This document shows positions 1-64,000 of a stretch of DNA of 64,000 bases, one piece after another. Numbering within the stretch: the stretch's first letter is position 1; the number at the start of each line of letters is the position of its first letter. The stretch lies in assembly GCF_900101985.1 (NCBI RefSeq), contig NZ_FNAR01000010.1:1-64000 (forward strand). Reading direction: 5' to 3'. Source of the stretch: Bhargavaea beijingensis. GTDB taxonomy: Bacteria; Bacillota; Bacilli; Bacillales_A; Planococcaceae. The notes under the pieces were generated by a model. The model had not been told where the DNA came from. It saw only the letters and a list, made by a program, of their open reading frames with translations, and ran no database searches. A program made the translations under genes and the position numbers.

Positions 1-103
1 GGTTCCATTCGATTTCAACAGCATATTCATCACCCGTTTTGTAGTCTGTTCATTCGATTATATAAACAGGTACGGTTTGCCTCAATAAGCCATATGGCGG
101 ATT

Positions 104-220
104 GAAGCGGAGGGCCCGAGACACCTGCGGGAAAAGCGTTAGCCGAAGACCCCGCAGAGCGAAGCTCGAGGAGGCTAAGGCAACGCCCGCGGTAAGCGAG
201 GGCCCGCAGCGGAAATCCGG
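104..220. repeat. Structured GC-rich intergenic repeat element
   Basis: This is a non-coding, self-complementary element about 117 bp long. CTGCGGG at 125-131 pairs with CCCGCAG at 151-157. GTTAGCC near 138-144 can pair with GGCTAAG near 173-179, and GGGCCCG occurs twice near the two ends (about 112 and 200). I recall closely similar 'CCTGCGGG...CCCGCAG...GAGGAGGCT...CGCCCGCGG' elements scattered between genes in many Bacillaceae and Planococcaceae, so this is probably one copy of a dispersed family. No second copy is visible in this window. The rest of bases 1-286 holds no gene I can support. Confidence 0.6.
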
Positions 221-286
221 AGGATTTTATGGAAAAGAAAAAAACTGCAGACAACGGAGTAATATACTCACTTTGTCTACAGTCTG

Positions 287-306
287 AGGCCCTTTAAAAA
301 GGGCCT
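287..306. terminator. Hairpin downstream of cold-shock gene
   Basis: AGGCCCTT (287-294) pairs perfectly with AAGGGCCT (299-306) around a 4-nt loop, 22 bases past the stop of the cold-shock gene. On the gene's own strand the hairpin is not followed by a clear T-run, while on the + strand it is followed by GTTTGT. The call as a terminator therefore rests mostly on position. Confidence 0.45.
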
Positions 307-327
307 GTTTGTATAAACGATTTAAGA

Positions 328-528
328 TTAAGCTTTTTGAACGTTAGCCGCTTGAGCTCCGCGAGCGCCTTGCTCAACGTCAAACGTAACTTTTTGGCCC
401 TCATCCAAAGATTTGAATCCGTCACTTTGGATTGCGGAGAAGTGTACGAATACATCGTCTCCACCTTCGCGTTCGATAAAGCCAAAACCTTTTTCTGCGT
501 TAAACCATTTTACTGTACCTTGTTCCAT
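328..528 (-). CDS. Cold-shock protein (CspA/CspB family)
   Basis: This 66-residue protein is a single cold-shock domain, a five-stranded OB-fold that binds single-stranded RNA/DNA and acts as an RNA chaperone in the cytoplasm. The RNP1-like motif KGFGFIE and the RNP2-like motif VFVHF are both present and the length is standard. The ATG at 528 is preceded by a strong AGGAGG. A candidate SigA promoter at 647-675 would give a leader of about 110 nt, and long leaders are typical of csp genes. It is one of two csp genes in the window (the other is at 44657). Its acidic EREGGDD loop and C-terminal VQKA differ from the second copy. Confidence 0.95.
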
Positions 529-892
529 TTTCGTTGCCTCCTAGTGCATTACCGCACATTATATTACTATTCGTGTCCATAGTATTATCAAGATGAAAAG
601 AGAATATTCATCTTATCCTTTACACCGAACAAAAATAATTCTCTTTATCATATCAGCAAACGGAAAAATATACAAATTTAAACCGGTGACCAGCAACCAG
701 CAGCTCTGTTCTTTTAAATCGAGATGCCCGCCGTCCTGGACGAAGCCTCTCTCTCGTGCCTTTACAAAAGGAGAAACCAAAACGCCCGGCATCCCAGACC
801 AGCACCCGCCTCAACGGATATCGAGTGTTTATTTGTTCTTGCTAATGTGCGCACATCTGTTCTACCATGAAGGGAAAGAGAGAGGTGATTCC
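529..892. other. Intergenic region between csp and osmC
   Basis: This 364-base gap holds the csp leader and promoter and the osmC upstream region. In the csp leader an 8-bp stem is formed by AAGATGAA (590-597) and TTCATCTT (607-614). Near osmC there is a perfect palindrome TGTGCGCACA at about 846-855, which could be an operator. I see no convincing gene. A 59-codon minus-strand frame at 613-792 lacks a ribosome site and overlaps the csp promoter. Confidence 0.5.
647..675 (-). promoter_or_regulatory. Candidate SigA promoter of csp
   Basis: On the minus strand TTGTAT (670-675) and TATGAT (647-652) are separated by exactly 17 bases. Transcription would start near 640 and run through a leader of about 110 nt into the cold-shock gene. 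Confidence 0.55.
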
Positions 893-1351
893 GTGGCAGA
901 ACATATCTTTAAACTGAAAGCGGATTGGCCGGGTCTCCGGAATGATGTCGGCACCATCGAAGCGTGTAACCTGAAGACGGAAATCTCGATCCCACCTGAA
1001 ATGGACGGCCCGGGTGTCGGAACGAATCCGGATGAAATGCTTCTGGGGGCGGCGGCGACCTGCTATATCATTACGCTTGCCGCCATGCTGGAACGTTCCG
1101 GCATCGACAAGGAGTCGCTGACAATGGATTCCGAGGCAACCGTAGATGTGACCAATGGGGTCTTTAGCTATAGGAAGATTATGCATAAGCCGAAGCTGGT
1201 GCTTGCAGCAGGAACAGACGAGAAGAAGCTCTCCCTTGCCAGTCGCCTGACAGAAAAGGCGGAGACGTCCTGCATGATCAGCCGGGCCATCAGAGGGAAT
1301 GTCGAGATCGCTCTCGAGGCGGAAGTCTTGCTGGCCGGGAGAAGCGGCTGA
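893..1351 (+). CDS. OsmC/Ohr-family peroxiredoxin-like protein
   Basis: This 152-residue protein belongs to the OsmC family of thiol-dependent peroxidases, which reduce organic or inorganic hydroperoxides in the cytoplasm. The two conserved cysteines are visible: Cys57 in AAATCYII, at the start of the central helix, and Cys127 in ETSCMIS. I chose the GTG at 893 because GAGAGGTGAT sits just upstream and the protein then begins in the usual way (VAEHIFKLKADW). The frame is open further upstream, but that part is not OsmC-like. It is probably monocistronic, since a separate promoter lies before sbcD. The substrate (organic peroxide as in Ohr, or other) cannot be told from the sequence. Confidence 0.88.
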   Translation: MAEHIFKLKADWPGLRNDVGTIEACNLKTEISIPPEMDGPGVGTNPDEMLLGAAATCYIITLAAMLERSGIDKESLTMDSEATVDVTNGVFSYRKIMHKPKLVLAAGTDEKKLSLASRLTEKAETSCMISRAIRGNVEIALEAEVLLAGRSG

Positions 1352-1384
1352 GCCAGAAAACGGTCTTATGCGACATGATCGAGA

Positions 1385-1393
1385 TGGTATAAT
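1385..1393 (+). promoter_or_regulatory. Extended -10 promoter before sbcD
   Basis: TGGTATAAT fits the extended -10 consensus TGnTATAAT and lies about 45 bases before the sbcD start. The -35 region (around TTATG) is poor, which is typical for extended -10 promoters. Confidence 0.5.
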
Positions 1394-1435
1394 CATTTGA
1401 ATAGATAAAGACTCGGATGAAAAGGTGGGAAATAG

Positions 1436-2608
1436 ATGAAAATCTTCCATACTGCTGACTGGCATTTGGGCAAGATCGTCCAGGGGGTGCATATGACGGA
1501 GGATCAGCGCCATGTGCTTGAGCAGTTGATTGAAGCGGCACGGACGGAACGGCCGGATGCCGTCATCGTCGCAGGCGATCTGTACGACCGGGCGGTTCCG
1601 CCGACGGATGCGGTGCGCCTGCTTGATGACGTCCTCTCGGAAATCGTGCTCGGTCTCGGAATTCCGGTCATCGCGGTCGCCGGTAACCATGACAGCCCGA
1701 ACCGACTCCATTTCGGCAGCGGCTTTATGAAGGAGAAAGGGTTCCATATGGCCGGTATCCTGGAACGGGATGCCGCTCCGGTGATCTTGGATGACGAGCA
1801 CGGCGAAGTTCATTTCCACTGTTTGCCGTTTGCCGACCCATCAGTTGTCAGGGCATTGTATGAAGACGATTCGGTGACGAACCATGATGAGGCGATGCGG
1901 TGCCTGCTTGAGCACCGTTGCGGCAATCTTGATACGGCGGCACGACACGTATTGGTCGGTCATGCCTTCGTGACACCCGGTGCGGAGCCCGAGGAGAACA
2001 CCAGCACATCCGAACGCCCACTGTCAGTCGGCGGGGCGGAATACGTGGATGCGGGGCGCTTCGGAAAGTTCCATTACACAGCGCTCGGCCACCTTCACCG
2101 GGCCCATGCTGTCGGGAATCCATTGGTCCGGTATTCCGGATCTCCACTGAAGTATTCAATTTCCGAAGAGACCCACAACAAGGGGTTCCTTTGTGTGGAA
2201 CTGGACGGCGAGGGGCGGGTGTCCGCCGAGCACCGGCCGCTAGTCCCGCGGCGTGACATGAGGACGGTCGAGGGGACGCTTGCTGAAGTTCTTGAGATGC
2301 CGCATTCCGAAGACTATGTGTTTGTCCGTCTTCTCGATGAAACGCCTGTCCTGTATCCGATGGAGCGGATGCGGTCTGTCTTCCCGAACGCCCTGCATGT
2401 TTCCCGGGTGATGCCGGTCCGGCCTGACGCAACGGACAAGCCGGCCAGACGGACGGATGAGATGGATGATGCCGGCATGTTCCGGGCCTTCCACGAGGAA
2501 ATCACCGGCAGTGCGCCTGATGAGGAGACCGAGGAGCTGTTCCGGAGCGTGCTGGATGAGCTGCTGGCAAATGAACACGAGACCGTGAAGGAGGCGGTGA
2601 AACGATGA
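1436..2608 (+). CDS. sbcD: Exonuclease subunit SbcD
   Basis: SbcD (390 residues) is the Mre11-type nuclease subunit of the SbcCD complex, which cleaves hairpins and blocked DNA ends. The calcineurin-like phosphoesterase motifs are intact: D8-W-H10 near the N terminus, G47-D48-L-Y-D-R, G83-N-H85-D86, and GH(A/L) motifs further on. The C-terminal capping region is present and the length is typical. AAAGGTGGG precedes the ATG. The stop overlaps the sbcC start by four bases (ATGA), so the two subunits are translationally coupled. Confidence 0.96.
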   Translation: MKIFHTADWHLGKIVQGVHMTEDQRHVLEQLIEAARTERPDAVIVAGDLYDRAVPPTDAVRLLDDVLSEIVLGLGIPVIAVAGNHDSPNRLHFGSGFMKEKGFHMAGILERDAAPVILDDEHGEVHFHCLPFADPSVVRALYEDDSVTNHDEAMRCLLEHRCGNLDTAARHVLVGHAFVTPGAEPEENTSTSERPLSVGGAEYVDAGRFGKFHYTALGHLHRAHAVGNPLVRYSGSPLKYSISEETHNKGFLCVELDGEGRVSAEHRPLVPRRDMRTVEGTLAEVLEMPHSEDYVFVRLLDETPVLYPMERMRSVFPNALHVSRVMPVRPDATDKPARRTDEMDDAGMFRAFHEEITGSAPDEETEELFRSVLDELLANEHETVKEAVKR

Positions 2609-5600
2609 GACCGCTCAAGTTGAAGATGACGGCATTCGGGCCCTATAAGGAATGCGAAACAATTGACTTCAGGGAACTGGGGGACCGTGGTCTGTTTGCC
2701 ATCTCGGGCCCGACCGGTTCCGGGAAGACGACGATTTTCGATGCCATCTGCTACGCCCTGTACGGCAAGGCGAGCGGTGAAGAGCGTGAGGACCGGAGCA
2801 TGCGCTCCGACTTTGCGGATGACCAAGTACATACAGAAGTCGAGCTTTGGTTCGAGTCGGGCGGAGCCACCTACCGCATCATGCGCCGCATGCCCCATGT
2901 AAAGGCAGGGAACAAGAGCGCGACCGGCGATCGGATTGAGCTGTTCAGGGTAGACGGGGAATCGGAAAAGCCGGTCACGGACCGACAGATGACGACCGAG
3001 GTCAATGCGAAAGTGGCTGACCTGATCGGCTTCAGCCACGACCAGTTCAGCCAGATTGTGATGCTGCCGCAAGGCGAGTTCCGGAAATTGCTGACGTCCG
3101 ATACGGAAAACAAGGAAAAGATCTTCCGGAAGATTTTCCGCACCAAGAAATACAAAGACATGGAAGCAGTCTTGAAAGAGCGGAAATCAGCCGTCGAGGC
3201 GGAATGGAAAAAAGCTTCGGGCCGGATTGCCTGGCAGTCCCGGCACCTGCTTGATACACTGCCCGACCTTCGTGAGGAACTGGGGGCCAGCCTTTCCGAC
3301 GAACACCCGAACACCGGAAAAGTGATCGAGGGGCTATTTGACGAGCAAGAGCGCCGGACAGCCGAGGCGGAGCGGCTGGCAAAAGAAGTGGAACAGAGGG
3401 AAGTTGATCTCGCGGAAGCCAACCGTCGACTGTCCGCTGCAGAGGAACTCAATACACGTTTGGTAGAATGGGAAGAAAAAAAGCGGCAATTGTCTCAACT
3501 GAATGAACAGCTGCCTATCATGGAAGAAAAACGCCGCGCTGTCACCCTTGCCCGACTTGCAGCGAGAATTCGTCCTTTTGAAGAGAAGATGTCGGAAGCT
3601 GAGCAGGAGCAAAAGCAGGCGGTTCAGGCCGTCGAACAGGCGGACCAGACGCTGACCGCATCACAGCAAGCCGAGGCGGAAGCCGCTTCACGGGCATTCG
3701 AAGTGAGGGAACAAGACCCGCATATCGATGCCAAGAGGCGGGAAGCAGAGCGGCTTGAAGAAGCCCGTCCCCGCCTGCAAGAGCGGGAACAAGCGCTTCA
3801 AGACCTGGCAACTGCCGGGGCGGTCCAAAGCAGGCTGCTGGAAGGGACGGAGTCACTGCGCACGGATGCGGGAAAGCTCCGGAACAGGCAGGAATCGCTC
3901 CGCGAGGACATCTCGGCCCTTGAAGCAGCCCTTGCATGCACCGATGACCTGCATGAACGGCTTACATCAACCGAGAGGGACTGCGAGCTGCTGGCTGAAC
4001 ATCTCCGCCTCCAGGAAACTGTCAAAAATGCGGCGGAAACTGCAGAGCGTGACGTACGATGGAAGGAAGAGGCTGAGTCTATGCTGGAGCGGCTGAAAAA
4101 GCAGCTGCAAGACAGCCAGGCCGCAGCCTTTGCCGTTCATCTCCATGATGGCTCACCATGCCCGGTGTGCGGCAGTGCTGAACATCCTGCGCCTGCCCGC
4201 GCGGCGGACGGCCCGGATGCCGAGGAGCTTGAAGCGGCCGAGGCGACATTTCTCAGAGCCCAATCCGATGCGCTCAGCTCTTCAGGTGCCCTCCAGATTC
4301 AGAGCGGCCTGCTGGAGAAAGCCGCTGACCGCCTTGCAGGACGGGGTTTGGAGGCTTCCGGTGCTGCCGACATTCTCTCCGTTAAGAAGAAAGAAGCAGA
4401 ACAGCTGAAAGATGACATTGCAGCGGCCAAGTCGCGCCGCAACCGTCTTGCATCGGTGCGGAAAGACGAAGAGACTCTCCGGGTAAAAGCAGACGAGATG
4501 GCAGCCAGGCTGACAAAGCTTACAGAGGAGCTGGCCGGCACTTCCAACAGGATTGCCTCGCTAAAAGCGACAATCGCAGGGCTGGAACGATCGATACCGG
4601 AAGGTTATGGAGACATCCGCACGCTTGAGGCAAGCCTGGCGGAATTCCGCAATCAGATCGGAAATCACGATCGTCTCAAGGAACAGTTGGAAGCGGCCGC
4701 CGCCAACGCGTCGGACAAGCGGAAGGCTGCGGAGCAGTCACTTGCTTTCGCCCGCAGCCAAAAAGAAAAAGCAGAAAACCGGCTCGTTGCAGCGGCTGCC
4801 GCATTCCAGGAAAAGCTTGCCGCATCAACATTCAACTCTTCTGGGGCTTACCGGGCGGCGCTCATGCCAGATCATCTTGCGGACGAAATGGAAGCGGCCA
4901 TCCGGTCGTTCGAGAACGACCTGCACGCCGTCAGGCTGAGGGAAAGTGAACTGGCCGCAAGTCTTGAAGGCAGCGATCGTGCGGACCTGGTCGGCCTCCG
5001 GAAACTTGCTGAAAATGCAAAAGTTGCATTCGAGCAGGCGCAGGAACGGCTGATCCACTCCCGCAACACACTGAACACGATCAGAAAAGGCATTGCCGCC
5101 ATGCGGGAGGCCGCAGCCGAAGCGGAAGCGATGGAGAAAAAACTAGGCAAGGTAGCGGGCCTTCATGATCTGATCCGCGGCCAGAACGCAGATAAGCTGT
5201 CATTTGAGCGATATCTTCAGATTGAATACCTGGAGCGCATCTTGCTGGCGGCAAACGAGCGGCTGAAAGATCTGTCGAACGGCCAGTTTGAACTTCTCCG
5301 CAGCGACCGGCAGGAAGCCCGCGGGCGGCAGAGCGGCCTGGGCATTGATGTGTACGATGCCTATACGGGACAGGCGAGGGATGTCCGGACCCTTTCCGGA
5401 GGTGAGAAGTTTAATGCGTCGCTTTCCCTCGCTCTCGGAATGGCGGACGTCATCCAGGGCTTCGGCGGAAACATCCGTGTCGATACCATGTTCATCGACG
5501 AAGGGTTTGGTTCGCTCGATCCGGAGTCGCTGCAAAAAGCCATCGAAGCGCTGATCGGACTGCAGCGCAACGGCCGCGTGGTCGGCGTCATCTCGCATGT

Positions 5601-5688
5601 CGAGGAACTCAAGTCTGCCATGCCGGCGGTCCTCAAGGTGACCAAGTCGAAGGCGGGCCATAGCTCGACCGAATTTGTTTTGAAATGA
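2605..5688 (+). CDS. sbcC: Exonuclease subunit SbcC (SMC-like ATPase)
   Basis: SbcC (1027 residues) is the Rad50-type ATPase partner of SbcD and uses ATP to open and process DNA ends. Walker A GPTGSGKT is at residues 35-42. Long coiled coils, rich in Glu, Ala, Arg and Lys, flank a zinc hook C519-P-V-C522. The ABC signature LSGGE is at 930-934 and Walker B (MFIDEGFGSLD) follows near 965-975. The layout and length are normal for the family. The start overlaps sbcD (ATGA), and a terminator follows within about 45 bases, closing a two-gene operon. Confidence 0.96.
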   Translation: MRPLKLKMTAFGPYKECETIDFRELGDRGLFAISGPTGSGKTTIFDAICYALYGKASGEEREDRSMRSDFADDQVHTEVELWFESGGATYRIMRRMPHVKAGNKSATGDRIELFRVDGESEKPVTDRQMTTEVNAKVADLIGFSHDQFSQIVMLPQGEFRKLLTSDTENKEKIFRKIFRTKKYKDMEAVLKERKSAVEAEWKKASGRIAWQSRHLLDTLPDLREELGASLSDEHPNTGKVIEGLFDEQERRTAEAERLAKEVEQREVDLAEANRRLSAAEELNTRLVEWEEKKRQLSQLNEQLPIMEEKRRAVTLARLAARIRPFEEKMSEAEQEQKQAVQAVEQADQTLTASQQAEAEAASRAFEVREQDPHIDAKRREAERLEEARPRLQEREQALQDLATAGAVQSRLLEGTESLRTDAGKLRNRQESLREDISALEAALACTDDLHERLTSTERDCELLAEHLRLQETVKNAAETAERDVRWKEEAESMLERLKKQLQDSQAAAFAVHLHDGSPCPVCGSAEHPAPARAADGPDAEELEAAEATFLRAQSDALSSSGALQIQSGLLEKAADRLAGRGLEASGAADILSVKKKEAEQLKDDIAAAKSRRNRLASVRKDEETLRVKADEMAARLTKLTEELAGTSNRIASLKATIAGLERSIPEGYGDIRTLEASLAEFRNQIGNHDRLKEQLEAAAANASDKRKAAEQSLAFARSQKEKAENRLVAAAAAFQEKLAASTFNSSGAYRAALMPDHLADEMEAAIRSFENDLHAVRLRESELAASLEGSDRADLVGLRKLAENAKVAFEQAQERLIHSRNTLNTIRKGIAAMREAAAEAEAMEKKLGKVAGLHDLIRGQNADKLSFERYLQIEYLERILLAANERLKDLSNGQFELLRSDRQEARGRQSGLGIDVYDAYTGQARDVRTLSGGEKFNASLSLALGMADVIQGFGGNIRVDTMFIDEGFGSLDPESLQKAIEALIGLQRNGRVVGVISHVEELKSAMPAVLKVTKSKAGHSSTEFVLK

Positions 5689-5691
5689 ACA

Positions 5692-5731
5692 GAAGCCTTC
5701 CTTTGCATGATGCTGAGGGAGGCTTCCTTTT
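5692..5731 (+). terminator. Terminator of sbcDC
   Basis: GAAGCCTTCC (5692-5701) pairs with GGGAGGCTTC (5717-5726) with one G-T wobble, followed by CCTTTTT. Confidence 0.85.
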
Positions 5732-5792
5732 TGAATAGGGGAAGGACACCAGGCCCGGCAGTCGAATAAGAGTGGGGAAGGGGGAAAAAGAT

Positions 5793-7073
5793 ATGAAATG
5801 GAATGCATTTGAACAGTTTGCAGAGAAACTCCGGGTGGAGGAAGGGATTCCCGGAATGGCAGTGGGGGTCGCCCGCAACGGGGCCCCCCTTTTTGTAAAT
5901 GGCTTCGGCAACATTGATGTGGAAGGTGCCACAAAAGTGACACCGGACACGGTATTCGGAACGGCATCTGTTACGAAATCATTTACGGCGCTTGCCGTAC
6001 ATATTCTGGCTGCGGAAGGAAAACTTTCGGTTGCGGATCCGGTGATTGAACATTTGCCGGAAGCAGGGACGATTCCCGTTTTAAGGAGCACGACCATTCG
6101 TCATCTCCTTTCTCATACAACGCGCATGCCGCCGGTCAGACGCCGTGAAGAGCTTACAGAATTCGGTGAACACATCAGGTATTTGGAAAGCCTGGAACTC
6201 AACCCGATTGGTCCACCCGGGGGGCAGATCAGCTATTCGAATGATGCGTTCCTGCTGCTCGGCGCGGTGATCGAAAAGGCGGCAGGCATGGACTACCGTG
6301 AATTCATCATGGAGCGCATTGTCCGGCCAGCCGGAATGAACAGGACATCGTTCACGCCGCCGGAACAGGGGGAGGAGACGAACACCGCCGTTCAATATAC
6401 GGAAGATCTTCAGCCGGCGAACTGGCCGGGGCTCGGCAATTACGCGGTCGGAGGCGGCATCCGTTCGACGGTGAATGACCTGCTTGTCTACGGAAGATTG
6501 TATACGGACCAGGCATTCAGGAAATCAGTGCTCGGGAATGTGGATCCGGCTGGGATGCAAGAACTTGTCGCTGAGGTCGATGAAACCTCCTTCTATGGCC
6601 ATGGTCTGATGCTCACGCCAGATTTCGGGGGTAGCGTCCTTGTCCATCACGGGGGAGGCCAGCCGGGTGTCTCCTCGTCTTTCGGCTTTCTTCCGGATCA
6701 GGGTGTCACGGTTGCCGTCCTCACGAACCGGACGGGCGTGTCCGCGGAAAAGCTGATGAAAGGCGCCGTCTGTACAGTGCTCGGAAAGTCTTCTGAAGAG
6801 GCGGCTGTCTCTCTTCCGAATTTGGCGCAATCTCCCGGTGAACGGATGTCATTCGCCGGATTCTACGGGAATGAAGAAGACCCGGACGGGTTCCGTATCC
6901 ATGCGGAACGAAACAACTTGACGTTGACTTCCGGCGGGCGTGTCGATGAATTGCATCCTGCAGGCCCCGGGCGGTTCGTTAATGGAAGGACCGGTAAAAG
7001 AATCCGGTTCGAAATCGGCAGCCGGGGGGAAATGACGGCATTCACAGGCCTCCGGATCTATTGGAGAACATGA
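5793..7073 (+). CDS. Serine hydrolase of the beta-lactamase/PBP4* family
   Basis: This 426-residue protein has the fold and motifs of class C beta-lactamase-like serine hydrolases (DD-peptidases, esterases, D-aminopeptidases). The nucleophile motif S59-V-T-K62, the second motif Y148-S-N150 and an HHGG motif in the third position are visible. There is no clear signal peptide, so it is probably cytoplasmic, or exported by a route I cannot see. The C-terminal 100 residues look like the small beta domain often fused to this family. I chose ATG 5793 because AAGGGGGAAA sits six bases upstream. Whether it acts on peptidoglycan, peptides or esters cannot be decided here. Confidence 0.82.
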   Translation: MKWNAFEQFAEKLRVEEGIPGMAVGVARNGAPLFVNGFGNIDVEGATKVTPDTVFGTASVTKSFTALAVHILAAEGKLSVADPVIEHLPEAGTIPVLRSTTIRHLLSHTTRMPPVRRREELTEFGEHIRYLESLELNPIGPPGGQISYSNDAFLLLGAVIEKAAGMDYREFIMERIVRPAGMNRTSFTPPEQGEETNTAVQYTEDLQPANWPGLGNYAVGGGIRSTVNDLLVYGRLYTDQAFRKSVLGNVDPAGMQELVAEVDETSFYGHGLMLTPDFGGSVLVHHGGGQPGVSSSFGFLPDQGVTVAVLTNRTGVSAEKLMKGAVCTVLGKSSEEAAVSLPNLAQSPGERMSFAGFYGNEEDPDGFRIHAERNNLTLTSGGRVDELHPAGPGRFVNGRTGKRIRFEIGSRGEMTAFTGLRIYWRT

Positions 7074-7101
7074 ATGAGCCTTAGCGTGTCCTAATAGGCG
7101 T

Positions 7102-7137
7102 AAAAGAGCCATCACTTTGAAAGTGATGGCTCTTTTT
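7102..7137. terminator. Bidirectional terminator
   Basis: AAAAGAGCCATCACTTT (7102-7118) faces AAAGTGATGGCTCTTTTT (7120-7137). The stem is flanked by A-rich and T-rich ends, so it can serve both the hydrolase gene and the convergent yhgE gene. Confidence 0.88.
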
Positions 7138-7188
7138 GGGGGATTTCTCAGTGGCCTCCGGAAAGGCATGGCGTGTTCTTCCGGAGAA

Positions 7189-9438
7189 TTAATGGAATAA
7201 GCCGGATTCACGTGATTTCTTCAGAATCTGATTCATCCACTTGTTCAAGATCGGTTTAAGGAAGGAACCGAAGACCATCATGGCTGCTCCGATACCGACC
7301 AGTATCGGTATATCTTTTGCAATACGCGCCTGAACGACACCACCGGTCATTTCCCTCATGAGATCAATTGCATAGGTGAACGGCAGGTAGGGGCTGATCA
7401 TCTGGAAGAAATCAGGCAACAGGACGACCGGATAAGTCCCCCCTGAACCGGCAATCTGGAGAACCAGCAGCACAATCGCCATGGCTTTTCCGACGTCTCC
7501 GAAAACAGAGACGAGCGTATATACAATGGTCATGAACACGGTGCTGATCAGCAGACCTGATAAGACGAAGCCGAGCGGTTCGGCAACGTCAACACCGAGA
7601 ACCAGGATATTCCCGATCGTCACGATCAGTGACTGCAGCACTCCGATCAGAAGGAACAGCAGCAGACGGCCGAAATAAACCGTCTTCTGAGAAAATTGCT
7701 CGGCATGATGGATGTCTGTCGAAAGCAGAGAGACGAGCAACAGACATCCTACCCATATGGAAAGTACCGTGTAGAACGGCGTCATGCCGGTGCCATAATT
7801 TTCGATCGGGAACAGTTTGTTCTCATGAAGCAGGATCGGCTCTTCGAAAAAGCTCTTCTCGGCTTCTGGATCGTTCAACAGCAGATCGATAATTTCATTG
7901 ATGTCCGTTTCACCCTGCACGGAACGGATCCGGTCCGCCAGTTCGGTGATCTTTGTATAGACATACGGATATTGGTTAAGCGCCTCTTCGATCCCTTGTT
8001 CCCCTTCCGACAGGTGGCCGGATGTGCTGGTGATAATCTTTTCGGCCTCAGGAAGGGTGGCTTGTATGCCCGACAGCAGATCCCTTGCCTCGGCCAGCGT
8101 GCTGCGGGCATCTTTGATCTCCTTCTGGATCGTCGGTTTAATGGTCTCGTTGTATGTTTTCGTGTAACTGTCGATACTGACCGAAACATTCTGGGCAATC
8201 CCCTGAACATCATTCACCCAACCTTTTGCCTGTTCCACATAGCCGGCGGCTGCCTCTTCGACCGCCCGGGCGTTGTCCTGCGCTTCCTGGAGCGCGGATT
8301 TCAGCTGCCCGGTTGTCTGGATGGCGTTGTCAATCGCGGATTGGCCGGCTGCTGATGACTCCGTCTGTCTGCCCTGCAAATCTTCTTCGGGCAATGTCGG
8401 CGCCTCTTCCTGATCGGCTTCGGGAACGGGGGTTTCCGAAGCATCCTGATTGATCTCTTTTAACAGGAGCAGTTGCTTCTGGATGTTATCGACGGATTGT
8501 ATGGCTTCGGTCATTTTATCATCCAACCCACTTTTGGCTGTATCCAGTTGGGTTGTGTCGAGGTCTGCTTTTTGGATTTCAAGCAGCATGTCGTTGATTT
8601 CGCCGGAGACACGGGCGGCCGTCTCCAGATCTTTTTCGATCTGCGGCTCAAGCGCCGCGAGCTGCTGTTCGGCTGTATCCAGGTAACCGAGCGTTTGATT
8701 GACTGTACTGAGACCTTCGGCAGTCAGCCGCTTGGCCTCCGGCATTTTTTGTTCTGCCTGGCTGAGGAGAGCTTGAGCCTGGTCGGCATCGTTCAGAACC
8801 GATTCCAGCAATTTTTGGACGCCCGGCAATTTTTCTTCCATGGAAAATACATATTGTTCGAATTTCTCAATGTCAGGAAGGTCTGTTTGCAACTCGATGC
8901 CCAGTTTGTTGAACATGTCGAAAATGACGCTGTTCACGGTGGAGGTGAACTCTTTGCTGACGGTTTCGACGATGGCAGATGCGCCTTTTTCAGTGATTTT
9001 TGGAGCGATGGAATTGGTTTTTTCATTCACATAGTACTCCATCGTCGCTTTTTGGGGGTGTCCGCTCGTCACTGTAGCCAACTTTTCGGAGAAGTCTTCC
9101 GGAACGATGATTGCGGCAAAGTACTCTCCGTTTTCCACCCGCTTCAGCGCATCTTTCCGCTCTGTGAATTTCCAGTTGATCGTATCGTTTTCTTTGAGCG
9201 AATCGACAAGCTGACTGCCGACATCGATTTCATCATCACGCACTGTTGCTCCCTGATCTTCATTGACGACCGCAACCGGCAACCGGTCGGTATTCCCATA
9301 GGGATCCCAGGATGCATAAATGTTGAACCATGCATAGAGGGAGGGAAGGAAGACAAGACCTCCTACGAGAATTGCAGCCACCCAATTTTTTGATAAATTC
9401 ACGATGTCTGTCGAGAAAATTTTCCAAACTTGTTTCAT
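7189..9438 (-). CDS. yhgE: YhgE/Pip-family membrane protein
   Basis: This 749-residue protein is of the YhgE/Pip family (phage-infection protein homologues; distant to type VII secretion EsaA). One membrane segment lies near residues 14-36. A very long extracytoplasmic region follows with extensive coiled coil (about 190-530), and five or six membrane segments fill the last 200 residues, with an ABC-2-like character. Known members serve as phage receptors or are poorly characterised. I place the start at ATG 9438, where AAGGG has good spacing; a TTG six bases upstream is too close to that site. Upstream, 9496-9515 contains TTGACTGACGTTCACGTTAA on the coding strand, a possible imperfect operator for a TetR-type repressor, but no regulator gene is adjacent. 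Confidence 0.85.
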   Translation of the reverse strand: MKQVWKIFSTDIVNLSKNWVAAILVGGLVFLPSLYAWFNIYASWDPYGNTDRLPVAVVNEDQGATVRDDEIDVGSQLVDSLKENDTINWKFTERKDALKRVENGEYFAAIIVPEDFSEKLATVTSGHPQKATMEYYVNEKTNSIAPKITEKGASAIVETVSKEFTSTVNSVIFDMFNKLGIELQTDLPDIEKFEQYVFSMEEKLPGVQKLLESVLNDADQAQALLSQAEQKMPEAKRLTAEGLSTVNQTLGYLDTAEQQLAALEPQIEKDLETAARVSGEINDMLLEIQKADLDTTQLDTAKSGLDDKMTEAIQSVDNIQKQLLLLKEINQDASETPVPEADQEEAPTLPEEDLQGRQTESSAAGQSAIDNAIQTTGQLKSALQEAQDNARAVEEAAAGYVEQAKGWVNDVQGIAQNVSVSIDSYTKTYNETIKPTIQKEIKDARSTLAEARDLLSGIQATLPEAEKIITSTSGHLSEGEQGIEEALNQYPYVYTKITELADRIRSVQGETDINEIIDLLLNDPEAEKSFFEEPILLHENKLFPIENYGTGMTPFYTVLSIWVGCLLLVSLLSTDIHHAEQFSQKTVYFGRLLLFLLIGVLQSLIVTIGNILVLGVDVAEPLGFVLSGLLISTVFMTIVYTLVSVFGDVGKAMAIVLLVLQIAGSGGTYPVVLLPDFFQMISPYLPFTYAIDLMREMTGGVVQARIAKDIPILVGIGAAMMVFGSFLKPILNKWMNQILKKSRESGLFH

Positions 9439-9520
9439 GGACAACCCTTCTTATCCTGTTGATGGACCCGGCAAGCCGAGTTAAATGCCACTATTTTAAC
9501 GTGAACGTCAGTCAAAGGGC

Positions 9521-9562
9521 AAAAAAAAGACCATCCGGCTGCTCCAGCCAGTCTGGACGGTC
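9521..9562 (-). terminator. Terminator of MFS gene
   Basis: On the minus strand GACCGTCC and GGATGGTC close a long hairpin followed by eight T residues, directly after the MFS gene. Confidence 0.85.
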
Positions 9563-9579
9563 AGTCAGAAAACATGAAA

Positions 9580-10854
9580 TTAAGGGGTTTCCGGCACCGG
9601 CTCATATCGTGAGGGATTCGGGACGAAGTACAAAATGATGCCGCCGATGATGAACAGTATGACAAGGCTGAAGACGCCGGCGTTTGTGTTGCCGGTCATC
9701 TGGGCGGTGACGCCGACGAGAAGCGGTCCCATGATCGAAGCAAATTTCCCGAAGATGTTGTAGAAGCCGAAGAATTCGTTGGAGTTCTCTTTCGGGACAA
9801 GCCTGCCGAAGTAGGATCGGCTAAGTGCCTGGATGCCGCCCTGCGAGGTACCGACGAGCATTGCAAGCACCCAGAAGTCGGCGACGGAATCCATTGAATA
9901 AGCATAGATGCAGACAAATGTGTAGACGGCGATGCCGACATAAAGGATCTGTTTCGTCCCGTACCGGTCGGCGAGCCGGCCATAGATGACCGCGAACGGA
10001 GCGGCGATAACCTGTGTGACAAACAGGACGATCAGCAGGCTGTTCGTATCGATGCCGAGATCCGAGCCATACGCGGTCGACATGGAGATGATCGTGCCGA
10101 CACCGTCGATGTAGAAGAAGTAGGCAAGCAGGAACAAAAACAGCCCCCGGTATTTCCTGATTTCCCGGAACGTGTTGCCGAGACGCTTGAATGCCTGCAC
10201 CACCGGTTTCGGTTCAGGTTCGATAAAGTGGATCTGGTGCACATGGCGGAACATCGGCACCGAGAACAGGAGCCACCAAACGGCGGTGATCAGGAATGCG
10301 GCGCGGCTGGCATTGGTCACGGACAGCGGAAGGACGCCTGACTGCGACAACAGGATGATGGTGATCGAGAGGATGAACGGGATCGTGCTGCCGATATACC
10401 CGATTCCGTAACCGAACGCCGAAACCCGGTTCATGCGTTCGGAAGTGGAGACATCGGTGAGGAACGAGTCATAGAACACATTCGCTCCTGTCGAGCCGAG
10501 GGCGGCGAACGTGTAGACGACGAGCAGCATCAGCCAGTTATCTGACGGGATGAAGGCAAGTGCGGCCGTGGCTCCCGTCCCCAAGATAAAGAAGGCGGTG
10601 AAAAACTTCTTTTTCATGCCCCGGTAATCCGCAATTGTGCCCAGCACCGGCGCCAGCAGCGCAAGGATGAATGTGAAGATGGAGATGGTATAGCCAAGAT
10701 AGGCTGTCGAGTCGGTCGCGCTTACGCCTGCATTGGTTGCTGCCGCCTTATAAAACAGCGGGAAGACGGCTGTAGTGATGATGATGGAATAGGCGGAGTT
10801 GGCCCAGTCGTAAAACGCCCAGCTTTTCTCTTCTTTCGTCAGCCGGAATTTCAA
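9580..10854 (-). CDS. MFS transporter, UMF1/Atg22-like family
   Basis: This 424-residue integral membrane protein has about 12 hydrophobic segments. The N-terminal KSWAFYDWANSAY motif is diagnostic of the UMF1 (Atg22-like) branch of the major facilitator superfamily, and a GRLADRYG-type MFS loop lies in the second half. Some relatives are proposed amino-acid effluxers, but bacterial members are mostly uncharacterised. I chose the TTG start at 10854 because GGGGGGAG precedes it by four bases. An in-frame ATG at 10899 would overlap a TACAAT -10-like sequence and adds a non-conserved His/Asn-rich leader. It is divergent from the ABC-F gene. Confidence 0.85.
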   Translation of the reverse strand: MKFRLTKEEKSWAFYDWANSAYSIIITTAVFPLFYKAAATNAGVSATDSTAYLGYTISIFTFILALLAPVLGTIADYRGMKKKFFTAFFILGTGATAALAFIPSDNWLMLLVVYTFAALGSTGANVFYDSFLTDVSTSERMNRVSAFGYGIGYIGSTIPFILSITIILLSQSGVLPLSVTNASRAAFLITAVWWLLFSVPMFRHVHQIHFIEPEPKPVVQAFKRLGNTFREIRKYRGLFLFLLAYFFYIDGVGTIISMSTAYGSDLGIDTNSLLIVLFVTQVIAAPFAVIYGRLADRYGTKQILYVGIAVYTFVCIYAYSMDSVADFWVLAMLVGTSQGGIQALSRSYFGRLVPKENSNEFFGFYNIFGKFASIMGPLLVGVTAQMTGNTNAGVFSLVILFIIGGIILYFVPNPSRYEPVPETP

Positions 10855-10973
10855 TTCGCTCCCCCCTTGTGTGTGATTGTGATTGTCACCTGCTACCATT
10901 GTATCAATATCGTTTCCCGGAAAGGTTAAGATTCTGAAAAAATTTTCCTCTGAAAGGGGGCAAAACAGCAGGA

Positions 10974-11003
10974 TTGGTTCCGGACCTCTATTTTTAGTAT
11001 GAT
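10974..11003 (+). promoter_or_regulatory. Candidate promoter of ABC-F gene
   Basis: TTGGTT (10974-10979) and TATGAT (10998-11003) are separated by 18 bases, and the gene starts 36 bases further on. Confidence 0.5.
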
Positions 11004-11038
11004 GGAACTGTCTATATACGGAATAGGAAGTGGCTAGC

Positions 11039-12928
11039 ATGGGGCATCTCATCGTGTCGGGCCTGACAAAGACTGTCGGCGACAAGACACTGTTCAACGA
11101 TATCAGCTTCACCATCAACGAAGGGGACCGCATCGGCCTGATCGGCATCAACGGGACCGGCAAGTCGACTCTTTTGTCAATCATCGCCGGAGCGCTGGAT
11201 GCGGACACGTCTTCGTTTGACCATCCGAATGATTACCGGATTGCCCATCTGCCTCAGGACCCGCAGCCGGATCCTGAGCGCTCGGTGCTTCAGACCGTGT
11301 TTGGCGGGGATTCCCCGCTGATCCGGCTGAACCGGCAATATGAGGAGGCGCTTCGCGAACTCGGAAGCGACCCGGAAAGCGCAGCGTCCCAGGACCGGTT
11401 TGCGAAGCTGCAGAACCGGATGGACTCTGACGGAGGGTGGGATCTGAACGCAAGGGCAAAAACGATTCTCTCGAAACTGGGCATCTCCGATTATGAAGCG
11501 AAAACCGGCAGCCTTTCAGGCGGCCAGCGCAAGCGGGTGGCGCTGGCCAAGGTGCTGCTCGAGCCGGCGGATCTCCTGCTGCTGGACGAGCCGACCAACC
11601 ATCTGGACGTCGCTTCGATCGAGTGGCTCCAGGATTACCTGAAGCAGATTGGCGGCGCAATTCTATTTATCACGCATGACCGCTACTTCCTGGATTCGGT
11701 CGCGACGAAGATTTACGAGCTGGCCGACCGGACGCTTTACAGCCATAGGGGGACCTATTCGGATTTCCTCGAGGCGAAGGCGCTCCGGATCGAGCAGGCA
11801 GAGGCCACTTTCGAGAAAAACAAGAACCGCTACCGGAATGAGCTGAAATGGATCAGGAGGGGCGCCAAAGCCCGCTCGACCAAACAGAAAGCCCGGATCG
11901 GCCGGTTTGAGGAACTGTCGGAGAAAGTGAAAAAAGAAGACGGTCCGGATCCTCTTGATCTGTCGCTTGCGTCGTCGCGCCTCGGCAAGAAAGTGCTTGA
12001 GGGGGAGCAGATCACGAAAGGATATGGCGGCAGGGAAATCATCAAAGACTTTTCATTCCTGCTTCAGGGCGGAGACCGCGTGGCGGTCATCGGACCGAAC
12101 GGGGCGGGCAAGTCGACGCTCATGAATCTGCTGGCCGGGTCCATCCGGCCGGACAGCGGGGAACTGATCCGCGGCGAGACGGTGAAGATCGCTCATTTCA
12201 CGCAGCACCTGCCGGAGATGGATCCGAATCAGCGGATCATTTCTTATGTCATGGAGGCGTCGAATGACATCGGGAGGCAGGACGGATCGCGGTATTCCGC
12301 CGTGCAGATGCTCGAGCAGTTCCTTTTTCCGTCGAACGTCCACGGCACGCTGATCGGAAAGCTGTCCGGTGGCGAGCGGAAGCGGCTGTATCTGCTGCGG
12401 CTGCTGATCGAGCAGCCGAACGTCCTGCTGCTCGACGAGCCGACAAATGACCTCGACCTGGAGACATTGTCCGTCCTTGAGACATTCATCGACTCGTTCC
12501 CGGGTGTCGTCGTGACGATTTCCCACGATCGGTTTTTCTTGGACCGGACATCCCGCAAACTGTGGGTCCTTGACGGTTCCGGGGAAGTCACACAGGAGCT
12601 CGGGCTTTATACGGATTACCTGGAAAAGGCGGCAATGCAGGAAAAAGAGGATGCCGGCGCGTCGGCTGTTTCCGGGAAACCGGCACAGCAGCCGGTAAAG
12701 CCAAAGAAAAAGAAGATGACGCTCGGTGAGAAAAAGGAATGGGAAAACATCGGCAGTGAGATCGAGTCTGCCGAGCAATCAATCATGGAGGCGGAAGAAG
12801 CGCTGGCCGGCGCCGGGGCCGATTACGGGAAAGTAAGTGAGATTTCCGCCCGGCTGGATGAACTCAATCAGGAGTATGAAGCCCTCATCGAGCGGTGGAG
12901 CTATCTGGAAGAACTCGCCGAATCATGA
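11039..12928 (+). CDS. ABC-F ATPase (YfmR/Uup type)
   Basis: This 629-residue protein has two ABC ATPase domains in tandem and no membrane segment, the ABC-F layout. Walker A GINGTGKST is at 36-44, LSGGQ near 157, and the second GPNGAGKST near 355 with LSGGE and DEPTN motifs. A KWIRRGAKARSTKQ linker of the ribosome-binding type lies between them. The final 90 residues form a charged coiled coil as in Uup and B. subtilis YfmR, whose length it matches. Such proteins bind the ribosome E site and relieve stalled translation. I chose ATG 11039, eight bases after AGGAAG; a GTG nine bases upstream is too near. It runs straight into the next gene and may share its transcript. Confidence 0.92.
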   Translation: MGHLIVSGLTKTVGDKTLFNDISFTINEGDRIGLIGINGTGKSTLLSIIAGALDADTSSFDHPNDYRIAHLPQDPQPDPERSVLQTVFGGDSPLIRLNRQYEEALRELGSDPESAASQDRFAKLQNRMDSDGGWDLNARAKTILSKLGISDYEAKTGSLSGGQRKRVALAKVLLEPADLLLLDEPTNHLDVASIEWLQDYLKQIGGAILFITHDRYFLDSVATKIYELADRTLYSHRGTYSDFLEAKALRIEQAEATFEKNKNRYRNELKWIRRGAKARSTKQKARIGRFEELSEKVKKEDGPDPLDLSLASSRLGKKVLEGEQITKGYGGREIIKDFSFLLQGGDRVAVIGPNGAGKSTLMNLLAGSIRPDSGELIRGETVKIAHFTQHLPEMDPNQRIISYVMEASNDIGRQDGSRYSAVQMLEQFLFPSNVHGTLIGKLSGGERKRLYLLRLLIEQPNVLLLDEPTNDLDLETLSVLETFIDSFPGVVVTISHDRFFLDRTSRKLWVLDGSGEVTQELGLYTDYLEKAAMQEKEDAGASAVSGKPAQQPVKPKKKKMTLGEKKEWENIGSEIESAEQSIMEAEEALAGAGADYGKVSEISARLDELNQEYEALIERWSYLEELAES

Positions 12929-12949
12929 TTTACAATGGAGGCATCAGAC

Positions 12950-14086
12950 ATGAAAATCGTTACAATCGAACCGACGCCGAGCCCGAACTCGATGAAAATC
13001 GTGATCGACAGGGAGTTGCCATTCGGCAGGGCGTTCAACTATAAGCCGGACAGCCTGGAAGAAGCCCCGGAGTTTATCCGGCAGATTTTCGAGATCGAAG
13101 GCGTGAAAGGCATCTATCACGTCATGGACTTTCTCGCGATTGAGCGGAGCGGCAAGTATGACTGGGAACCGATCCTGGCGGGCGTCCGTGAAGTGTTCGG
13201 AGAGGAGCAGGAACAAGAAAGCACCGAAGCGGCAGAAGCGGACGAGCACTTTGGAGAAGTGTACATCCATATCCAGCAATACAAAGGCGTCCCGCTCCAG
13301 GTAAAGGTGTTCGACGACCGCGGCGAGGAACGATTCGGTCTCGGACAGCGGTTTGTCGACGCGATGAACGTGCTCATGGAAGGGGACGACGAGAACTACA
13401 TCCTTCAGCGAAAATGGGCGGATTACGGAATCCGGTACGGTGACAAAAAGGAAATTGGCGAAGAGATCGTCAAGGAGCTCGAGGCCGCCTACCCGCAGGA
13501 GCGGCTGGATGCCATCATGGAAGCCGGCAGCGAGACAAAAGAAGCGCCTGTCCTCGGCCGCCGAAACGTGACGCTTGAAGAGTACCGGGCGGCCGGCAGC
13601 TGGGAAGAACGGTTCCGGCTGCTGGATCAGCTGCCCGATCCGGACATGTCCGACGTGCCGCTTCTGATGGAGGCGCTGAAGGACGAGAAGATGTCCGTCC
13701 GCCGCCTGGCCGTCGTTTATCTCGGCATGATCGAGGACGCGGCCGTTGTCCCTTATATCGAACAGGCGATGGAAGACAAGAGCGCACCGGTCCGCCGCAC
13801 GGCAGCCGATGCAATGAGTGACCTCGGATTCCCTGAATTCGAGGATCTCGCCATCCGCACGCTCAAGGACAAAAGCAAGATCGTCCGCTGGCGCGGTGCG
13901 ATGTACCTGTACGAAACCGGTACGAAAAAGGCGCTTCCTGCATTGAAGGAGATGGAAGACGACCCGGAATTCGAGGTTAAGCTCCAAGCCAAAATGGCCG
14001 CGGCCCGCATAGAAGGCGGGGAGGAAGCAAAGGGGTCAATGTGGAAGCAGATGACCGAGATGAGAACGAAAGCGAAAGGGGAATGA
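12950..14086 (+). CDS. NifU-N domain/HEAT-repeat protein (CvfC/YpgR-like)
   Basis: This 378-residue cytoplasmic protein starts with a NifU N-terminal-like (Nfu-N) domain, recognised by EPTPSPNSMKI and the following F...IEGVKGI. A linker and a long alpha-helical C-terminal part (about 210-370) follow, with repeated helix pairs of the HEAT type such as V-R-R-L-A-V-V and V-R-R-T-A-A-D-A. It resembles S. aureus conserved virulence factor C and B. subtilis YpgR. The function is unknown, although the Nfu-N domain suggests iron-sulfur or redox work. GGAGG lies eight bases before ATG 12950. It is followed after three bases by the bacilliredoxin gene, so the two are very probably co-translated. Confidence 0.85.
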   Translation: MKIVTIEPTPSPNSMKIVIDRELPFGRAFNYKPDSLEEAPEFIRQIFEIEGVKGIYHVMDFLAIERSGKYDWEPILAGVREVFGEEQEQESTEAAEADEHFGEVYIHIQQYKGVPLQVKVFDDRGEERFGLGQRFVDAMNVLMEGDDENYILQRKWADYGIRYGDKKEIGEEIVKELEAAYPQERLDAIMEAGSETKEAPVLGRRNVTLEEYRAAGSWEERFRLLDQLPDPDMSDVPLLMEALKDEKMSVRRLAVVYLGMIEDAAVVPYIEQAMEDKSAPVRRTAADAMSDLGFPEFEDLAIRTLKDKSKIVRWRGAMYLYETGTKKALPALKEMEDDPEFEVKLQAKMAAARIEGGEEAKGSMWKQMTEMRTKAKGE

Positions 14087-14089
14087 ATA

Positions 14090-14524
14090 ATGGAAGCATA
14101 TGAATCGTATATGAAACAGGTGGCAGCACCGATGCGACGTGAATTGACGGACCAGGGGTTCCAGGAGCTGACAACGGCGGAAGAAGTGGATGCTTTCATG
14201 GCGTCCGCGGAAGGCACGTCACTCGTCGTCATCAATTCCGTATGCGGCTGCGCGGCAGGACTTGCGCGTCCTGCTGTGACCGGGGCGTTGGAGGAACTAG
14301 AGAAAAAACCCGACAACCTCGTCACGGTATTCGCCGGCCAGGACCGGGAAGCGACAGAGAAAATGCGCGGGTATTTCGAGGAAGTGCCTCCGAGCTCGCC
14401 GTCGATTGCGGTGCTTGAAGGCTCCGAGCTGAAATACTTCATCCCGCGTGAGCAGATCGAAGACCATGACCTGGAGCAGGTCCAGTCACATGTTTCCGGT
14501 GTTCTCCGGCAGATGGTGAAGTGA
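14090..14524 (+). CDS. Bacilliredoxin BrxA/BrxB family
   Basis: This 144-residue thioredoxin-fold protein carries the CGC active site (SVCGCAAG) of bacilliredoxins, which remove bacillithiol from S-bacillithiolated proteins after oxidative stress. EVPPSSPSIAV near residue 102 and the short C-terminal helix are family-typical. It is closest by eye to B. subtilis YphP (BrxA); I cannot exclude YqiW (BrxB). The start lies three bases after the preceding gene, and its stop overlaps the next start (GTGA), so it is the middle gene of a tight operon. Confidence 0.93.
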   Translation: MEAYESYMKQVAAPMRRELTDQGFQELTTAEEVDAFMASAEGTSLVVINSVCGCAAGLARPAVTGALEELEKKPDNLVTVFAGQDREATEKMRGYFEEVPPSSPSIAVLEGSELKYFIPREQIEDHDLEQVQSHVSGVLRQMVK

Positions 14525-15309
14525 ACCTGCCCGTCGTCACCACCGGCCAGCACCCGGACGGTGAGAGTGTCCGGCTTGCAGAGCAAGTGGCGTGTGAAAT
14601 CGGCACGGAATTTGTGCCGCGCAAAAAACGTTCTGTCAGGAAACTCATGCGGGAGTTTGGCCGGCCGGTGGTCGTGGCCGGCAAGGAGCGGTACGAGTAT
14701 CACTCCGATCCTGATGTGAAGCCCCTGTTTTTCCACCCGGGACTTGCCGCCATCCGCATCAAGCGGCTGCAGTGCGGAGGAAGAGATGCCATGGTCGATG
14801 CGTGTAATCTGAGGGTGGGAGATTCATTCCTCGACTGCACAATGGGCCTTGCTTCCGACAGCACGGTCGCATCGTTTGTCACAGGGCGCTCCGGACTGGT
14901 GACAGCTTGTGAAGCCGACCCGATTGTCGCTTATCTTGTCGGCCATGGACTGGCGACCTACACCGACTCACCGAAAGAGGTGCTGGACGCCATGCGCCGG
15001 ATCGGGGTGCGGAATGCACAAGCTGCCGATTTTCTGGAAAGCTGCGGGGCGGACAGTTACGACATCGTTTACCTGGATCCGATGTTCGAGGAAGCAATCG
15101 AGGAAGCTGCCGCCTTCGCGCCACTGCGTTCTGCAGGGATCCACGACCGGCCGGATGACCGGTTGTTTTCGGAAGCTGTCCGGGTCGCCCGGCGGAGAAT
15201 CGTACTGAAAGCCCACTTCCGGTCGGAGTTGTTTGATCGGTACAGCTTCACCCGAATCGACCGCCCGAACACCAAGTTTCATTACGGTTATCTCAACATC
15301 GAATCCTAA
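14521..15309 (+). CDS. Class I SAM-dependent methyltransferase (YpiP/RsmJ-like)
   Basis: This 262-residue protein contains the glycine-poor but recognisable SAM-binding motif of the DUF548/RsmJ group (DCTMGLASDS, near 101-110), then CEADP as the acidic end of strand 2 and a YLDPMFEE motif, the DPPY-like catalytic tetrad region, near 183-190. B. subtilis YpiP has the same form. The target is unknown; RsmJ relatives methylate 16S rRNA guanine. It starts with GTG overlapping the brxA stop and ends at a strong terminator. Confidence 0.82.
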   Translation: MNLPVVTTGQHPDGESVRLAEQVACEIGTEFVPRKKRSVRKLMREFGRPVVVAGKERYEYHSDPDVKPLFFHPGLAAIRIKRLQCGGRDAMVDACNLRVGDSFLDCTMGLASDSTVASFVTGRSGLVTACEADPIVAYLVGHGLATYTDSPKEVLDAMRRIGVRNAQAADFLESCGADSYDIVYLDPMFEEAIEEAAAFAPLRSAGIHDRPDDRLFSEAVRVARRRIVLKAHFRSELFDRYSFTRIDRPNTKFHYGYLNIES

Positions 15310-15345
15310 AAACCAGCCGCACGGATCACCCGTGCGGCTGGTTTT
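15308..15345 (+). terminator. Terminator of the cvfC-like/brx/methyltransferase operon
   Basis: AACCAGCCGCACGG faces CCGTGCGGCTGGTTTT with a short loop. The stem is nearly perfect and ends in TTTT. Confidence 0.9.
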
Positions 15346-15467
15346 ATGTTGAAAAGACAAAAAAGTATAAAAAAACCATTGATTCTTGTATAATTGGATT
15401 ATTCATCGTTTGGGGTGTTGCCGTTCCCGCTGCGGACGGCGCTCTATCCCAGGAAGGAGATATTCGT

Positions 15468-15731
15468 ATGTTTGATCAATTAGAACAGGAATTAGAACGG
15501 CTTAACCAGATCCACGATGCCCGTGAGCGGACGAGGGCCAAAATGAAACTGCTTCTTGAGCAGATCCCCAAGGGAATCGAAGAGGCGGAAGCAGGCAACG
15601 CGGAGACCGCGGCCATTTACCTTTCGGCAACCCGTAAGATTCTGTCTGCCGCCCTGTCGGAAGAGGAAAATGCCTACAAACGGCTGATGGGGCAACAAAC
15701 GGATTCCACAACTATAGAAAAAACTCCTTGA
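15468..15731 (+). CDS. Small charged hypothetical protein
   Basis: This is an 87-residue protein that I do not recognise. It is almost entirely helical and charged: an N-terminal coiled-coil stretch rich in Glu, Leu and Arg, an EAEAGNAETAA segment, then a second helix. It has no cysteine and no membrane segment. AAGGAGAT precedes the ATG at good distance. A TATAAT at 15389-15394 is a possible -10. The stop codon lies inside the following terminator hairpin, so the gene is a compact single-gene unit. Confidence 0.75.
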   Translation: MFDQLEQELERLNQIHDARERTRAKMKLLLEQIPKGIEEAEAGNAETAAIYLSATRKILSAALSEEENAYKRLMGQQTDSTTIEKTP

Positions 15732-15755
15732 GCACCATGCTCAGGGAGTTTCTCG
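15722..15755 (+). terminator. Terminator overlapping a stop codon
   Basis: AAACTCCTTGAGCA (15722-15735) pairs with TGCTCAGGGAGTTT (15739-15752) with one wobble. The TGA of the 87-residue gene lies inside the left arm. Confidence 0.82.
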
Positions 15756-15785
15756 TTCCCCGGAAAAGGGGCGTTTGTTTGCTGA

Positions 15786-15863
15786 TCAGTGAGTGAAGTT
15801 GAAGTAGCTCAGATAGGCAAGAAGCCCGAGGAAGCCGATTCCGATCCAGATGCTTGCGTCCAT
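15786..15863 (-). CDS. Single-span membrane microprotein (25 aa)
   Basis: This short gene reads MDASIWIGIGFL..., then GLLAYLSYFNFTH, and stops; it is essentially one transmembrane helix with a short acidic N terminus. A very strong ribosome site (AAAGGAGG) lies seven bases before the ATG at 15863. Another ATG immediately upstream (15866) is closer to that site. The codon use is ordinary. It lies opposite to its neighbours, between the 87-residue gene and ypjP. No function is known to me. The perfect ribosome site and the clean hydrophobic reading frame are the evidence that it is translated. Confidence 0.7.
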   Translation of the reverse strand: MDASIWIGIGFLGLLAYLSYFNFTH

Positions 15864-15999
15864 CATTGTACCTCCTTTGGAGCTTGGGAACTATTTATAT
15901 TGAGTCCTCGTCTATTGTACAATGAAAACAGCGAGAAGGAAACCACTATCCAAAACAGGGGCAGGATCTGCCGGCCAATAGAAGAACGGGGGGAAGACC

Positions 16000-16584
16000 A
16001 TGAAGAAGTGGATCCGGAAATCACTGATGGCTGCCGTTGCGCTTGTCACTTTGGGATTTATCACACCGAGCCATGAAATCTGGGATCAGCTGCTGGACGA
16101 ACGGGACCATAAAGAGGTAGCGGGCAGTGCCGGGACTGCCGTTGCGGCCGAACTGCCCGCGACACTTACAGAAGTTGAGGATGCGCCTTTTTCAGAGCTT
16201 GCAAAGACCGCAGCACGTGATCAGTCGTACGAGAAGTTCGGAACGAAAATCGGTCCGGCCATCTCCGGTGAATTCGATCAGGTCATCCTCCCGAAGATTG
16301 AAGAAGCGATCGAGATGACGCTTGCTTCTATTGATGATGACGCAATCCGCTCACTTTCCATCAGCGAACAGCCGGCAGGCGGCTACTCTGAAAAAATCTT
16401 TCACATTTTTGACACAGGTAGCGGTGAGGACCTGATCCGCTTTCACGTCCGGACGGACAAGCGTCCGCTCGACGGTTATTACTTTAACTTCCATTACCAT
16501 ACTTCCGAAGACGGATACAGCCGGCACATTGAGCTGGGCGATATCTTCTGGTCGAAAAACACACCACCGAAATGGCTATCGTGA
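16000..16584 (+). CDS. ypjP: YpjP-like exported protein
   Basis: This 194-residue protein has an N-terminal positively charged hydrophobic signal (MKKWIRKSLMAAVALVTLG), so it is exported or membrane-anchored. The C-terminal half has the conserved YpjP sequence, with FHVRTDKRPLDGYYFNFHYH as its most marked stretch and a final FWSKNTPPKWLS. The function is unknown. As in B. subtilis it stands just before the thymidylate synthase gene, though a terminator-like hairpin separates the two here. Confidence 0.85.
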   Translation: MKKWIRKSLMAAVALVTLGFITPSHEIWDQLLDERDHKEVAGSAGTAVAAELPATLTEVEDAPFSELAKTAARDQSYEKFGTKIGPAISGEFDQVILPKIEEAIEMTLASIDDDAIRSLSISEQPAGGYSEKIFHIFDTGSGEDLIRFHVRTDKRPLDGYYFNFHYHTSEDGYSRHIELGDIFWSKNTPPKWLS

Positions 16585-16624
16585 AGATCCGATTGGGACT
16601 TGATCCCCAGCCGGGTCTTTTCTT
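16584..16624 (+). terminator. Terminator of ypjP
   Basis: AAGATCCG (16584-16591) pairs with CGGGTCTT (16612-16619), and an inner GGG/CCC stem extends the pairing. TTTTCTTTATT follows. Confidence 0.65.
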
Positions 16625-16744
16625 TATTCCCTCTCGATTCTCCCGTACAATAAGGAGTGCGGAAACATGTTTTCCGGAATGTAGACCTACATAAAAATCC
16701 TGTATGGAATACGGTCCGGTTGCGGGCCATGGGAGGTTGGATCG

Positions 16745-17689
16745 ATGGAACAATACCTGCAGCTTTGCAGAACCATCTTGGAAAACGGGACGGACAAGGG
16801 GGATCGCACGGGCACCGGGACACGGAGCATTTTCGGCCATCAGATGCGGTTCGACCTGAGTGAGGGGTTCCCGCTCATGACAACGAAGAAAACGGCGTTC
16901 CGCCTGATCGTGTCTGAACTGCTTTGGTTCATCAAAGGGGACACCAATGTCCGTACACTGATGGCGGAAAAAAACGCGATCTGGGATGAATGGGCATTTG
17001 AAAAATACGTAAAAAGCGACGAATACAGGGGTCCTGACATGACGGACTTTGGCCGCCGTGCAGCAACGGATCCGGCATTCAAGGCGATCCTTGATGAGGA
17101 AATGGATCAATTCCGTGAAAAGGTCCTGTCGGATGACCGGTTTGCTGAAGCTTACGGAGATCTCGGGCCGGTTTATGGCAGACAGTGGCGTTCGTGGCCG
17201 GACGGTCGGGGCGGGACGATCGACCAACTCAAAAACGTCATCGAATCGATCCGCAACAACCCGGATTCCCGGCGCCATATTGTTAGCGCATGGAACCCGG
17301 CTGAGGTAGAAGACATGGCGCTGCCGCCGTGCCACACACTGTTCCAGTTTTATGTGGCGGACGGCAAGCTTTCCTGCCAGCTTTATCAGCGCAGTGCGGA
17401 TGTTTTTCTCGGGGTGCCGTTCAACATTGCATCCTATGCGCTCCTGACCCATCTGATCGCGCGTGAAACCGGACTTTTACCGGGCGAGTTTGTCCATACG
17501 CTCGGTGACGCCCATATCTATTCCAACCACTTCGATCAGGTGAACGAGCAGCTTTCCCGCGAGCCCAGAAAGCTACCGTCGCTTGTCATTGACGCAGGCG
17601 ATAAATCGATTTTCGGGCTGGAAACGGCGGACATCCGCGTGGAAGGATATGACCCGCATCCGAGGATCAAAGCGCCGATAGCAGTCTGA
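16745..17689 (+). CDS. thyA: Thymidylate synthase ThyA
   Basis: ThyA (314 residues) methylates dUMP to dTMP using 5,10-methylenetetrahydrofolate. The catalytic Cys196 is in [10 protein letters not shown], and the folate/dUMP motifs RTGTGT near the N terminus and [21 protein letters not shown] are present. The length of about 314 reflects the extra segment (residues about 90-145) seen in the staphylococcal and Bacillus B-type enzymes relative to E. coli. GGGAGG precedes the ATG. The dihydrofolate reductase gene follows after 19 bases, so the two form the classic folate/dTMP operon. Confidence 0.97.
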
Positions 17690-17708
17690 TCATAAAGGAG
17701 GACAAACG

Positions 17709-18197
17709 ATGATTTCCTATATTGTGGCACACGATCCGAATCTCGTGATCGGAAAAGACAATCAGTTGCCATGGCATTTGCCGGGTGACCTTGCGTATTT
17801 TAAAAAACAGACGATGGGCAAGGCAATGGTCATGGGACGCAAGACGTTTGAATCGATCGGCCGTCCGCTTCCCGGGCGCCTGAATATCGTGGTCACCCGA
17901 AATCCTGAATATCAGGCCGAGGGTGCCGTCGTCGTAAATTCCGTTGATGAGGCGATCAGCCGGGCAGAGGACTATGCGCCTGAAGTGATGGTCATCGGAG
18001 GCGCCGGCCTGTTCGATGAACTGATGGAGCGGGCCGACCGGCTCTATATCACGCTCATCAGGAAACCGTTCGACGGGGATACCTATTTTCCTGACTACAA
18101 GGAAGGCTGGGTGCTCGTCTCCCAATCGGAAGAACATGAGTCGGATGATGGCATCCGGTATGACTACCGGATATATGAGAGGAAGAAGACACTTTGA
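17709..18197 (+). CDS. dfrA: Dihydrofolate reductase
   Basis: DHFR (162 residues) regenerates tetrahydrofolate consumed by ThyA. Family motifs are complete: N-terminal ISYIVAHDPNLVIG, LPWHLPGDLAYFK with the catalytic acidic residue, VMGRKTFESIGRPLPGR, and VIGGAGLF for NADPH. An AAAGGAGG site precedes the ATG. Its stop overlaps the next start (TTGA), coupling it to the acyltransferase gene. Confidence 0.97.
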   Translation: MISYIVAHDPNLVIGKDNQLPWHLPGDLAYFKKQTMGKAMVMGRKTFESIGRPLPGRLNIVVTRNPEYQAEGAVVVNSVDEAISRAEDYAPEVMVIGGAGLFDELMERADRLYITLIRKPFDGDTYFPDYKEGWVLVSQSEEHESDDGIRYDYRIYERKKTL

Positions 18198-18958
18198 ACG
18201 TGGTAAGGTCAATCCGGACATATGGCTATCTTTTCGGCTATCTGCCTTTTTCCATCCCGGCTCTCAGGCAGGTCCGCCGGATGAAGGGTGACGCCTCTCC
18301 GGAAAAGCTGGCCGATACGGTCATCAGGGAGCCGAGAAGGTGGGCAACCGGCATTTTGCGCAGGACAAACAGCGACATCCGTATGTCCATCAAAGGAAAC
18401 TTGCCGGACGGGCCGGTGCTGTTCGTCAGCAACCATGAAGGGAACTTTGACATCCCGGTTTTGATCGCCCATCTTCCAAAGCCGTTCGGATTCATGTCCA
18501 AAGAAGAAGTCAGGAAACTGCCGGTCATCCGGAAGTGGATGGAAGAGATGAACTGTGTGTTCGTCGACCGCTCGGATAGGCGAAGCGCCGTCCGTTCCAT
18601 TTATGACATGGCGGAAAAACTCCGATCCGGCCACTCGATGCTCATTTTCCCGGAGGGAACGAGAAGCCGGGGCGGAAAGCCGGGTGACTTCAAATCCGGA
18701 TTCGTCCGTATCGCAAAAGAAGGCGAGGTCCCGATCGTCCCGGTCGCCATCCATGGAACGTCCGACATCATGGAGCGGAACAACAACCGGATCCGACCGG
18801 CCCATGTCACGGTCGACGTCCTGGAAGCCATCAGCCACCAGGAGATCCTTGACCGATCCGCCGCCGAGATCACCCGGCTCATCCAAGACAGAATCCGTGA
18901 AGCAACGTCGGAACGGGCCGCTGAAAAACAGCAGCAGGAAACCGGAAACCCGGCTTAA
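18194..18958 (+). CDS. plsC: 1-acyl-sn-glycerol-3-phosphate acyltransferase (PlsC family)
   Basis: This 254-residue membrane-associated enzyme transfers an acyl chain to lysophosphatidic acid to give phosphatidic acid. The NHxxxxD motif is NH81EGNFD86, and the substrate-binding FPEGTRS motif lies at about 152-158. An N-terminal hydrophobic segment and a basic C terminus complete the family picture. The start is a TTG overlapping the dfrA stop. B. subtilis has the same thyB-dfrA-ypkP order, so this is probably YpkP. Confidence 0.93.
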   Translation: MNVVRSIRTYGYLFGYLPFSIPALRQVRRMKGDASPEKLADTVIREPRRWATGILRRTNSDIRMSIKGNLPDGPVLFVSNHEGNFDIPVLIAHLPKPFGFMSKEEVRKLPVIRKWMEEMNCVFVDRSDRRSAVRSIYDMAEKLRSGHSMLIFPEGTRSRGGKPGDFKSGFVRIAKEGEVPIVPVAIHGTSDIMERNNNRIRPAHVTVDVLEAISHQEILDRSAAEITRLIQDRIREATSERAAEKQQQETGNPA

Positions 18959-18970
18959 ATCTGGAAATAT

Positions 18971-18998
18971 CAAAAGACAGCCGGAAACCCGGCTGCCC
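18971..18998 (-). terminator. Terminator of the HlyIII gene
   Basis: On the minus strand CAGCCGGG and CCGGCTG form a tight hairpin followed by TCTTTTG. It may also stop transcripts arriving from plsC. Confidence 0.7.
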
Positions 18999-19637
18999 TC
19001 ATGCATACAGCAATATGGAGAAATACATCGCGGCGCTTCCGCCGATGACGAACAGATGCCAGATGGCATGATTGTACGGAATCCGGCGCCAGGCGTAGAA
19101 GATGGCCCCGACGGTATACAACAGGCCGCCGATGACGAGCAGCGTGATCCCGCCGGTGCCGATCACCGAATGGAGCGGCCGGATTGCAAAAACGATCAGC
19201 CAACCCATCGCGATGTAGAAGATGAGGGATACCGCTTCATACCGGTGGATAAAGAATACCTTGAACAGAATTCCCAGGACTGCAAGCCCCCATACGATTC
19301 CGAACAGGGTCCAGCCGAGCGTCCCGCCGAGCGAGGTCAGGACGAGCGGGGTGTAGGTTCCCGCAATCAGCACATAAATCGACGAATGGTCGAGGATCGA
19401 AAAGAATCGCTTATATTTGGCTGGCATACTATGAAGCAATGTCGACATGAGGTACAGCACGAGCATGGATACGCCGAAAATGGTATAGGCGGTTACATGG
19501 AGTGCCGACCGGTACTCGCTGCCTTTCAGGATGAGGAAGACAAGTGCGGGAATGCTCAGGACGAAACCGAGTCCGTGCGTGATGGCATTCCACAATTCTT
19601 CCTTATTGTTCTTGTAATCAAAGGCCAAGGCCTCCAC
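18999..19637 (-). CDS. yplQ: Hemolysin III/PAQR-family membrane protein (TrhA)
   Basis: This 212-residue protein has seven hydrophobic helices and the HlyIII/PAQR signature: EELWNAITHGLG in the first part, STLLHSM and FSILDHSSIY with the conserved Ser/His/Asp metal site, and NHAIWHLFV near the C terminus. Bacterial members influence membrane-lipid homeostasis and fluidity. The start is uncertain: I use the GTG at 19637, but AGAGAG is close to it and a TTG nine bases later is also possible. It diverges from degV. Confidence 0.9.
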   Translation of the reverse strand: MEALAFDYKNNKEELWNAITHGLGFVLSIPALVFLILKGSEYRSALHVTAYTIFGVSMLVLYLMSTLLHSMPAKYKRFFSILDHSSIYVLIAGTYTPLVLTSLGGTLGWTLFGIVWGLAVLGILFKVFFIHRYEAVSLIFYIAMGWLIVFAIRPLHSVIGTGGITLLVIGGLLYTVGAIFYAWRRIPYNHAIWHLFVIGGSAAMYFSILLYA

Positions 19638-19647
19638 CTCTCTTTTC

Positions 19648-19677
19648 TTGACTTTGCCGTCCGCCGGATTCTATTCT
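19648..19677 (+). promoter_or_regulatory. Candidate promoter of degV
   Basis: TTGACT (19648-19653) and TATTCT (19672-19677) are separated by 18 bases, about 55 bases before the degV start. Confidence 0.45.
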
Positions 19678-19731
19678 TCTCTTACCACCAATACCAGCAA
19701 GCGAATCAGCGCAATCTGAAGGGGCGACAAG

Positions 19732-20571
19732 ATGACAACCATTCATATCGTAACAGACTCAACAGCAGATATCAGCAGGGAGACCGTCCGCGAGCTCGGC
19801 ATCCACGTCGTGCCGCTTTCCATCCAGATCGACGGCAAAACGTATGTCGATCAGGTCGATCTGTCCCCGGAAGAATTCCTGGACATGATGGCGGAAAGCG
19901 TGGAGCTTCCGAAAAGTTCCCAGCCGCCTGTCGGTGTATTTAAGGAACTGTATGAACTTCTCGGTAAGGAAGGCGGAAAAATCCTGTCCATCCATATGAC
20001 CGGCGGCATGAGCGGAACCGTCGAGTCGGCCCGGGCCGCAGCCGAACTTGCCGATGCCGACGTGACCGTGATCGATTCGGAGTTTATCTCCTTCGGTTTG
20101 TCATTCCAAGTTCAGGAGGCTGCAAAGATGGCAAAGGACGGGAAAGACTTCGAAGAAATTTTGGAGCGGGTCGACACGATCCGGAAAAACACCGCACTGT
20201 ATGTGGTCGTGGATACGCTTGAAAACCTTGTAAAAGGCGGCAGGATCGGAAAAGGGAAAGCCATGATCGGTTCTTTGATGAACATCAAGCCGATTGCGGC
20301 ACTGAAGGACGGAGTTTACACACCTGTCGGTAAGGCAAGAAGCCATAAGCAAGTCGTGCGCCAACTTTTCAACAGTTTCAAGGAGCAGACAGTCGGCCGC
20401 AAACTCCGGGCAGTCGGCATCTCGCATGCAAACGGCCTGGCGATGGCAGATCCGCTCAAGCAAATGATCGAAGAGGACGGCTTCAATGACGTGAAGATGA
20501 TGTTCACTTCTCCCATCATCAGTACCCACACCGGTCCCGGTGCGATTGGCTTCATGTATTACTGGGATTGA
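19732..20571 (+). CDS. DegV-family fatty-acid-binding protein
   Basis: This 279-residue protein has the DegV fold, which binds a single fatty acid; the FakB proteins of this family present fatty acids to the kinase FakA. The start IHIVTDSTADIS, the middle KSSQPPVG, HMTGGMSGT and DSEFISFGL, and the C-terminal HTGPGAIGFMYYWD motif are all standard. No FakA gene is adjacent. The gene is monocistronic with a strong terminator. Confidence 0.93.
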   Translation: MTTIHIVTDSTADISRETVRELGIHVVPLSIQIDGKTYVDQVDLSPEEFLDMMAESVELPKSSQPPVGVFKELYELLGKEGGKILSIHMTGGMSGTVESARAAAELADADVTVIDSEFISFGLSFQVQEAAKMAKDGKDFEEILERVDTIRKNTALYVVVDTLENLVKGGRIGKGKAMIGSLMNIKPIAALKDGVYTPVGKARSHKQVVRQLFNSFKEQTVGRKLRAVGISHANGLAMADPLKQMIEEDGFNDVKMMFTSPIISTHTGPGAIGFMYYWD

Positions 20572-20577
20572 GAATGG

Positions 20578-20608
20578 AAAACGGGGAGCCTGCGGTTCCC
20601 CGTTTTTT
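20578..20608 (+). terminator. Terminator of degV
   Basis: AAAACGGGGA faces TCCCCGTTTTTT, a strong GC stem with a six-T tail. Confidence 0.9.
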
Positions 20609-20631
20609 GTTTCGAAAAGGGGAATAAAGAG

Positions 20632-21438
20632 ATGAAAAAATGGATTTGGATGCTGACAGCAGTCCTTTTCCTGTCCGGCTGCATTCCGGGGGGCGATCCG
20701 GGCGAATTCGGAGTGATTGGCGAAAGCGGCTTTGATCAATACGTCGTGCCGCCGACGTTTGCACCAAGGACTGTTGTGCTGGTGGGGCTCGGCGACTCCC
20801 TCACCCAGGGAGTCGGCGATGAAAGAAAACGGGAAGGATACGTCGGGCGCCTTGCGGTTAGGATGGAGGAGTGGAAAGGCGTCAAAAATGTGGAAGTCCG
20901 GAATTTGGCCAAACGGGGACGCAGAAGCGATCAGCTTGAAGAACAGCTTTCCGACCCCAGGGTCAGGGAAGCCATTGCGGAAGCAGATATCCTGACACTG
21001 ACCATCGGCGGGAACGACCTGATGAAGGTCATCAAAAAGGATTTGTTCAACCTCGACGCGAAAGCCTTTGAAGGAAAGCTGGGGCCGTTCATGGATCGGC
21101 TGTCGACTTCGCTTTTTCAGATCCGCAGAGCCAATCCGGATGCCGTACTCATCATCCTGGGGCTTTATAACCCACTGACGGTCGTGACTGAAGAAAAAAG
21201 CGATTTCGACCGGATCCTCTCCGAATGGAACAGCGTCCTCGAAGATGCGGCAGTGGCGGACGGCAGGGCGTGTTTTGTCTCGGTGGACGACTTGTTCGTC
21301 TCCAACCGGGATCTGGTTTACCATACTGACTTTTTCCATCCGAACAGCAAAGGTTACAGCCGCATGACGGACCGGATTATCGAATCTCTGTCCCAGTGCG
21401 GTTTGAACAGGCTGTCCGGCGGGGAATTGGAGTTTTGA
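20632..21438 (+). CDS. ypmR: SGNH/GDSL-hydrolase lipoprotein YpmR
   Basis: This 268-residue protein is an exported lipoprotein with lipobox LFLSGC (acylated Cys17). The SGNH catalytic blocks are intact: G54-D55-S56-L-T-Q-G, then IGGNDLM with the oxyanion Asn, and DFFHPNSKGY with the catalytic Asp and His. It is probably an esterase or lipase working at the outer face of the membrane. YpmS follows 14 bases later, as in B. subtilis. Confidence 0.92.
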   Translation: MKKWIWMLTAVLFLSGCIPGGDPGEFGVIGESGFDQYVVPPTFAPRTVVLVGLGDSLTQGVGDERKREGYVGRLAVRMEEWKGVKNVEVRNLAKRGRRSDQLEEQLSDPRVREAIAEADILTLTIGGNDLMKVIKKDLFNLDAKAFEGKLGPFMDRLSTSLFQIRRANPDAVLIILGLYNPLTVVTEEKSDFDRILSEWNSVLEDAAVADGRACFVSVDDLFVSNRDLVYHTDFFHPNSKGYSRMTDRIIESLSQCGLNRLSGGELEF

Positions 21439-21452
21439 AAGGGGGATGCCGG

Positions 21453-22028
21453 GTGAACAAATGGAAAATCGCGTTTTTTCTTTTGGCTGCGCTAATTGTA
21501 ACCGGCGTCCTTGCGGTTATTTTCTGGATCAGCCGGCCGGTCGAAGGAACTCCGCTTCCCGAAGCTGCTCCGGCCGGGGAAAAGGTGGACAGGCTGACCG
21601 TGACGGCGACCCGGGAGGACCTGGAGGGCATCGCCAATACGTATATCAGGCAGGCCATCAACAATGACCGGATTCCCGTTACGCTGGAGTTCGAAGATGA
21701 TGTGCTTCTGGTGTCGGAGCTGACGGTTTTCGCAGTGCAGTTGCCGGTCATGATGCACTTCGATCCTGTAGTGCTTGATGACGGAAACCTGTCTCTCAAG
21801 CAGAAATCGGTGGAAGTCGGGAACTTGACGATTCCGCCTTCGACGATCCTGAAGCTTCTTGGGGACACGGTCGGACTGCCCGGCTGGATGATTGTGCGTC
21901 CCAAGGAAGAGGAACTGTTTATCGACCTGTCCAGGCTGCCTGTATCCGGGGGCATCCAGGTAAGGGCAAAAGAAATCAATCTTCCGCAGGATGAGATTGA
22001 GCTTGAGATTCTCATTCCGCGGAAATAG
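21453..22028 (+). CDS. ypmS: YpmS-family membrane-anchored protein
   Basis: This 191-residue protein has one N-terminal membrane helix (residues 4-26) followed by an extracytoplasmic domain of the YpmS (DUF2140) family: [37 protein letters not shown] and [10 protein letters not shown] near the end. The function is unknown, but the constant pairing with the SGNH lipoprotein YpmR suggests a joint envelope role. I chose the GTG at 21453, preceded by GGGGG; upstream codons in this frame overlap ypmR and are not conserved in character. Confidence 0.88.
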
Positions 22029-22038
22029 GAGGCGTGCG

Positions 22039-22563
22039 ATGGCAACCGAAAAAGCGACATTTGCAGGGGGCTGCTTCTGGTGCATGGTGAAGCCGTTCCA
22101 CAAATATGACGGTGTGGAAGCGGTCGTGTCCGGCTATACCGGCGGGCATGTGCCAAATCCGACTTACCGTCAGGTGTGCTCGGAGACGACCGGCCATTAC
22201 GAGGCGGTCGACATCACGTTTGATCCGGACATCATATCGTATGCTGAGCTGCTCGAGATTTTCTGGAGGCAGATCGACCCGACCGATCCTGGCGGCCAAT
22301 TTTTCGACCGCGGGGATTCCTACAGAACCGCGATCTTCTATCACAACGAAGAACAGCGGTCAGCCGCCGAGCGCTCCAAAGAAGATCTGGAGGCCTCAGG
22401 CCAATTTGACGGGCCGATCGCCGTACAGATCCTGCCGGCCAAAGCATTTTATCCGGCTGAAGAAGAACATCAGGATTACTATCTGAAGAACCCGGCCCAT
22501 TACAACCGCTATTTTGCGGGATCGGGCAGAAAAGCGTTCCAGGAAACCGTGTGGGAGGAGTGA
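22039..22563 (+). CDS. msrA: Peptide methionine (S)-S-oxide reductase MsrA
   Basis: MsrA (174 residues) reduces the S epimer of methionine sulfoxide in proteins. The active site is G11-C12-F-W-C15, and the motifs [41 protein letters not shown] and AEEEHQDYY are complete. GGAGG precedes ATG 22039. MsrB follows after only four bases, so both epimers are covered by one operon. A second MsrA gene lies at 47614-48147. Confidence 0.96.
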
Positions 22564-22567
22564 CATC

Positions 22568-22999
22568 TTGAACAAAGAAGACCTGAAGCAGAAACTGACA
22601 CCGATGCAGTTTAAAGTCACCCAGGAAAACGGCACGGAGCCGCCGTTCCAGAACGAATACGATGCGCATTTCGATGAAGGAATCTATGTCGACATCGTCT
22701 CGGGCAAACCCTTGTTCTCATCCAAAGACAAGTATGACGCCGGATGTGGCTGGCCAAGTTTTACGAAGCCGATCGAGGACTCTGAAGTCACAGAGCACTT
22801 TGATACCAGCTACGGGATGCGCCGCACGGAAGTCCGCAGCAAAACTGCGGATTCCCACCTCGGCCATGTCTTTCCGGATGGACCGGACGAAGCGGGCGGA
22901 CTGCGCTACTGCATCAATTCCGCAGCACTGCGTTTCGTACCGAAGGACAGGCTGGAAGAGGAAGGATACGGCAATTATCTGAAGCTGTTCGGTGAGTAA
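22568..22999 (+). CDS. msrB: Peptide methionine (R)-S-oxide reductase MsrB
   Basis: MsrB (143 residues) reduces the R epimer of methionine sulfoxide. The catalytic Cys is in [11 protein letters not shown], with GCGWPSF and [11 protein letters not shown] as supporting motifs. The CxxC zinc pairs of some MsrB enzymes are absent, as in the Bacillus form. The start is TTG 22568, placed seven bases after GGAGG and four bases after the msrA stop. Confidence 0.96.
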
Positions 23000-23043
23000 G
23001 CATCCCGGCAGTTTCTGAAACCATTCGGAAAGGCGGTGTTCCG

Positions 23044-23262
23044 GTGAGGCGAACCTTTTATCAATTCTTGTTGACCCACCGGGGAGGGCCGAAAGAAGAC
23101 CCGAGAGCCGTGTTTGCGGAAGCGGCTTTTCTCGACCATGAGTTTCCGAAGACGGAAACCGGTTTTGATGTGTTGTCGCGTTACCTGGAGGAGCGGGCGG
23201 ACCCCGACATGCTTTCGCGTGTTTTCGACGAGCTATGGGAAGAATACCGGGAAAGCGACTGA
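23044..23262 (+). CDS. yozE: YozE-family small protein (UPF0346)
   Basis: This 72-residue acidic helical protein has the YozE family sequence: [29 protein letters not shown] and a C-terminal LWEEYRESD. The family has no established biochemical function. It starts with GTG after AAGGCGG and lies 44 bases after msrB, so it is likely the last gene of the ypmR-ypmS-msrA-msrB transcript. Confidence 0.9.
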
Positions 23263-23266
23263 AACC

Positions 23267-23296
23267 AGGCGTCCGTTTATGGCGGACGCCTGTGTT
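23267..23296 (+). terminator. Hairpin after yozE
   Basis: CAGGCGTCCG (23267-23276) pairs perfectly with CGGACGCCTG (23283-23292), followed only by TGTTGTG. It is probably a weak terminator of the ypmR-yozE transcript. Confidence 0.6.
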
Positions 23297-23300
23297 GTGA

Positions 23301-23329
23301 TTGCGGGCGTTCCAAAAACACGATATGAT
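23301..23329 (+). promoter_or_regulatory. Candidate promoter of deoD
   Basis: TTGCGG (23301-23306) and TATGAT (23324-23329) are separated by 17 bases, about 34 bases before the deoD start. Confidence 0.5.
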
Positions 23330-23362
23330 GGAAAAGAATTTGTGAAAGCGGGGTTTGACCAA

Positions 23363-24067
23363 ATGAGTGTACACATCAATGCAAAAAAAGGCGATATCGC
23401 CGATACGATCCTGTTGCCGGGCGATCCGCTCCGGGCAAAGTACATCGCGGAAACGTTCCTCGAAGATGTCGTCCAGTACAACGAAGTCCGCAATATGTTC
23501 GGCTACACGGGCACATACAAAGGAAAGCGGATCTCCGTGCAGGGGACAGGCATGGGGGTTCCGTCCATCTCCATCTACATCACGGAGCTGATGCAAGAAT
23601 ATGACGTACAGAAGCTGATCCGGGTCGGTACTTGCGGTGCGATCCAGAAAGACGTCAAGGTCCGTGACGTTATTCTTGCGCAGAGCGCTTCGACAAACTC
23701 GAAGATGAACGAAATCATCTTCAAAGGCATCGACTACGCTCCGACAGCCGATTTCGACTTGCTCCTGAAAGCATACGAGGCAGGAATCGAAAAAGGACTT
23801 CACCTCAAAGTCGGCAATGTATTTACGGAGGACCTTTTCTACAGCGAAGATGCGGAGCACGAAAAGTGGGCAAGTTACGGCGTGCTTGCCGTGGAAATGG
23901 AAACGGCTGCCCTCTACACGCTCGCTGCAAAATTCGGCCGGCAGGCACTTGCCGTCCTGACCGTCAGCGATCACATCCTTACGGGCGAAGCAACATCTTC
24001 AGAGGAGCGGCAAACGACATTCAACGAGATGATCGAAGTCGCCCTCGATGCGGCCATCCAGGAATGA
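23363..24067 (+). CDS. deoD: Purine-nucleoside phosphorylase DeoD
   Basis: DeoD (234 residues) is the hexameric purine-nucleoside phosphorylase that splits adenosine, guanosine and deoxy forms to base and (deoxy)ribose-1-phosphate. The motifs [31 protein letters not shown] and [13 protein letters not shown] are complete, and a SDH motif carries the Asp that gives broad specificity. The ATG at 23363 gives the usual family length; the ribosome site (GCGGGG) is modest. It lies before ctpA, as in B. subtilis, with a terminator between. Confidence 0.96.
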
Positions 24068-24075
24068 CCCGGATT

Positions 24076-24104
24076 GACTGCCATCGGAAGGTGGCGGTCT
24101 TTTC
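24076..24104 (+). terminator. Terminator of deoD
   Basis: GACTGCCA (24076-24083) pairs with TGGCGGTC (24092-24099) with one wobble, followed by TTTTCC. A second GC hairpin (GGCCCGTAC/GTGCGGGCC) follows at about 24113-24135. Confidence 0.65.
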
Positions 24105-24159
24105 CGCATATCGGCCCGTACACGAAGTGCGGGCCTTCGGTTGAAAGTGGTGAAACAGC

Positions 24160-25653
24160 ATGGATGAAAACAATCATGGCCGGAACGGCAACAGTCCGGA
24201 GGAAAGGCATCAGACACCTGCAGGGCGTTATTTGCGCATCAAGCCGTTTTTCCTTCTGATGCTCATGTTCGGCCTCGTCCTCCTGACCGCAGGCGTGACA
24301 TTTTTCGCGCTGACCGTCGGTGAGGACAAAGTGGTCGAGGTCGTTTCGCCGAAGAGCGATCGCGGCGAGTTCGATAAGCTCTATAATGCCTATGATGCGG
24401 TGAAAAAGCAGTACTTTGAAGATGTAAATGACGAAGAGCTCGTGAACGGGGCGATCAACGGAATGATCGATGCCCTTGGGGATCCTTATTCCGATTACCT
24501 GGATCAGACGGAAGCCCAGCATCTGAATGAAAGCATCTCCTCGAGTTTCGAGGGCATAGGTGCGGAAATCCAGGAGCGCAACGGGAAAATCATGATCGTC
24601 TCGCCGATCAAGAATTCTCCTGCCGAAAAAGCGCATCTCCAACCGGATGATGTGATTCTTTCCGTGGACGGCGAGAGCCTCCAAGGCAAGTCCTCGACGG
24701 AGGCGGTGACGCTGATCCGGGGCGAGAAAGGCACTGAAGTCACCCTTGAGATCGAGCGGGCGGGCCTTGAAGAACCGATTGATGTCACAATCAAACGGGA
24801 CGTCATTCCGATTGAGACGGTTTATGCCGAGATGGCAGATGACAAAGTTGCCCATATCCAGATCACCAGCTTTTCGGAACAAACATTCGATGAGCTGCTT
24901 GAAGCGATCGAAGACATGGAGAAAAAAGGCATGAAGGCGATGGCGATTGACGTCCGCCAGAATCCCGGCGGCCTTCTCAGTACGGCAATCGAGATTTCGA
25001 ATCTCTTTGTAGAAGAGGGGAAGGGCCTGTTCCAGATCGAAGAAAAGGGCAGTAAACCCCAGATCACCTATGCCACCGGCGGTACCAAGGTGAAGATGCC
25101 GGTCGTCCTGCTGATTGACGGGGGCAGTGCCTCCGCATCCGAAATCTTGGCGGGCGCCCTGATGGAGTCTTCGGGCATCCGGAGCGTTGGCGAGAAAACA
25201 TTCGGCAAAGGCACCGTCCAGTCCCCTCAGGATTTCAAGGATGGCTCGAACCTGAAGCTGACAACTGCCAAGTGGCTGACGCCTGACGGCAACTGGATCC
25301 ATGAGAAAGGCATCAAGCCGACCGACCCTGTCGCCTATCCGGAATACGTGAAACTTCCGTATATCGATCCGGAAAAAGCGATGAAGGACGGTGACACATC
25401 GATGACGATCCTCTCCGCCGAGCAGATGCTCGACGCGGTGGGCCATGACCCTGGGGAAGCGGACGGCGTCTTTGACGAGTCGACGGCACAAGCGGTCCGA
25501 AATCTCCAGTCTGAAGCCGGCCTCGAGGCAACTGGTGTTCTTGAAGGGGATACGACTTACGCCCTGATGGATAAGCTGCGCAAAAAGATTGAGGCCGATG
25601 ATCCGATGTTGAAAAAAGCGACTGACATTCTGCATGACCAATTAAAGAAATAG
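24160..25653 (+). CDS. ctpA: C-terminal processing serine protease (S41 family, CtpA-like)
   Basis: This 497-residue protein is a membrane-anchored S41 protease acting outside the membrane. One N-terminal helix (about 30-52) precedes a substrate-cap helix region. A PDZ domain (about 120-200) contains GIGAEI. The catalytic core holds DGGSASASEI, with Ser325 as the probable nucleophile and Lys350 (GEKTFGKGTVQ) as its partner; the 25-residue spacing fits CtpB. A peptidoglycan-binding repeat (about 425-480; DGVFDESTAQAVRNLQ) ends the protein. Substrates are unknown. The terminator at 25659 makes it monocistronic. Confidence 0.94.
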   Translation: MDENNHGRNGNSPEERHQTPAGRYLRIKPFFLLMLMFGLVLLTAGVTFFALTVGEDKVVEVVSPKSDRGEFDKLYNAYDAVKKQYFEDVNDEELVNGAINGMIDALGDPYSDYLDQTEAQHLNESISSSFEGIGAEIQERNGKIMIVSPIKNSPAEKAHLQPDDVILSVDGESLQGKSSTEAVTLIRGEKGTEVTLEIERAGLEEPIDVTIKRDVIPIETVYAEMADDKVAHIQITSFSEQTFDELLEAIEDMEKKGMKAMAIDVRQNPGGLLSTAIEISNLFVEEGKGLFQIEEKGSKPQITYATGGTKVKMPVVLLIDGGSASASEILAGALMESSGIRSVGEKTFGKGTVQSPQDFKDGSNLKLTTAKWLTPDGNWIHEKGIKPTDPVAYPEYVKLPYIDPEKAMKDGDTSMTILSAEQMLDAVGHDPGEADGVFDESTAQAVRNLQSEAGLEATGVLEGDTTYALMDKLRKKIEADDPMLKKATDILHDQLKK

Positions 25654-25658
25654 AAGCG

Positions 25659-25688
25659 GGCGGAGTCCAAACAGGATTCCGCCTGTTT
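25659..25688 (+). terminator. Terminator of ctpA
   Basis: GGCGGAGTCC pairs with GGATTCCGCC with one wobble, followed by TGTTTCATT. Confidence 0.75.
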
Positions 25689-25708
25689 CATTGAAAGGAT
25701 GACTGAAG

Positions 25709-26605
25709 ATGACCGAAGTTTATATCCTGAGCGGATTTCTCGGGAGCGGGAAAACCTCGTTGCTGGCAGGCCTGATCCGACAGGCAAAAGAAATGGGACT
25801 GAAGCCGGGAGTGATCATGAATGAACTCGGTGAACTGGCCTTTGATTCGGATGCGGTTGAGGATGACGTGCCGCTGAAGGAAATCCTGAACGGGTGCATC
25901 TGTTGCACAGGCGCGGAAAAGACCGAATCACAGATGCAGTCCCTGCTCCACGAGAACGTCGATATTATTTTCATCGAGACGACCGGGGCAGCCCATCCTG
26001 TCGAAGTGCTGGATGCCGTGCATTCCCCTTTGTTTGGAGACCAACTCGCCGTAAAGGGGATTGTCACTGTGGCGGACGGAAGGCGTTACCTGTCGGCAGA
26101 TGGCATGTCGCCCCAGGTCCGGATGCTGTTTCTTGAACAGATCCGCCATGCGGGATTCATTTTGCTGAACAAAAGCGATCTGCTGACGGATTCCGAGAAA
26201 AGTGAGGCCGTCATGGGCATCCAATCGCTGAACCCTGTTGCGCAGATTGTTGAAACGGTGGACAGCAAGATCCCCCTGGCCGCCCTCCGCGGCATGGAGC
26301 AGCAACCTTCCACAACTCCCGTGCGGCAAGCAGGCATCGGCAGCCACCTTCCGATCGGCACGCAACTTGTGACATTCACTGAGCCGGTAGACCGGGATGC
26401 ATTCGAGGATTGGATCCGCTCATTGCCGGGGACGGTCTACCGGATGAAGGGCTATGTGCCGCTGAAGGGAAGCAAATATCCGTCCCTGTTCCAATACGCA
26501 TACGGGATGGTCCAATGGATTCCGGAATACATGAACATGCCGGCAAACCTCGTCCTGATCGGTGAGGGGCTCTCCGGAATCCATGTGCCGGGTGCCAGGC
26601 GATGA
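25709..26605 (+). CDS. CobW-family GTPase/metallochaperone
   Basis: This 298-residue G3E GTPase has P-loop G9FLGSGKT16, a metal-binding C63-I-C65-C66 motif (ILNGCICC), the FIETTGAAHP switch region and NKSDL for guanine binding. The C-terminal CobW domain (about 215-290) includes RMKGYVPLKG. Members deliver zinc, cobalt or other metals to client enzymes. The C-terminal region lacks an obvious His-rich tail. No Zur box is visible upstream. Its stop overlaps the next small gene by four bases (ATGA), which suggests joint production. Confidence 0.9.
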   Translation: MTEVYILSGFLGSGKTSLLAGLIRQAKEMGLKPGVIMNELGELAFDSDAVEDDVPLKEILNGCICCTGAEKTESQMQSLLHENVDIIFIETTGAAHPVEVLDAVHSPLFGDQLAVKGIVTVADGRRYLSADGMSPQVRMLFLEQIRHAGFILLNKSDLLTDSEKSEAVMGIQSLNPVAQIVETVDSKIPLAALRGMEQQPSTTPVRQAGIGSHLPIGTQLVTFTEPVDRDAFEDWIRSLPGTVYRMKGYVPLKGSKYPSLFQYAYGMVQWIPEYMNMPANLVLIGEGLSGIHVPGARR

Positions 26606-26856
26606 ATGACCAGGAGCGCCTGGTCTCGGCGTACAGGAAGCTTTGGCGGGGAAGGGCGGCCGCCCGGGAAGCATCCTCCTTCCAGGAGATACGCTCCCTG
26701 GCCGAAGATGAACTGGCTGACAGGCTGACCCATCCCAGGTTGAGAAAAAAACACGAAGATAAGTTGGCAGAGATCACAGAACGCATCCGATCTTCCTCTC
26801 TCGGCAAGGAAGATCAGGATCTGCTCATCCGCTTCTATCGGTCTCTGACAACATGA
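26602..26856 (+). CDS. Small helical protein coupled to the CobW GTPase
   Basis: This 84-residue, strongly charged and helical protein is one I do not recognise. It has no cysteine or histidine cluster that would suggest metal binding. A coiled coil spans about residues 27-70 (EIRSLAEDELADRL...LRKKHEDKLAEITERI). The start overlaps the GTPase stop (ATGA), and the pair ends before a structured region at 26885. It could be a partner of the GTPase, but this rests only on the coupling. Confidence 0.65.
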   Translation: MNDQERLVSAYRKLWRGRAAAREASSFQEIRSLAEDELADRLTHPRLRKKHEDKLAEITERIRSSSLGKEDQDLLIRFYRSLTT

Positions 26857-26884
26857 TGTCAACCGCTCTTAAAATGAAATAGTC

Positions 26885-26941
26885 GGGCGTCCTGCCGGAA
26901 ATTTCCTATGAACCATCCGCAGGGACGCCTATTTTCATAGG
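26885..26941 (+). promoter_or_regulatory. Interleaved stems (possible pseudoknot) before the SCP gene
   Basis: GGCGTCC-TGC (within 26885-26895) pairs with GCA-GGACGCC (within 26919-26929), with one bulged G. CCTATGAA (26905-26912), lying in the loop, pairs perfectly with TTCATAGG (26934-26941) downstream. The two stems interleave, so they either form an H-type pseudoknot or are mutually exclusive. TATTTTC after the first stem could also make it a terminator for the preceding operon. Confidence 0.4.
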
Positions 26942-27030
26942 CGGGGGGATGGCTGGTCCTGGAGGAAAGTGCTGGAACGATATGCATTCCACCCTTCGTG
27001 TACGATGGTTGCCGAAGGGAGGAATTGAGA

Positions 27031-27948
27031 ATGAAAAAAACGATTTCCGTTCTCGCTATGAGCGCGGCGCTTCTGACGCCGGGCATCGCTGCGCACGCAC
27101 AGCAGGCAACAGAAAACGAACCATCCCAGAAGATCAACGTGGAGGGTGTTTCTCTGCATACATATGTAGCCGGAGAAGTCATCCGTTATAACGGCGAAGA
27201 CTTGTCCAAGCTGGACATCCATAGCCTGATCCAGAAAGTCCTGAAAGAATATGGGTTCAAACTACCTGAACCGGCTGCCGGACAGGAAAAGCCGGAATCT
27301 GTAAAACCGGAGGAACCTGAAGCTCCAGAAACCGGGGACAAGCAGGAACAGCCAAAACCTGAACCAGCACCGGCCCCAGAGCAACCGAAAGAAGAGAAAC
27401 CGGCTCCAGCACCGGAAAAGCCTAAAGAAGAGACCCCTGAACCTGAAAAACCGGAAGAACAGAAGCCCGAAGCTGAAAAGCCTGCGGCTCCAGCTCCTGC
27501 CCCGACTCCTCAGCAACCGTCCAAGCCTTCTGCTGAACCGAACGAACAAGCGCCTCAGCAGACTGCCGGCCTGAGCGCAGTTGAACAGAAAGTCCTCGAT
27601 CTCACCAATGCTGAACGCGCCAAAGCCGGTCTCAAGCCGCTGGCGGCAGATTCGAAACTGATGGAGGCGGCAAGGGCGAAGTCCGCGGATATGCGCAAGA
27701 ATAATTACTTCTCACACAATAGCCCGGTTCTTGGCTCCCCGTTTGACCAGATGAAGGCAGCCGGCATCAGCTACAAGAAAGCTGCCGAAAACATCGCGAT
27801 GGGCCAACGATCGCCTGAAGAAGTCGTGAAAGCTTGGATGGAATCGCCTGGCCACCGCCAGAACATCCTTACACCTGAGTTCACGCACATCGGCATCGGC
27901 TATGATTCGAACGGCCACTACTGGACTCAGCAGTTTATCCAGAAATAA
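27031..27948 (+). CDS. Secreted CAP/SCP-domain protein (YkwD-like)
   Basis: This 305-residue secreted protein has a signal peptide (residues 1 to about 24, AHA cleavage site), a short N-terminal region and a long low-complexity linker of Pro, Glu, Ala and Lys repeats (about 90-180). The C-terminal CAP/SCP domain (about 187-304) shows LDLTNAERAKAGLKPL, FSHNSP, AENIAMGQ, WMESPGHRQNIL and HIGIGY, keeping the His/Glu cavity residues. B. subtilis YkwD has the same C-terminal domain. The function of bacterial SCP proteins is unsettled. GGGAGGAA precedes ATG 27031. The linker is variable by nature and could span the wall. Confidence 0.92.
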   Translation: MKKTISVLAMSAALLTPGIAAHAQQATENEPSQKINVEGVSLHTYVAGEVIRYNGEDLSKLDIHSLIQKVLKEYGFKLPEPAAGQEKPESVKPEEPEAPETGDKQEQPKPEPAPAPEQPKEEKPAPAPEKPKEETPEPEKPEEQKPEAEKPAAPAPAPTPQQPSKPSAEPNEQAPQQTAGLSAVEQKVLDLTNAERAKAGLKPLAADSKLMEAARAKSADMRKNNYFSHNSPVLGSPFDQMKAAGISYKKAAENIAMGQRSPEEVVKAWMESPGHRQNILTPEFTHIGIGYDSNGHYWTQQFIQK

Positions 27949-27964
27949 TCAAGCAGAAAAACGA

Positions 27965-28002
27965 GCCATCACTCAAGATGTTTAATGAGTGATGGCTTTT
28001 TT
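27965..28002 (+). terminator. Terminator of the SCP gene
   Basis: GCCATCACTCA and TGAGTGATGGC form an 11-bp perfect stem followed by six T residues. Confidence 0.92.
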
Positions 28003-28103
28003 CTGTGGTCTTTTTTCAAGTGCGGGTGAGCATCTCGTCCGTCATGCAGAAGAGAGAATAAATCTGATGAAGGAAGCGGATACTTGCGGAAGAGGTGATT
28101 CAT

Positions 28104-29504
28104 TTGAATGCCGAGTATGTGCAATCCATCCATAGCTTTTTCAATAACTCAGTAGACCTTGAAGTGAAGGAATGCGAGGTCGCGGGTGTTTCTGCTTTTC
28201 TCTGTTACTATTCGACACTCATTAATACCGAAATGGCAGACAAGCATCTTGAGTTGCTTGAAAAAAGGGCGGTATCCGGAAGTGACCAATGGGGCAATTC
28301 AGCCACCTCTTCCGCTGAAGCCTTTAACCAGGAAAAGCTGGCCGCCCAGGTGTGTATGGGCAATCTGATCGTCATTTTTCCGGATACCAACATGATGCTT
28401 GCCATTCAGGCCAATAATGCCCCGAAACGATCTCCTGAAGAACCGGAGAACGAATCCGTTGTGAGGGGACCACACGAAGGATTTATTGAAAATATCGCCG
28501 CAAATGTCGGCATGGTCAGAAAACGGCTTCAACGCAAAGATTTGGTGATGGAAAGCTTCCATCAAGAAAAAACCTTTGCCAATATTCATTTGTTGTATCT
28601 GTCGGATGCCATAGATTCGGATGTGCTGACCGAAATCCAAAGACGAATTAGAGAAATTCCGTATACCGAATTCTACAGTGTCGGGCAGATTGAAGATTAT
28701 GTGGAGGACAATGTGTATACGCCTTTTCCGCTTTATATCAATACCGAGCGTCCGGATAGGGTGACCTATAATCTGCTTGAGGGGAAAGTGGCCATTTTTA
28801 TCGAGAGTTCTCCAACGACGCTGATCGGGCCTGCAAACTTTTATGCATTTTATGAATCTCCGGATGACTACAACAGCCGGATCATCGTCGGCTCCTTTTA
28901 TCGGATGGTCCGGGTAGTCGCTTTTTTCACTGCGATTCTGCTTCCGGCCTTTTATATCTCTGTTTTAAGCTTCCATTCGGAAATCCTGCCCCTTGAACTT
29001 GCCAAAACGGTAAAGCTGGCGGTCAACGACATCCCTTATCGGCCATTGTTCGAAGCAATCGTCCTGGAGTTGTTCATCGAACTGATCAGGGAAGCGAGCA
29101 TCCGGTTGCCGCAGCGGATCGGCCAGACCGTCGGCATCGTCGGTGGAATCATTATTGGAGATGCCATCGTCAGTGCCGGCCTCGCATCCAGCCTGATGGT
29201 CATCGTGGTTGCGATGACAGCCATCGCCAGTTACGTGATCCCTTCCGTGGAGATGAATATGGCGGTGAGGCTGATCCGGTTTCCTTTCATGATCCTCGGG
29301 GCACTGCTCGGTTTTCTCGGGATGGTCATCGGGACGCTGTTCCTCTTTATTCACTTGTTGAATCTTACCTCACTTGGCCAGCCTTACCTGTCTCCGATTA
29401 CTCCGTTCGATCCGAGCCGGTTCAAGGATGTCTTTTTCCGGGTGCCTTACTTCCGTCCGGACAAGCAGCAGAAAACCTTCACGAGTGAAGGGAACCGCAA
29501 GTAA
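28104..29504 (+). CDS. Germinant receptor A subunit (GerAA/GerKA family)
   Basis: This 466-residue protein is a GerA-family A subunit. A soluble N-terminal half (about 1-245) contains IVIFPDTN and SDAIDSDVL. It is followed by the family block TERPDRVTYNLLEGKVAIFIESSPTTLIGP and about four or five membrane helices with RLPQRIGQTVGIVGGIIIGDA. In spore formers it forms, with B and C subunits, a nutrient-sensing ion channel in the inner spore membrane. I prefer TTG 28104, six bases after GAGGTG; a GTG nine bases earlier overlaps that site. It opens a three-gene operon with one-base overlaps. Confidence 0.93.
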   Translation: MNAEYVQSIHSFFNNSVDLEVKECEVAGVSAFLCYYSTLINTEMADKHLELLEKRAVSGSDQWGNSATSSAEAFNQEKLAAQVCMGNLIVIFPDTNMMLAIQANNAPKRSPEEPENESVVRGPHEGFIENIAANVGMVRKRLQRKDLVMESFHQEKTFANIHLLYLSDAIDSDVLTEIQRRIREIPYTEFYSVGQIEDYVEDNVYTPFPLYINTERPDRVTYNLLEGKVAIFIESSPTTLIGPANFYAFYESPDDYNSRIIVGSFYRMVRVVAFFTAILLPAFYISVLSFHSEILPLELAKTVKLAVNDIPYRPLFEAIVLELFIELIREASIRLPQRIGQTVGIVGGIIIGDAIVSAGLASSLMVIVVAMTAIASYVIPSVEMNMAVRLIRFPFMILGALLGFLGMVIGTLFLFIHLLNLTSLGQPYLSPITPFDPSRFKDVFFRVPYFRPDKQQKTFTSEGNRK

Positions 29505-30544
29505 TGGGAACAAGAATTACACAACTGCAGATGTTCCTCATGCTGTTTATCGCCCAGACCGGCACCGTCTTCATCTCATTTCAGTCACCGCTGATCCAGA
29601 TAGCCGGCACCGAGTCTTGGTTCGTTTTTTTCTGCCTTGGATTGCTTTTCCTTCCCCATATATGGCTCTTCGAGCGGTTTTTCCAGTATTTTGTATGGTC
29701 AAAACCGATTTGCATCATGTATGCGGGTTATTGGTTTTTCATTTGTGTGAGTTTTACAGGGAAAAATGTCTACACCTTAAATGTCTGGGCTTTTCCGGAG
29801 ACGCCTGTTTTATTGGTTATCGTTCTGATGGGCTCGGTGATGCTTGCGGTTGTGCTCAGCAAACCGTCCACTGCCGTTAACCTTGGCGTCATCCTCATTC
29901 CGCTAATTGTGATTTTCATCTTGTTTGTTTCCATGGCTGTCAATGATCTGATCTGGACTAATCTGTTACCGGTCGGACAGTTGTCTTTGGGAGAATTTCG
30001 AAAAGCGGTCCAGCCAGCCCAGCTTCCGTTTGTCGGGATTGAACTGTACTTGCTTTTTAGGCTGATGCAACCGGAGAAGGTCGGTTTCCGAAGGTTGTTC
30101 CTTTATTTCGCGATATGGTTTGCATTCTTCCTATATATGCTGATTTTTCCGCTCGCCTATTTTTCCCTCAAGGAATTTGAACTGTTCCCTGATCCCATCA
30201 TCTATTTGCTGAGGTCCCAGGAAGTGACCTTCGTAGAGCGGCTTGACTTGTTCTTCATCTATATTTGGCTGGCCTGGTCCATCGTAACCATCTCTCTCTA
30301 TGCTTTTGCTGTGATTCGGCTGCTGGGCCTGATGGGAATCTTGTATTACAAAAAAATTGCTGTATGGATGACAGTCCTATTCATTATCGCCACCTATTTT
30401 GTGGTGAATAAGAATGCCGTTCAGTTCAACGCCAAGGTGATCCCCTATATACACGGTATATTTGGAGTGGCCCTGCCAGCAGCAGTCATTGTTTTCAATA
30501 AGATTAAAGGACGGACAAATGCCGGAAAGGGGATATCTTCATGA
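29504..30544 (+). CDS. Germinant receptor B subunit (GerAB-type permease)
   Basis: This 346-residue membrane protein has about 10 helices and belongs to the spore-germination permease branch of the APC superfamily (GerAB/YndE). The N terminus ITQLQMFLMLFIAQTGT and the short hydrophilic loops are typical, and the length is near the usual 360. It would bind the germinant. Its ATG overlaps the A-subunit stop by one base. Confidence 0.92.
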   Translation: MGTRITQLQMFLMLFIAQTGTVFISFQSPLIQIAGTESWFVFFCLGLLFLPHIWLFERFFQYFVWSKPICIMYAGYWFFICVSFTGKNVYTLNVWAFPETPVLLVIVLMGSVMLAVVLSKPSTAVNLGVILIPLIVIFILFVSMAVNDLIWTNLLPVGQLSLGEFRKAVQPAQLPFVGIELYLLFRLMQPEKVGFRRLFLYFAIWFAFFLYMLIFPLAYFSLKEFELFPDPIIYLLRSQEVTFVERLDLFFIYIWLAWSIVTISLYAFAVIRLLGLMGILYYKKIAVWMTVLFIIATYFVVNKNAVQFNAKVIPYIHGIFGVALPAAVIVFNKIKGRTNAGKGISS

Positions 30545-31629
30545 AGCGCTTGCTTATCATCTTGTTACCGGCAGCCCTGCTTTTGTCCGGTTGCTGGGAT
30601 GAGCTGATCTTCAAAGACACCCAGATGGTGACCATGGTCGGTATTGAAGGAGATTCCGAAGAAGTAACAGTGAATTATGGCTTTCCGGCAGTGACTGACA
30701 GCAGTTTGGAAATTTCCACTATCGAAGCGAAGGGACGCACATACGGGGAAGCCCGGAACGATGCGAACGAACGCTCCAGCGAGGTGCTGGACCTCAGCTT
30801 TATGCAAATCCTTTTCTTGACCGAAGATGCGGCAAGGTACAGAGTCTATGATTTTTTGGACAACTTCTTTCGAATACCCAGGAACCGGGTGATCGCTCAT
30901 GTGATGTTGACCCAGGGGGAGCTTAAGGATTATTTCGCAATCTCAGGGGACTACTCCAAATTCCTTAACAGCTCTGAAAGTTACAGCAAGATGATCAATA
31001 CGTTCCACCAGTATTCATTATCTACCATGTATGATCTTCAGCAAGTCTGCACCATCCTTTTTGACGAGGGGATGGATCTCTCGCTTCCGGTTATCAGGAT
31101 CAACCAAGAATCCGGAAAGCCCGAACTTGCCGGAACCGGATTGTTCAAGGGCATGGAATATACCGGAGAGATGCTGACTGTCGATGAGGGACGACTTCTC
31201 ACCATGCTCAAAGGAGAAGAAGGATCCATTCTCCGAATGAGCTATGAGGTCGATGTGGATGGGGAAAAGGTTCCGATCCTGCTGGAGCTGGTGGACAACA
31301 AGCAGAAAATCAACATAGATGGAGAACAGGCGGGCATCGATCTGCAGATTGTAGTTGAGGCGGAAGAGTTCGCACACGGGCCTGTGTATAAAGGGGAAAA
31401 GCAATTTAATGAGCTGGAGGACCAGCTGGGAAAACTCATCGAAGAAGACATTGACCGGCTGATCGGAAGGCTCCAGGAAGCCGGCAGTGACGCCATCGGC
31501 ATCGGGCGCAGGGTTCGTGCCTTCCATGAGGATATTTGGAAAAAAGGGAATTGGAACGATACGTTTGCCGACATGGAAATCGATGCAAGCGTTAAACTTA
31601 CAATGGAACGTTCCGGTATTCTGGAGTAA
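30541..31629 (+). CDS. Germinant receptor C subunit (Ger(x)C lipoprotein)
   Basis: This 362-residue lipoprotein has a signal peptide and lipobox LLLSGC, followed by the Trp (CWDE) typical of Ger(x)C proteins. Family blocks include FMQILFLTEDAA, NRVIAHVMLTQG and, in the C-terminal domain, LQEAGSDAIGIGRRVRAFHEDIW. It starts ATGA-overlapped with the B subunit and ends in a strong terminator. Together the three genes give a complete GerABC receptor with no frameshift, which argues that the organism, or its recent ancestor, forms spores. Confidence 0.92.
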   Translation: MKRLLIILLPAALLLSGCWDELIFKDTQMVTMVGIEGDSEEVTVNYGFPAVTDSSLEISTIEAKGRTYGEARNDANERSSEVLDLSFMQILFLTEDAARYRVYDFLDNFFRIPRNRVIAHVMLTQGELKDYFAISGDYSKFLNSSESYSKMINTFHQYSLSTMYDLQQVCTILFDEGMDLSLPVIRINQESGKPELAGTGLFKGMEYTGEMLTVDEGRLLTMLKGEEGSILRMSYEVDVDGEKVPILLELVDNKQKINIDGEQAGIDLQIVVEAEEFAHGPVYKGEKQFNELEDQLGKLIEEDIDRLIGRLQEAGSDAIGIGRRVRAFHEDIWKKGNWNDTFADMEIDASVKLTMERSGILE

Positions 31630-31636
31630 CAACAAA

Positions 31637-31679
31637 GACAGCCCCGCGCTTCCATATTAATGGAGGCACGGGGCTGTTT
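31637..31679. terminator. Terminator between ger operon and MATE gene
   Basis: ACAGCCCCG and CGGGGCTGT close a long hairpin that also contains TTCCAT/ATGGA. TTTG follows on the + strand and a T-rich run on the minus strand, so it can serve both convergent units. Confidence 0.82.
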
Positions 31680-31687
31680 GACAGGAA

Positions 31688-33049
31688 CTATAGTTGGAGC
31701 ATGGCAGCTGCTTTTTTCCGCTGGATAAGCAACAGTCTGACCGATAACGTAATCGCTCCTGCGGTCAGTCCGGTGATGAGGCCAATCCAGTAGCCGAATG
31801 GGCCGAAGCCGGTATGGTTGGCGATCAGGTAGCCGACCGGAAGGCCGATCACCCAGTATGAAATGATGGCCATGATGAACGTGACATTCACGTCTTTATA
31901 TCCCCGGAGCGCTCCCTGTACGGGTGCCTGTACGGCGTCCGACAGCTGGAAAAACGCCGCGAAGATAAAGAATTGGACGGAAAGCCGGACGATGGCTCTG
32001 TCCTCTGTGTACAGGGAGGCGATCCCTTCACGGAATGTAACGAGAATAAAGATGGAGACCAGGCTGAACAACATTGCCATTCCGACACCGAGCCAGCTGT
32101 ATTCTTTCGCTTCCTTCCACCTGCCTGCTCCCGCTTCATGGCCGACGAGGATCGTCGCACCCATTGAAAGGCTGAGCGGAATCATGTAAAGGAGTGAGGT
32201 GAAGTTGAGTGCAATCTGGTGGGCGGAAATGGTTTCTGTCGAGTACCCGCTCATAAAGAGGGTGACCACCGCAAAGATGCTTGTTTCCGTGAAGATTGAA
32301 ATGCCGATCGGAACGCCCAGGAACACAATCTCCTTCCATCTCGGAATGGAGATACGCTCCCATTTGCCGTATAGTTGAAACGGCTGGAACGGGCGTTTGG
32401 TGCGGGTGACAAATACCGCTATCGCCAGGATGATCCAATAAGTGATGGCAGACGCGACACCGGCTCCCGCACCGCCCAGTTCCGGGAATCCCGCCTTGCC
32501 GAAGATGAACAGCCAGTTCAGAAGAATGTTTACCGGTGCGGAGAGCAGGGTGATGATCATGGTGACCCGCGTGGCGCCGAGGGCATCGATAAACGAACGG
32601 ATGACCGTATAGGCAAACAGCGGGACCAGCCCGGCACTCATTGCCGTCAGATAGCCGGCGGATACGTGGCGGACTTCTTCTTCGATCGGCATCTGGCCGA
32701 GACCGAAGCGGATGACGGCCTGCAGCAGGATCAGCACTGCCGCGGATAGAGCCAGGCTGATGTACAGCCCCTGCTGTACCGTGGGGCGCGCTTCCTCCTT
32801 GCGGCCCGCCCCGATCGACTGGGCGACGATCGGAGTCACGGACAGGAGGATTCCTGCGAGCCCCGTATAAACGGGATTCCAGAATGAAGAGCCGATCGTC
32901 ACGCCGGCCAAGTGTTCGGAGTCATAGCGGCCGGTCATGAGAATGTCAAAGAAAGCCATCAGGTACATCGCCACCTGGGTGACAAGGATCGGACCGACGA
33001 CTTTCGCCATCGTGCCGGCCTTCAGGCGGAGCGGCCTGCGCGTTTTCAT
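31688..33049 (-). CDS. MATE-family efflux transporter (NorM type)
   Basis: This 453-residue protein has 12 hydrophobic segments with the internal duplication of MATE exporters, which expel cationic drugs in exchange for Na+ or H+. GPILVTQVAMYLMAFFD in helix 1 and GAGAGVASAITYW in the middle are NorM-like. The ATG at 33049 sits nine bases after GGAGG; the frame is open further upstream but there it overlaps the murG promoter. It diverges from murG. Confidence 0.92.
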   Translation of the reverse strand: MKTRRPLRLKAGTMAKVVGPILVTQVAMYLMAFFDILMTGRYDSEHLAGVTIGSSFWNPVYTGLAGILLSVTPIVAQSIGAGRKEEARPTVQQGLYISLALSAAVLILLQAVIRFGLGQMPIEEEVRHVSAGYLTAMSAGLVPLFAYTVIRSFIDALGATRVTMIITLLSAPVNILLNWLFIFGKAGFPELGGAGAGVASAITYWIILAIAVFVTRTKRPFQPFQLYGKWERISIPRWKEIVFLGVPIGISIFTETSIFAVVTLFMSGYSTETISAHQIALNFTSLLYMIPLSLSMGATILVGHEAGAGRWKEAKEYSWLGVGMAMLFSLVSIFILVTFREGIASLYTEDRAIVRLSVQFFIFAAFFQLSDAVQAPVQGALRGYKDVNVTFIMAIISYWVIGLPVGYLIANHTGFGPFGYWIGLITGLTAGAITLSVRLLLIQRKKAAAMLQL

Positions 33050-33077
33050 TCTGTCTTGCCTCCATTCCGTAGGATAC

Positions 33078-33106
33078 TTGCATTCAGCTGTGGTACGATG
33101 GATAAT
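33078..33106 (+). promoter_or_regulatory. Candidate promoter of murG
   Basis: TTGCAT (33078-33083) and GATAAT (33101-33106) are separated by 17 bases and lie 46 bases before the murG start. Confidence 0.6.
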
Positions 33107-33151
33107 GCGTTCATATGTTTGAAACACTGTAAATGAATTGAGGGAAAAGCA

Positions 33152-34228
33152 ATGACACGACCGAACATCATCCTCACCGGCGGCGGTACGGCCGGACACG
33201 TTTCACTGAACCAGGCGATTATCCCGTCGCTGATTGAGCAGGGCTACGACGTCCATTATATCGGGTCCCGCGAAGGAATAGAAAAAAATCTGATCACGGA
33301 ATCCCATCCGTCCGTACCCTATTATGAAATTTCGAGCGGGAAGCTCCGCCGCTATTTCTCGATGAAAAACTTCAGTGACCCGTTCAAGGTGGGAGCGGGC
33401 GTGCTCCAGGCATATCGGATCATCCGCAAACTGAAGCCATCACTGATTTTCTCCAAAGGAGGATTTGTCTCCGTACCGGTGATTCTCGCCGGCCGGATGG
33501 CGGGGATCCCTGTGGTCATCCATGAGTCCGATGTCACGCCCGGCCTTGCAAACAAGCTGGCAATGCCGTTTGCGGATCATGTGTTCACGGTGTTCCCAGA
33601 AACGGTTCCGCACGTCCGGAAAGCCGAAGCGACCTGTACGGGCCCGGTCATCCGCCAGGAGCTGTTCGAGGGATCAAAGGATAAAGGACTCCGGATCTCC
33701 GGTTTCTCCGGCAGGAAGCCGGTCCTTCTCGTCATGGGCGGCAGCCAGGGATCCGCGGTATTGAATGAGGCGGTCCGCTCCAATTTGCCGGAACTTCTGA
33801 AAACGACCGATATCATCCACTTGTGCGGCAGGGGTCATCTGGACACGGCTTTGGATCAGATGGAAGGTTATTCGCAATTTGAGTATGTCACAGATGAGCT
33901 GAGCCATATGCTGAAAGCGGCCGATCTGGTCGTATCCCGTGCGGGTTCGAACTCCATCTTTGAGTTTCTGGCGCTCAGGCTTCCGATGCTCCTTATTCCT
34001 CTGTCGGCAGAAAAGAGCAGAGGGGACCAGATCCTGAATGCCGGGCTGTTCGAGAAAGCCGGTTTCGCCGTTGTGCTGCAGGAAGAGGAAGTCGGGCGCC
34101 AAGCGTTTCTTGACGCCATCCGATCGCTGCAGGACCGCGCGCAGAATATCATCCTGAAAATGGAGCAGGCAGAACCGCCGAAAACCCCCGGAGAAATGGC
34201 TTCTCTGATTCTTTCACACTCCAGATAA
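33152..34228 (+). CDS. murG: UDP-GlcNAc:lipid I N-acetylglucosaminyltransferase MurG
   Basis: MurG (358 residues) is the peripheral membrane GT-B glycosyltransferase that turns lipid I into lipid II. The N-terminal LTGGGTAGHVSLNQAII (usually ...HVTPN...) and the GGSQGSAVLNEAVR, HESDVTPGLAN and SRAGSNSIFE motifs are clear. It lies outside the division/cell-wall cluster, between a MATE gene and odhA. Some Bacillales carry a second MurG-like gene, and I cannot tell whether this is the only copy. Confidence 0.94.
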   Translation: MTRPNIILTGGGTAGHVSLNQAIIPSLIEQGYDVHYIGSREGIEKNLITESHPSVPYYEISSGKLRRYFSMKNFSDPFKVGAGVLQAYRIIRKLKPSLIFSKGGFVSVPVILAGRMAGIPVVIHESDVTPGLANKLAMPFADHVFTVFPETVPHVRKAEATCTGPVIRQELFEGSKDKGLRISGFSGRKPVLLVMGGSQGSAVLNEAVRSNLPELLKTTDIIHLCGRGHLDTALDQMEGYSQFEYVTDELSHMLKAADLVVSRAGSNSIFEFLALRLPMLLIPLSAEKSRGDQILNAGLFEKAGFAVVLQEEEVGRQAFLDAIRSLQDRAQNIILKMEQAEPPKTPGEMASLILSHSR

Positions 34229-34281
34229 ATTGGATGTTTCCGGTTGAAAATGTTTAATATTACACGTCCATCAGTAATCTA

Positions 34282-34321
34282 GAGGCATGTATCCGCTTAC
34301 AACGGATATGCCTTGTTTTTT
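34282..34321 (+). terminator. Terminator of murG
   Basis: AGGCATGTATCCG and CGGATATGCCT form a strong stem, with one unpaired base, followed by TGTTTTTT. Confidence 0.85.
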
Positions 34322-34493
34322 AGTAAAAAAAGATTGTATTTTGTCGGTACAGTAGTAAGATTGAGTTGGACAAAAACGCAGGCGTCTCTTTGGATGCCGT
34401 TTGCTTTCAGTGTCAGAGACGGCATGCTAAAATTGATGCGGACCTTTAATATAGAGGTAGACGATGCCAGCGTAAAAAGTGGAGGGTATCTAC

Positions 34494-37310
34494 ATGTCAA
34501 ACAATTTTGCTGCTCCCGGTTCGCCTTGGGGTTCCTTCTCCGGGCCGAACCTGGGGTATGTGATGGAGCAGTATGATCTGTTCCAGAACGATCCGGACCA
34601 GGTCGACCCAGAATTAGCGGAACTTTTCAGGAGTTTCGGTGCACCGGTATTGTCGGATTCCGTTACCGGCACAGCTGAAGCGCCTGCAGGCACTTCCCCG
34701 GCACAGTTCGGCAAAATCGTTGCAGCGGCACAGCTGGCGGATTCCATCCGCCAAAACGGCCATCTTGCGGCGAACATTTTCCCGCTGAAGGACCGCGAAC
34801 TGGACAATTCCAGGATTGTCCCGTCCGCTTACGGGCTTACTGAAGCGGACCTCGTATCGATGCCGGCTTCGATTTTCTTCCATGAACAGGTTCCGGAAGG
34901 GGTATCGAACGGCCTTGATGCAATCAATCATCTGACGCGCATCTACACAGGCAAGGCGGCTTATGAGTTCACACAGGTCATCAACCCGGAAGAGCGCAAA
35001 TGGCTGCGTTCTTACATCGAGTCGGGCAAAGTTCGGCCGGGGCTGGATGATAGCCAGCGCCGCGAACTGCTCGACCGCCTGACGAAGATCGAAGGCTTCG
35101 AGAAATTCATCCACCGCACATTCGTCGGAGCAAAACGCTTCTCCATCGAAGGCCTCGATTCGCTTGTGGTCCTGATGGATGAGCTTGTCCGCAGTGCCCA
35201 TGAGGAAAAGATGAAGGAAGTTCTCATCGGCATGGCTCACCGCGGCCGGCTTAACGTTCTGACCCACGTGCTCAACAAGCCATATGAGATCATGCTTGCC
35301 CAATTTGCGGGCCTCGAGGAAGAGCCGTTCATTCCAGAAGACGGTTCCCTCGAACTGACACATGGCTGGTTCGGCGATGTGAAATACCATATGGGCGCCA
35401 CTTACACGGCTCCTGACGGCCTGAAGGTCAAATTGGCCTACAACCCGTCGCACCTTGAGGTGGTCAACCCTGTCGTCACCGGCCAGACTCGTGCTGCCCA
35501 GGAAGATACTGGCCATCCGGGCCTTCCGGAACAAAATGAAAAAGACGCTTTTGCCATTCTTGTGCACGGTGATGCAGCATTTGCAGGCCAGGGCATCAAT
35601 ATGGAAACCATGAACTACAGCCGCACAAGCGGATTCAAGACCGGAGGTTCCATCCATGTGATCGCGAACAACAGGATCGGATTCACGACGGAATTCTATG
35701 ATTCCCGTTCGACCCGCTATGCCTCGGATCCTGCCAAAGGGTACGAAGTTCCGGTCATCCACGTCAACGCGGATGATCCCGAGATGGTCATCGCCATCGC
35801 CCGCTTCGCGTTCGAATACCGCAACAAGTTCGGCAAGGACATCCTGCTCGACCTCGTCGGCTATCGCCGTTACGGCCACAACGAAATGGATGAGCCGCTT
35901 GTGACGAATCCGGTCATGTACCACAAGGTCCACCAGCATCCGACAGTCCGTGAACTGTACGGCCAGGAGCTGACTGAAAAGGGGATCGTGAAGCCGGAAG
36001 AAGTCGAGAAGTTCGACGCTGAAACATTCGCCATGCTTCAGGAGTCTTACGACAAGGTAAAAGAGACATCCGCAAAAGAGATGGCGGACAACAGCACGCC
36101 TGAAACCATCATGGCCGGCTATCCGGGCGTGGAAACAGGTGTGTCCGAAGATCGTCTCCGCAAGATGAACGAAGAGCTTCTGAACTACCCTGAAGACTTC
36201 CGTGTCTTCAAGAAGCTTTCCCGCATCCTGAAGCGCCGTGAAGAGCCGTTTAACGGCAAGGGCAAGATTGATTGGGCGCATGCGGAGACACTGGCATTCG
36301 GTTCGATTCTGCAGGACGGACATCCGATCCGCCTGACAGGACAGGACTCCCAGCGCGGCACGTTTGCGCATCGCCACCTTGTTCTTCATGATGAACAAGA
36401 CGGCAGGGAACTTGTGCCGCTCCACCATATCAGTGACGCCAACGCCTCGTTCGCGGTCTACAACAGCCCGCTGAGCGAAGCATCGATTGTCGCATATGAG
36501 TTCGGTTACACGCTTGAGAACAAGAATGCGCTCGTCCTCTGGGAAGCCCAGTACGGCGACTTTGCCAACATGGCACAGATGATCTTTGACCAGTTCATCT
36601 CTTCCAGCGCTTCGAAGTGGGGGCAGACGTCCGGGCTTGTCATGCTTCTTCCGCACGGTTATGAAGGACAGGGGCCGGAGCACTCCAGTGCCCGCCTTGA
36701 GCGTTTCCTCCAGCTTGCAGGGGAAAACAACTGGACAGTCGCAAACCTGTCGAGTGCCGCGAACTACTTCCATATCCTTCGCCGCCAGGCGCAGCATCTA
36801 GGCGAAGACATCATCCGTCCGCTTGTCATCACGTCACCGAAGTCTCTTCTCCGCCACCCGCTGGTCGGCGCTGATGTAGAAGACCTGACGTCCGGCAAGT
36901 TCCAGACAGTCATCGAACAGCCGGGTCTCGGAAATGATCCTGAAAAGGTTGAGCGCATCGCCTTTGCCAGCGGCAAGATGGCGATCGACCTTGCCGAGCA
37001 GGTCAAGGAAGGCGAAGGCTACGAATGGCTTCACATTATCCGCGTCGAGCAGCTGTACCCGTTCCCGTCTGAGCGGATTGCAGAAATCATCGAGCGCTAC
37101 CCGAATGTGAAGGAATTCGTCTGGGTACAGGAAGAGCCGAAAAATATGGGTTCGTGGTCGTTTGCAGAACCGTTCGTACGGGAACTTGCAGGGGAGAAGC
37201 CGGTGCGCTACTGCGGCCGGATCCGCCGTTCGAGCCCGTCGGAAGGCGACGGAAAGTCCCACAAGATTGAACAGGACCGCATCATCAATGAAGCACTGAG
37301 CAAATCCTAA
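34494..37310 (+). CDS. odhA: 2-oxoglutarate dehydrogenase E1 component
   Basis: OdhA (938 residues) is the thiamine-diphosphate-dependent E1 subunit that decarboxylates 2-oxoglutarate in the TCA cycle. It has the E1o N-terminal peptide, then GMAHRGRLNVL, YNPSHLEVVNPVV, a GDAAFAGQG thiamine-binding motif and IANNRIGFTT. The C-terminal transketolase part contains GYEGQGPEHSSARLERFLQ and VWVQEEPKNMG. The ATG at 34494 follows GGAGGG. The 265-base gap upstream holds the murG terminator and an imperfect hairpin (ATGCCGT/ACGGCAT near 34392-34425). odhB follows after 30 bases. Confidence 0.97.
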   Translation: MSNNFAAPGSPWGSFSGPNLGYVMEQYDLFQNDPDQVDPELAELFRSFGAPVLSDSVTGTAEAPAGTSPAQFGKIVAAAQLADSIRQNGHLAANIFPLKDRELDNSRIVPSAYGLTEADLVSMPASIFFHEQVPEGVSNGLDAINHLTRIYTGKAAYEFTQVINPEERKWLRSYIESGKVRPGLDDSQRRELLDRLTKIEGFEKFIHRTFVGAKRFSIEGLDSLVVLMDELVRSAHEEKMKEVLIGMAHRGRLNVLTHVLNKPYEIMLAQFAGLEEEPFIPEDGSLELTHGWFGDVKYHMGATYTAPDGLKVKLAYNPSHLEVVNPVVTGQTRAAQEDTGHPGLPEQNEKDAFAILVHGDAAFAGQGINMETMNYSRTSGFKTGGSIHVIANNRIGFTTEFYDSRSTRYASDPAKGYEVPVIHVNADDPEMVIAIARFAFEYRNKFGKDILLDLVGYRRYGHNEMDEPLVTNPVMYHKVHQHPTVRELYGQELTEKGIVKPEEVEKFDAETFAMLQESYDKVKETSAKEMADNSTPETIMAGYPGVETGVSEDRLRKMNEELLNYPEDFRVFKKLSRILKRREEPFNGKGKIDWAHAETLAFGSILQDGHPIRLTGQDSQRGTFAHRHLVLHDEQDGRELVPLHHISDANASFAVYNSPLSEASIVAYEFGYTLENKNALVLWEAQYGDFANMAQMIFDQFISSSASKWGQTSGLVMLLPHGYEGQGPEHSSARLERFLQLAGENNWTVANLSSAANYFHILRRQAQHLGEDIIRPLVITSPKSLLRHPLVGADVEDLTSGKFQTVIEQPGLGNDPEKVERIAFASGKMAIDLAEQVKEGEGYEWLHIIRVEQLYPFPSERIAEIIERYPNVKEFVWVQEEPKNMGSWSFAEPFVRELAGEKPVRYCGRIRRSSPSEGDGKSHKIEQDRIINEALSKS

Positions 37311-37340
37311 GGTTTGCATGATCATAAGGAGGAATCCACC

Positions 37341-38600
37341 TTGGCAGAAATCAAAGTGCCTGAACTTGCAGAATCCATCACGGAAGGAACGGTCGCCCAG
37401 TGGCTGAAACAGCCGGGCGAACAAGTAGAAAAAGGCGAATTCATCGTCGAACTCGAGACTGACAAAGTCAACGTCGAAGTCATCTCCGAAGAAGCGGGCG
37501 TAGTCCAGGAACTGCTCGCAGAAGAAGGCGACACAGTGGAAGTCGGACAGGTTATTGCCATCGTAGGCGAAGGTTCCGGCGCAGCCGCAGCTCCGGCTGA
37601 AAAGCCTGCAGCGGAAGCGGCACCTGCTCCTGAAGCGAAAAAAGAAGAGCAGCAGGCGGCACCTGCTGCCTCCGTGGAAGCAAGCGAAGAAGCCGGCGCC
37701 GGCGACCGTACGATCGCCAGCCCCGCAGCGCGCAAGCTTGCCCGCGAAAAAGGCATCGACCTCGCTTCCATCACACCGGTTGATCCGATGGGCCGTGTAC
37801 GCGTCCAGGACGTCGAAGCGGCAGCTGCTGCGCCTAAGCAAGCGCCACAGCAACAGGCTGCCAAACCTGCGGCACCGGCCGTTTCCTCAGATGAAGAATC
37901 CGGCCGCGTAACACGCGAGAAAATGTCGCGCCGCCGCCAGACCATCGCAAAGCGTCTTCTGGAAGTTCGCCAGAACACAGCGATGCTCACTACTTTCAAC
38001 GAAATCGACATGACAAACGTCATGGAACTGCGCAAGCGCAAAAAAGACGAGTTCGAGAAGAAGTTCGGTGCACGCCTCGGCTTCATGTCCTTCTTCACGA
38101 AAGCGGTCGTTGCGGCTCTTAAACAGTACCCTTACGTGAACTCCGAGCTTGACGGCAATGACCTCCTGCTCAAGAACTACTATGATGTAGGGATTGCGGT
38201 ATCCACGGAAGAAGGCCTTGTCGTACCGGTTGTGCGTGACGCAGACCGCAAGAACTTTGCCGAGATCGAGAAAGACATCGCCGACCTCGCGACAAAGGCC
38301 CGCGACAAGAAGCTTGCACTGTCCGACCTTTCCGGAGGTTCGTTCACGATCACAAACGGCGGCGTATTCGGGTCGCTCTTCTCCACACCGATTCTGAACG
38401 GCACGCAGGTCGGGATTCTCGGCATGCACACCATCCAGAAGCGCCCTGTGGCAGTCGGCGACAACGTCGAAATCCGCCCGATGATGTTTGTTGCGCTTTC
38501 GTATGACCACCGAGTCATCGACGGCAAAGACTCCGTCGGCTTCCTGAAGACTGTCAAGGAAATGATCGAGAATCCGGAAGACCTTCTCCTCGGTTCCTGA
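37341..38600 (+). CDS. odhB: Dihydrolipoyl succinyltransferase (E2)
   Basis: OdhB (419 residues) is the E2 core of the 2-oxoglutarate dehydrogenase complex. The lipoyl domain has Lys42 in ETDKVNV. An Ala/Pro/Glu-rich linker, a peripheral-subunit-binding domain (about 130-165; [18 protein letters not shown]) and the catalytic domain follow, the last with H390 and D394 in SYDHRVIDG. The start is TTG 37341 after AAGGAGGAA with good spacing; the frame also begins upstream at ATG 37314, but without a ribosome site. The E3 subunit is not in the window. Confidence 0.97.
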
Positions 38601-38613
38601 TCTGCAATACGAT

Positions 38614-38645
38614 GAAAAACGCCTCTTAATGGGGCGTTTTTTGTT
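38614..38645 (+). terminator. Terminator of odhAB
   Basis: AAAACGCC and GGGCGTTTT with a short loop are followed by TTTTTTG. Confidence 0.9.
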
Positions 38646-38698
38646 TGGGGTTTGCGGAGTCGTCAAGGGGGACGGGGCTTTTCATTTGCTGTTGCGGT

Positions 38699-38861
38699 TT
38701 CGTCATTCGCCTGTTTGGATTCGTCATTCATCCCGGCGGTTTCCGCATTCCGGCAGATCATTTCGTCATTGGGGCATCCGCTTGGGACGAATGACGAAAT
38801 TGCGGTCGTGAATACTGAAACCGGAGCCATGAATGACGAGACTTTTCCCGTGAATGACGAA
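38699..38861. repeat. 21-bp-periodic mirrored array, copy A (4+4 units)
   Basis: The 9-mer TTCGTCATT stands at 38699, 38720 and 38762, with a degenerate TTCCGCATT at 38741: four units spaced exactly 21 bp. Its reverse complement AATGACGAA stands at 38790 and 38853, with AATGACGAG at 38832 and a degenerate AATACTGAA at 38811: again four units spaced 21 bp. The whole forms a mirrored array around a 19-bp centre. A weaker unit (CTTTTCATT) may lie at 38678. It sits in the 350-base gap between the odhAB terminator and the DUF6501 promoter. No ribosome site makes it look coding, although one frame gives a heptad NDET-like peptide on either strand. Confidence 0.92.
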
Positions 38862-38937
38862 ACCCGCACACCAGATAAAACACTCACCCCGCAAACTATG
38901 CCCACTCCACTTTACACAATACGCTCCACCTGTATCA

Positions 38938-38967
38938 TTGAAATCAGGGATCCCTTTTGTCTATAAT
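38938..38967 (+). promoter_or_regulatory. Promoter of the DUF6501 gene
   Basis: TTGAAA (38938-38943) and a perfect TATAAT (38962-38967) are separated by 18 bases, 29 bases before the start codon. Confidence 0.7.
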
Positions 38968-38995
38968 GGAACCATGTTAAAGGAGGCGGCAGCCG

Positions 38996-39193
38996 ATGGA
39001 TTTTAGGCAGTGGAAAGACGCGCCGGCGATCCGCACAGTGACGTGCAAGCATACGGACGCGGAAAAGTACTTAGTGTCGAATGTGCTGACACCGGGCAAG
39101 GAATACGAAGTGAAAAACGAGACCGATGAATTCATTTTTGTCGTGGACAACACGGGCAAAGTCGGCGGTTTCTATAAAACGTATTTTGAATGA
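38996..39193 (+). CDS. DUF6501-family small protein
   Basis: This 65-residue protein is typical of a small conserved Bacillales family (DUF6501): W-K-D-AP-x-I-R-T-V-T-C-K-H-T near the start, LTPGKEYEVKNETDEFIFVVDNTGKV in the middle and a C-terminal FYKTYF. It looks like a compact beta-rich domain. The function is unknown. AAAGGAGGCGG precedes the ATG. It has its own promoter and terminator. Confidence 0.85.
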   Translation: MDFRQWKDAPAIRTVTCKHTDAEKYLVSNVLTPGKEYEVKNETDEFIFVVDNTGKVGGFYKTYFE

Positions 39194-39198
39194 TCCGG

Positions 39199-39229
39199 AG
39201 GCCCGGCGGGAAAACCGCCGGGCCTTTTG
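39199..39229 (+). terminator. Terminator of the DUF6501 gene
   Basis: GGCCCGGCGG and CCGCCGGGCC form a perfect 10-bp stem followed by TTTT. It lies only 18 bases before the next start codon. Confidence 0.85.
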
Positions 39230-39246
39230 CTGAGGGAGGACTGTTT

Positions 39247-40110
39247 ATGCTGGCGATTATCGAAGAAGAGCGGAAGGAACGAAATGGCCGGACGTATCCC
39301 GCCGAGGAGGCGGCACTGATCGGCCAGGGGGGATATGTGACACCGGATGATCACCTATGGGAGGATGTGCTGACGGCGGTGGTCATCCGCCGTCCCGTCC
39401 TCCTGAAGGGCCCTTCAGGCTCTGGAAAAACGAAGTTTGCCGAATCGGTCTCGGCGTTTTTCAACCAGCCGATGCATCAGATCAACTGTTCGGTCGACCT
39501 TGACGCCGAATCATTGATCGGGTTCAAAACAATCATCCGGCAGGACGGGGATACGGTGATCGATTTCGTCGACGGGCCGGTCGTGAAGGCGATGAAAGAA
39601 GGCCATATCCTTTATATTGATGAAATCAACATGGCGAAGCCGGAAACCCTTCCGATTCTCCACAGTGTGCTGGACTATCGGAGGATGCTGACGAATCCGT
39701 TTACCGGCGAGGTCATCCACGCCCATCCCGATTTTACCGTCATTGCCGCGATCAACGAGGGATATGTCGGGACGGTTCCGATGAATGAAGCGCTGAAAAA
39801 CCGGTTCATCGCTTTCCAGGTTCCTTATCTCGGCCAGGAACAATCGAAGGCGCTCTTGGAACGAGAGTTCCCCGATGCTCCCCGCACGCTTATCATGACC
39901 ATGCTGAACATCTCGGAGGATCTGAAAAACCAGGCGAAAAACGGACTTTTGGCCGATGAAGCCGCGTCCATCAGAAGCCTGATCGATGCCACGGAACTGG
40001 CACTTCATATGGGGCCTGAACGGGCTGTTCGTTATGCAATCGCGGAAAAGCTCGAAGATCCGGGAGAACGGCAACTTGTTATGGATCTTGCTGCCACATG
40101 GATCCGGTGA
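39247..40110 (+). CDS. yojN: MoxR/NorQ-type AAA+ ATPase YojN
   Basis: This 287-residue protein is a MoxR-family AAA+ ATPase of the NorQ/CbbQ branch. Walker A G55PSGSGKT62, Walker B ILYIDEINMAKPE and the sensor region FTVIAAINEGYVGTVPMNEALKNRF are clear. Such ATPases work with a VWA-domain partner to activate metalloenzymes; that partner is the next gene. GGGAGGA precedes ATG 39247. The frame is open from 39190 but the upstream part crosses a terminator hairpin. No nitric-oxide reductase or other obvious client gene is nearby. Confidence 0.92.
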   Translation: MLAIIEEERKERNGRTYPAEEAALIGQGGYVTPDDHLWEDVLTAVVIRRPVLLKGPSGSGKTKFAESVSAFFNQPMHQINCSVDLDAESLIGFKTIIRQDGDTVIDFVDGPVVKAMKEGHILYIDEINMAKPETLPILHSVLDYRRMLTNPFTGEVIHAHPDFTVIAAINEGYVGTVPMNEALKNRFIAFQVPYLGQEQSKALLEREFPDAPRTLIMTMLNISEDLKNQAKNGLLADEAASIRSLIDATELALHMGPERAVRYAIAEKLEDPGERQLVMDLAATWIR

Positions 40111-40116
40111 TGCCTG

Positions 40117-42015
40117 ATGACATCCATTAACCGGTTTATCGATTTTAATGACGAACTGATCGATGCAGGGGAGAGGCTGAGGCTGGAGCGCCTTGCACGA
40201 GCACTTACCGGTGTGGCGGACCTCGGGCTGACCGAAAGGCAGCATATCGAATTCCGTCCTGCCTACAATGAGCTGGCGATGAGCGTGTTTTGGAGGCATC
40301 GGGACCCAGTAGTAACCGAACTGGGCAGGCTGTCGGACCTTTATCTGCTTGCGGCAGGATTCTGGTCCCGGTTCGACTTGGCTGTCTGGGGGGAGTATCG
40401 TGCAGCAACGGAAACGAATCCGCTCCGGGAATTTCTCCGGTCGGCCGTCCTGTTGTTCGAAGAGCTCCGCATCACGGACGAGGTCATCGCCGAACGGTCC
40501 GGCACGGCGGAAGCGTTCACGCTCAGAAGGCAGCTTTACGGAGAGTTTCATAAAGGCCAGCAGCCGGTCAACCTAAGCCGGGGATTCCGTGCGGATGCGC
40601 TGTTCAATCACCTCTATGCTGTCATTCACGGAATGCCGGATGACTATGCTTCATCCGAAGAGGAGCTGGCCGGTCTCGTGGAACCTGTGCTTTTCCACGT
40701 GTTCGATGCCCGATCGACGGCGGACTCGGTCCGTGTGGCAGAGCGTTTGGCTCCGTTGCTGTACGGACGCCTGGACAGAGACCTCCATCACACTTATTAC
40801 GCGGTAGGAGATGGGCTCACAGGCCCGAAATCCGACTTTCATTACCATAGAGGAACCAGAGACCGGGAAAAAGGGGAATCTGGCAAGAAAGATTCGGTCG
40901 GGGAGCTGTTCTCGACCTGGCATGCTGCCAACCGGTCGGAGAAAGGCATGCACCTTAACTATGAGCTTGAACACGGACGGATTGGAGAGGGCGATGGGGC
41001 GGGTGCCAGGGAAGGCCGTGAAGGAACGGAAGCGACATCATCCGAGCGGGGCCGGTCATCCGCAGACGAGCGCACAGGCGTTGCACGTGAGGCGGGAAGC
41101 GAGGCGATTTCGGCCGAATCCGGCTCCTGGAAAAAAGCAGAAGGGTTCGGTACGGCAAATGAATCAGTCGTTTATAGGGAGATGCTTGCCGAGGCTGACA
41201 ACAGCACTGAAGCCCTCGAACGGATCCTTAAATGGCGGGAAGAATCCGTCCCGCATGTACGCGCAATCGTCAAAGAAATGCAGAAACGGATCGAGAGGAA
41301 AAAGGAAGAGAGAAGGGAAGGGCTGCCGAAGGGGCGCCTGTCCAAAAATCCGGTTTCGGTTCTCCTTACCGAACGTCCGCGACCGTTCTACCGGAAGCAG
41401 AGCCCGTCCAAGCGGCTGGATGCAGCGTTCGGTCTTTTGGTGGACGGCTCGGGGTCGATGGCGGACAAACTGGACGAGACGAAAAAAGCTGTCCTTCTCT
41501 TTCACGACATTCTCCGTTCGATGGACACGGCGCATGGCATAGCGGTCTACCAGGAAGATTCCGCGGCAGCGACCAAAACGCGCCAGCCGAATACTTTCCG
41601 GTGGCTGCACCGGTTCCAGGATAACGGCAAGGATGACGGGAAAAGGATCCTGCAGCTGGAGGCGGGTGATGACAACAGGGACGGTTTCGCTGTCCGCTGG
41701 ATGACCCGAAGATTACTTCAGCGTCCGGAGGCACACCGGTTCCTGCTGGTGTTCTCGGACGGTGAGCCTTCTGCGTTCGGATATGGCCAGAACGGGATCG
41801 TCGATACGGCAGAAGCCGTCCGGGAGGCGGAAAAGCAGGGGATTACGGTCATTCATCTGTTTCTGTCCTCGGCACCGGCAACTGCGCGCCAGCAAGAGCT
41901 GTTCAGGATGATGTTCGGCAACCGGTCGGTGTCGGCTGAATCGATCGACCGTTTTTCCGACGAAACGTTGCGCATTCTCCGAAAACTGCTGGTGCTCGCT
42001 ACCGGAAATATGTAG
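40117..42015 (+). CDS. yojO: VWA-domain protein YojO (NorD-like)
   Basis: This 632-residue protein is the VWA partner of YojN. The N-terminal 240 residues are helical. A highly charged, low-complexity Gly/Glu/Arg/Ser segment (about 245-350) forms a linker. The C-terminal VWA domain begins near 437 with an intact metal-ion-dependent adhesion site D443-G-S-G-S447, and later FSDGEPSAFGY. The start lies six bases after yojN, so the pair forms one operon. The molecular client is unknown. Confidence 0.9.
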   Translation: MTSINRFIDFNDELIDAGERLRLERLARALTGVADLGLTERQHIEFRPAYNELAMSVFWRHRDPVVTELGRLSDLYLLAAGFWSRFDLAVWGEYRAATETNPLREFLRSAVLLFEELRITDEVIAERSGTAEAFTLRRQLYGEFHKGQQPVNLSRGFRADALFNHLYAVIHGMPDDYASSEEELAGLVEPVLFHVFDARSTADSVRVAERLAPLLYGRLDRDLHHTYYAVGDGLTGPKSDFHYHRGTRDREKGESGKKDSVGELFSTWHAANRSEKGMHLNYELEHGRIGEGDGAGAREGREGTEATSSERGRSSADERTGVAREAGSEAISAESGSWKKAEGFGTANESVVYREMLAEADNSTEALERILKWREESVPHVRAIVKEMQKRIERKKEERREGLPKGRLSKNPVSVLLTERPRPFYRKQSPSKRLDAAFGLLVDGSGSMADKLDETKKAVLLFHDILRSMDTAHGIAVYQEDSAAATKTRQPNTFRWLHRFQDNGKDDGKRILQLEAGDDNRDGFAVRWMTRRLLQRPEAHRFLLVFSDGEPSAFGYGQNGIVDTAEAVREAEKQGITVIHLFLSSAPATARQQELFRMMFGNRSVSAESIDRFSDETLRILRKLLVLATGNM

Positions 42016-42024
42016 GATAAACAG

Positions 42025-42052
42025 AAAAACCGTCCTCATTGAGGACGGTTTT
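42025..42052. terminator. Bidirectional terminator between yojO and telA
   Basis: AAAACCGTCCTC and GAGGACGGTTTT pair perfectly around a short loop. The stop codon of the minus-strand TelA gene lies within the stem. Confidence 0.9.
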
Positions 42053-43238
42053 CCGCTTTTTCCGAAACTGCGATCAGGCGTTGCTTGAGTTCTTCTTCCA
42101 TTCTGGCAATCTCGATTTCTGCGGCTTTCCGCTTAGCGCGTCCGTCCGCCTGGATGGCCAATGTCTCCTCGATGGTGGAGATCAGGTTTTCCTGGGTTTT
42201 CTTGAGCGTGTCTACTTCCACGATGCCTCGCTCGTTTTCCTTGGCAGTTTCGATGCTGTTCATCTTAAGCATCTCGGAGTTTCTGAGAAGAAGCTCGTTT
42301 GTCGTCTCTGTGACCGCCCGCTGGGACTCGACCGCTTTACGCTGGCGATTGAGGGTCAGGGCGATGGCGATCTGGTTTTTCCATAGAGGGATCGAGGTCA
42401 TGATCGACGACTGGATCTTTTCGGCCAGCGTCTGGTTCGTCTGTTGGATCATCCGGATTTGTGGAGCGCTTTGAATCGTGATCTGGCGGGACAGCTGCAA
42501 GTCGTAGATGCGCTTTTCAAGCCGATCGACAAACTGAGCCATGTCGTTGACTTCCTGGATCGCCATCTGGTCATTTGTCTCCTCGGCTTTTCTTCTCATT
42601 GCCGGAATGATTTCATTGGCGATTTCATCCCGCTTGAGTTCTGCCGCAGCAATATAAACGTTAAGCGCCTGGAAATAGGCCTTGTTCTGGTCGTACAGCT
42701 GGTCAAGCATATGGACATCCTCGATGAGTCCGCGCTTGGCATGCTCAAGCTGGACGCCGATGCGGTCAATCTGGGTGCTCAGCTTCTGATACTTCGTCAT
42801 CAGCTCCTGAACGGATTTTTGCACCCGTCCGAACCATTTTCGGATGCCTGTTTTTTTCTCAACAGATAAGTCTTCCGGATCGATTTCGTTCAGCTTTCCC
42901 ATCAGGTCTTTCAGGACATCGCCGACAGGGCCGATGTCTTTGGACTGGACGTGGTCGAGCATCTTATGGGAGAACGTCGAAAGCTGGCTTTGCGCATTAG
43001 CGCCGTAGGTGAGGATCGCTTCATAATCTCCTGCGGGAATCTGTTTGGCGAGATCCCGTGCTTTTTGCTGCTCTTCCTCACTGAGGCGTTCCATCAGCTT
43101 GACGCCCGGCTTGGCAGGTGCCTGATTTGCCATCTCATCCGGGAGAAGGGCGGTCTGGGGCTTCAGATCGAACGGATTGTCGAGAAGGTCGTCCATCGTC
43201 AGGTCAGCCGTTTCACGGGCGGGTTTGTTGTCTGTCAT
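42036..43238 (-). CDS. yaaN: TelA/YaaN-family toxic-anion resistance protein
   Basis: This 400-residue cytoplasmic protein is almost all helical and belongs to the TelA (tellurite resistance) family. Conserved blocks are LTYGANAQSQLSTFSHKMLD, KYQKLSTQIDRIGVQLEHAK, LDQLYDQNKAYFQALNVYI and SAPQIRMIQQTNQTLAEKIQSSI. The exact role is unsettled; the family is linked to resistance to tellurite and cell-envelope agents. It overlaps the end of xpaC by 26 bases and is coupled to it, as yaaN is in B. subtilis. AAGGAGA precedes its ATG. Confidence 0.92.
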   Translation of the reverse strand: MTDNKPARETADLTMDDLLDNPFDLKPQTALLPDEMANQAPAKPGVKLMERLSEEEQQKARDLAKQIPAGDYEAILTYGANAQSQLSTFSHKMLDHVQSKDIGPVGDVLKDLMGKLNEIDPEDLSVEKKTGIRKWFGRVQKSVQELMTKYQKLSTQIDRIGVQLEHAKRGLIEDVHMLDQLYDQNKAYFQALNVYIAAAELKRDEIANEIIPAMRRKAEETNDQMAIQEVNDMAQFVDRLEKRIYDLQLSRQITIQSAPQIRMIQQTNQTLAEKIQSSIMTSIPLWKNQIAIALTLNRQRKAVESQRAVTETTNELLLRNSEMLKMNSIETAKENERGIVEVDTLKKTQENLISTIEETLAIQADGRAKRKAAEIEIARMEEELKQRLIAVSEKAENRPQ

Positions 43239-43929
43239 CAGTGTCGTCTCCTTTCAGCGGCGCTTCTTCGGGCTGTTCCAGCTGTTTTTGCTCTTGCCGT
43301 TCAAGCTGCCTTTTTTCCTTACCCGTCAGGACATCCGCATAGTCCAGTTCGAACCTCAATGTTTCCAGGTCCGTGGCAAGCGCGCGTTTGACGTCTTTGC
43401 GGATTTCCACGTTCAGGTCTTTCAGGGTTTCCCGTGTGTCTTCAAGTGCTTGTTTCATTTCATCGTCTTTTGCCGGCTGGTTTGCCAGGAGCGCATACTT
43501 GGATGACAGCTCGACCGCGGAGTCGAGGTGGGCATAAAAGAATTTCTCGACATTATAGAACTTTTTCGGGTTTTGCTGGACTATCCCGATGATCCGCTTG
43601 GACAGCTTATTCAAGTCGTTCAGCTGGCGGAATGCCTGTACAGAACGGATGCTGCCGTAATGGGTATTCAGCTGCCGCAGTTTGGCTTTTGCCTGTCCCA
43701 GCTGGTGGACGATATGTTTATATTCGGACCTAGTCATTCCGAGCTGTTTCACCGTTGAGCCGATCTGAACCTGCCTGATCCCAAAATCGCCCGCAAGGTA
43801 GATGGCGATGAGCAGGCCGGTGGCGGGAACGAACCCCATGCCGGCACCCAACAGGAAATACAGCCAAGATCCGAAACTGACCGGCAGCATGATCGCATGC
43901 CGCGTCAAAAATTGCTGGAATGTATTCAT
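43213..43929 (-). CDS. xpaC: XpaC-family protein
   Basis: This 238-residue protein has two hydrophobic segments near the N terminus (about 14-50), which probably anchor it in the membrane, and a helical cytoplasmic part containing QLGMTRSEYKHIV and KFFYAHLDSAVEL. It is a member of the XpaC family, first named for hydrolysis of an indolyl phosphate dye; its real function is unknown. AGGAGG precedes the ATG. It forms an operon with the TelA gene. Confidence 0.88.
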   Translation of the reverse strand: MNTFQQFLTRHAIMLPVSFGSWLYFLLGAGMGFVPATGLLIAIYLAGDFGIRQVQIGSTVKQLGMTRSEYKHIVHQLGQAKAKLRQLNTHYGSIRSVQAFRQLNDLNKLSKRIIGIVQQNPKKFYNVEKFFYAHLDSAVELSSKYALLANQPAKDDEMKQALEDTRETLKDLNVEIRKDVKRALATDLETLRFELDYADVLTGKEKRQLERQEQKQLEQPEEAPLKGDDTDDRQQTRP

Positions 43930-44075
43930 CTGGCCGGACCTCCTAAAGGAATCTCACTATTTTTACGTCCGGATCGTCCGGAAAGTTTCATTTTTGTTTC
44001 CGGCGCGGCCTGTCTCCATTATATCGCATACCCGCTCGAGTAACATCCGAATCGCCTGCAGCCGAGCGTTACGCG

Positions 44076-44103
44076 TGGACATTGGGCATTCATTTGCTAC
44101 AAT
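44076..44103 (+). promoter_or_regulatory. Candidate promoter of the DUF1033 gene
   Basis: TGGACA (44076-44081) and TACAAT (44098-44103) are separated by 16 bases. Confidence 0.5.
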
Positions 44104-44146
44104 GGGATCGAAGTCAGCATCACATTGATAAAGAAGGTTGATCGGT

Positions 44147-44449
44147 ATGTATGAAATCATTTATATGAGAGCAGACTATGAACCATGGTGGCAATTTGAG
44201 GGCTGGGAAGAGCATGTCGTGGAACGGAAGGTTTTCGACTGCGAGGAAACTGCACGGGCGGGCCTGTCCGAGCTGATTGCCCGGCTGCGGCAGGAGTGTG
44301 AGCATGAGGCGGAGAAAGACGGCAAGTTCTGGGCGTTCTGGAACGTGAAAGAAATCTGCTTTTGTGAAGACTGCGCGGAGGACCTGCAGCTTTATCACGG
44401 CCTGATCGTCATGAAAGACGGAAAGCCGCACCCGTTTTCAAAAAAATAA
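44147..44449 (+). CDS. DUF1033-family protein
   Basis: This 100-residue protein matches DUF1033: MYEIIYMRADYEPWWQFEGW at the start, a WAFWN motif, then C-F-C-E-D-C-A-E-D-L-Q-L-Y-H-G-L-I. The Cys-Phe-Cys-x-x-Cys cluster near residues 70-75 is notable and could bind metal or act in redox. The function is unknown. I use the ATG at 44147, ten bases after AAGAAGG; a TTG nine bases upstream is the alternative. Confidence 0.85.
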   Translation: MYEIIYMRADYEPWWQFEGWEEHVVERKVFDCEETARAGLSELIARLRQECEHEAEKDGKFWAFWNVKEICFCEDCAEDLQLYHGLIVMKDGKPHPFSKK

Positions 44450-44471
44450 AAAAATATTCCGGGCGTCGTCG

Positions 44472-44499
44472 TTGACACGCTTCCTGAAGATGGTATAAT
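44472..44499 (+). promoter_or_regulatory. Consensus SigA promoter of second csp
   Basis: A perfect TTGACA (44472-44477) and a perfect TATAAT (44494-44499) are separated by 16 bases. The predicted start near 44506 leaves a leader of about 150 nt before the cold-shock ATG. Confidence 0.85.
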
Positions 44500-44532
44500 G
44501 TCATTAATTGAACAAAAGGACTGGAAACACGG

Positions 44533-44597
44533 ATTCACCTATTATAAAAAGTGATCGGGGTTCAAGTCGGTACTTTTTATAATATGTGAATTTTTTT
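44533..44597 (+). promoter_or_regulatory. Terminator-like attenuator hairpin in csp leader
   Basis: The arm at 44533-44552 (ATTCAC...AAAAAGT) pairs with 44572-44591 (ACTTTTT...GTGAAT) over 20 bp with one mismatch and a 19-nt loop. It is directly followed by six further T residues (44592-44597). This has the form of an intrinsic terminator, yet it lies between a consensus promoter and its only gene. CCTCC at 44601-44605 could in addition pair with the GGGGG ribosome site at 44642-44646. It could be a temperature-sensitive attenuator. Confidence 0.75.
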
Positions 44598-44656
44598 GTT
44601 CCTCCAAAAAAGTTCCATATTAAAATTATTTCTTTTAAGTTGGGGGTAAAGTCAAC

Positions 44657-44857
44657 ATGAAACAAGGTACAGTAAAATGGTTCAACGCGGAAAAGGGATT
44701 CGGCTTCATCGAGGTTGAAGGCGAAGACGACGTATTCGTACACTTCTCCGCCATCCAGGGCGAAGGCTTCAAGACGCTTGACGAAGGCCAGCAAGTTGAG
44801 TTCGAAGTTGTCGAAGGCAACCGCGGACCACAGGCTGCAAACGTCGTCAAGCTCTGA
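44657..44857 (+). CDS. Cold-shock protein (CspB-like)
   Basis: This 66-residue cold-shock domain protein (RNA chaperone) has RNP1 KGFGFIE and RNP2 VFVHF intact, and differs from the copy at 328 mainly in residues 18-24 and in its C terminus (NVVKL). It is preceded by a consensus promoter and a long leader with a strong hairpin, and closed by its own terminator, so it is an independently regulated unit. The ribosome site is GGGGG, ten bases upstream, weaker than that of the first copy. Confidence 0.96.
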
Positions 44858-44873
44858 GCGGCGGATTCATATG

Positions 44874-44905
44874 GAGGCTTCCGGATGTTCCGGAAGCCTC
44901 TTTTT
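44874..44905 (+). terminator. Terminator of csp
   Basis: GAGGCTTCCGG and CCGGAAGCCTC form an 11-bp perfect stem with TTTTT. Confidence 0.93.
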
Positions 44906-44992
44906 CGTTTCACGGGGCAGGCTTGGAATATTTTTCATGTACGTTTTATTTGGCGGTAACTTTGGTATAGGACGGGGAAGGGACGTGATCGA

Positions 44993-45472
44993 ATGGATTC
45001 AGATTTGAAGCGTCCGCTGCCTTCTGGGAAGGAGCAGCAGGACTTTTATGAGCGGCTGAGGGAAAAGGTGGCCTCCTGGCTCGGGGACAAGCCCGGAAAG
45101 CGGGGGCGGTTTGCCGATATCATCCTGTTTGCGCCGGACTTGTTCCATCTTCTCATGAAGTCGATGACCGACAGCCGGATCGACAGGAAAAGCAAGCTGC
45201 TTGTCGCAAGCGGGATTCTTTACTTTATCTCGCCGATCGATTTTCTGCCGGAAGGTATCCTCGGGCCGGGCGGCTATCTCGATGACGTGGCGGTCGCCAC
45301 GTTCATCGTGAACACTTTGGTCAATTCGGCAGGAGAAGAGGTGCTGGAGGAGCACTGGACGGGCAATGTAAAGCTTCTACGCACGCTTGAACGCATCAGC
45401 GCAAAAGGCGGCAAGGTGATACGGAAACTTCCTGCCGGCACGCTGGCGCGCCGGTTTATCCGCAAGCGGTAA
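44993..45472 (+). CDS. YkvA-family membrane protein (DUF1232)
   Basis: This 159-residue protein contains the DUF1232 core: DRKSKLLVASGILYFISPIDFLPEGI, then GYLDDVAVATFIVNTLV, which forms one or two membrane-inserted helices. A basic N-terminal region and a basic C terminus flank it. The function is unknown. It has a weak ribosome site (AAGGGACG), and a bidirectional terminator follows. Confidence 0.85.
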   Translation: MDSDLKRPLPSGKEQQDFYERLREKVASWLGDKPGKRGRFADIILFAPDLFHLLMKSMTDSRIDRKSKLLVASGILYFISPIDFLPEGILGPGGYLDDVAVATFIVNTLVNSAGEEVLEEHWTGNVKLLRTLERISAKGGKVIRKLPAGTLARRFIRKR

Positions 45473-45480
45473 ATGAACAG

Positions 45481-45515
45481 AAAAAAGGAGACGGCATTTG
45501 CCGTCTCCTTTTTTG
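45481..45515. terminator. Bidirectional terminator
   Basis: AAAAAAGGAGACGGCA and TGCCGTCTCCTTTTTT form a perfect symmetric hairpin between the convergent ykvA-like and ABC-F genes. Confidence 0.95.
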
Positions 45516-45520
45516 TGGAA

Positions 45521-47161
<1,641 letters not shown>

Positions 47162-47217
47162 TTATACCACAAACACATGCCGAACTGTAACCGGAGATGC
47201 GGAGAAGTACCGTCGGT

Positions 47218-47466
47218 CTATGAAGCGCCGAGCCGGTTGCTCCGGCGGTTCAGATAATGTTCCAATGTACCGAGCTCTTCGTTGATGAGCTCCTCCATCC
47301 GGTTGTAGTCATTTCGTTCCGGCAGGCGCGTAAATTCGCCGCCGCTGCATGAAAAAAGGAAATAAAACTCACCGATGCGCCTGAATAAAAAAACCGTCTC
47401 CGGAAAGTCATCAAAAACAGCTTTGATCTGATATTTGCGGGCATACGCCCACTGCATAAGTTTCAT
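47218..47466 (-). CDS. Hypothetical 82-residue protein
   Basis: I do not recognise this protein. It starts MKLMQWAYARKYQ and has a Phe-rich middle (FPETVFLFRRIGEFYFLFSC) that may form a beta sheet. A charged helical end (ERNDYNRMEELINEELGTLEHYLNRR) follows. AAGGTGA lies six bases before ATG 47466. It stands alone between the ABC-F gene and the second msrA, on the same strand as both. The real start could also be the ATG two codons upstream. Confidence 0.6.
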   Translation of the reverse strand: MKLMQWAYARKYQIKAVFDDFPETVFLFRRIGEFYFLFSCSGGEFTRLPERNDYNRMEELINEELGTLEHYLNRRSNRLGAS

Positions 47467-47588
47467 ATTCATCACCTTCATTCCCAATATTAACCGGTGA
47501 TGTTTGAGAACGCAAGTTCGGGTGTCCTTGTAAGTCGGACTGGAAGCTGATATAAGATATAATTGTGAAAAAGCAAGGGAGATCAATA

Positions 47589-47613
47589 GAAAAGCACCCG
47601 CCGAAACGGATGC
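47589..47613 (-). terminator. Terminator of second msrA
   Basis: On the minus strand GCATCCG and CGGGTGC pair, with one wobble, around a 6-nt loop and are followed by TTTTC. Confidence 0.6.
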
Positions 47614-48147
47614 TCACTGTCCCCAATGGGTGCTGATGAAGTTGTCTCGGCCGGATTTGGCACGGTCTTGTTCATAATGCTCGCGTTCTTTGAGATAATA
47701 GTCCTGATGGTAGTCTTCGGCCCGGTAGAATATCGAGGCCGGAAGGATTTCCGTGACAATCGGCTTGTCGAACCGTCCGCTTGTCTCGAGGGCTTCCCGG
47801 GAACGCAAGGCAGCCTCACGTTGTTCTTCGGTCGTATAGAAGATCGCCGTCCGGTAAGAGTCACCGCGGTCATGGAACTGTCCGCCGTCGTCGGTCGGAT
47901 CAATCTGCTGCCAGTATATGTTCAGCAGTTCCTCATAGGGGAATACATCCGGAAGGAATTCGATCTCGACCGCCTCGAAATGCCCCGTGTCTCCGCGCTT
48001 GACGTCCTCGTACGTCGGGTTCTCAAGCGTTCCGCCGGTATAGCCTGAGACGAGATCAATCACGCCGTCCCATTCTTTGAACGGCTTGACCATGCACCAG
48101 AAGCATCCCCCGGCGAAAATTGCTTTTTCGGTCTTTTGTCCTGCCAT
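47614..48147 (-). CDS. msrA: Second peptide methionine sulfoxide reductase MsrA
   Basis: This 177-residue MsrA carries the GGCFWC active site near residue 13 and all family blocks ([50 protein letters not shown]). It differs from the copy at 22039 in many positions, for example lacking the Cys in the '[11 protein letters not shown]' segment. It is thus an old paralogue rather than a recent duplication, and it has no MsrB beside it. GAAGGTG precedes ATG 48147. It is divergent from the LCP gene, as msrA2 is from msrR in Staphylococcus. Confidence 0.95.
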
Positions 48148-48274
48148 TTCAGCACCTTCTCTTCCTATGGATACACTCGGAATGTATTGTAGCACCCGGC
48201 AAACCAGCCAGCAAGTGCAACCCCGGTAAGGAAGGCGGCGTCCTATTCACGAATAAGAGTTTGGAGGAATTCTA

Positions 48275-49258
48275 ATGGAAACATCGCATACAAGGAGGGG
48301 CAGGAAACGGCGCCGCAGGCTCCGTCCGTTCCGGACACTGTTCGCTCTGCTTTTTGTTTTGGCGATTGCCGCCGGCCTGTACTCCGTTTGGCAATATAAC
48401 CAGGGACGCGAACTGGCGGCCGGAGAAAAGCCGGATTCCGGGCCGTTCAGCGGCGATCCGATCGATCCGCAATATCCCTATGTAGAAAATTACTTGCTTC
48501 TTGGCATCGATGACGACAAATCGGGGAAGTCGCGTTCGGATACGATGATCCTGGCGTCGCTCGATAAAGAAAACAACCGGGTCAAGCTTGTCTCGTTCAT
48601 GAGGGATATCTATGCGGATATCCCGGGTTATCAATCCTACAAACTGAACACAGCCTATTATCTTGGCGGTGTGCAATTGACGAAGGACACGATTTCCGGC
48701 ATGTTCGGTGTACCGATTCACCATTATGCCGTGACAGACTTTGACAATTTCGAAAAACTGATTGATATCGCCGCTCCCGGCGGCGTCCGGATCGATGTGG
48801 AAAAACCGATGTCCGAGAAAATTGGTGTAACACTGACGCAGGGCACTCATGACCTGAATGGCAAAGAGCTTCTCGGCTATGCGCGATTTCGTGCGGACAG
48901 CGAAGGGGACTTCGGACGAGTGAAACGCCAGCAGAAAGTCATTGCCGCCCTGAAGGACGAAGTGATTTCTCCAAGCACCCTGCCGCGCCTTCCAAAACTG
49001 GCCGGTGCCGCTACGAGTTACGTTGAAACCGATGTCGGCGGCCTGGACGGGCTCCGCAAAGTGCTGAAAGCGGCCGCTTCGGGTGGGTTGGAGCTTGAAC
49101 GGATGACCATTCCCGTGGATGGGACCTACAGTTTCGGAACTTATTCGCATGCCGGCTCAGTCCTTGAACTTGACGTATCCGCCAATCGGGAAGCGATCAG
49201 CGAGTTTCTTGGGACTCCCGGAGCGATGAAAGGCGCATCAGCGCACCTTATGCCATAA
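48275..49258 (+). CDS. LytR-CpsA-Psr (LCP) family ligase
   Basis: This 327-residue membrane protein has a very basic cytoplasmic N terminus (RRGRKRRRRLR), one membrane helix (about 25-45) and an extracytoplasmic LCP domain. That domain contains NYLLLGIDDD, RSDTMILASLDKENN, SFMRDIYADIPGY and YARFRADSEGDFGRVKRQQ, with the catalytic Arg/Asp residues for lipid-linked pyrophosphate binding. Such enzymes attach teichoic acids or other polymers to peptidoglycan. Its place opposite msrA is that of staphylococcal MsrR. GGAGGAATT precedes the ATG. Confidence 0.93.
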   Translation: METSHTRRGRKRRRRLRPFRTLFALLFVLAIAAGLYSVWQYNQGRELAAGEKPDSGPFSGDPIDPQYPYVENYLLLGIDDDKSGKSRSDTMILASLDKENNRVKLVSFMRDIYADIPGYQSYKLNTAYYLGGVQLTKDTISGMFGVPIHHYAVTDFDNFEKLIDIAAPGGVRIDVEKPMSEKIGVTLTQGTHDLNGKELLGYARFRADSEGDFGRVKRQQKVIAALKDEVISPSTLPRLPKLAGAATSYVETDVGGLDGLRKVLKAAASGGLELERMTIPVDGTYSFGTYSHAGSVLELDVSANREAISEFLGTPGAMKGASAHLMP

Positions 49259-49280
49259 ACAGAGAGTAGGGGGGAAGCCG

Positions 49281-50492
49281 ATGCAAGGAACAAAGGGCAA
49301 TCCCGGTCAAAGCCGGGTGATCCGTTTTCTGGGCGGGCGAACGACATTGTTCGTCCTGGGGATCATTCTTTTGACCGGTCTGATCATCCTGGTGTTCAAC
49401 CAGATCCAATTTGTATTCACGCCTGTGAAAGTACTTGTCCAAACCGTTGTACTGCCTGTTGTGCTGGCAACCGTATTGTTTTACCTGCTCCGTCCGGTAC
49501 TCCGGCTGCTGGAGAGGGCGAGAATCCCTCGGGTCTGGGGGATTCTCATTATTTACGTCGGGGGAATCGGACTGATCTCACTCGTTGTATTCCTGATTTA
49601 CCCGTTCCTGAAAACGCAGGTGATCAACCTGGTTCAGGAATTTCCGGAATACTTCAGGCAGCTGATTCTGAACATCGATGATTATCTGGCTACCTCACTA
49701 TTTGCTACCTACTATAATCAGCTGGATGTGAACCTGAATCTGTTGGTCGATACATTATTCGAAGACATTGCCGGATTCTTCAGGGATACGGCCGGCGGGA
49801 TTGCTTCCGGAGTGACGAACTTCATCTCCACTCTGACAGGCATTGTCATCTCGATTGTCACCGTTCCGTTTATCCTGTTTTATCTTCTGAAGGATGGGGA
49901 TCAGCTCCCGGAATACATCATGAAGCTGATGCCGCCGAGAATGAGGCGTGAGGCAAAGGGAATCTTCAGCGAAGCGGACCAGCAACTGAGCAATTACATC
50001 CAGGGACAGCTGATCGTCTCATTCTGCATCGGCCTGCTGATTTATATCGGATTCGTGATTATCGGCATGGACTATGCGCTGGCGCTTGGTGCATTGGCTG
50101 CGGTGACGAGCGTCGTCCCGTACCTCGGCCCTGTGATTGCCATTACGCCTGCCCTGATTATCGCTCTGGTCACCTCACCATTCATGATCCTGAAGCTCGC
50201 AGTGGTCTGGACAATCGTTCAACTGATCGAAGGGAAGTTTATCTCTCCGCAGGTTATGGGTAAAACACTTCATATTCATCCAATTACCATTATTTTTGTC
50301 CTTCTCACTGCCGGATCGCTGTTCGGTGTGCCGGGAGTCATCCTCGGGATACCGGGTTATGCACTTCTGAAGGTCATTGTGTCCCACCTGTTCAAATTGT
50401 TCAAAAAGCGATACGATGAACATGAATTCAATCCGGACATGAGATATGAAACGGATAGCAGGAGGATTATCGAACATACGGGGAGAGAGTAA
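49281..50492 (+). CDS. AI-2E-family transporter
   Basis: This 403-residue membrane protein has about eight helices and the AI-2E (TqsA-like/YdbI) family signature. Two N-terminal helix pairs come first, then a soluble insert (about 118-165). The conserved C-terminal half has SVVPYLGPVIAITPALIIAL, QLIEGKFISPQVMGKTLHIHPITII and GVPGVILGIPGYALLKV. Members export AI-2 or act as Na+/H+ antiporters; the substrate cannot be assigned. It follows the LCP gene by 22 bases and probably shares its transcript. Confidence 0.92.
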   Translation: MQGTKGNPGQSRVIRFLGGRTTLFVLGIILLTGLIILVFNQIQFVFTPVKVLVQTVVLPVVLATVLFYLLRPVLRLLERARIPRVWGILIIYVGGIGLISLVVFLIYPFLKTQVINLVQEFPEYFRQLILNIDDYLATSLFATYYNQLDVNLNLLVDTLFEDIAGFFRDTAGGIASGVTNFISTLTGIVISIVTVPFILFYLLKDGDQLPEYIMKLMPPRMRREAKGIFSEADQQLSNYIQGQLIVSFCIGLLIYIGFVIIGMDYALALGALAAVTSVVPYLGPVIAITPALIIALVTSPFMILKLAVVWTIVQLIEGKFISPQVMGKTLHIHPITIIFVLLTAGSLFGVPGVILGIPGYALLKVIVSHLFKLFKKRYDEHEFNPDMRYETDSRRIIEHTGRE

Positions 50493-50493
50493 C

Positions 50494-50898
50494 ATGTTGA
50501 AATCATTCCTATCGAAGGTCGGCATCGGAGGACTTGAAGTCGATACAGTCGTCGACAATCAAGTGCTGGAAGAAGGAGAGACGCTGAACGGAACCGTCTA
50601 CATCGACGGCGGGGAAGCGGATCAGATTATTGACCATATCACACTGGAAGTATTTGTCCGGATTCACCGGGAAGATGCCATGAGTGATTTCGAAGAGGTG
50701 GACCGCACCATTACGAAGCATTCCATCGAATTGATCGGTGATTCCAAGTCGAAGAAAACCCGGATGATTCCTTTTGAAATCGTTCCGGATGACCGCTGGC
50801 TGATCAACAGAGACAATGAAAAACTGATGCTGAAGACAACAGTTCATATCAACAATGCTGTCGATGCTTATGACGAAGATGAAATCCAATATGCCTGA
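50494..50898 (+). CDS. Short Spo0M-family (arrestin-like) protein
   Basis: This 134-residue protein matches the N-terminal arrestin-like half of Spo0M: LKSFLSKVGIGGLEVDTVV, then GETLNGTVYIDGG and VDRTITKHSIELIG. B. subtilis Spo0M is about 258 residues, and the second half is absent here. The stop is followed within ten bases by a perfect terminator, so this looks like a settled short form rather than a fresh frameshift. GGGAGAGA precedes the ATG, and the start lies one base after the permease stop, so the two are cotranscribed. Confidence 0.85.
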   Translation: MLKSFLSKVGIGGLEVDTVVDNQVLEEGETLNGTVYIDGGEADQIIDHITLEVFVRIHREDAMSDFEEVDRTITKHSIELIGDSKSKKTRMIPFEIVPDDRWLINRDNEKLMLKTTVHINNAVDAYDEDEIQYA

Positions 50899-50906
50899 CT
50901 TTTTTG

Positions 50907-50943
50907 CGGAACGCGCATCCAATCGGATGGGCGTTCCGTTTTT
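50907..50943 (+). terminator. Terminator of the LCP-permease-Spo0M unit
   Basis: CGGAACGCGCATCC faces GGATGGGCGTTCCG around AATC with one mismatch, and TTTTT follows. Confidence 0.93.
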
Positions 50944-50982
50944 AGAATGTACAATAAATTCAGAAGGGGAGGGGGACCAGGC

Positions 50983-51399
50983 ATGGAACAGCTGCTTGCA
51001 ACATTCCATTCACTGAACGGGGAACTGAACAAGATCCACAAAGAAGCCTGCACGGATGTTTCTGTGCAGCAAAGCACCATCATGCATGAAATCCAGTCGA
51101 GAAATGAGCCATCGATGCAGGAGACGGCCAGGGGGCTCGGCATGGATATCACAACATTTTCCCGCCAGGTTCAGACTCTTGTAAACGGCGGATATGTCAA
51201 ACGGAGACCTTATCCCGGAGACCGAAGGATCCAGATTCTTTCACTGACCGACAAAGGCAGCAAAAAGGTGAAACAGATTGATGAAAAAATACTGGAACAG
51301 ATGAATGAGGCCCTTGTATCCATGGGAGAATTTGAACAAGAAATCATTGTCCGTTCACTGCGTCAAATGCATCGGATTCTGGGCGGGGATGTCAACTGA
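50983..51399 (+). CDS. MarR-family transcriptional regulator
   Basis: This 138-residue dimeric winged-helix regulator has the recognition helix in SMQETARGLGMDITTFSRQVQTLVNGGYVKR and the wing RRPYPGDRRIQILSLTDKG, both typical of MarR proteins. The N-terminal dimerisation helix has one Cys (EACTDV), which might sense oxidants or thiol reagents, but this is inference. AGGGGGA precedes ATG 50983. TTGCA/TGCAA half-sites recur just downstream, in the AT-rich region, and could include its operator. No target gene is obvious. Confidence 0.88.
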   Translation: MEQLLATFHSLNGELNKIHKEACTDVSVQQSTIMHEIQSRNEPSMQETARGLGMDITTFSRQVQTLVNGGYVKRRPYPGDRRIQILSLTDKGSKKVKQIDEKILEQMNEALVSMGEFEQEIIVRSLRQMHRILGGDVN

Positions 51400-52420
51400 A
51401 TCCCGCCTGTCAAATAGATGCAATATACAAGTTCAATGATTGCAATAAGAGATTATTGCAACAGATCCATTGAAAGCGCTGTATAATATTCCGATAATTG
51501 AAAGGTGCAAGTATAACTATTGCATTTGTGTACCTATTTGATGTCATATTGCAATTAAGTTAAAAACCAAAGATCGGGTGTGCAGTTTGCGGGTTATTTT
51601 GTGTCCATCCATCTGAGAATCGCGATTTTCAAACAGTGGCCGATGAGCCATGGATACACATGATGATTCTTTACTCACGAAGCACTTTAAGACCTGTAGG
51701 AAATGTGCAATCCGGCACTAGTAATAAGCGGCATTCAAAAAAGCGAATCAAGCTTTTTGAGACTCATGAGTTGATCCGTTATCAAAGCTGGATGCTAAAA
51801 GCAAGCCGACAGCGAAGCGTTCTTATTCAATGCTCGATATGCATTGAAATCGAAAGGGCCATGAGCACTCAACAAACCATTTGATTGGCGTGGTGTACCG
51901 ATGATGATATGCGGTATGCTGGATTGGATAGGAGGAGAGGATTCGGGGCTCAAACGGCTTCTCTTGTTTTTAGTTTACATAATTTCTATTTTAGGAAGTT
52001 GCGTTTCATTATGTAGTATACTCCTGATATTGAGACGAAACGGAAATTTGGGTCTTGGAGTTGCCTGGTTCAGCGGTTTGGGATGTATTTCTTCATTGAG
52101 ATCTGTTTGTTTATTTGATTCATCCTGTTTGATCCGGGATGGATCAGTGAGATGCTTATACCTGATCAACATCCATTCGCTTTCGTCTCATTTCTGTTGA
52201 GACGTATTTCGGACCTTGGCCGTTTCTGTTGATATGTCGGATGCTTTTTCTACTGGCTTTTTGGCTTGATGACCGTTTTCATCCGTTTATCCAGCTGTTT
52301 CCTGTTTATCGGATCCGGTTCGGCAACTCCAGTTCCGATTATTTGCACAAAACCCTTTGCATTCTTTTCTTCTTCATGTTAACGTAGTACACAAGATTCA
52401 AACTAACACAATTGAATAGC
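51400..52420. other. AT-rich region without recognisable genes
   Basis: About 1 kb here has markedly lower GC than the rest of the window, with ATTGCA/TTGCAA motifs repeated near 51420-51555. All six frames are short and none resembles a known family. The longest is a 99-codon frame at 51901-52200, whose stop falls inside a hairpin (CGTCTCA 52184-52190 / TGAGACG 52198-52204). It and a 65-codon frame on the opposite strand (51975-52172) exclude each other. A strong AGGAGGAG near 51931 is not followed by a usable start. The region could be decayed foreign DNA or an unrecognised RNA locus. Confidence 0.55.
51470..51498 (+). promoter_or_regulatory. Promoter-like sequence in AT-rich region
   Basis: TTGAAA (51470-51475) and GATAAT (51493-51498) are spaced by 17 bases. 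TGAAAGCGCT overlapping the -35 resembles the left half of a CcpA site. The transcript would run into a region with no recognised gene. Confidence 0.45.
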
Positions 52421-52597
52421 AATGGATGAGGTGCAAAGATCATGAGTACCCCGCTGCAACGGCTGCAGACCGGTAGCGGGCGGAAAGGGAGATTTGCCGA
52501 AACGGGATTTGGTTCGCAGACTGTTTCCCGTTGGACTGTATATGAACAATATGCAGGCTGTCATTATTCTCGTAATAATGGAGTGCTTCCACTTGTG
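52421..52597 (+). promoter_or_regulatory. Lysine riboswitch (L-box)
   Basis: This stretch reproduces the lysine aptamer core in the right order. GAGGTGC (52428-52434) is followed by AAGATCATGAGTA. AAAGGGAGATTTGCCGAA matches the AAAGGGGAG...GCCGAA block of the B. subtilis lysC leader. GGCTGTC (52556-52562) leads into a hairpin (ATTATT/AATAAT) and then GGAGTGCTTCCAC. A terminator follows at 52634. It stands before dapA-dapB, the right place for lysine feedback. Binding of lysine would favour the terminator and switch the operon off. Confidence 0.9.
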
Positions 52598-52633
52598 ACC
52601 CTAGGGTCGTGCATCGTCGACAACCACAATCAC

Positions 52634-52667
52634 AAGCCGGAAACTACCGTTTCCGGCTTTTATTATT
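52634..52667 (+). terminator. Riboswitch-controlled terminator
   Basis: AAGCCGGAAAC pairs perfectly with GTTTCCGGCTT and is followed by TTTATTATT. It lies between the L-box and dapA. A perfect 12-base palindrome GACCCTAGGGTC just upstream (52597-52608) may belong to the antiterminator switch. Confidence 0.9.
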
Positions 52668-52759
52668 GCCGATGCATGGGACATTTCATCCATTGACCGG
52701 GCGTTTGTGCCGGAAACCGGGAGACCGGAATACATTATGGATAGAAAGAGGGATTTTAC

Positions 52760-53641
52760 ATGACACACCTATTTACAGGAGTTGCCGCCGCAGTCACCAC
52801 CCCATTCACGAACGACGAAGTTGATTACAACAGCTTCCGCCGCCACTTGGAGTTCCTGATCCAAAACAACATCCAGGCGCTCGTCATCAATGGCACGACC
52901 GGAGAAGGCTCTACGCTCACTGCCGAAGAAAGCCGCCGCCTTCTCGAGATTGCGGTTGAAACGGCTGCCGGCCGAGTACCGGTGATTGCAGGAAGCGGCT
53001 CGAATTCGACCGCGGAATCGATCCGCGCTTCCCGTGAAGCCAAAGAAATCGGCGCGGACGGCCTCATGCTGATCACCCCTTACTACAACAAGACGAGCCA
53101 GCGCGGCCTGATCCGCCATTTCGAGGCGATCGTGAATGCTGCGGAGCTTCCTGCCCTCCTTTATAACGTCCCTTCCCGCACAGGCATGACGATCACGCCT
53201 GAAACGGTGCTGGAGCTGAGCCGCCATCCGTATATTGTCGGCCTGAAAGATGCGACCGGTGACCTCGACTATATGTCCCGGGTACGCCTCGTGACCGATC
53301 CGTCGTTTGCGCTTTACAGTGGGAATGATGACACGGCGCTTCCGTTCACATCGCTTGGCGGCCAGGGAGTCATCTCGGTGGTGGCCAATGCGGTGCCTGC
53401 CCAGTTCCAGGAAATGTACGAACAGACATTCACCAACCTGACACGGGCTCAGGAGCTTCACTATCGACTGAGTCCCCTGATCAGTGCGCTGTCGGTTGAT
53501 GTGAACCCGATTCCGATCAAAGTGCTCACCTCGCACCTCGGCTTCGGAGACTACGAAGTGCGCCTCCCTCTCCTGCCGCTGGAAGAGGAGGAACACAGCC
53601 GGCTGATCCGGCAGTTTGAAACAATGATGATGGAGGTTTGA
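52760..53641 (+). CDS. dapA: 4-hydroxy-tetrahydrodipicolinate synthase
   Basis: DapA (293 residues) condenses pyruvate and aspartate semialdehyde, the first committed step to lysine and diaminopimelate. The Schiff-base Lys163 is in VGLKDATGD. Tyr135 (LLYNVPSRTG), Thr46/Thr47 (INGTTGEGSTL) and Arg140 complete the active site. AAGAGGGA precedes the ATG. It is controlled by the L-box upstream and followed by dapB after one base. Confidence 0.97.
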   Translation: MTHLFTGVAAAVTTPFTNDEVDYNSFRRHLEFLIQNNIQALVINGTTGEGSTLTAEESRRLLEIAVETAAGRVPVIAGSGSNSTAESIRASREAKEIGADGLMLITPYYNKTSQRGLIRHFEAIVNAAELPALLYNVPSRTGMTITPETVLELSRHPYIVGLKDATGDLDYMSRVRLVTDPSFALYSGNDDTALPFTSLGGQGVISVVANAVPAQFQEMYEQTFTNLTRAQELHYRLSPLISALSVDVNPIPIKVLTSHLGFGDYEVRLPLLPLEEEEHSRLIRQFETMMMEV

Positions 53642-53642
53642 C

Positions 53643-54389
53643 ATGAGATTGCTGCTTTGCGGGTATGGCGCGTCGAACCGGCGCGTCGCTGCCCTTGCCA
53701 AGGAACGGGGACATGAAATTGTGGGCGTGTTGCTGCTGCGCGGCCAGACGGCGGACGGCTTTCCGGTTTATCGTCCGGATGAGCGCCTGCCGGAAGCCGA
53801 TGCGGTCATCGACTTCTCGCATCCTGTCCTGACGAAAGCCCTGCTTGATGCGGACACCGGCCTCCCGCTGGTGATCGCGACCACAGGCGAAAAGGAAGTC
53901 CTGATCAAGCAGATGAGGGAAAAGGCGGTCCGCCAGCCGATCTTCTTCAGCGCGAACATGAGCTACGGCGTCCATATCCTGTCGGAAATCGTCCGGTATG
54001 CCGCTTCCCTCCTACCCGGCTTTGATATTGAAATGACAGAACGCCATCACCGCAAAAAGGTGGATGCGCCGAGCGGGACGCTCATCAAGCTGTATGACGC
54101 CATCGCTTCGGCCAGGCCGAATGTCCATCCCGTACACGACCGCCACCAGACGGAAGGCGCGCGGACGGACGAAGAAATCGGGATCCATTCGGTGCGCGGG
54201 GGCACGATCACCGGTGAGCACGAAGTGCTGTTTGCAGGCCACGATGAGACCATCACCATTGCACACCATGCACAGTCCAAGGATATTTTCGCATCCGGCG
54301 CACTCGATGTCGCAGAGCGCCTGATCCATAAGGAAAACGGCTATTATACTTACGATAACCTCGGAATCGGCGATTCCGGAGAGGAATGA
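53643..54389 (+). CDS. dapB: 4-hydroxy-tetrahydrodipicolinate reductase
   Basis: DapB (248 residues) reduces the DapA product with NAD(P)H. The N-terminal nucleotide loop is GYGASNRRV rather than the common GAxGRMG, like the shorter staphylococcal form. The catalytic ERHHRKKVDAPSGT motif and GTITGEHEVLFAG are complete. Its start lies just after the dapA stop (TGACATG), so translation is coupled. Confidence 0.96.
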   Translation: MRLLLCGYGASNRRVAALAKERGHEIVGVLLLRGQTADGFPVYRPDERLPEADAVIDFSHPVLTKALLDADTGLPLVIATTGEKEVLIKQMREKAVRQPIFFSANMSYGVHILSEIVRYAASLLPGFDIEMTERHHRKKVDAPSGTLIKLYDAIASARPNVHPVHDRHQTEGARTDEEIGIHSVRGGTITGEHEVLFAGHDETITIAHHAQSKDIFASGALDVAERLIHKENGYYTYDNLGIGDSGEE

Positions 54390-54416
54390 AAGCGGAGGGC
54401 GCTTCCCTCCGCTTTG
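54389..54416 (+). terminator. Terminator of dapAB
   Basis: AAAGCGGAGGG and CCCTCCGCTTT form a perfect stem, though the T tail is short (TTTGTCTT). Confidence 0.8.
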
Positions 54417-54448
54417 TCTTATGCTTTTTAATCACTTTCTGCTGCGGT

Positions 54449-54561
54449 TTCGTCATTCACACGTCTGGTTTGGTCATTTCAACAGATCATTTCGTCATTG
54501 GGATGTGCTGAATGACGAAATTGCGGGCGCGAATGCAGAAACCGGTACGATGAATGACGAA
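54449..54561. repeat. 21-bp-periodic mirrored array, copy B (3+3 units)
   Basis: TTCGTCATT stands at 54449 and 54491, with a variant TTGGTCATT between them at 54470: three units spaced 21 bp. AATGACGAA stands at 54511 and 54553, with a variant AATGCAGAA at 54532: three units spaced 21 bp. It shares with copy A (38699) the centre CAGATCATTTCGTCATTGGG and the outer GCGGTTTCGTCATTC, but lacks one unit pair. It lies between the terminators of the convergent dapB and parC genes. Confidence 0.9.
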
Positions 54562-54587
54562 ACCGGCAACACCTTATTCCTGAAAAC

Positions 54588-54640
54588 AAACGCCCCCCTG
54601 CCTGCAGCCTTTTTGGCGTGCGGACAGGGGGGGCCCGTTT
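54588..54640 (-). terminator. Terminator of parEC
   Basis: On the minus strand a long GC stem (CCCCCCTGTCC / GGCAGGGGGG) is followed by CGTTTGTTTTC. Confidence 0.65.
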
Positions 54641-57089
54641 ATGGCTGTTCGTTTTCTTTGGCTTTCATATCAACTTCAAGATAAACAGAGGTCACATAAC
54701 CGTCTTCTTTCTGGTCGACAACGAAGCTGCCATTTGAGTATCGGTCGGCCATCCGGTAGGAATGCGCCAGGACGGCCACTTCTTCGTCCTTGTCCGTCCG
54801 CAAAATGACGGTGTCTTCTCTTCCGGCCAGAACGACACCCGCCAACCGGTGCGGATTCGTCTTCAGTTCTTTTAATGATACGAGGCCGCGTTTTGCCCGC
54901 GTGCCGAGCTCGTATTCATCGACCGGCATGCGCTTGACCGCCCCTCGGTGTGTTGCCAGGATCAGCGAACGGCTGTCTTCCGGTGAACGGAGAACCGAAG
55001 ACACGACGTAGTCCCCGTCTTTCAGGTTGATGCCTTTGACGCCCGCCGTGCGGACACCTGTAGGTGCGACTTCCTCCAGCGGGAAACGGAGCCCGTAGGC
55101 AAGATGCGTGAAGAGCATTACTTCGTCGGTGGCCCTTGCCAGGTGCACCGACAGCAGGGTGTCCCCCTTCTTGAGGGAAACGGCCCGGTAGGCCCGGTTG
55201 TGCCGCTTGACCTGGTAGTCGGCGAGTGCGGAGCGCTTGATAAAGCCGCCCTTGGTGACCGTGACCACGTCCATGTCTTCGCGGTCGAATGAATCGATGC
55301 CGATCGCGGCGATGATCTCCTCTTCCGGGCCCAGCTGGATGATGCTCGATATATGCTGTCCGAGGTCCTTCCAGCGGATATCCGGCAGCTCATGGACCGG
55401 CTGATAGATGTAATTGCCTGAAGAGGTGAAGATCAGGAGTGTCTGCTGGGTGTTGAGCGTGCCACCGAACAGCAGGCGGTCGGTTTCCTTCATCTCCAGA
55501 TCGCGGCCGCCGGACGCCCCGTAGGAGCGCAGGCTCGTGCGCTTGGCGTAGCCGTCTTTTGTGACGGTGACGACGACGTCCTCGCTCGGGATCAGGATGT
55601 CCAGGTCGACCTTGATTTCCTGGATCTGAGCCTCGATGGCAGAGCGCCGCGGCTCGGCAAACCGCTTTCTGATGTCTTTCAGCTCGTTTTTGATCACTCG
55701 GAACAGCTTTTTCTCGGAAGCGAGGATTTCGGTGAGTTCCTGGACAAGCGCCTTGAGCTCTCCCTCTTCCTTTTTCAGCTCCGTGATATCCGTGTTTGTC
55801 AGACGGTAAAGCTGGAGGGAGACGATCGCCTCCGCCTGGGGTTCGGTGAACTCGAACGATTCGATCAGGTTGTTTTTTGCATCCCGCTTGTCGCTGGACG
55901 CCCGGATCGTGCGGATGACCTCATCGAGGATCGACAGGGCCTTCATGAGCCCTACCACGATGTGGAGCCGGTCTTTTGCACGCAGCAGGTCATACTCCGA
56001 GCGCTTTGTGACAACTTCCTTCCGGTGCGCGATATAGGCATCCAGCAGCATGCCGAGTGACATGAGTTTCGGGCGCCGCGCATCGATTGCGATCATATTG
56101 AAGCTGTAACTGACCTGAAGATCGGTGTTTTTGAACAGATACTGGAGGATCGCTTCACCGTCGATGTCTTTTTTCAGCTCGACGACAATCCGGAGGCCGG
56201 TGCGGTCGGACTCGTCGCGGACTTCCGAAATGCCTTCAAGTTTCCGGTCGAGCCGGAGCTCATCCATTTTCTTGACGAGATGTGCCTTGTTCACTTCGTA
56301 AGGAATTTCCGTGATGACAATCTGCTGCTTGCCGCCGCGAATTTTCTCAATCTCCGTCTTCGAGCGGACGATGATCTTGCCGCGTCCTGTATCATAGGCC
56401 TTTTTAATGCCTTCAGCGCCTTGGATGATGCCGCCGGTCGGAAAATCCGGCCCCCGCAAAACGGTCATCAGTTCATCGGTTGTCGCCTGTGGATTATCGA
56501 TTCTCATAAGGACCGCATCAATCACTTCGTGGAGGGCATGAGGCGGGATATCTGTTGCGTATCCCGCGGAAATGCCCGTCGAGCCGTTGATCAGCAGGTT
56601 CGGGAGCACAGCCGGCAGGACTGTCGGCTCGTTTTCGTTGTCATCATAGTTGGGGATGAAGTCGACGGTGCGCTTGCCGATATCGCGGAGCATTTCGGAA
56701 GCGATTGCGGACAGGCGGGCTTCCGTGTATCTCATGGCCGCTGCCGGGTCGCCGTCGACAGATCCGTTGTTTCCGTGCATCTCGATCAGCGGGTGCCGGA
56801 GCTTCCAGTCCTGGCTCATCCGGACCATCGCTTCATAGACGGAGGAATCGCCGTGCGGGTGATACTTGCCGATCACGTTCCCGACCGTCTTCGCCGATTT
56901 CCGGAATGGTTTGTCGTGTGTGTTGTTTTCTTCCATCATCGCGAACAGGATGCGCCGCTGGACAGGCTTCAGTCCATCGCGCGCATCGGGCAATGCCCGG
57001 TCCTGGATGATGTATTTACTGTACCGCCCGAAGCGGTCGCCGATGACCTCTTCGAGCGGAAGGTCTTGGTATTGTGCGGTTTCCGTCAT
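54639..57089 (-). CDS. parC: DNA topoisomerase IV subunit A
   Basis: ParC (816 residues) is the DNA-cleaving subunit of topoisomerase IV, which unlinks daughter chromosomes. The catalytic Tyr121 is in [10 protein letters not shown]. The quinolone-determining residues are wild type (Ser82 and Glu86 in [10 protein letters not shown]). The GyrA-type C-terminal beta-pinwheel follows, beginning near 490 and lacking the strict GyrA box, as expected for ParC. Its ATG overlaps the parE stop (ATGA). Confidence 0.97.
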
Positions 57090-59071
57090 GCCTGTTCCTC
57101 CTCAGCAGCTGTCTCGGCCATCAGGAATTCGTTCTCGAGAATCGTATCGCCGTCCTCCATGCCGAAGTCGACGTTGTCCTCGATCCACTTTCTCCTCGGC
57201 TCGACCTTGTCGCCCATGAGCGTCGTGACGCGCCGTTCTGACTTCGCGCCATCTTCGATCGTGACGCGGATCAGTGTGCGCGTTTCCGGGTTCATCGTCG
57301 TATCCCAGAGCTGGTCGGCATTCATCTCGCCGAGACCTTTATAACGCTGGAGGACATAGCCTTTGCCGACTTTCCGGATGGCTGCATCAAGATCCCGTTC
57401 TGTCCAGGCGTATTCGATTTTCTCTTTTTTTCCGCTGCCTTTTGAGACCTTGTAAAGAGGGGGGAGCGCGATATAGACCTTGCCTGCCTCGATCAGCGGC
57501 TTCATGTAGCGGTAGAAGAAAGTCAGGAGCAGCACCTGGATATGGGCGCCGTCGGTGTCGGCATCGGTCATGATGATGATTTTGTCATAGGAGATGTCTT
57601 CGACAGTGAAATCAGATCCGACGCCTCCTCCGATCGTATGGATGATCGTGGAGATCTCCTCGTTTTTCATGATGTCTTCCAGTTTGGCCTTCTCGGTGTT
57701 GATGACTTTGCCCCGAAGCGGCAGGATCGCCTGGAAAGTCCGGTCCCGTCCCTGTTTTGCGGAGCCGCCGGCCGAGTCGCCCTCGACCAGATAAAGTTCA
57801 TTTTTTGCGGCGTTTCTCGACTGCGCCGGCGTCAGCTTGCCGGAAAGCAACATTTCGGACCGCTTCCGCTTTTTGCCGGAGCGTGCGTCTTCCCTGGCCT
57901 TTCGCGCTGCTTCCCTGGCCTGCTGGGCACGGATTCCTTTCCTGACGAGGGTCGCGGAAAGCTCCGCATTCTCCTCCAGGTAATACATCAGCTTCTGGGA
58001 AACGACGGCATCCGCCGCAGCGCGTGCCTGGCTGGTGCCGAGTTTGCTTTTTGTCTGCCCTTCAAACTGGAGCAGCGTTTCGGGGACCCGGACAGAAATG
58101 ATCGCGGAAATACCTTCCCGGATATCCGCGCCGTCCAGGTTCTTGTCTTTTTCTTTCAGAAGGCCTGTTTTCCGGGCATATTCGTTGAATACGCGTGTCA
58201 TGGCCGTCTTGACACCCGTCTCATGCGTCCCGCCATCCTTTGTCCGGACGTTGTTGACAAAGGACAAGATCGTCTCCGAGTAGCCATCAGTGAACTGGAA
58301 AGCGAATTCAAGTTCGATGCCGTCGTGTTCCCCTTCGACATAGGCGACGTCATGCAGCGTGTCTTTTTCTTCATTTAAGTAGCCTACAAACTCCATGATG
58401 CCGGATTCATAAAGGAATTCATCCGTTCGCCCGCCGGCTTCGTCAGACAGGGTGATTTTCATCCCTTTAAGCAGGAAGGCTGATTCCCGCAGCCGTTCGC
58501 TCAAAATTTCATAATTGTATTTCACGGTCGAGAAAATGGACGGATCCGGTTTAAAGCGGATCAGTGTGCCGCGCTCGCGGGTATTTCCGATTTCCTCCAG
58601 TGTGGTGACAGGATGGCCTCCGCCCTCAAATCGCTGGCGGAACTTTTTGCCGTCCTTGAACACGGTCACTTCGAGCCATTCGCTCAGGGCGTTCACGACA
58701 GAGGCGCCGACGCCGTGGAGCCCGCCGCTTGTCTTATAGCCTCCCTGTCCGAACTTGCCTCCCGCGTGCAGGACGGTCAGGATCACTTCAGTCGTCGGCT
58801 TGCCCGTGCTGTGTGTGCCCGTCGGCATGCCGCGGCCGTGGTCCCGTACAGAGACACTGCCGTCTTTGTGGACGGTGACATTGATCTCTTCACCGAATCC
58901 GGCCAATGCCTCATCGACCGAGTTGTCGACGATTTCATAGACAAGGTGATGAAGTCCGCGTGAATCGGTCGAGCCGATATACATGCCCGGCCGTTTGCGT
59001 ACCGCTTCGAGCCCCTCGAGCACTTGGATCGAATCATCATTGTAATTCATGGTTTCAGTTATTTTGGCCAA
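57086..59071 (-). CDS. parE: DNA topoisomerase IV subunit B
   Basis: ParE (661 residues) is the ATPase subunit of topoisomerase IV. GHKL motifs ([34 protein letters not shown]), [15 protein letters not shown] and [10 protein letters not shown] of the Toprim domain, and the C-terminal [13 protein letters not shown] motif are all present. I chose TTG 59071, seven bases after GGAGG, giving [21 protein letters not shown] LexA-like box at 59086-59099 and a promoter at 59111-59139 lie directly upstream, so the operon is probably part of the SOS response, as it is in B. subtilis. Confidence 0.97.
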
Positions 59072-59085
59072 GAGGATTCCTCCAT

Positions 59086-59099
59086 CAAACGTTTGTTCG
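59086..59099 (-). promoter_or_regulatory. LexA (SOS) box before parE
   Basis: On the parE strand the sequence is CGAACAAACGTTTG. The Bacillus LexA consensus is CGAACRNRYGTTYC, so 13 of 14 positions agree. It lies just downstream of the predicted transcription start and just upstream of the ribosome site, where a bound repressor would block transcription. Confidence 0.8.
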
Positions 59100-59110
59100 T
59101 ATATGTTCCT

Positions 59111-59139
59111 ATTGTACTTGTTTTGCCGGCGTGTGTCCA
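59111..59139 (-). promoter_or_regulatory. Candidate SigA promoter of parEC
   Basis: On the minus strand TGGACA (59134-59139) and TACAAT (59111-59116) are spaced by 17 bases. Confidence 0.65.
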
Positions 59140-59314
59140 ACTGCCGGGTCGGGAGTCCCGCACTTCATTGTAGACTACAAAAGCCCGCCGTTGCAATGTT
59201 TCACAGGGATTCCTGCTTTTTCGTCCGGCCGGCAGGGCATTGTGCCGGCGGCCTCGATGATGTAAACTGAGACTGACTGTTAAGACCAACCCTTAAATTG
59301 AAAAGAGGTTTGCT

Positions 59315-59917
59315 ATGGATACGGCTGTTGTGCTGCTCATCGCATATTTACTGGGCTCTGTGCCTTCGGGGCTGTGGGTCGGGAAGCTTTTCTATAATAA
59401 AGACATCCGGGAGTCCGGCAGCGGCAACCTCGGAGCGACAAACACGTTCCGCGTGCTCGGCAAAAAGGCCGGCATCGCGGTGACCCTGATGGATATCCTG
59501 AAAGGGACGGCTGCCGTTCTCCTTCTTGAGATTCCGGCATTCGCGGACTCGGGTGTCCATCCGCTGACACTCGGCATCGCTGCGGTCATCGGCCATATGT
59601 TCCCGGTGTTCGCAAAGTTCCGCGGCGGAAAGGCGGTTGCGACATCCGGCGGTGTCATCCTCGGATACAGCTGGCCGTTTTTCCTCGTCCTGATCGCTTC
59701 GTTCCTTGTCATTCTGAAACTGACGAAGATCGTTTCCCTCACCTCGATGGCGATGGGTGTCATCGCGCTGATCTACGCGATCATCAACTATATCAGGACA
59801 GGTGATCTGTACTTGCTGATCGTGGTCCTCGTTCTGTCCGCCTTCATCTTCTACCGCCACCGTGCGAACATCGGCCGCATCAAGGCGGGAACCGAGCCAA
59901 AGGTCAAGTGGCTTTAG
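59315..59917 (+). CDS. plsY: Glycerol-3-phosphate acyltransferase PlsY
   Basis: PlsY (200 residues) is the integral membrane enzyme that transfers an acyl group from acyl-phosphate to glycerol-3-phosphate, starting phospholipid synthesis. The three conserved blocks are clear: YLLGSVPSGLWVGK, SGSGNLGATNTFRVLGKKAG and GHMFPVFAKFRGGKAVATSGG. Five hydrophobic segments are visible. It is divergent from parE, as in B. subtilis. AAGAGG precedes the ATG. Confidence 0.96.
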   Translation: MDTAVVLLIAYLLGSVPSGLWVGKLFYNKDIRESGSGNLGATNTFRVLGKKAGIAVTLMDILKGTAAVLLLEIPAFADSGVHPLTLGIAAVIGHMFPVFAKFRGGKAVATSGGVILGYSWPFFLVLIASFLVILKLTKIVSLTSMAMGVIALIYAIINYIRTGDLYLLIVVLVLSAFIFYRHRANIGRIKAGTEPKVKWL

Positions 59918-59944
59918 TATACTGTAGGCAGACCACGGAAGGCG

Positions 59945-60250
59945 GTGTGTTCCATAAAAATCAAAGTTAACGAAGACGCGCAAAAATGGTTTCATGACGA
60001 GATGGGACTGGATTCCGGTGATTTTGTCCGCTTCACCATCCGCTACGGCGGATCCGGACTGCAGCCCGGCTTTTCGCTGGGGCTCTCGGCGGAGGAACCG
60101 GAAAGCCCGGCTGCAACGGCGGAAGCGGGCGGCATCACTTACTTTGTCGAATCCGATGACGAATGGTACTTTGACGGACACGACCTAGTTGTCGGTTATG
60201 ATGCCGCATTGGACGAACCCAAATACGGATACGAAAAAGAGAAAGCGTGA
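59945..60250 (+). CDS. yneR: HesB/IscA-like protein YneR
   Basis: This protein of about 101 residues has the HesB/YneR-like fold: VRFTIRYGGSGLQPGFSLGL, GITYFVESDDEWYFDGHDLVVGYD. It lacks the three cysteines of true A-type iron-sulfur carriers, so its role is unknown. The start is odd. The GTG at 59945 sits only two bases after GGAAGG, while homologues would begin where this sequence has ATA (59954), eight bases after AAGGCGG. A short unusual leader or a rare AUA start are both possible. Confidence 0.8.
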   Translation: MCSIKIKVNEDAQKWFHDEMGLDSGDFVRFTIRYGGSGLQPGFSLGLSAEEPESPAATAEAGGITYFVESDDEWYFDGHDLVVGYDAALDEPKYGYEKEKA

Positions 60251-60274
60251 ATCCTGCGGAGGATTCACGCTTTT
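60242..60274. terminator. Bidirectional terminator
   Basis: AAGCGTGAATCC and GGATTCACGCTTTTT form a perfect stem between the convergent yneR and yneQ genes. The yneR stop codon falls within it. Confidence 0.9.
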
Positions 60275-60582
60275 TGTATGCCGGTCAGCCCAAATCGGCT
60301 GATCAGGTCTTCTCTTCCCTCTTTCCTGAGGACTTCGTATTCCCTTTCACCGAACAGGTCAAAGTGCGGATAGCGCTCTTTGTGATCGATCCATTCCGGT
60401 TGGAGGCCGTATTGCCCGCCCCAGGCTTTAAGCTTTTCAAGATCGGCGCAGCCGGCTTTCGTGACGGTCCGGCAGCCCGGAAAGCGGTCATCCAGCCAGA
60501 AATGTGTCAGGAAAGCGATCTCTCCCCTGCTGACGGCTTCCTTCCACTCGTCCACTTCGTGGCGCTTGACCCCGAATGCCAT
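60265..60582 (-). CDS. yneQ: YneQ-family protein
   Basis: This 105-residue protein starts MAFGVKRHEVDEWKEAV and contains IAFLTHFWLDDRFPGC, TVTKAGCADLEKLKAWG and YPHFDLFG, matching what I recall of B. subtilis YneQ. Two conserved cysteines and the HFW/HFD motifs could form a small metal or catalytic site, but the function is unknown. The ATG overlaps the yneP stop (TGATG), so the two are coupled. Confidence 0.88.
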   Translation of the reverse strand: MAFGVKRHEVDEWKEAVSRGEIAFLTHFWLDDRFPGCRTVTKAGCADLEKLKAWGGQYGLQPEWIDHKERYPHFDLFGEREYEVLRKEGREDLISRFGLTGIQKA

Positions 60583-61007
60583 CAGGAAAGCTCCCTGGCC
60601 AGTTCCCGGTATTTTGCGTCCCACTCGGGGTCCGCCTTGCGCAGGCCAACCGGGCGGAACGTTTCCTTGTGGACAAGCGTGTGTACGGACTGCCCTGTCG
60701 CGGCAACCGTGCCGTCCTCATGGAGAATCTCATAGCCGTATGTGGTCCGGAGCCGCCCATGCGACTCGATCCATGTGCGGACGACCGCCGACTCGCCGTA
60801 GCGCATTGCATTTTTATAGCTGATATTCAGGTCGATCACAGGGGACAGGTATCCTTCCTGTTCCAGTTTATCGTAGCGGAAACCGATGTCCTCGATCAGC
60901 GACGTCCGGCCGATCTCCATCCAGACCAGATAATTGGCATGATAGACGACGCCCATCTGGTCGGTTTCCGAGTAGCGCACCTTGACCGATGTTTCGTTCA
61001 CATACAT
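60582..61007 (-). CDS. yneP: Hotdog-fold acyl-CoA thioesterase YneP
   Basis: This 141-residue single-hotdog protein is of the 4-hydroxybenzoyl-CoA thioesterase/YbgC group. The motif VRYSETDQMGVVYHANYLVWMEIGR holds the catalytic Asp and the YHANY loop. It hydrolyses acyl-CoA thioesters; the chain preference is unknown. GAGGTGAAGGG precedes ATG 61007. It lies 160 bases after citB on the same strand, beyond the citB terminator. Confidence 0.93.
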   Translation of the reverse strand: MYVNETSVKVRYSETDQMGVVYHANYLVWMEIGRTSLIEDIGFRYDKLEQEGYLSPVIDLNISYKNAMRYGESAVVRTWIESHGRLRTTYGYEILHEDGTVAATGQSVHTLVHKETFRPVGLRKADPEWDAKYRELARELS

Positions 61008-61113
61008 TCCCTTCACCTCTCTGCCATTATACCGGAAACCAACAGGCTTCGTCCGCCGGCACTGCACGATTTTTTCGCCTGCACTGGTTAAATGGAAGCT
61101 TCATTCCAAAGGC

Positions 61114-61152
61114 AAAAAAACAGCCTGAAGAGGAGAAGCTCTTCAGGCTGTT
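61114..61152 (-). terminator. Terminator of citB
   Basis: On the minus strand CAGCCTGAAGAG and CTCTTCAGGCTG flank a six-base loop, and a run of seven T residues follows. Confidence 0.93.
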
Positions 61153-61166
61153 GATCATTTCAGTGA

Positions 61167-63899
61167 TCAGTTGGCTTTCAGGCGGTTACGGAGAACCATC
61201 TGAAGGATGCCGCCGTGGCGGTAGTAGTCCACTTCCACTTCGGAGTCGAAGCGTGCAAGTGCCTGGAACTCCTTGACGGAGCCGTCCGGAGCGGTTGCAG
61301 TGACCGTCAGGATATCACGCGGTTTCACGTTGTCCGTAATGTTGACGCTGATTTCCTCTTCGCCGGTCAGGCCGAGGGATTCTACGCTGTCGCCCTTCAT
61401 GAACTGGAGCGGAAGTACGCCCATCATGACGAGGTTCGAACGGTGGATCCGCTCGTAGCTTTCCGCGATGACGGTCTTGATGCCGAGAAGGTTCGTGCCC
61501 TTCGCAGCCCAGTCACGGGAGGAGCCCATGCCGTAATCTTTGCCGGCGAGGACTGCGAGGCCTGTGCCCTCTTCCTGATACTTCATCGCTGCATCGTAGA
61601 TCGGCATGATTTCTTTTGTCGGCCAGTAAGTCGTGTAGCCGCCTTCTGTGCCTTTTGCGATCTGGTTGCGGATCCGGATATTCGCGAACGTACCGCGCAT
61701 CATCACTTCGTGGTTACCGCGGCGGGAACCGTAGGAGTTGAAGTAACGTGGTTCTACGCCGCGCTCACGCAGGTACTTGCCGGCTGGCGTATCCTTGCCG
61801 ATTGCGCCGGCAGGAGAAATGTGGTCTGTCGTGATCGAGTCGCCGAACTTGCCGATGACGCGGAGGTTTGCAAGCGTCTGGATCGGGCTTGCTTCCTTCG
61901 ACAGCCCTTCGAAGAACGGCGGGTTCTGGATGTACGTCGACTCAGGGTCGAAGTCATACAGGGAGTCATCCGTTGTTTCGATTGCGTTCCAGCGCTCGTT
62001 TTCCGTGAAGACATGCTCATATTCTTTGCGGAAGAGATCCGGTGTGACCGTACGCTCAATTTCAGCCTTCACTTCTTCAGTGGATGGCCAGATGTCTTTC
62101 AGGTAAACGTCCGTGCCGTCCGCTGCGCGCCCGATCGGCTCTGTTTCAAAGTCGATGTTCACTGTGCCGGCGAGGGCATAAGCGACGACGAGCGGAGGTG
62201 AAGCCAGGTAGTTTGCCTTGACGAGCGGGTGGATCCGGCCTTCGAAGTTCCGGTTTCCGGAAAGGACGGAGGATACGAGCAGGTCGTTGTCCATGATCGT
62301 CTTTTCGATTTCCGGAAGAAGCGGGCCGGAGTTACCGATGCACGTTGTGCAGCCGTAACCGACCGTGTTGAAGCCGATCTGGTCAAGGTACTTGTCGAGA
62401 CCAGCGGATTCAAGGTAGCCTGTAACGACTTTCGATCCCGGTGCGAGCGATGTCTTGACGTATGCCGGCGGGCGGATGCCCTTCTCGACCGCTTTTTTCG
62501 CGACGAGGCCAGCGCCGAGCATGACGTAAGGGTTCGACGTGTTCGTGCAGGAAGTGATCGCGGCAATCGCCAGGTCGCCGGTCTTCATTTCGACTGTGCG
62601 GCCGTCTTCGAACTCGACGGTGCCCTTTTTGTCGATTTCTTTTTCACCCAGGCCGAAGCCTTGGTTGCCCATCGGCGCCGTGATTGCCTTGTTGAACTCT
62701 TCTTTCATCTTGGACATCGGGATGAGGTCCTGAGGGCGCTTAGGGCCGGACAGGTTCGGCTCGATTGTGGAAAGGTCAAGCTCGACTGTGTCTGTGTATG
62801 TCGGTTCGACATTGTCCGGAGTGAAGAACATATCGTTTTCCTGAAGATATTTCTTCGTGACGGCGATGTGGTCTTCATCGCGGCCTGTCAGGCGCATGTA
62901 GTTGAGTGATTCTTCGTCAACCGGGAAGAAGCCGCAAGTTGCGCCGTATTCAGGTGCCATGTTGGCGATGGTTGCGCGGTCCGCAAGCGGAAGCTGTGCC
63001 ACGCCAGGGCCGAAGAATTCGACGAATTTGCCGACAACGCCCTTCTGACGGAGAAGCTGTGTGACGCGGAGTGCAAGGTCGGTTGCTGTCGCGCCGTTCG
63101 GGAGTTCGCCGGTCAGCTTGACACCGATGACTTCAGGAAGCGGGAAGTACGAAGGCTGGCCAAGCATTCCGGCTTCCGCTTCGATACCGCCGACGCCCCA
63201 TCCAAGTACGCCGATTCCGTTGATCATGGTCGTGTGGGAGTCGGTGCCGACCAGTGTATCCGGATATGTTTCGAATGTGCCGTCTTCGTTTTCGATTTCG
63301 TGTACGACGCTTGCGAGGTACTCGAGGTTGACCTGGTGGACAATACCGGTTGCCGGCGGTACGGCACGGTAGTTGTCATATGCCTTTTGCGCCCAGTTCA
63401 GGAACTGGTAACGCTCGGCGTTGCGCTCGAACTCCAGCTCCATGTTCAGGCGGAGTGCTTCGCCCGTGCCGTAGCGGTCTACCTGGACGGAGTGGTCGAT
63501 CACGAGGTCGACAGGGATTTCAGGGTTGATCTCGTCCGGGTTGCCGCCGAGATCCGCCATCGCCTGACGCATCGACGCAAGGTCAACGACAACCGGAACA
63601 CCCGTGAAGTCCTGGAGGATGACGCGGGAAGGCTTGAATGGAACTTCCGCGGAAGGGTCTACATCCGTGCCCCATTTTGCAAGGTTTTCAACGTGCTCAT
63701 CTTTGATAACATAGCCATCGTGCTGGCGAAGGACAGATTCCAGCAGCACTTTGATGGAGTAAGGCAGGCGTGATACATCAGCGATGCCTGCATCCTGCAG
63801 AGCCTTCAGACGATAGTAGTGATACGTCTTGCCGTTCAGCTCGAACGACTGGCGGCTGTTGTGCAGATTGCTTTTAACTGTTTGCGTGCTCTTAGCCAT
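61167..63899 (-). CDS. citB: Aconitate hydratase (aconitase A)
   Basis: Aconitase (910 residues) interconverts citrate and isocitrate, and in Bacillales it also binds RNA as an apo-protein. The 4Fe-4S ligands are Cys451 ([10 protein letters not shown]) and Cys517/Cys520 ([11 protein letters not shown]). Other signatures are [23 protein letters not shown] and the C-terminal swivel domain with [16 protein letters not shown] precedes ATG 63899. Upstream there is a perfect inverted repeat (63960-63982) that may be a repressor site. B. subtilis citB is controlled by CcpC and CodY, but I see no clear CcpC box. Confidence 0.97.
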
Positions 63900-63959
63900 T
63901 GCTTTTCCTCCTCTGTTTCTACGTGAAAAGACGGATGGATCCACTTTTCTCTTCCTTAT

Positions 63960-63982
63960 CTTATCGAATTCCGCACGATAAG
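63960..63982. promoter_or_regulatory. Inverted repeat upstream of citB
   Basis: CTTATCG (63960-63966) and CGATAAG (63976-63982) are perfect 7-bp arms around a 9-base spacer, about 60 bases before the citB start. It could be an operator for a dimeric regulator. The promoter itself may lie partly beyond the window edge. Confidence 0.5.
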
Positions 63983-64000
63983 TAAATTACATAATATTGA

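What the first reader, a model, noticed from the sequence alone, without database searches (positions are those of the whole stretch)
38699..38861. Mirrored 4+4 array of a 9-mer at strict 21-bp spacing
Four copies of TTCGTCATT, one degenerate, stand at 38699, 38720, 38741 and 38762. Four copies of the reverse complement, two with changes, stand at 38790, 38811, 38832 and 38853. Every step is exactly 21 bp, or two helical turns, so all sites lie on one face of the DNA, and the two halves point at each other around a 19-bp centre. This is too regular for chance and is not a terminator. Inference: it could be a cooperative landing platform for a dimeric or oligomeric DNA-binding protein (nucleoid architecture, partitioning, replication control). 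Alternatives are a miniature mobile palindromic element, or a long cruciform/RNA hairpin with loops at each spacer. I know of no described system with this layout.
Basis: partly seen in the sequence, partly recalled or inferred. Interest (0 to 1): 0.78.

Follow-up and report, generated by a model that had tools for sequence, protein, structure and literature searches.

The report
Mirrored 21-bp-pitch intergenic motif arrays
Between its genes this bacterium keeps dozens of small arrays in which a short DNA word repeats exactly every 21 letters (two helix turns), and relatives have arrays with the same spacing but a different word, which hints at an unknown DNA-binding system.

Summary
In detail: 4+4 mirrored 9-mers at 21-bp steps, 5 of 8 exact. 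It is one of 29 arrays called in this Bhargavaea genome (135 motif pairs at pitch 21, reversed control 0). The unit has 14 conserved columns (RRT-TTCGTCATT-CR) and 7 free ones. In an 80-kb stretch, arrays sit at the same 3 places in six species; elsewhere arrays come and go. Between two species the core changes less (12%) than free columns (29%) or flanks (21%). Arrays lie 3' of genes, favour convergent pairs and avoid divergent ones. Arm spacers do not pair, core changes are not compensated, and RAYT transposases were not found.

The surprise: the pitch outlives the word. Two Bhargavaea without TTCGTCATT carry GAATGTTAAG at pitch 21 (66 and 22 pairs); two genomes of another genus carry TTACTTGC at pitch 21 (38 and 40 pairs).

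Best reading: platforms for a cooperative, sequence-specific DNA-binding protein, one site per two helix turns, between transcription units. No protein is identified. Ten open-access paper searches gave no description.

The parts
38696..38772 (+). Left half of array 1: four units RRT-TTCGTCATT-CR at 38699, 38720, 38741 (2 changes), 38762
38771..38789 (.). 19-bp centre of array 1 (step 28 between inner 9-mers)
38788..38864 (-). Right half of array 1: four inverted units at 38790, 38811 (3 changes), 38832 (1 change), 38853
54446..54501 (+). Left half of array 2: three units at 54449, 54470 (1 change), 54491
54509..54564 (-). Right half of array 2: three inverted units at 54511, 54532 (2 changes), 54553; centre step 20
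38611..38645 (+). Hairpin followed by T run just after odhB, probable terminator, upstream of array 1
   Evidence: hairpin in the fold, terminator by eye; the consensus scan did not list it
38938..38967 (+). Promoter-like site (TTGAAA-18-TATAAT, 11 of 12) downstream of array 1
   Evidence: a consensus match only
37314..38600 (+). Upstream gene: 2-oxoacid dehydrogenase acyltransferase (odhB-like)
38996..39193 (+). Downstream gene: DUF6501 protein
53643..54389 (+). Gene left of array 2: dihydrodipicolinate reductase (dapB)
54639..57089 (-). Gene right of array 2, convergent: topoisomerase IV / gyrase subunit A type

Best explanation
Each array is a platform of binding sites for a sequence-specific DNA-binding protein that loads cooperatively, one protomer or dimer per 21 bp, so that the sites of one half face the same side of the helix. 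Shown: a constrained 14-bp core, free 7-bp spacers, an almost invariant 21-bp pitch, placement between transcription units (3' of genes, favouring convergent pairs, almost never between divergent genes), and arrays kept at the same places in six species in the stretch compared. Inferred: that a protein reads it, that loading is cooperative, and that the role is architectural or boundary-like (holding back read-through and supercoil spread between neighbouring transcription units, or anchoring the nucleoid). The inverted half would let the platform present the same orientation to either side; its distance from the first half is loose, so the halves probably act as two blocks.
For: 135 pairs at pitch 21 v control 0. 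Steps 21 in 94 of 104, 42 in 7. 14 conserved and 7 free columns in 130 own units. Core 118 of 993 changed, free 130 of 448, flank 315 of 1519 in 11 orthologous arrays of G000 and G007 (p 2e-14 core v free). Same three places in six species. One-sided arrays exist, and at place 2 the right half is kept where the left is reduced to one or two units, so the inverted half is not essential. Convergent 19, tandem 22, divergent 1 of 42 arrays v 20, 101, 37 of 158 background gaps.
Against: No protein is identified. The word differs between sister species, and one genome may hold several words (3 GAATGTTAAG pairs in G000; several in G003 and G006), so one reader cannot explain all. Arrays are gained and lost: 10 of 19 G004 and G005 arrays examined match no own array-bearing stretch held, and two followed up are absent from G000. 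Of 14 gaps inside aligned arrays only 6 are 21 or 42 long (some pairs align poorly). The core is not invariant. The background for gene orientation pools the same stretch in six species and uses simple gene calls; against the window alone the divergent deficit is p 0.07.
Confidence: 0.45

Rival explanations
1. Intergenic satellites without host function: units duplicate by slippage at about two helix turns, arrays grow and shrink in tolerant DNA after terminators, and motif likeness across loci comes from an unknown copying or conversion process.
For: Exact tandem duplications of units or unit pairs occur (L061, L070, L078), a whole array is tripled in G007 (L095), unit numbers vary, arrays are lost at some places, and arrays of 50 or so near-identical units exist in a relative (L170).
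Against: Slippage copies spacers with cores, but most spacers are unlike (adjacent-unit identity 0.332 v 0.312 shuffled) while the core is shared by loci across the genome and changes more slowly than flanks. It does not explain placement or one pitch for different words.
Confidence: 0.27
2. The transcribed array is an RNA hairpin with 14-bp helices and 7-nt internal loops that protects or ends mRNAs.
For: The window array folds far better than shuffles as RNA (z -6.9), as an inverted repeat must; arrays lie 3' of genes.
Against: Arm spacers are less alike than shuffled (0.242 v 0.306) and the deficit is the same out of register; core changes are compensated 1 time v 1.1 expected; one-sided arrays exist; a strict 12-base spacer is not needed for internal loops; the other words read are one-sided.
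Confidence: 0.12
3. Non-autonomous mobile element: the mirrored halves are transposase-binding ends without cargo.
For: Inward-facing multiple sites in mirrored halves resemble multi-site transposon ends (Tn7-like; recalled). Copies are dispersed and some places are occupied in some species only.
Against: Copies share only the core, not spacers or length; in the 80-kb stretch places are the same in six species; no target duplication or conserved outer edge was seen at two gain/loss sites or in the arrays printed; no match in viral contigs, plasmids or phages; Y1 transposases not found. Other transposase families were not tested.
Confidence: 0.08
4. DNA-uptake (self) words for natural transformation.
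For: Species-specific dialects and 3'-end placement resemble uptake sequences (recalled).
Against: The word is not common outside arrays: lone exact 9-mers per 64-80 kb are 0-3 v 1.0-1.3 expected. Uptake words need no fixed pitch.
Confidence: 0.03

Closest known systems
REP / BIME elements (PMC2817692 abstract and outline; PMC3733652 passages)
   Same: Many dispersed extragenic copies, regularly spaced in alternating orientation in BIMEs, species-specific, said to bind proteins and to serve chromosome organisation or termination.
   Different: REPs are 20-40 bp palindromes with a tag (GTAG or CGTC) and, for GTAG, a RAYT transposase. Here the unit has no stem of its own, Y1/RAYT was not found, the pitch is strictly 21 bp and spacers are free. 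The CGTC inside the core looks like a REP tag, but the stem is missing.
Clustered close direct repeats surveyed in prokaryotes, pattern 8n4g24 (PMC4060949, passages and section 10)
   Same: Four or more copies of an octamer with gaps up to 24; these arrays would be counted there.
   Different: That survey counts patterns by genome and growth temperature; the parts read report no fixed pitch, mirrored halves or species dialects.
Iterons and partition-site repeat arrays (recalled, no paper read)
   Same: Direct repeats at about two helix turns that load a protein cooperatively on one face.
   Different: Usually one or a few sites per replicon beside the gene of the binding protein; here about 29 per chromosome and no known reader.
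bcr and STAR intergenic repeats of Firmicutes (recalled; PMC3446304 seen only as a listing)
   Same: Dispersed intergenic repeats in Firmicutes, some arrayed.
   Different: Not compared by sequence here; I recall no strict 21-bp pitch with free spacers for them.

Membership tests
REP / BIME (RAYT-associated) | Unit is a palindrome that folds into a stem-loop | tested here: not met
   130 single units: mean MFE -1.42 v -1.78 shuffled
REP / BIME (RAYT-associated) | Cognate RAYT (Y1_Tnp) gene in the genome | tested here: not met
   PF01797 in 0 of 8 Bhargavaea; control rings in 5 of 14 named genomes
REP / BIME (RAYT-associated) | Extragenic, dispersed, many copies | tested here: met
   29 arrays called, almost all in gaps between called genes
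Miniature mobile element (MITE) | Near-identical copies with terminal repeats and target duplications | tested here: not met
   Only the core is shared; no duplication at two gain/loss sites
RNA hairpin / terminator | Arms kept complementary by compensatory change | tested here: not met
   1 compensated change v 1.1 expected; spacers not complementary
Known structured RNA | Match to an Rfam family over threshold | tested here: not met
   Nothing over threshold at the arrays; sroD at 28.3 bits, threshold 50, ends at 38643 before the array
Cooperative phased binding-site array (works like iterons or partition repeats) | Direct repeats of one core at a near-constant helical pitch | tested here: met
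   94 of 104 steps 21, 7 steps 42
Cooperative phased binding-site array (works like iterons or partition repeats) | A protein that binds the core cooperatively | not testable with these tools
   Needs pull-down, EMSA or ChIP
DNA-uptake sequence | Word over-represented singly across the genome | tested here: not met
   Lone 9-mers 0-3 per 64-80 kb v 1.0-1.3 expected, six genomes
Tn7-like transposon ends | TnsB-type transposase and paired ends around cargo | not tested
   No search for such genes was made

The most novel reading that the evidence does not exclude
A chromosomal array system spread through this family whose invariant is the pitch (21 bp, two helix turns) and whose word turns over between species like a dialect (TTCGTCATT or GAATGTTAAG within Bhargavaea, TTACTTGC in another genus). 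Fast-evolving DNA-binding proteins and their dispersed arrays would coevolve, a bacterial parallel to satellite DNA and its readers, setting boundaries between transcription units.
Probability: 0.25. Interest if true: 0.88.

Novelty: new variant of a known kind. Interest (0 to 1): 0.75.

Why it matters
If a protein reads these arrays, they are a ready-made genome-wide map of its sites, with natural experiments built in: different words at the same pitch, one or two halves, gain and loss at known places. That would make it directly testable how bacteria insulate neighbouring transcription units or fold the nucleoid, and how a binding protein and its dispersed sites change specificity together. 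If no protein reads them, one pitch of two helix turns for unrelated words calls for an unknown process that makes repeats.

Tried and rejected
Rejected: chance (control 0). A coding heptapeptide repeat (the core is near-invariant at all codon positions, centre steps of any length occur, no gene was called at array 1). A known RNA family. A polar roadblock: in one-sided arrays between tandem genes the unit orientation agrees with the gene strand in 3 of 6 (read). Selection against perfect palindromes: the arm-to-arm deficit is the same out of register, so local strand composition is the likelier cause. Phage or plasmid origin (no match).

Led nowhere: paper searches by topic and by sequence string (one search was made for REP papers); repeating the family scan as 'order', which held the same 261 genomes. 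Not significant: restriction of pitch-21 arrays to this family (7 of 40 samples v 0 of 15, p 0.17); one sample of another family holds a period-40 array outside ORFs (L228), which may be a double of 20.

Rows left out before counts. Steps and centres: 25 of 29 own arrays (left out: both of L064, that of L081, the first of L076, which has a 24-bp step). Unit and arm statistics: 25 two-sided arrays, 18 of 19 own ones (L065 with a 22-bp step left out) and 7 of G004 and G005 (L084 with a 40-bp centre left out); one-sided arrays not used. Substitutions: 11 of 14 distinct G007 arrays (left out: the triple array, the first array of L220, and L217, which had no counterpart in the own loci held). Orientation: 42 of 43 arrays (L064:5742, weak and inside a called ORF, has no right neighbour). 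The arrays of L081 and L064:5742 are doubtful.

Full report
OBSERVATION. The window carries four forward and four reverse copies of the 9-mer at the stated places, all at 21-bp steps inside each half, with 28 bp across the centre. Five of eight are exact. A second array (3+3, centre step 20) lies at 54449-54561.

EXTENT. In the own genome (2,988,557 bases, 43 contigs) the pair at pitch 21 occurs 135 times with up to two mismatches and the reversed control 0 times (about 100 of the 135 places were listed). In 27 own stretches (the window and L056-L081) 29 arrays were called: 19 with both halves by script, 2 more (L063, L067) with a degenerate second half seen by eye, 8 one-sided, of which two are doubtful. 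Among 261 family genomes the exact pair is in 6, all of the own genus, 6 of 8 there. Among 151 genomes of the class it is in the two Bhargavaea included and in one genome with an unrelated 7-bp tandem repeat; the reversed control also matched 7 times in one other genome. A named scan for the mirrored centre in genome contigs (84,980 species) gave 16 stretches, all Bhargavaea.

UNIT. Over 130 own units from 18 two-sided arrays, 14 columns carry 0.72 to 2.0 bits (RRT-TTCGTCATT-CR) and 7 carry at most 0.41. Of 104 same-strand neighbour steps in 25 own arrays, 94 are 21 and 7 are 42; single steps of 22, 14 and 7 occur. Centre steps are 28 in 14 of 19.

HISTORY. In a syntenic stretch (80 kb in five species; for G000 the 64-kb window plus L059) arrays stand at the same three places in all six species, and none elsewhere in the stretches scanned. 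Unit numbers differ. The centre step tends to be inherited: at place 1 it is 28 in all six; at place 3 it is 17 in five species and 38 in G004. At place 2 it is 20 in G000 and 28 in G004 and G005, while in G007, G001 and G002 the left half is reduced to one or two units and the right half kept. Of 14 distinct G007 arrays examined, 13 lie beside the genes of a G000 array; of 19 G004 and G005 arrays only 9 do. In 11 aligned G000-G007 pairs the core changed at 118 of 993 sites, free columns at 130 of 448 and flanks at 315 of 1519; some pairs align poorly, which inflates all three. Of 14 gaps inside those arrays 6 are 21 or 42 long. Two arrays of G004/G005 were followed. Each is absent from the same place in G000, G002 and G007; G001 lacks the first, and at the second its two flanks lie on different contigs. 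Instead there is a bare terminator, other repeats or, for the first array in G003, a different array of 21-bp units seen by eye, without a visible target duplication.

PLACE. Flanking genes are convergent for 19, tandem for 22 and divergent for 1 of 42 arrays (home-made codon-based gene calls; the divergent case rests on weak calls). Gaps of 100-700 bp in the syntenic stretches give 20, 101 and 37 of 158. Convergent excess and divergent deficit are significant against that pooled background (p 1e-5 and 8e-4; own 28 arrays only: 4e-4 and 0.02), weaker for own arrays against the window alone (0.02 and 0.07). Array 1 lies after a probable terminator of the odhB-like gene (hairpin; not listed by the scan) and before a promoter-like site of a DUF6501 gene. 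Array 2 lies between dapB and a topoisomerase IV/gyrase A type gene.

STRUCTURE TESTS. The window array folds well as RNA (z -6.9), as an inverted repeat must. But arm spacers are less alike than shuffled ones, also out of register, core changes are compensated once v 1.1 expected, and single units do not form stems. RAYT-type transposases were not found in 8 genomes. Viral contigs (two exact patterns), plasmids and phages gave no match.

DIALECTS. G003 and G006, the two Bhargavaea without the TTCGTCATT pair, have other repeats. After odhB, G006 has 2.7 units of period 21, while G003 has a tandem repeat of period 121. Elsewhere both have arrays of period 20-21 with several words. GAATGTTAAG at pitch 21 (up to 1 mismatch) occurs 66 times in G003 and 22 times in G006, and 3, 4, 5, 0, 0 and 2 times in G000, G001, G002, G004, G005 and G007; control 0. 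The 11 loci with this word that were read across lie between called genes (one overlaps a weak call) and are one-sided. In genus g13, TTACTTGC at pitch 21 occurs 38 times (G136), 40 times (G124) and 2 times (G130), and 0 times in the other 15 genomes asked, three of them also g13; control 0. An unbiased period scan (12-40 bp, four units, at least 8 invariant columns) of 40 random 20-kb samples, one each from 40 genomes in 11 other genera of the family, found 11 arrays of period 20-22 outside ORFs of 150 aa, in 7 samples from 6 genera. Other periods outside ORFs summed to 9, none more than twice. Inside ORFs mixed periods occurred (period 21 twice). Codon-block shuffles gave one array, of period 39. 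Fifteen samples of other families of Bacilli gave none of period 20-22 and one of period 40; 7 of 40 v 0 of 15 is not significant, so restriction to this family is not shown.

INTERPRETATION. A near-fixed pitch, a constrained core, free spacers and a changing word fit a protein that counts helix turns and reads a short core. Slippage can grow arrays but does not explain which columns are kept. Placement between transcription units suggests a boundary or architectural role; this is inference. Whether a protein reads it, and which, is open. Mirroring was seen only for the TTCGTCATT word.

LITERATURE. Ten searches of open-access full text gave listings without a description of such arrays. I read passages of PMC3733652, abstract and outline of PMC2817692, and passages and one section of PMC4060949. 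Subscription papers are not covered. Iterons, partition repeats, uptake sequences, bcr, STAR and Tn7 ends are named from memory.

Noticed in passing
L112, L113, L114, L115, L119 (G003); L116, L117 (G006): Several different words at period 20-22 within one genome, e.g. GCGGCTCACTC, GARACGTTAATTAGC, CCATACTCCGA (20 bp), GGTAGNGAYTC, CCGATTCG.
   Followed up: partly
L206:9610 and L206:10666 (G002): Another word, GCGTCGGCAA, at pitch 21 in a TTCGTCATT species.
   Followed up: no
L095:2853-3360 (G007): A whole mirrored array tripled in tandem at about 193 bp, while G000 has one array there.
   Followed up: partly
L170:11180-11900 and 18840-19880 (G253): Long arrays (tens of units) of TTCGTGCG-type words at pitch 21; the longest ends at a stretch that by eye looks like an IS66-type transposase gene (not searched).
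   Followed up: no
L102:2866-3379 (G003): Tandem repeat of period 121, 4.2 copies, right after odhB where relatives have the TTCGTCATT array.
   Followed up: no
L239, L240 (G001, G002): At the place of a G004 array these species carry other repeat-like DNA, including a shared stretch with GGGTGGACGCTTTCCGCGGGGAAGGC.
   Followed up: no
L082, L083, L085, L088, L089, L094: In these G004 and G005 arrays the right half leans to AATGACGAG-ATT while the left keeps TTCGTCATT; strand-biased mutation is a possible cause.
   Followed up: no
G399:C1:1027868-1027918: Unrelated 7-bp tandem repeat of TTCGTCA that mimics the 21-bp pair.
   Followed up: no
window 52418-52596 and 44516-44903: Lysine riboswitch and cspA thermoregulator, both over Rfam thresholds.
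   Followed up: no
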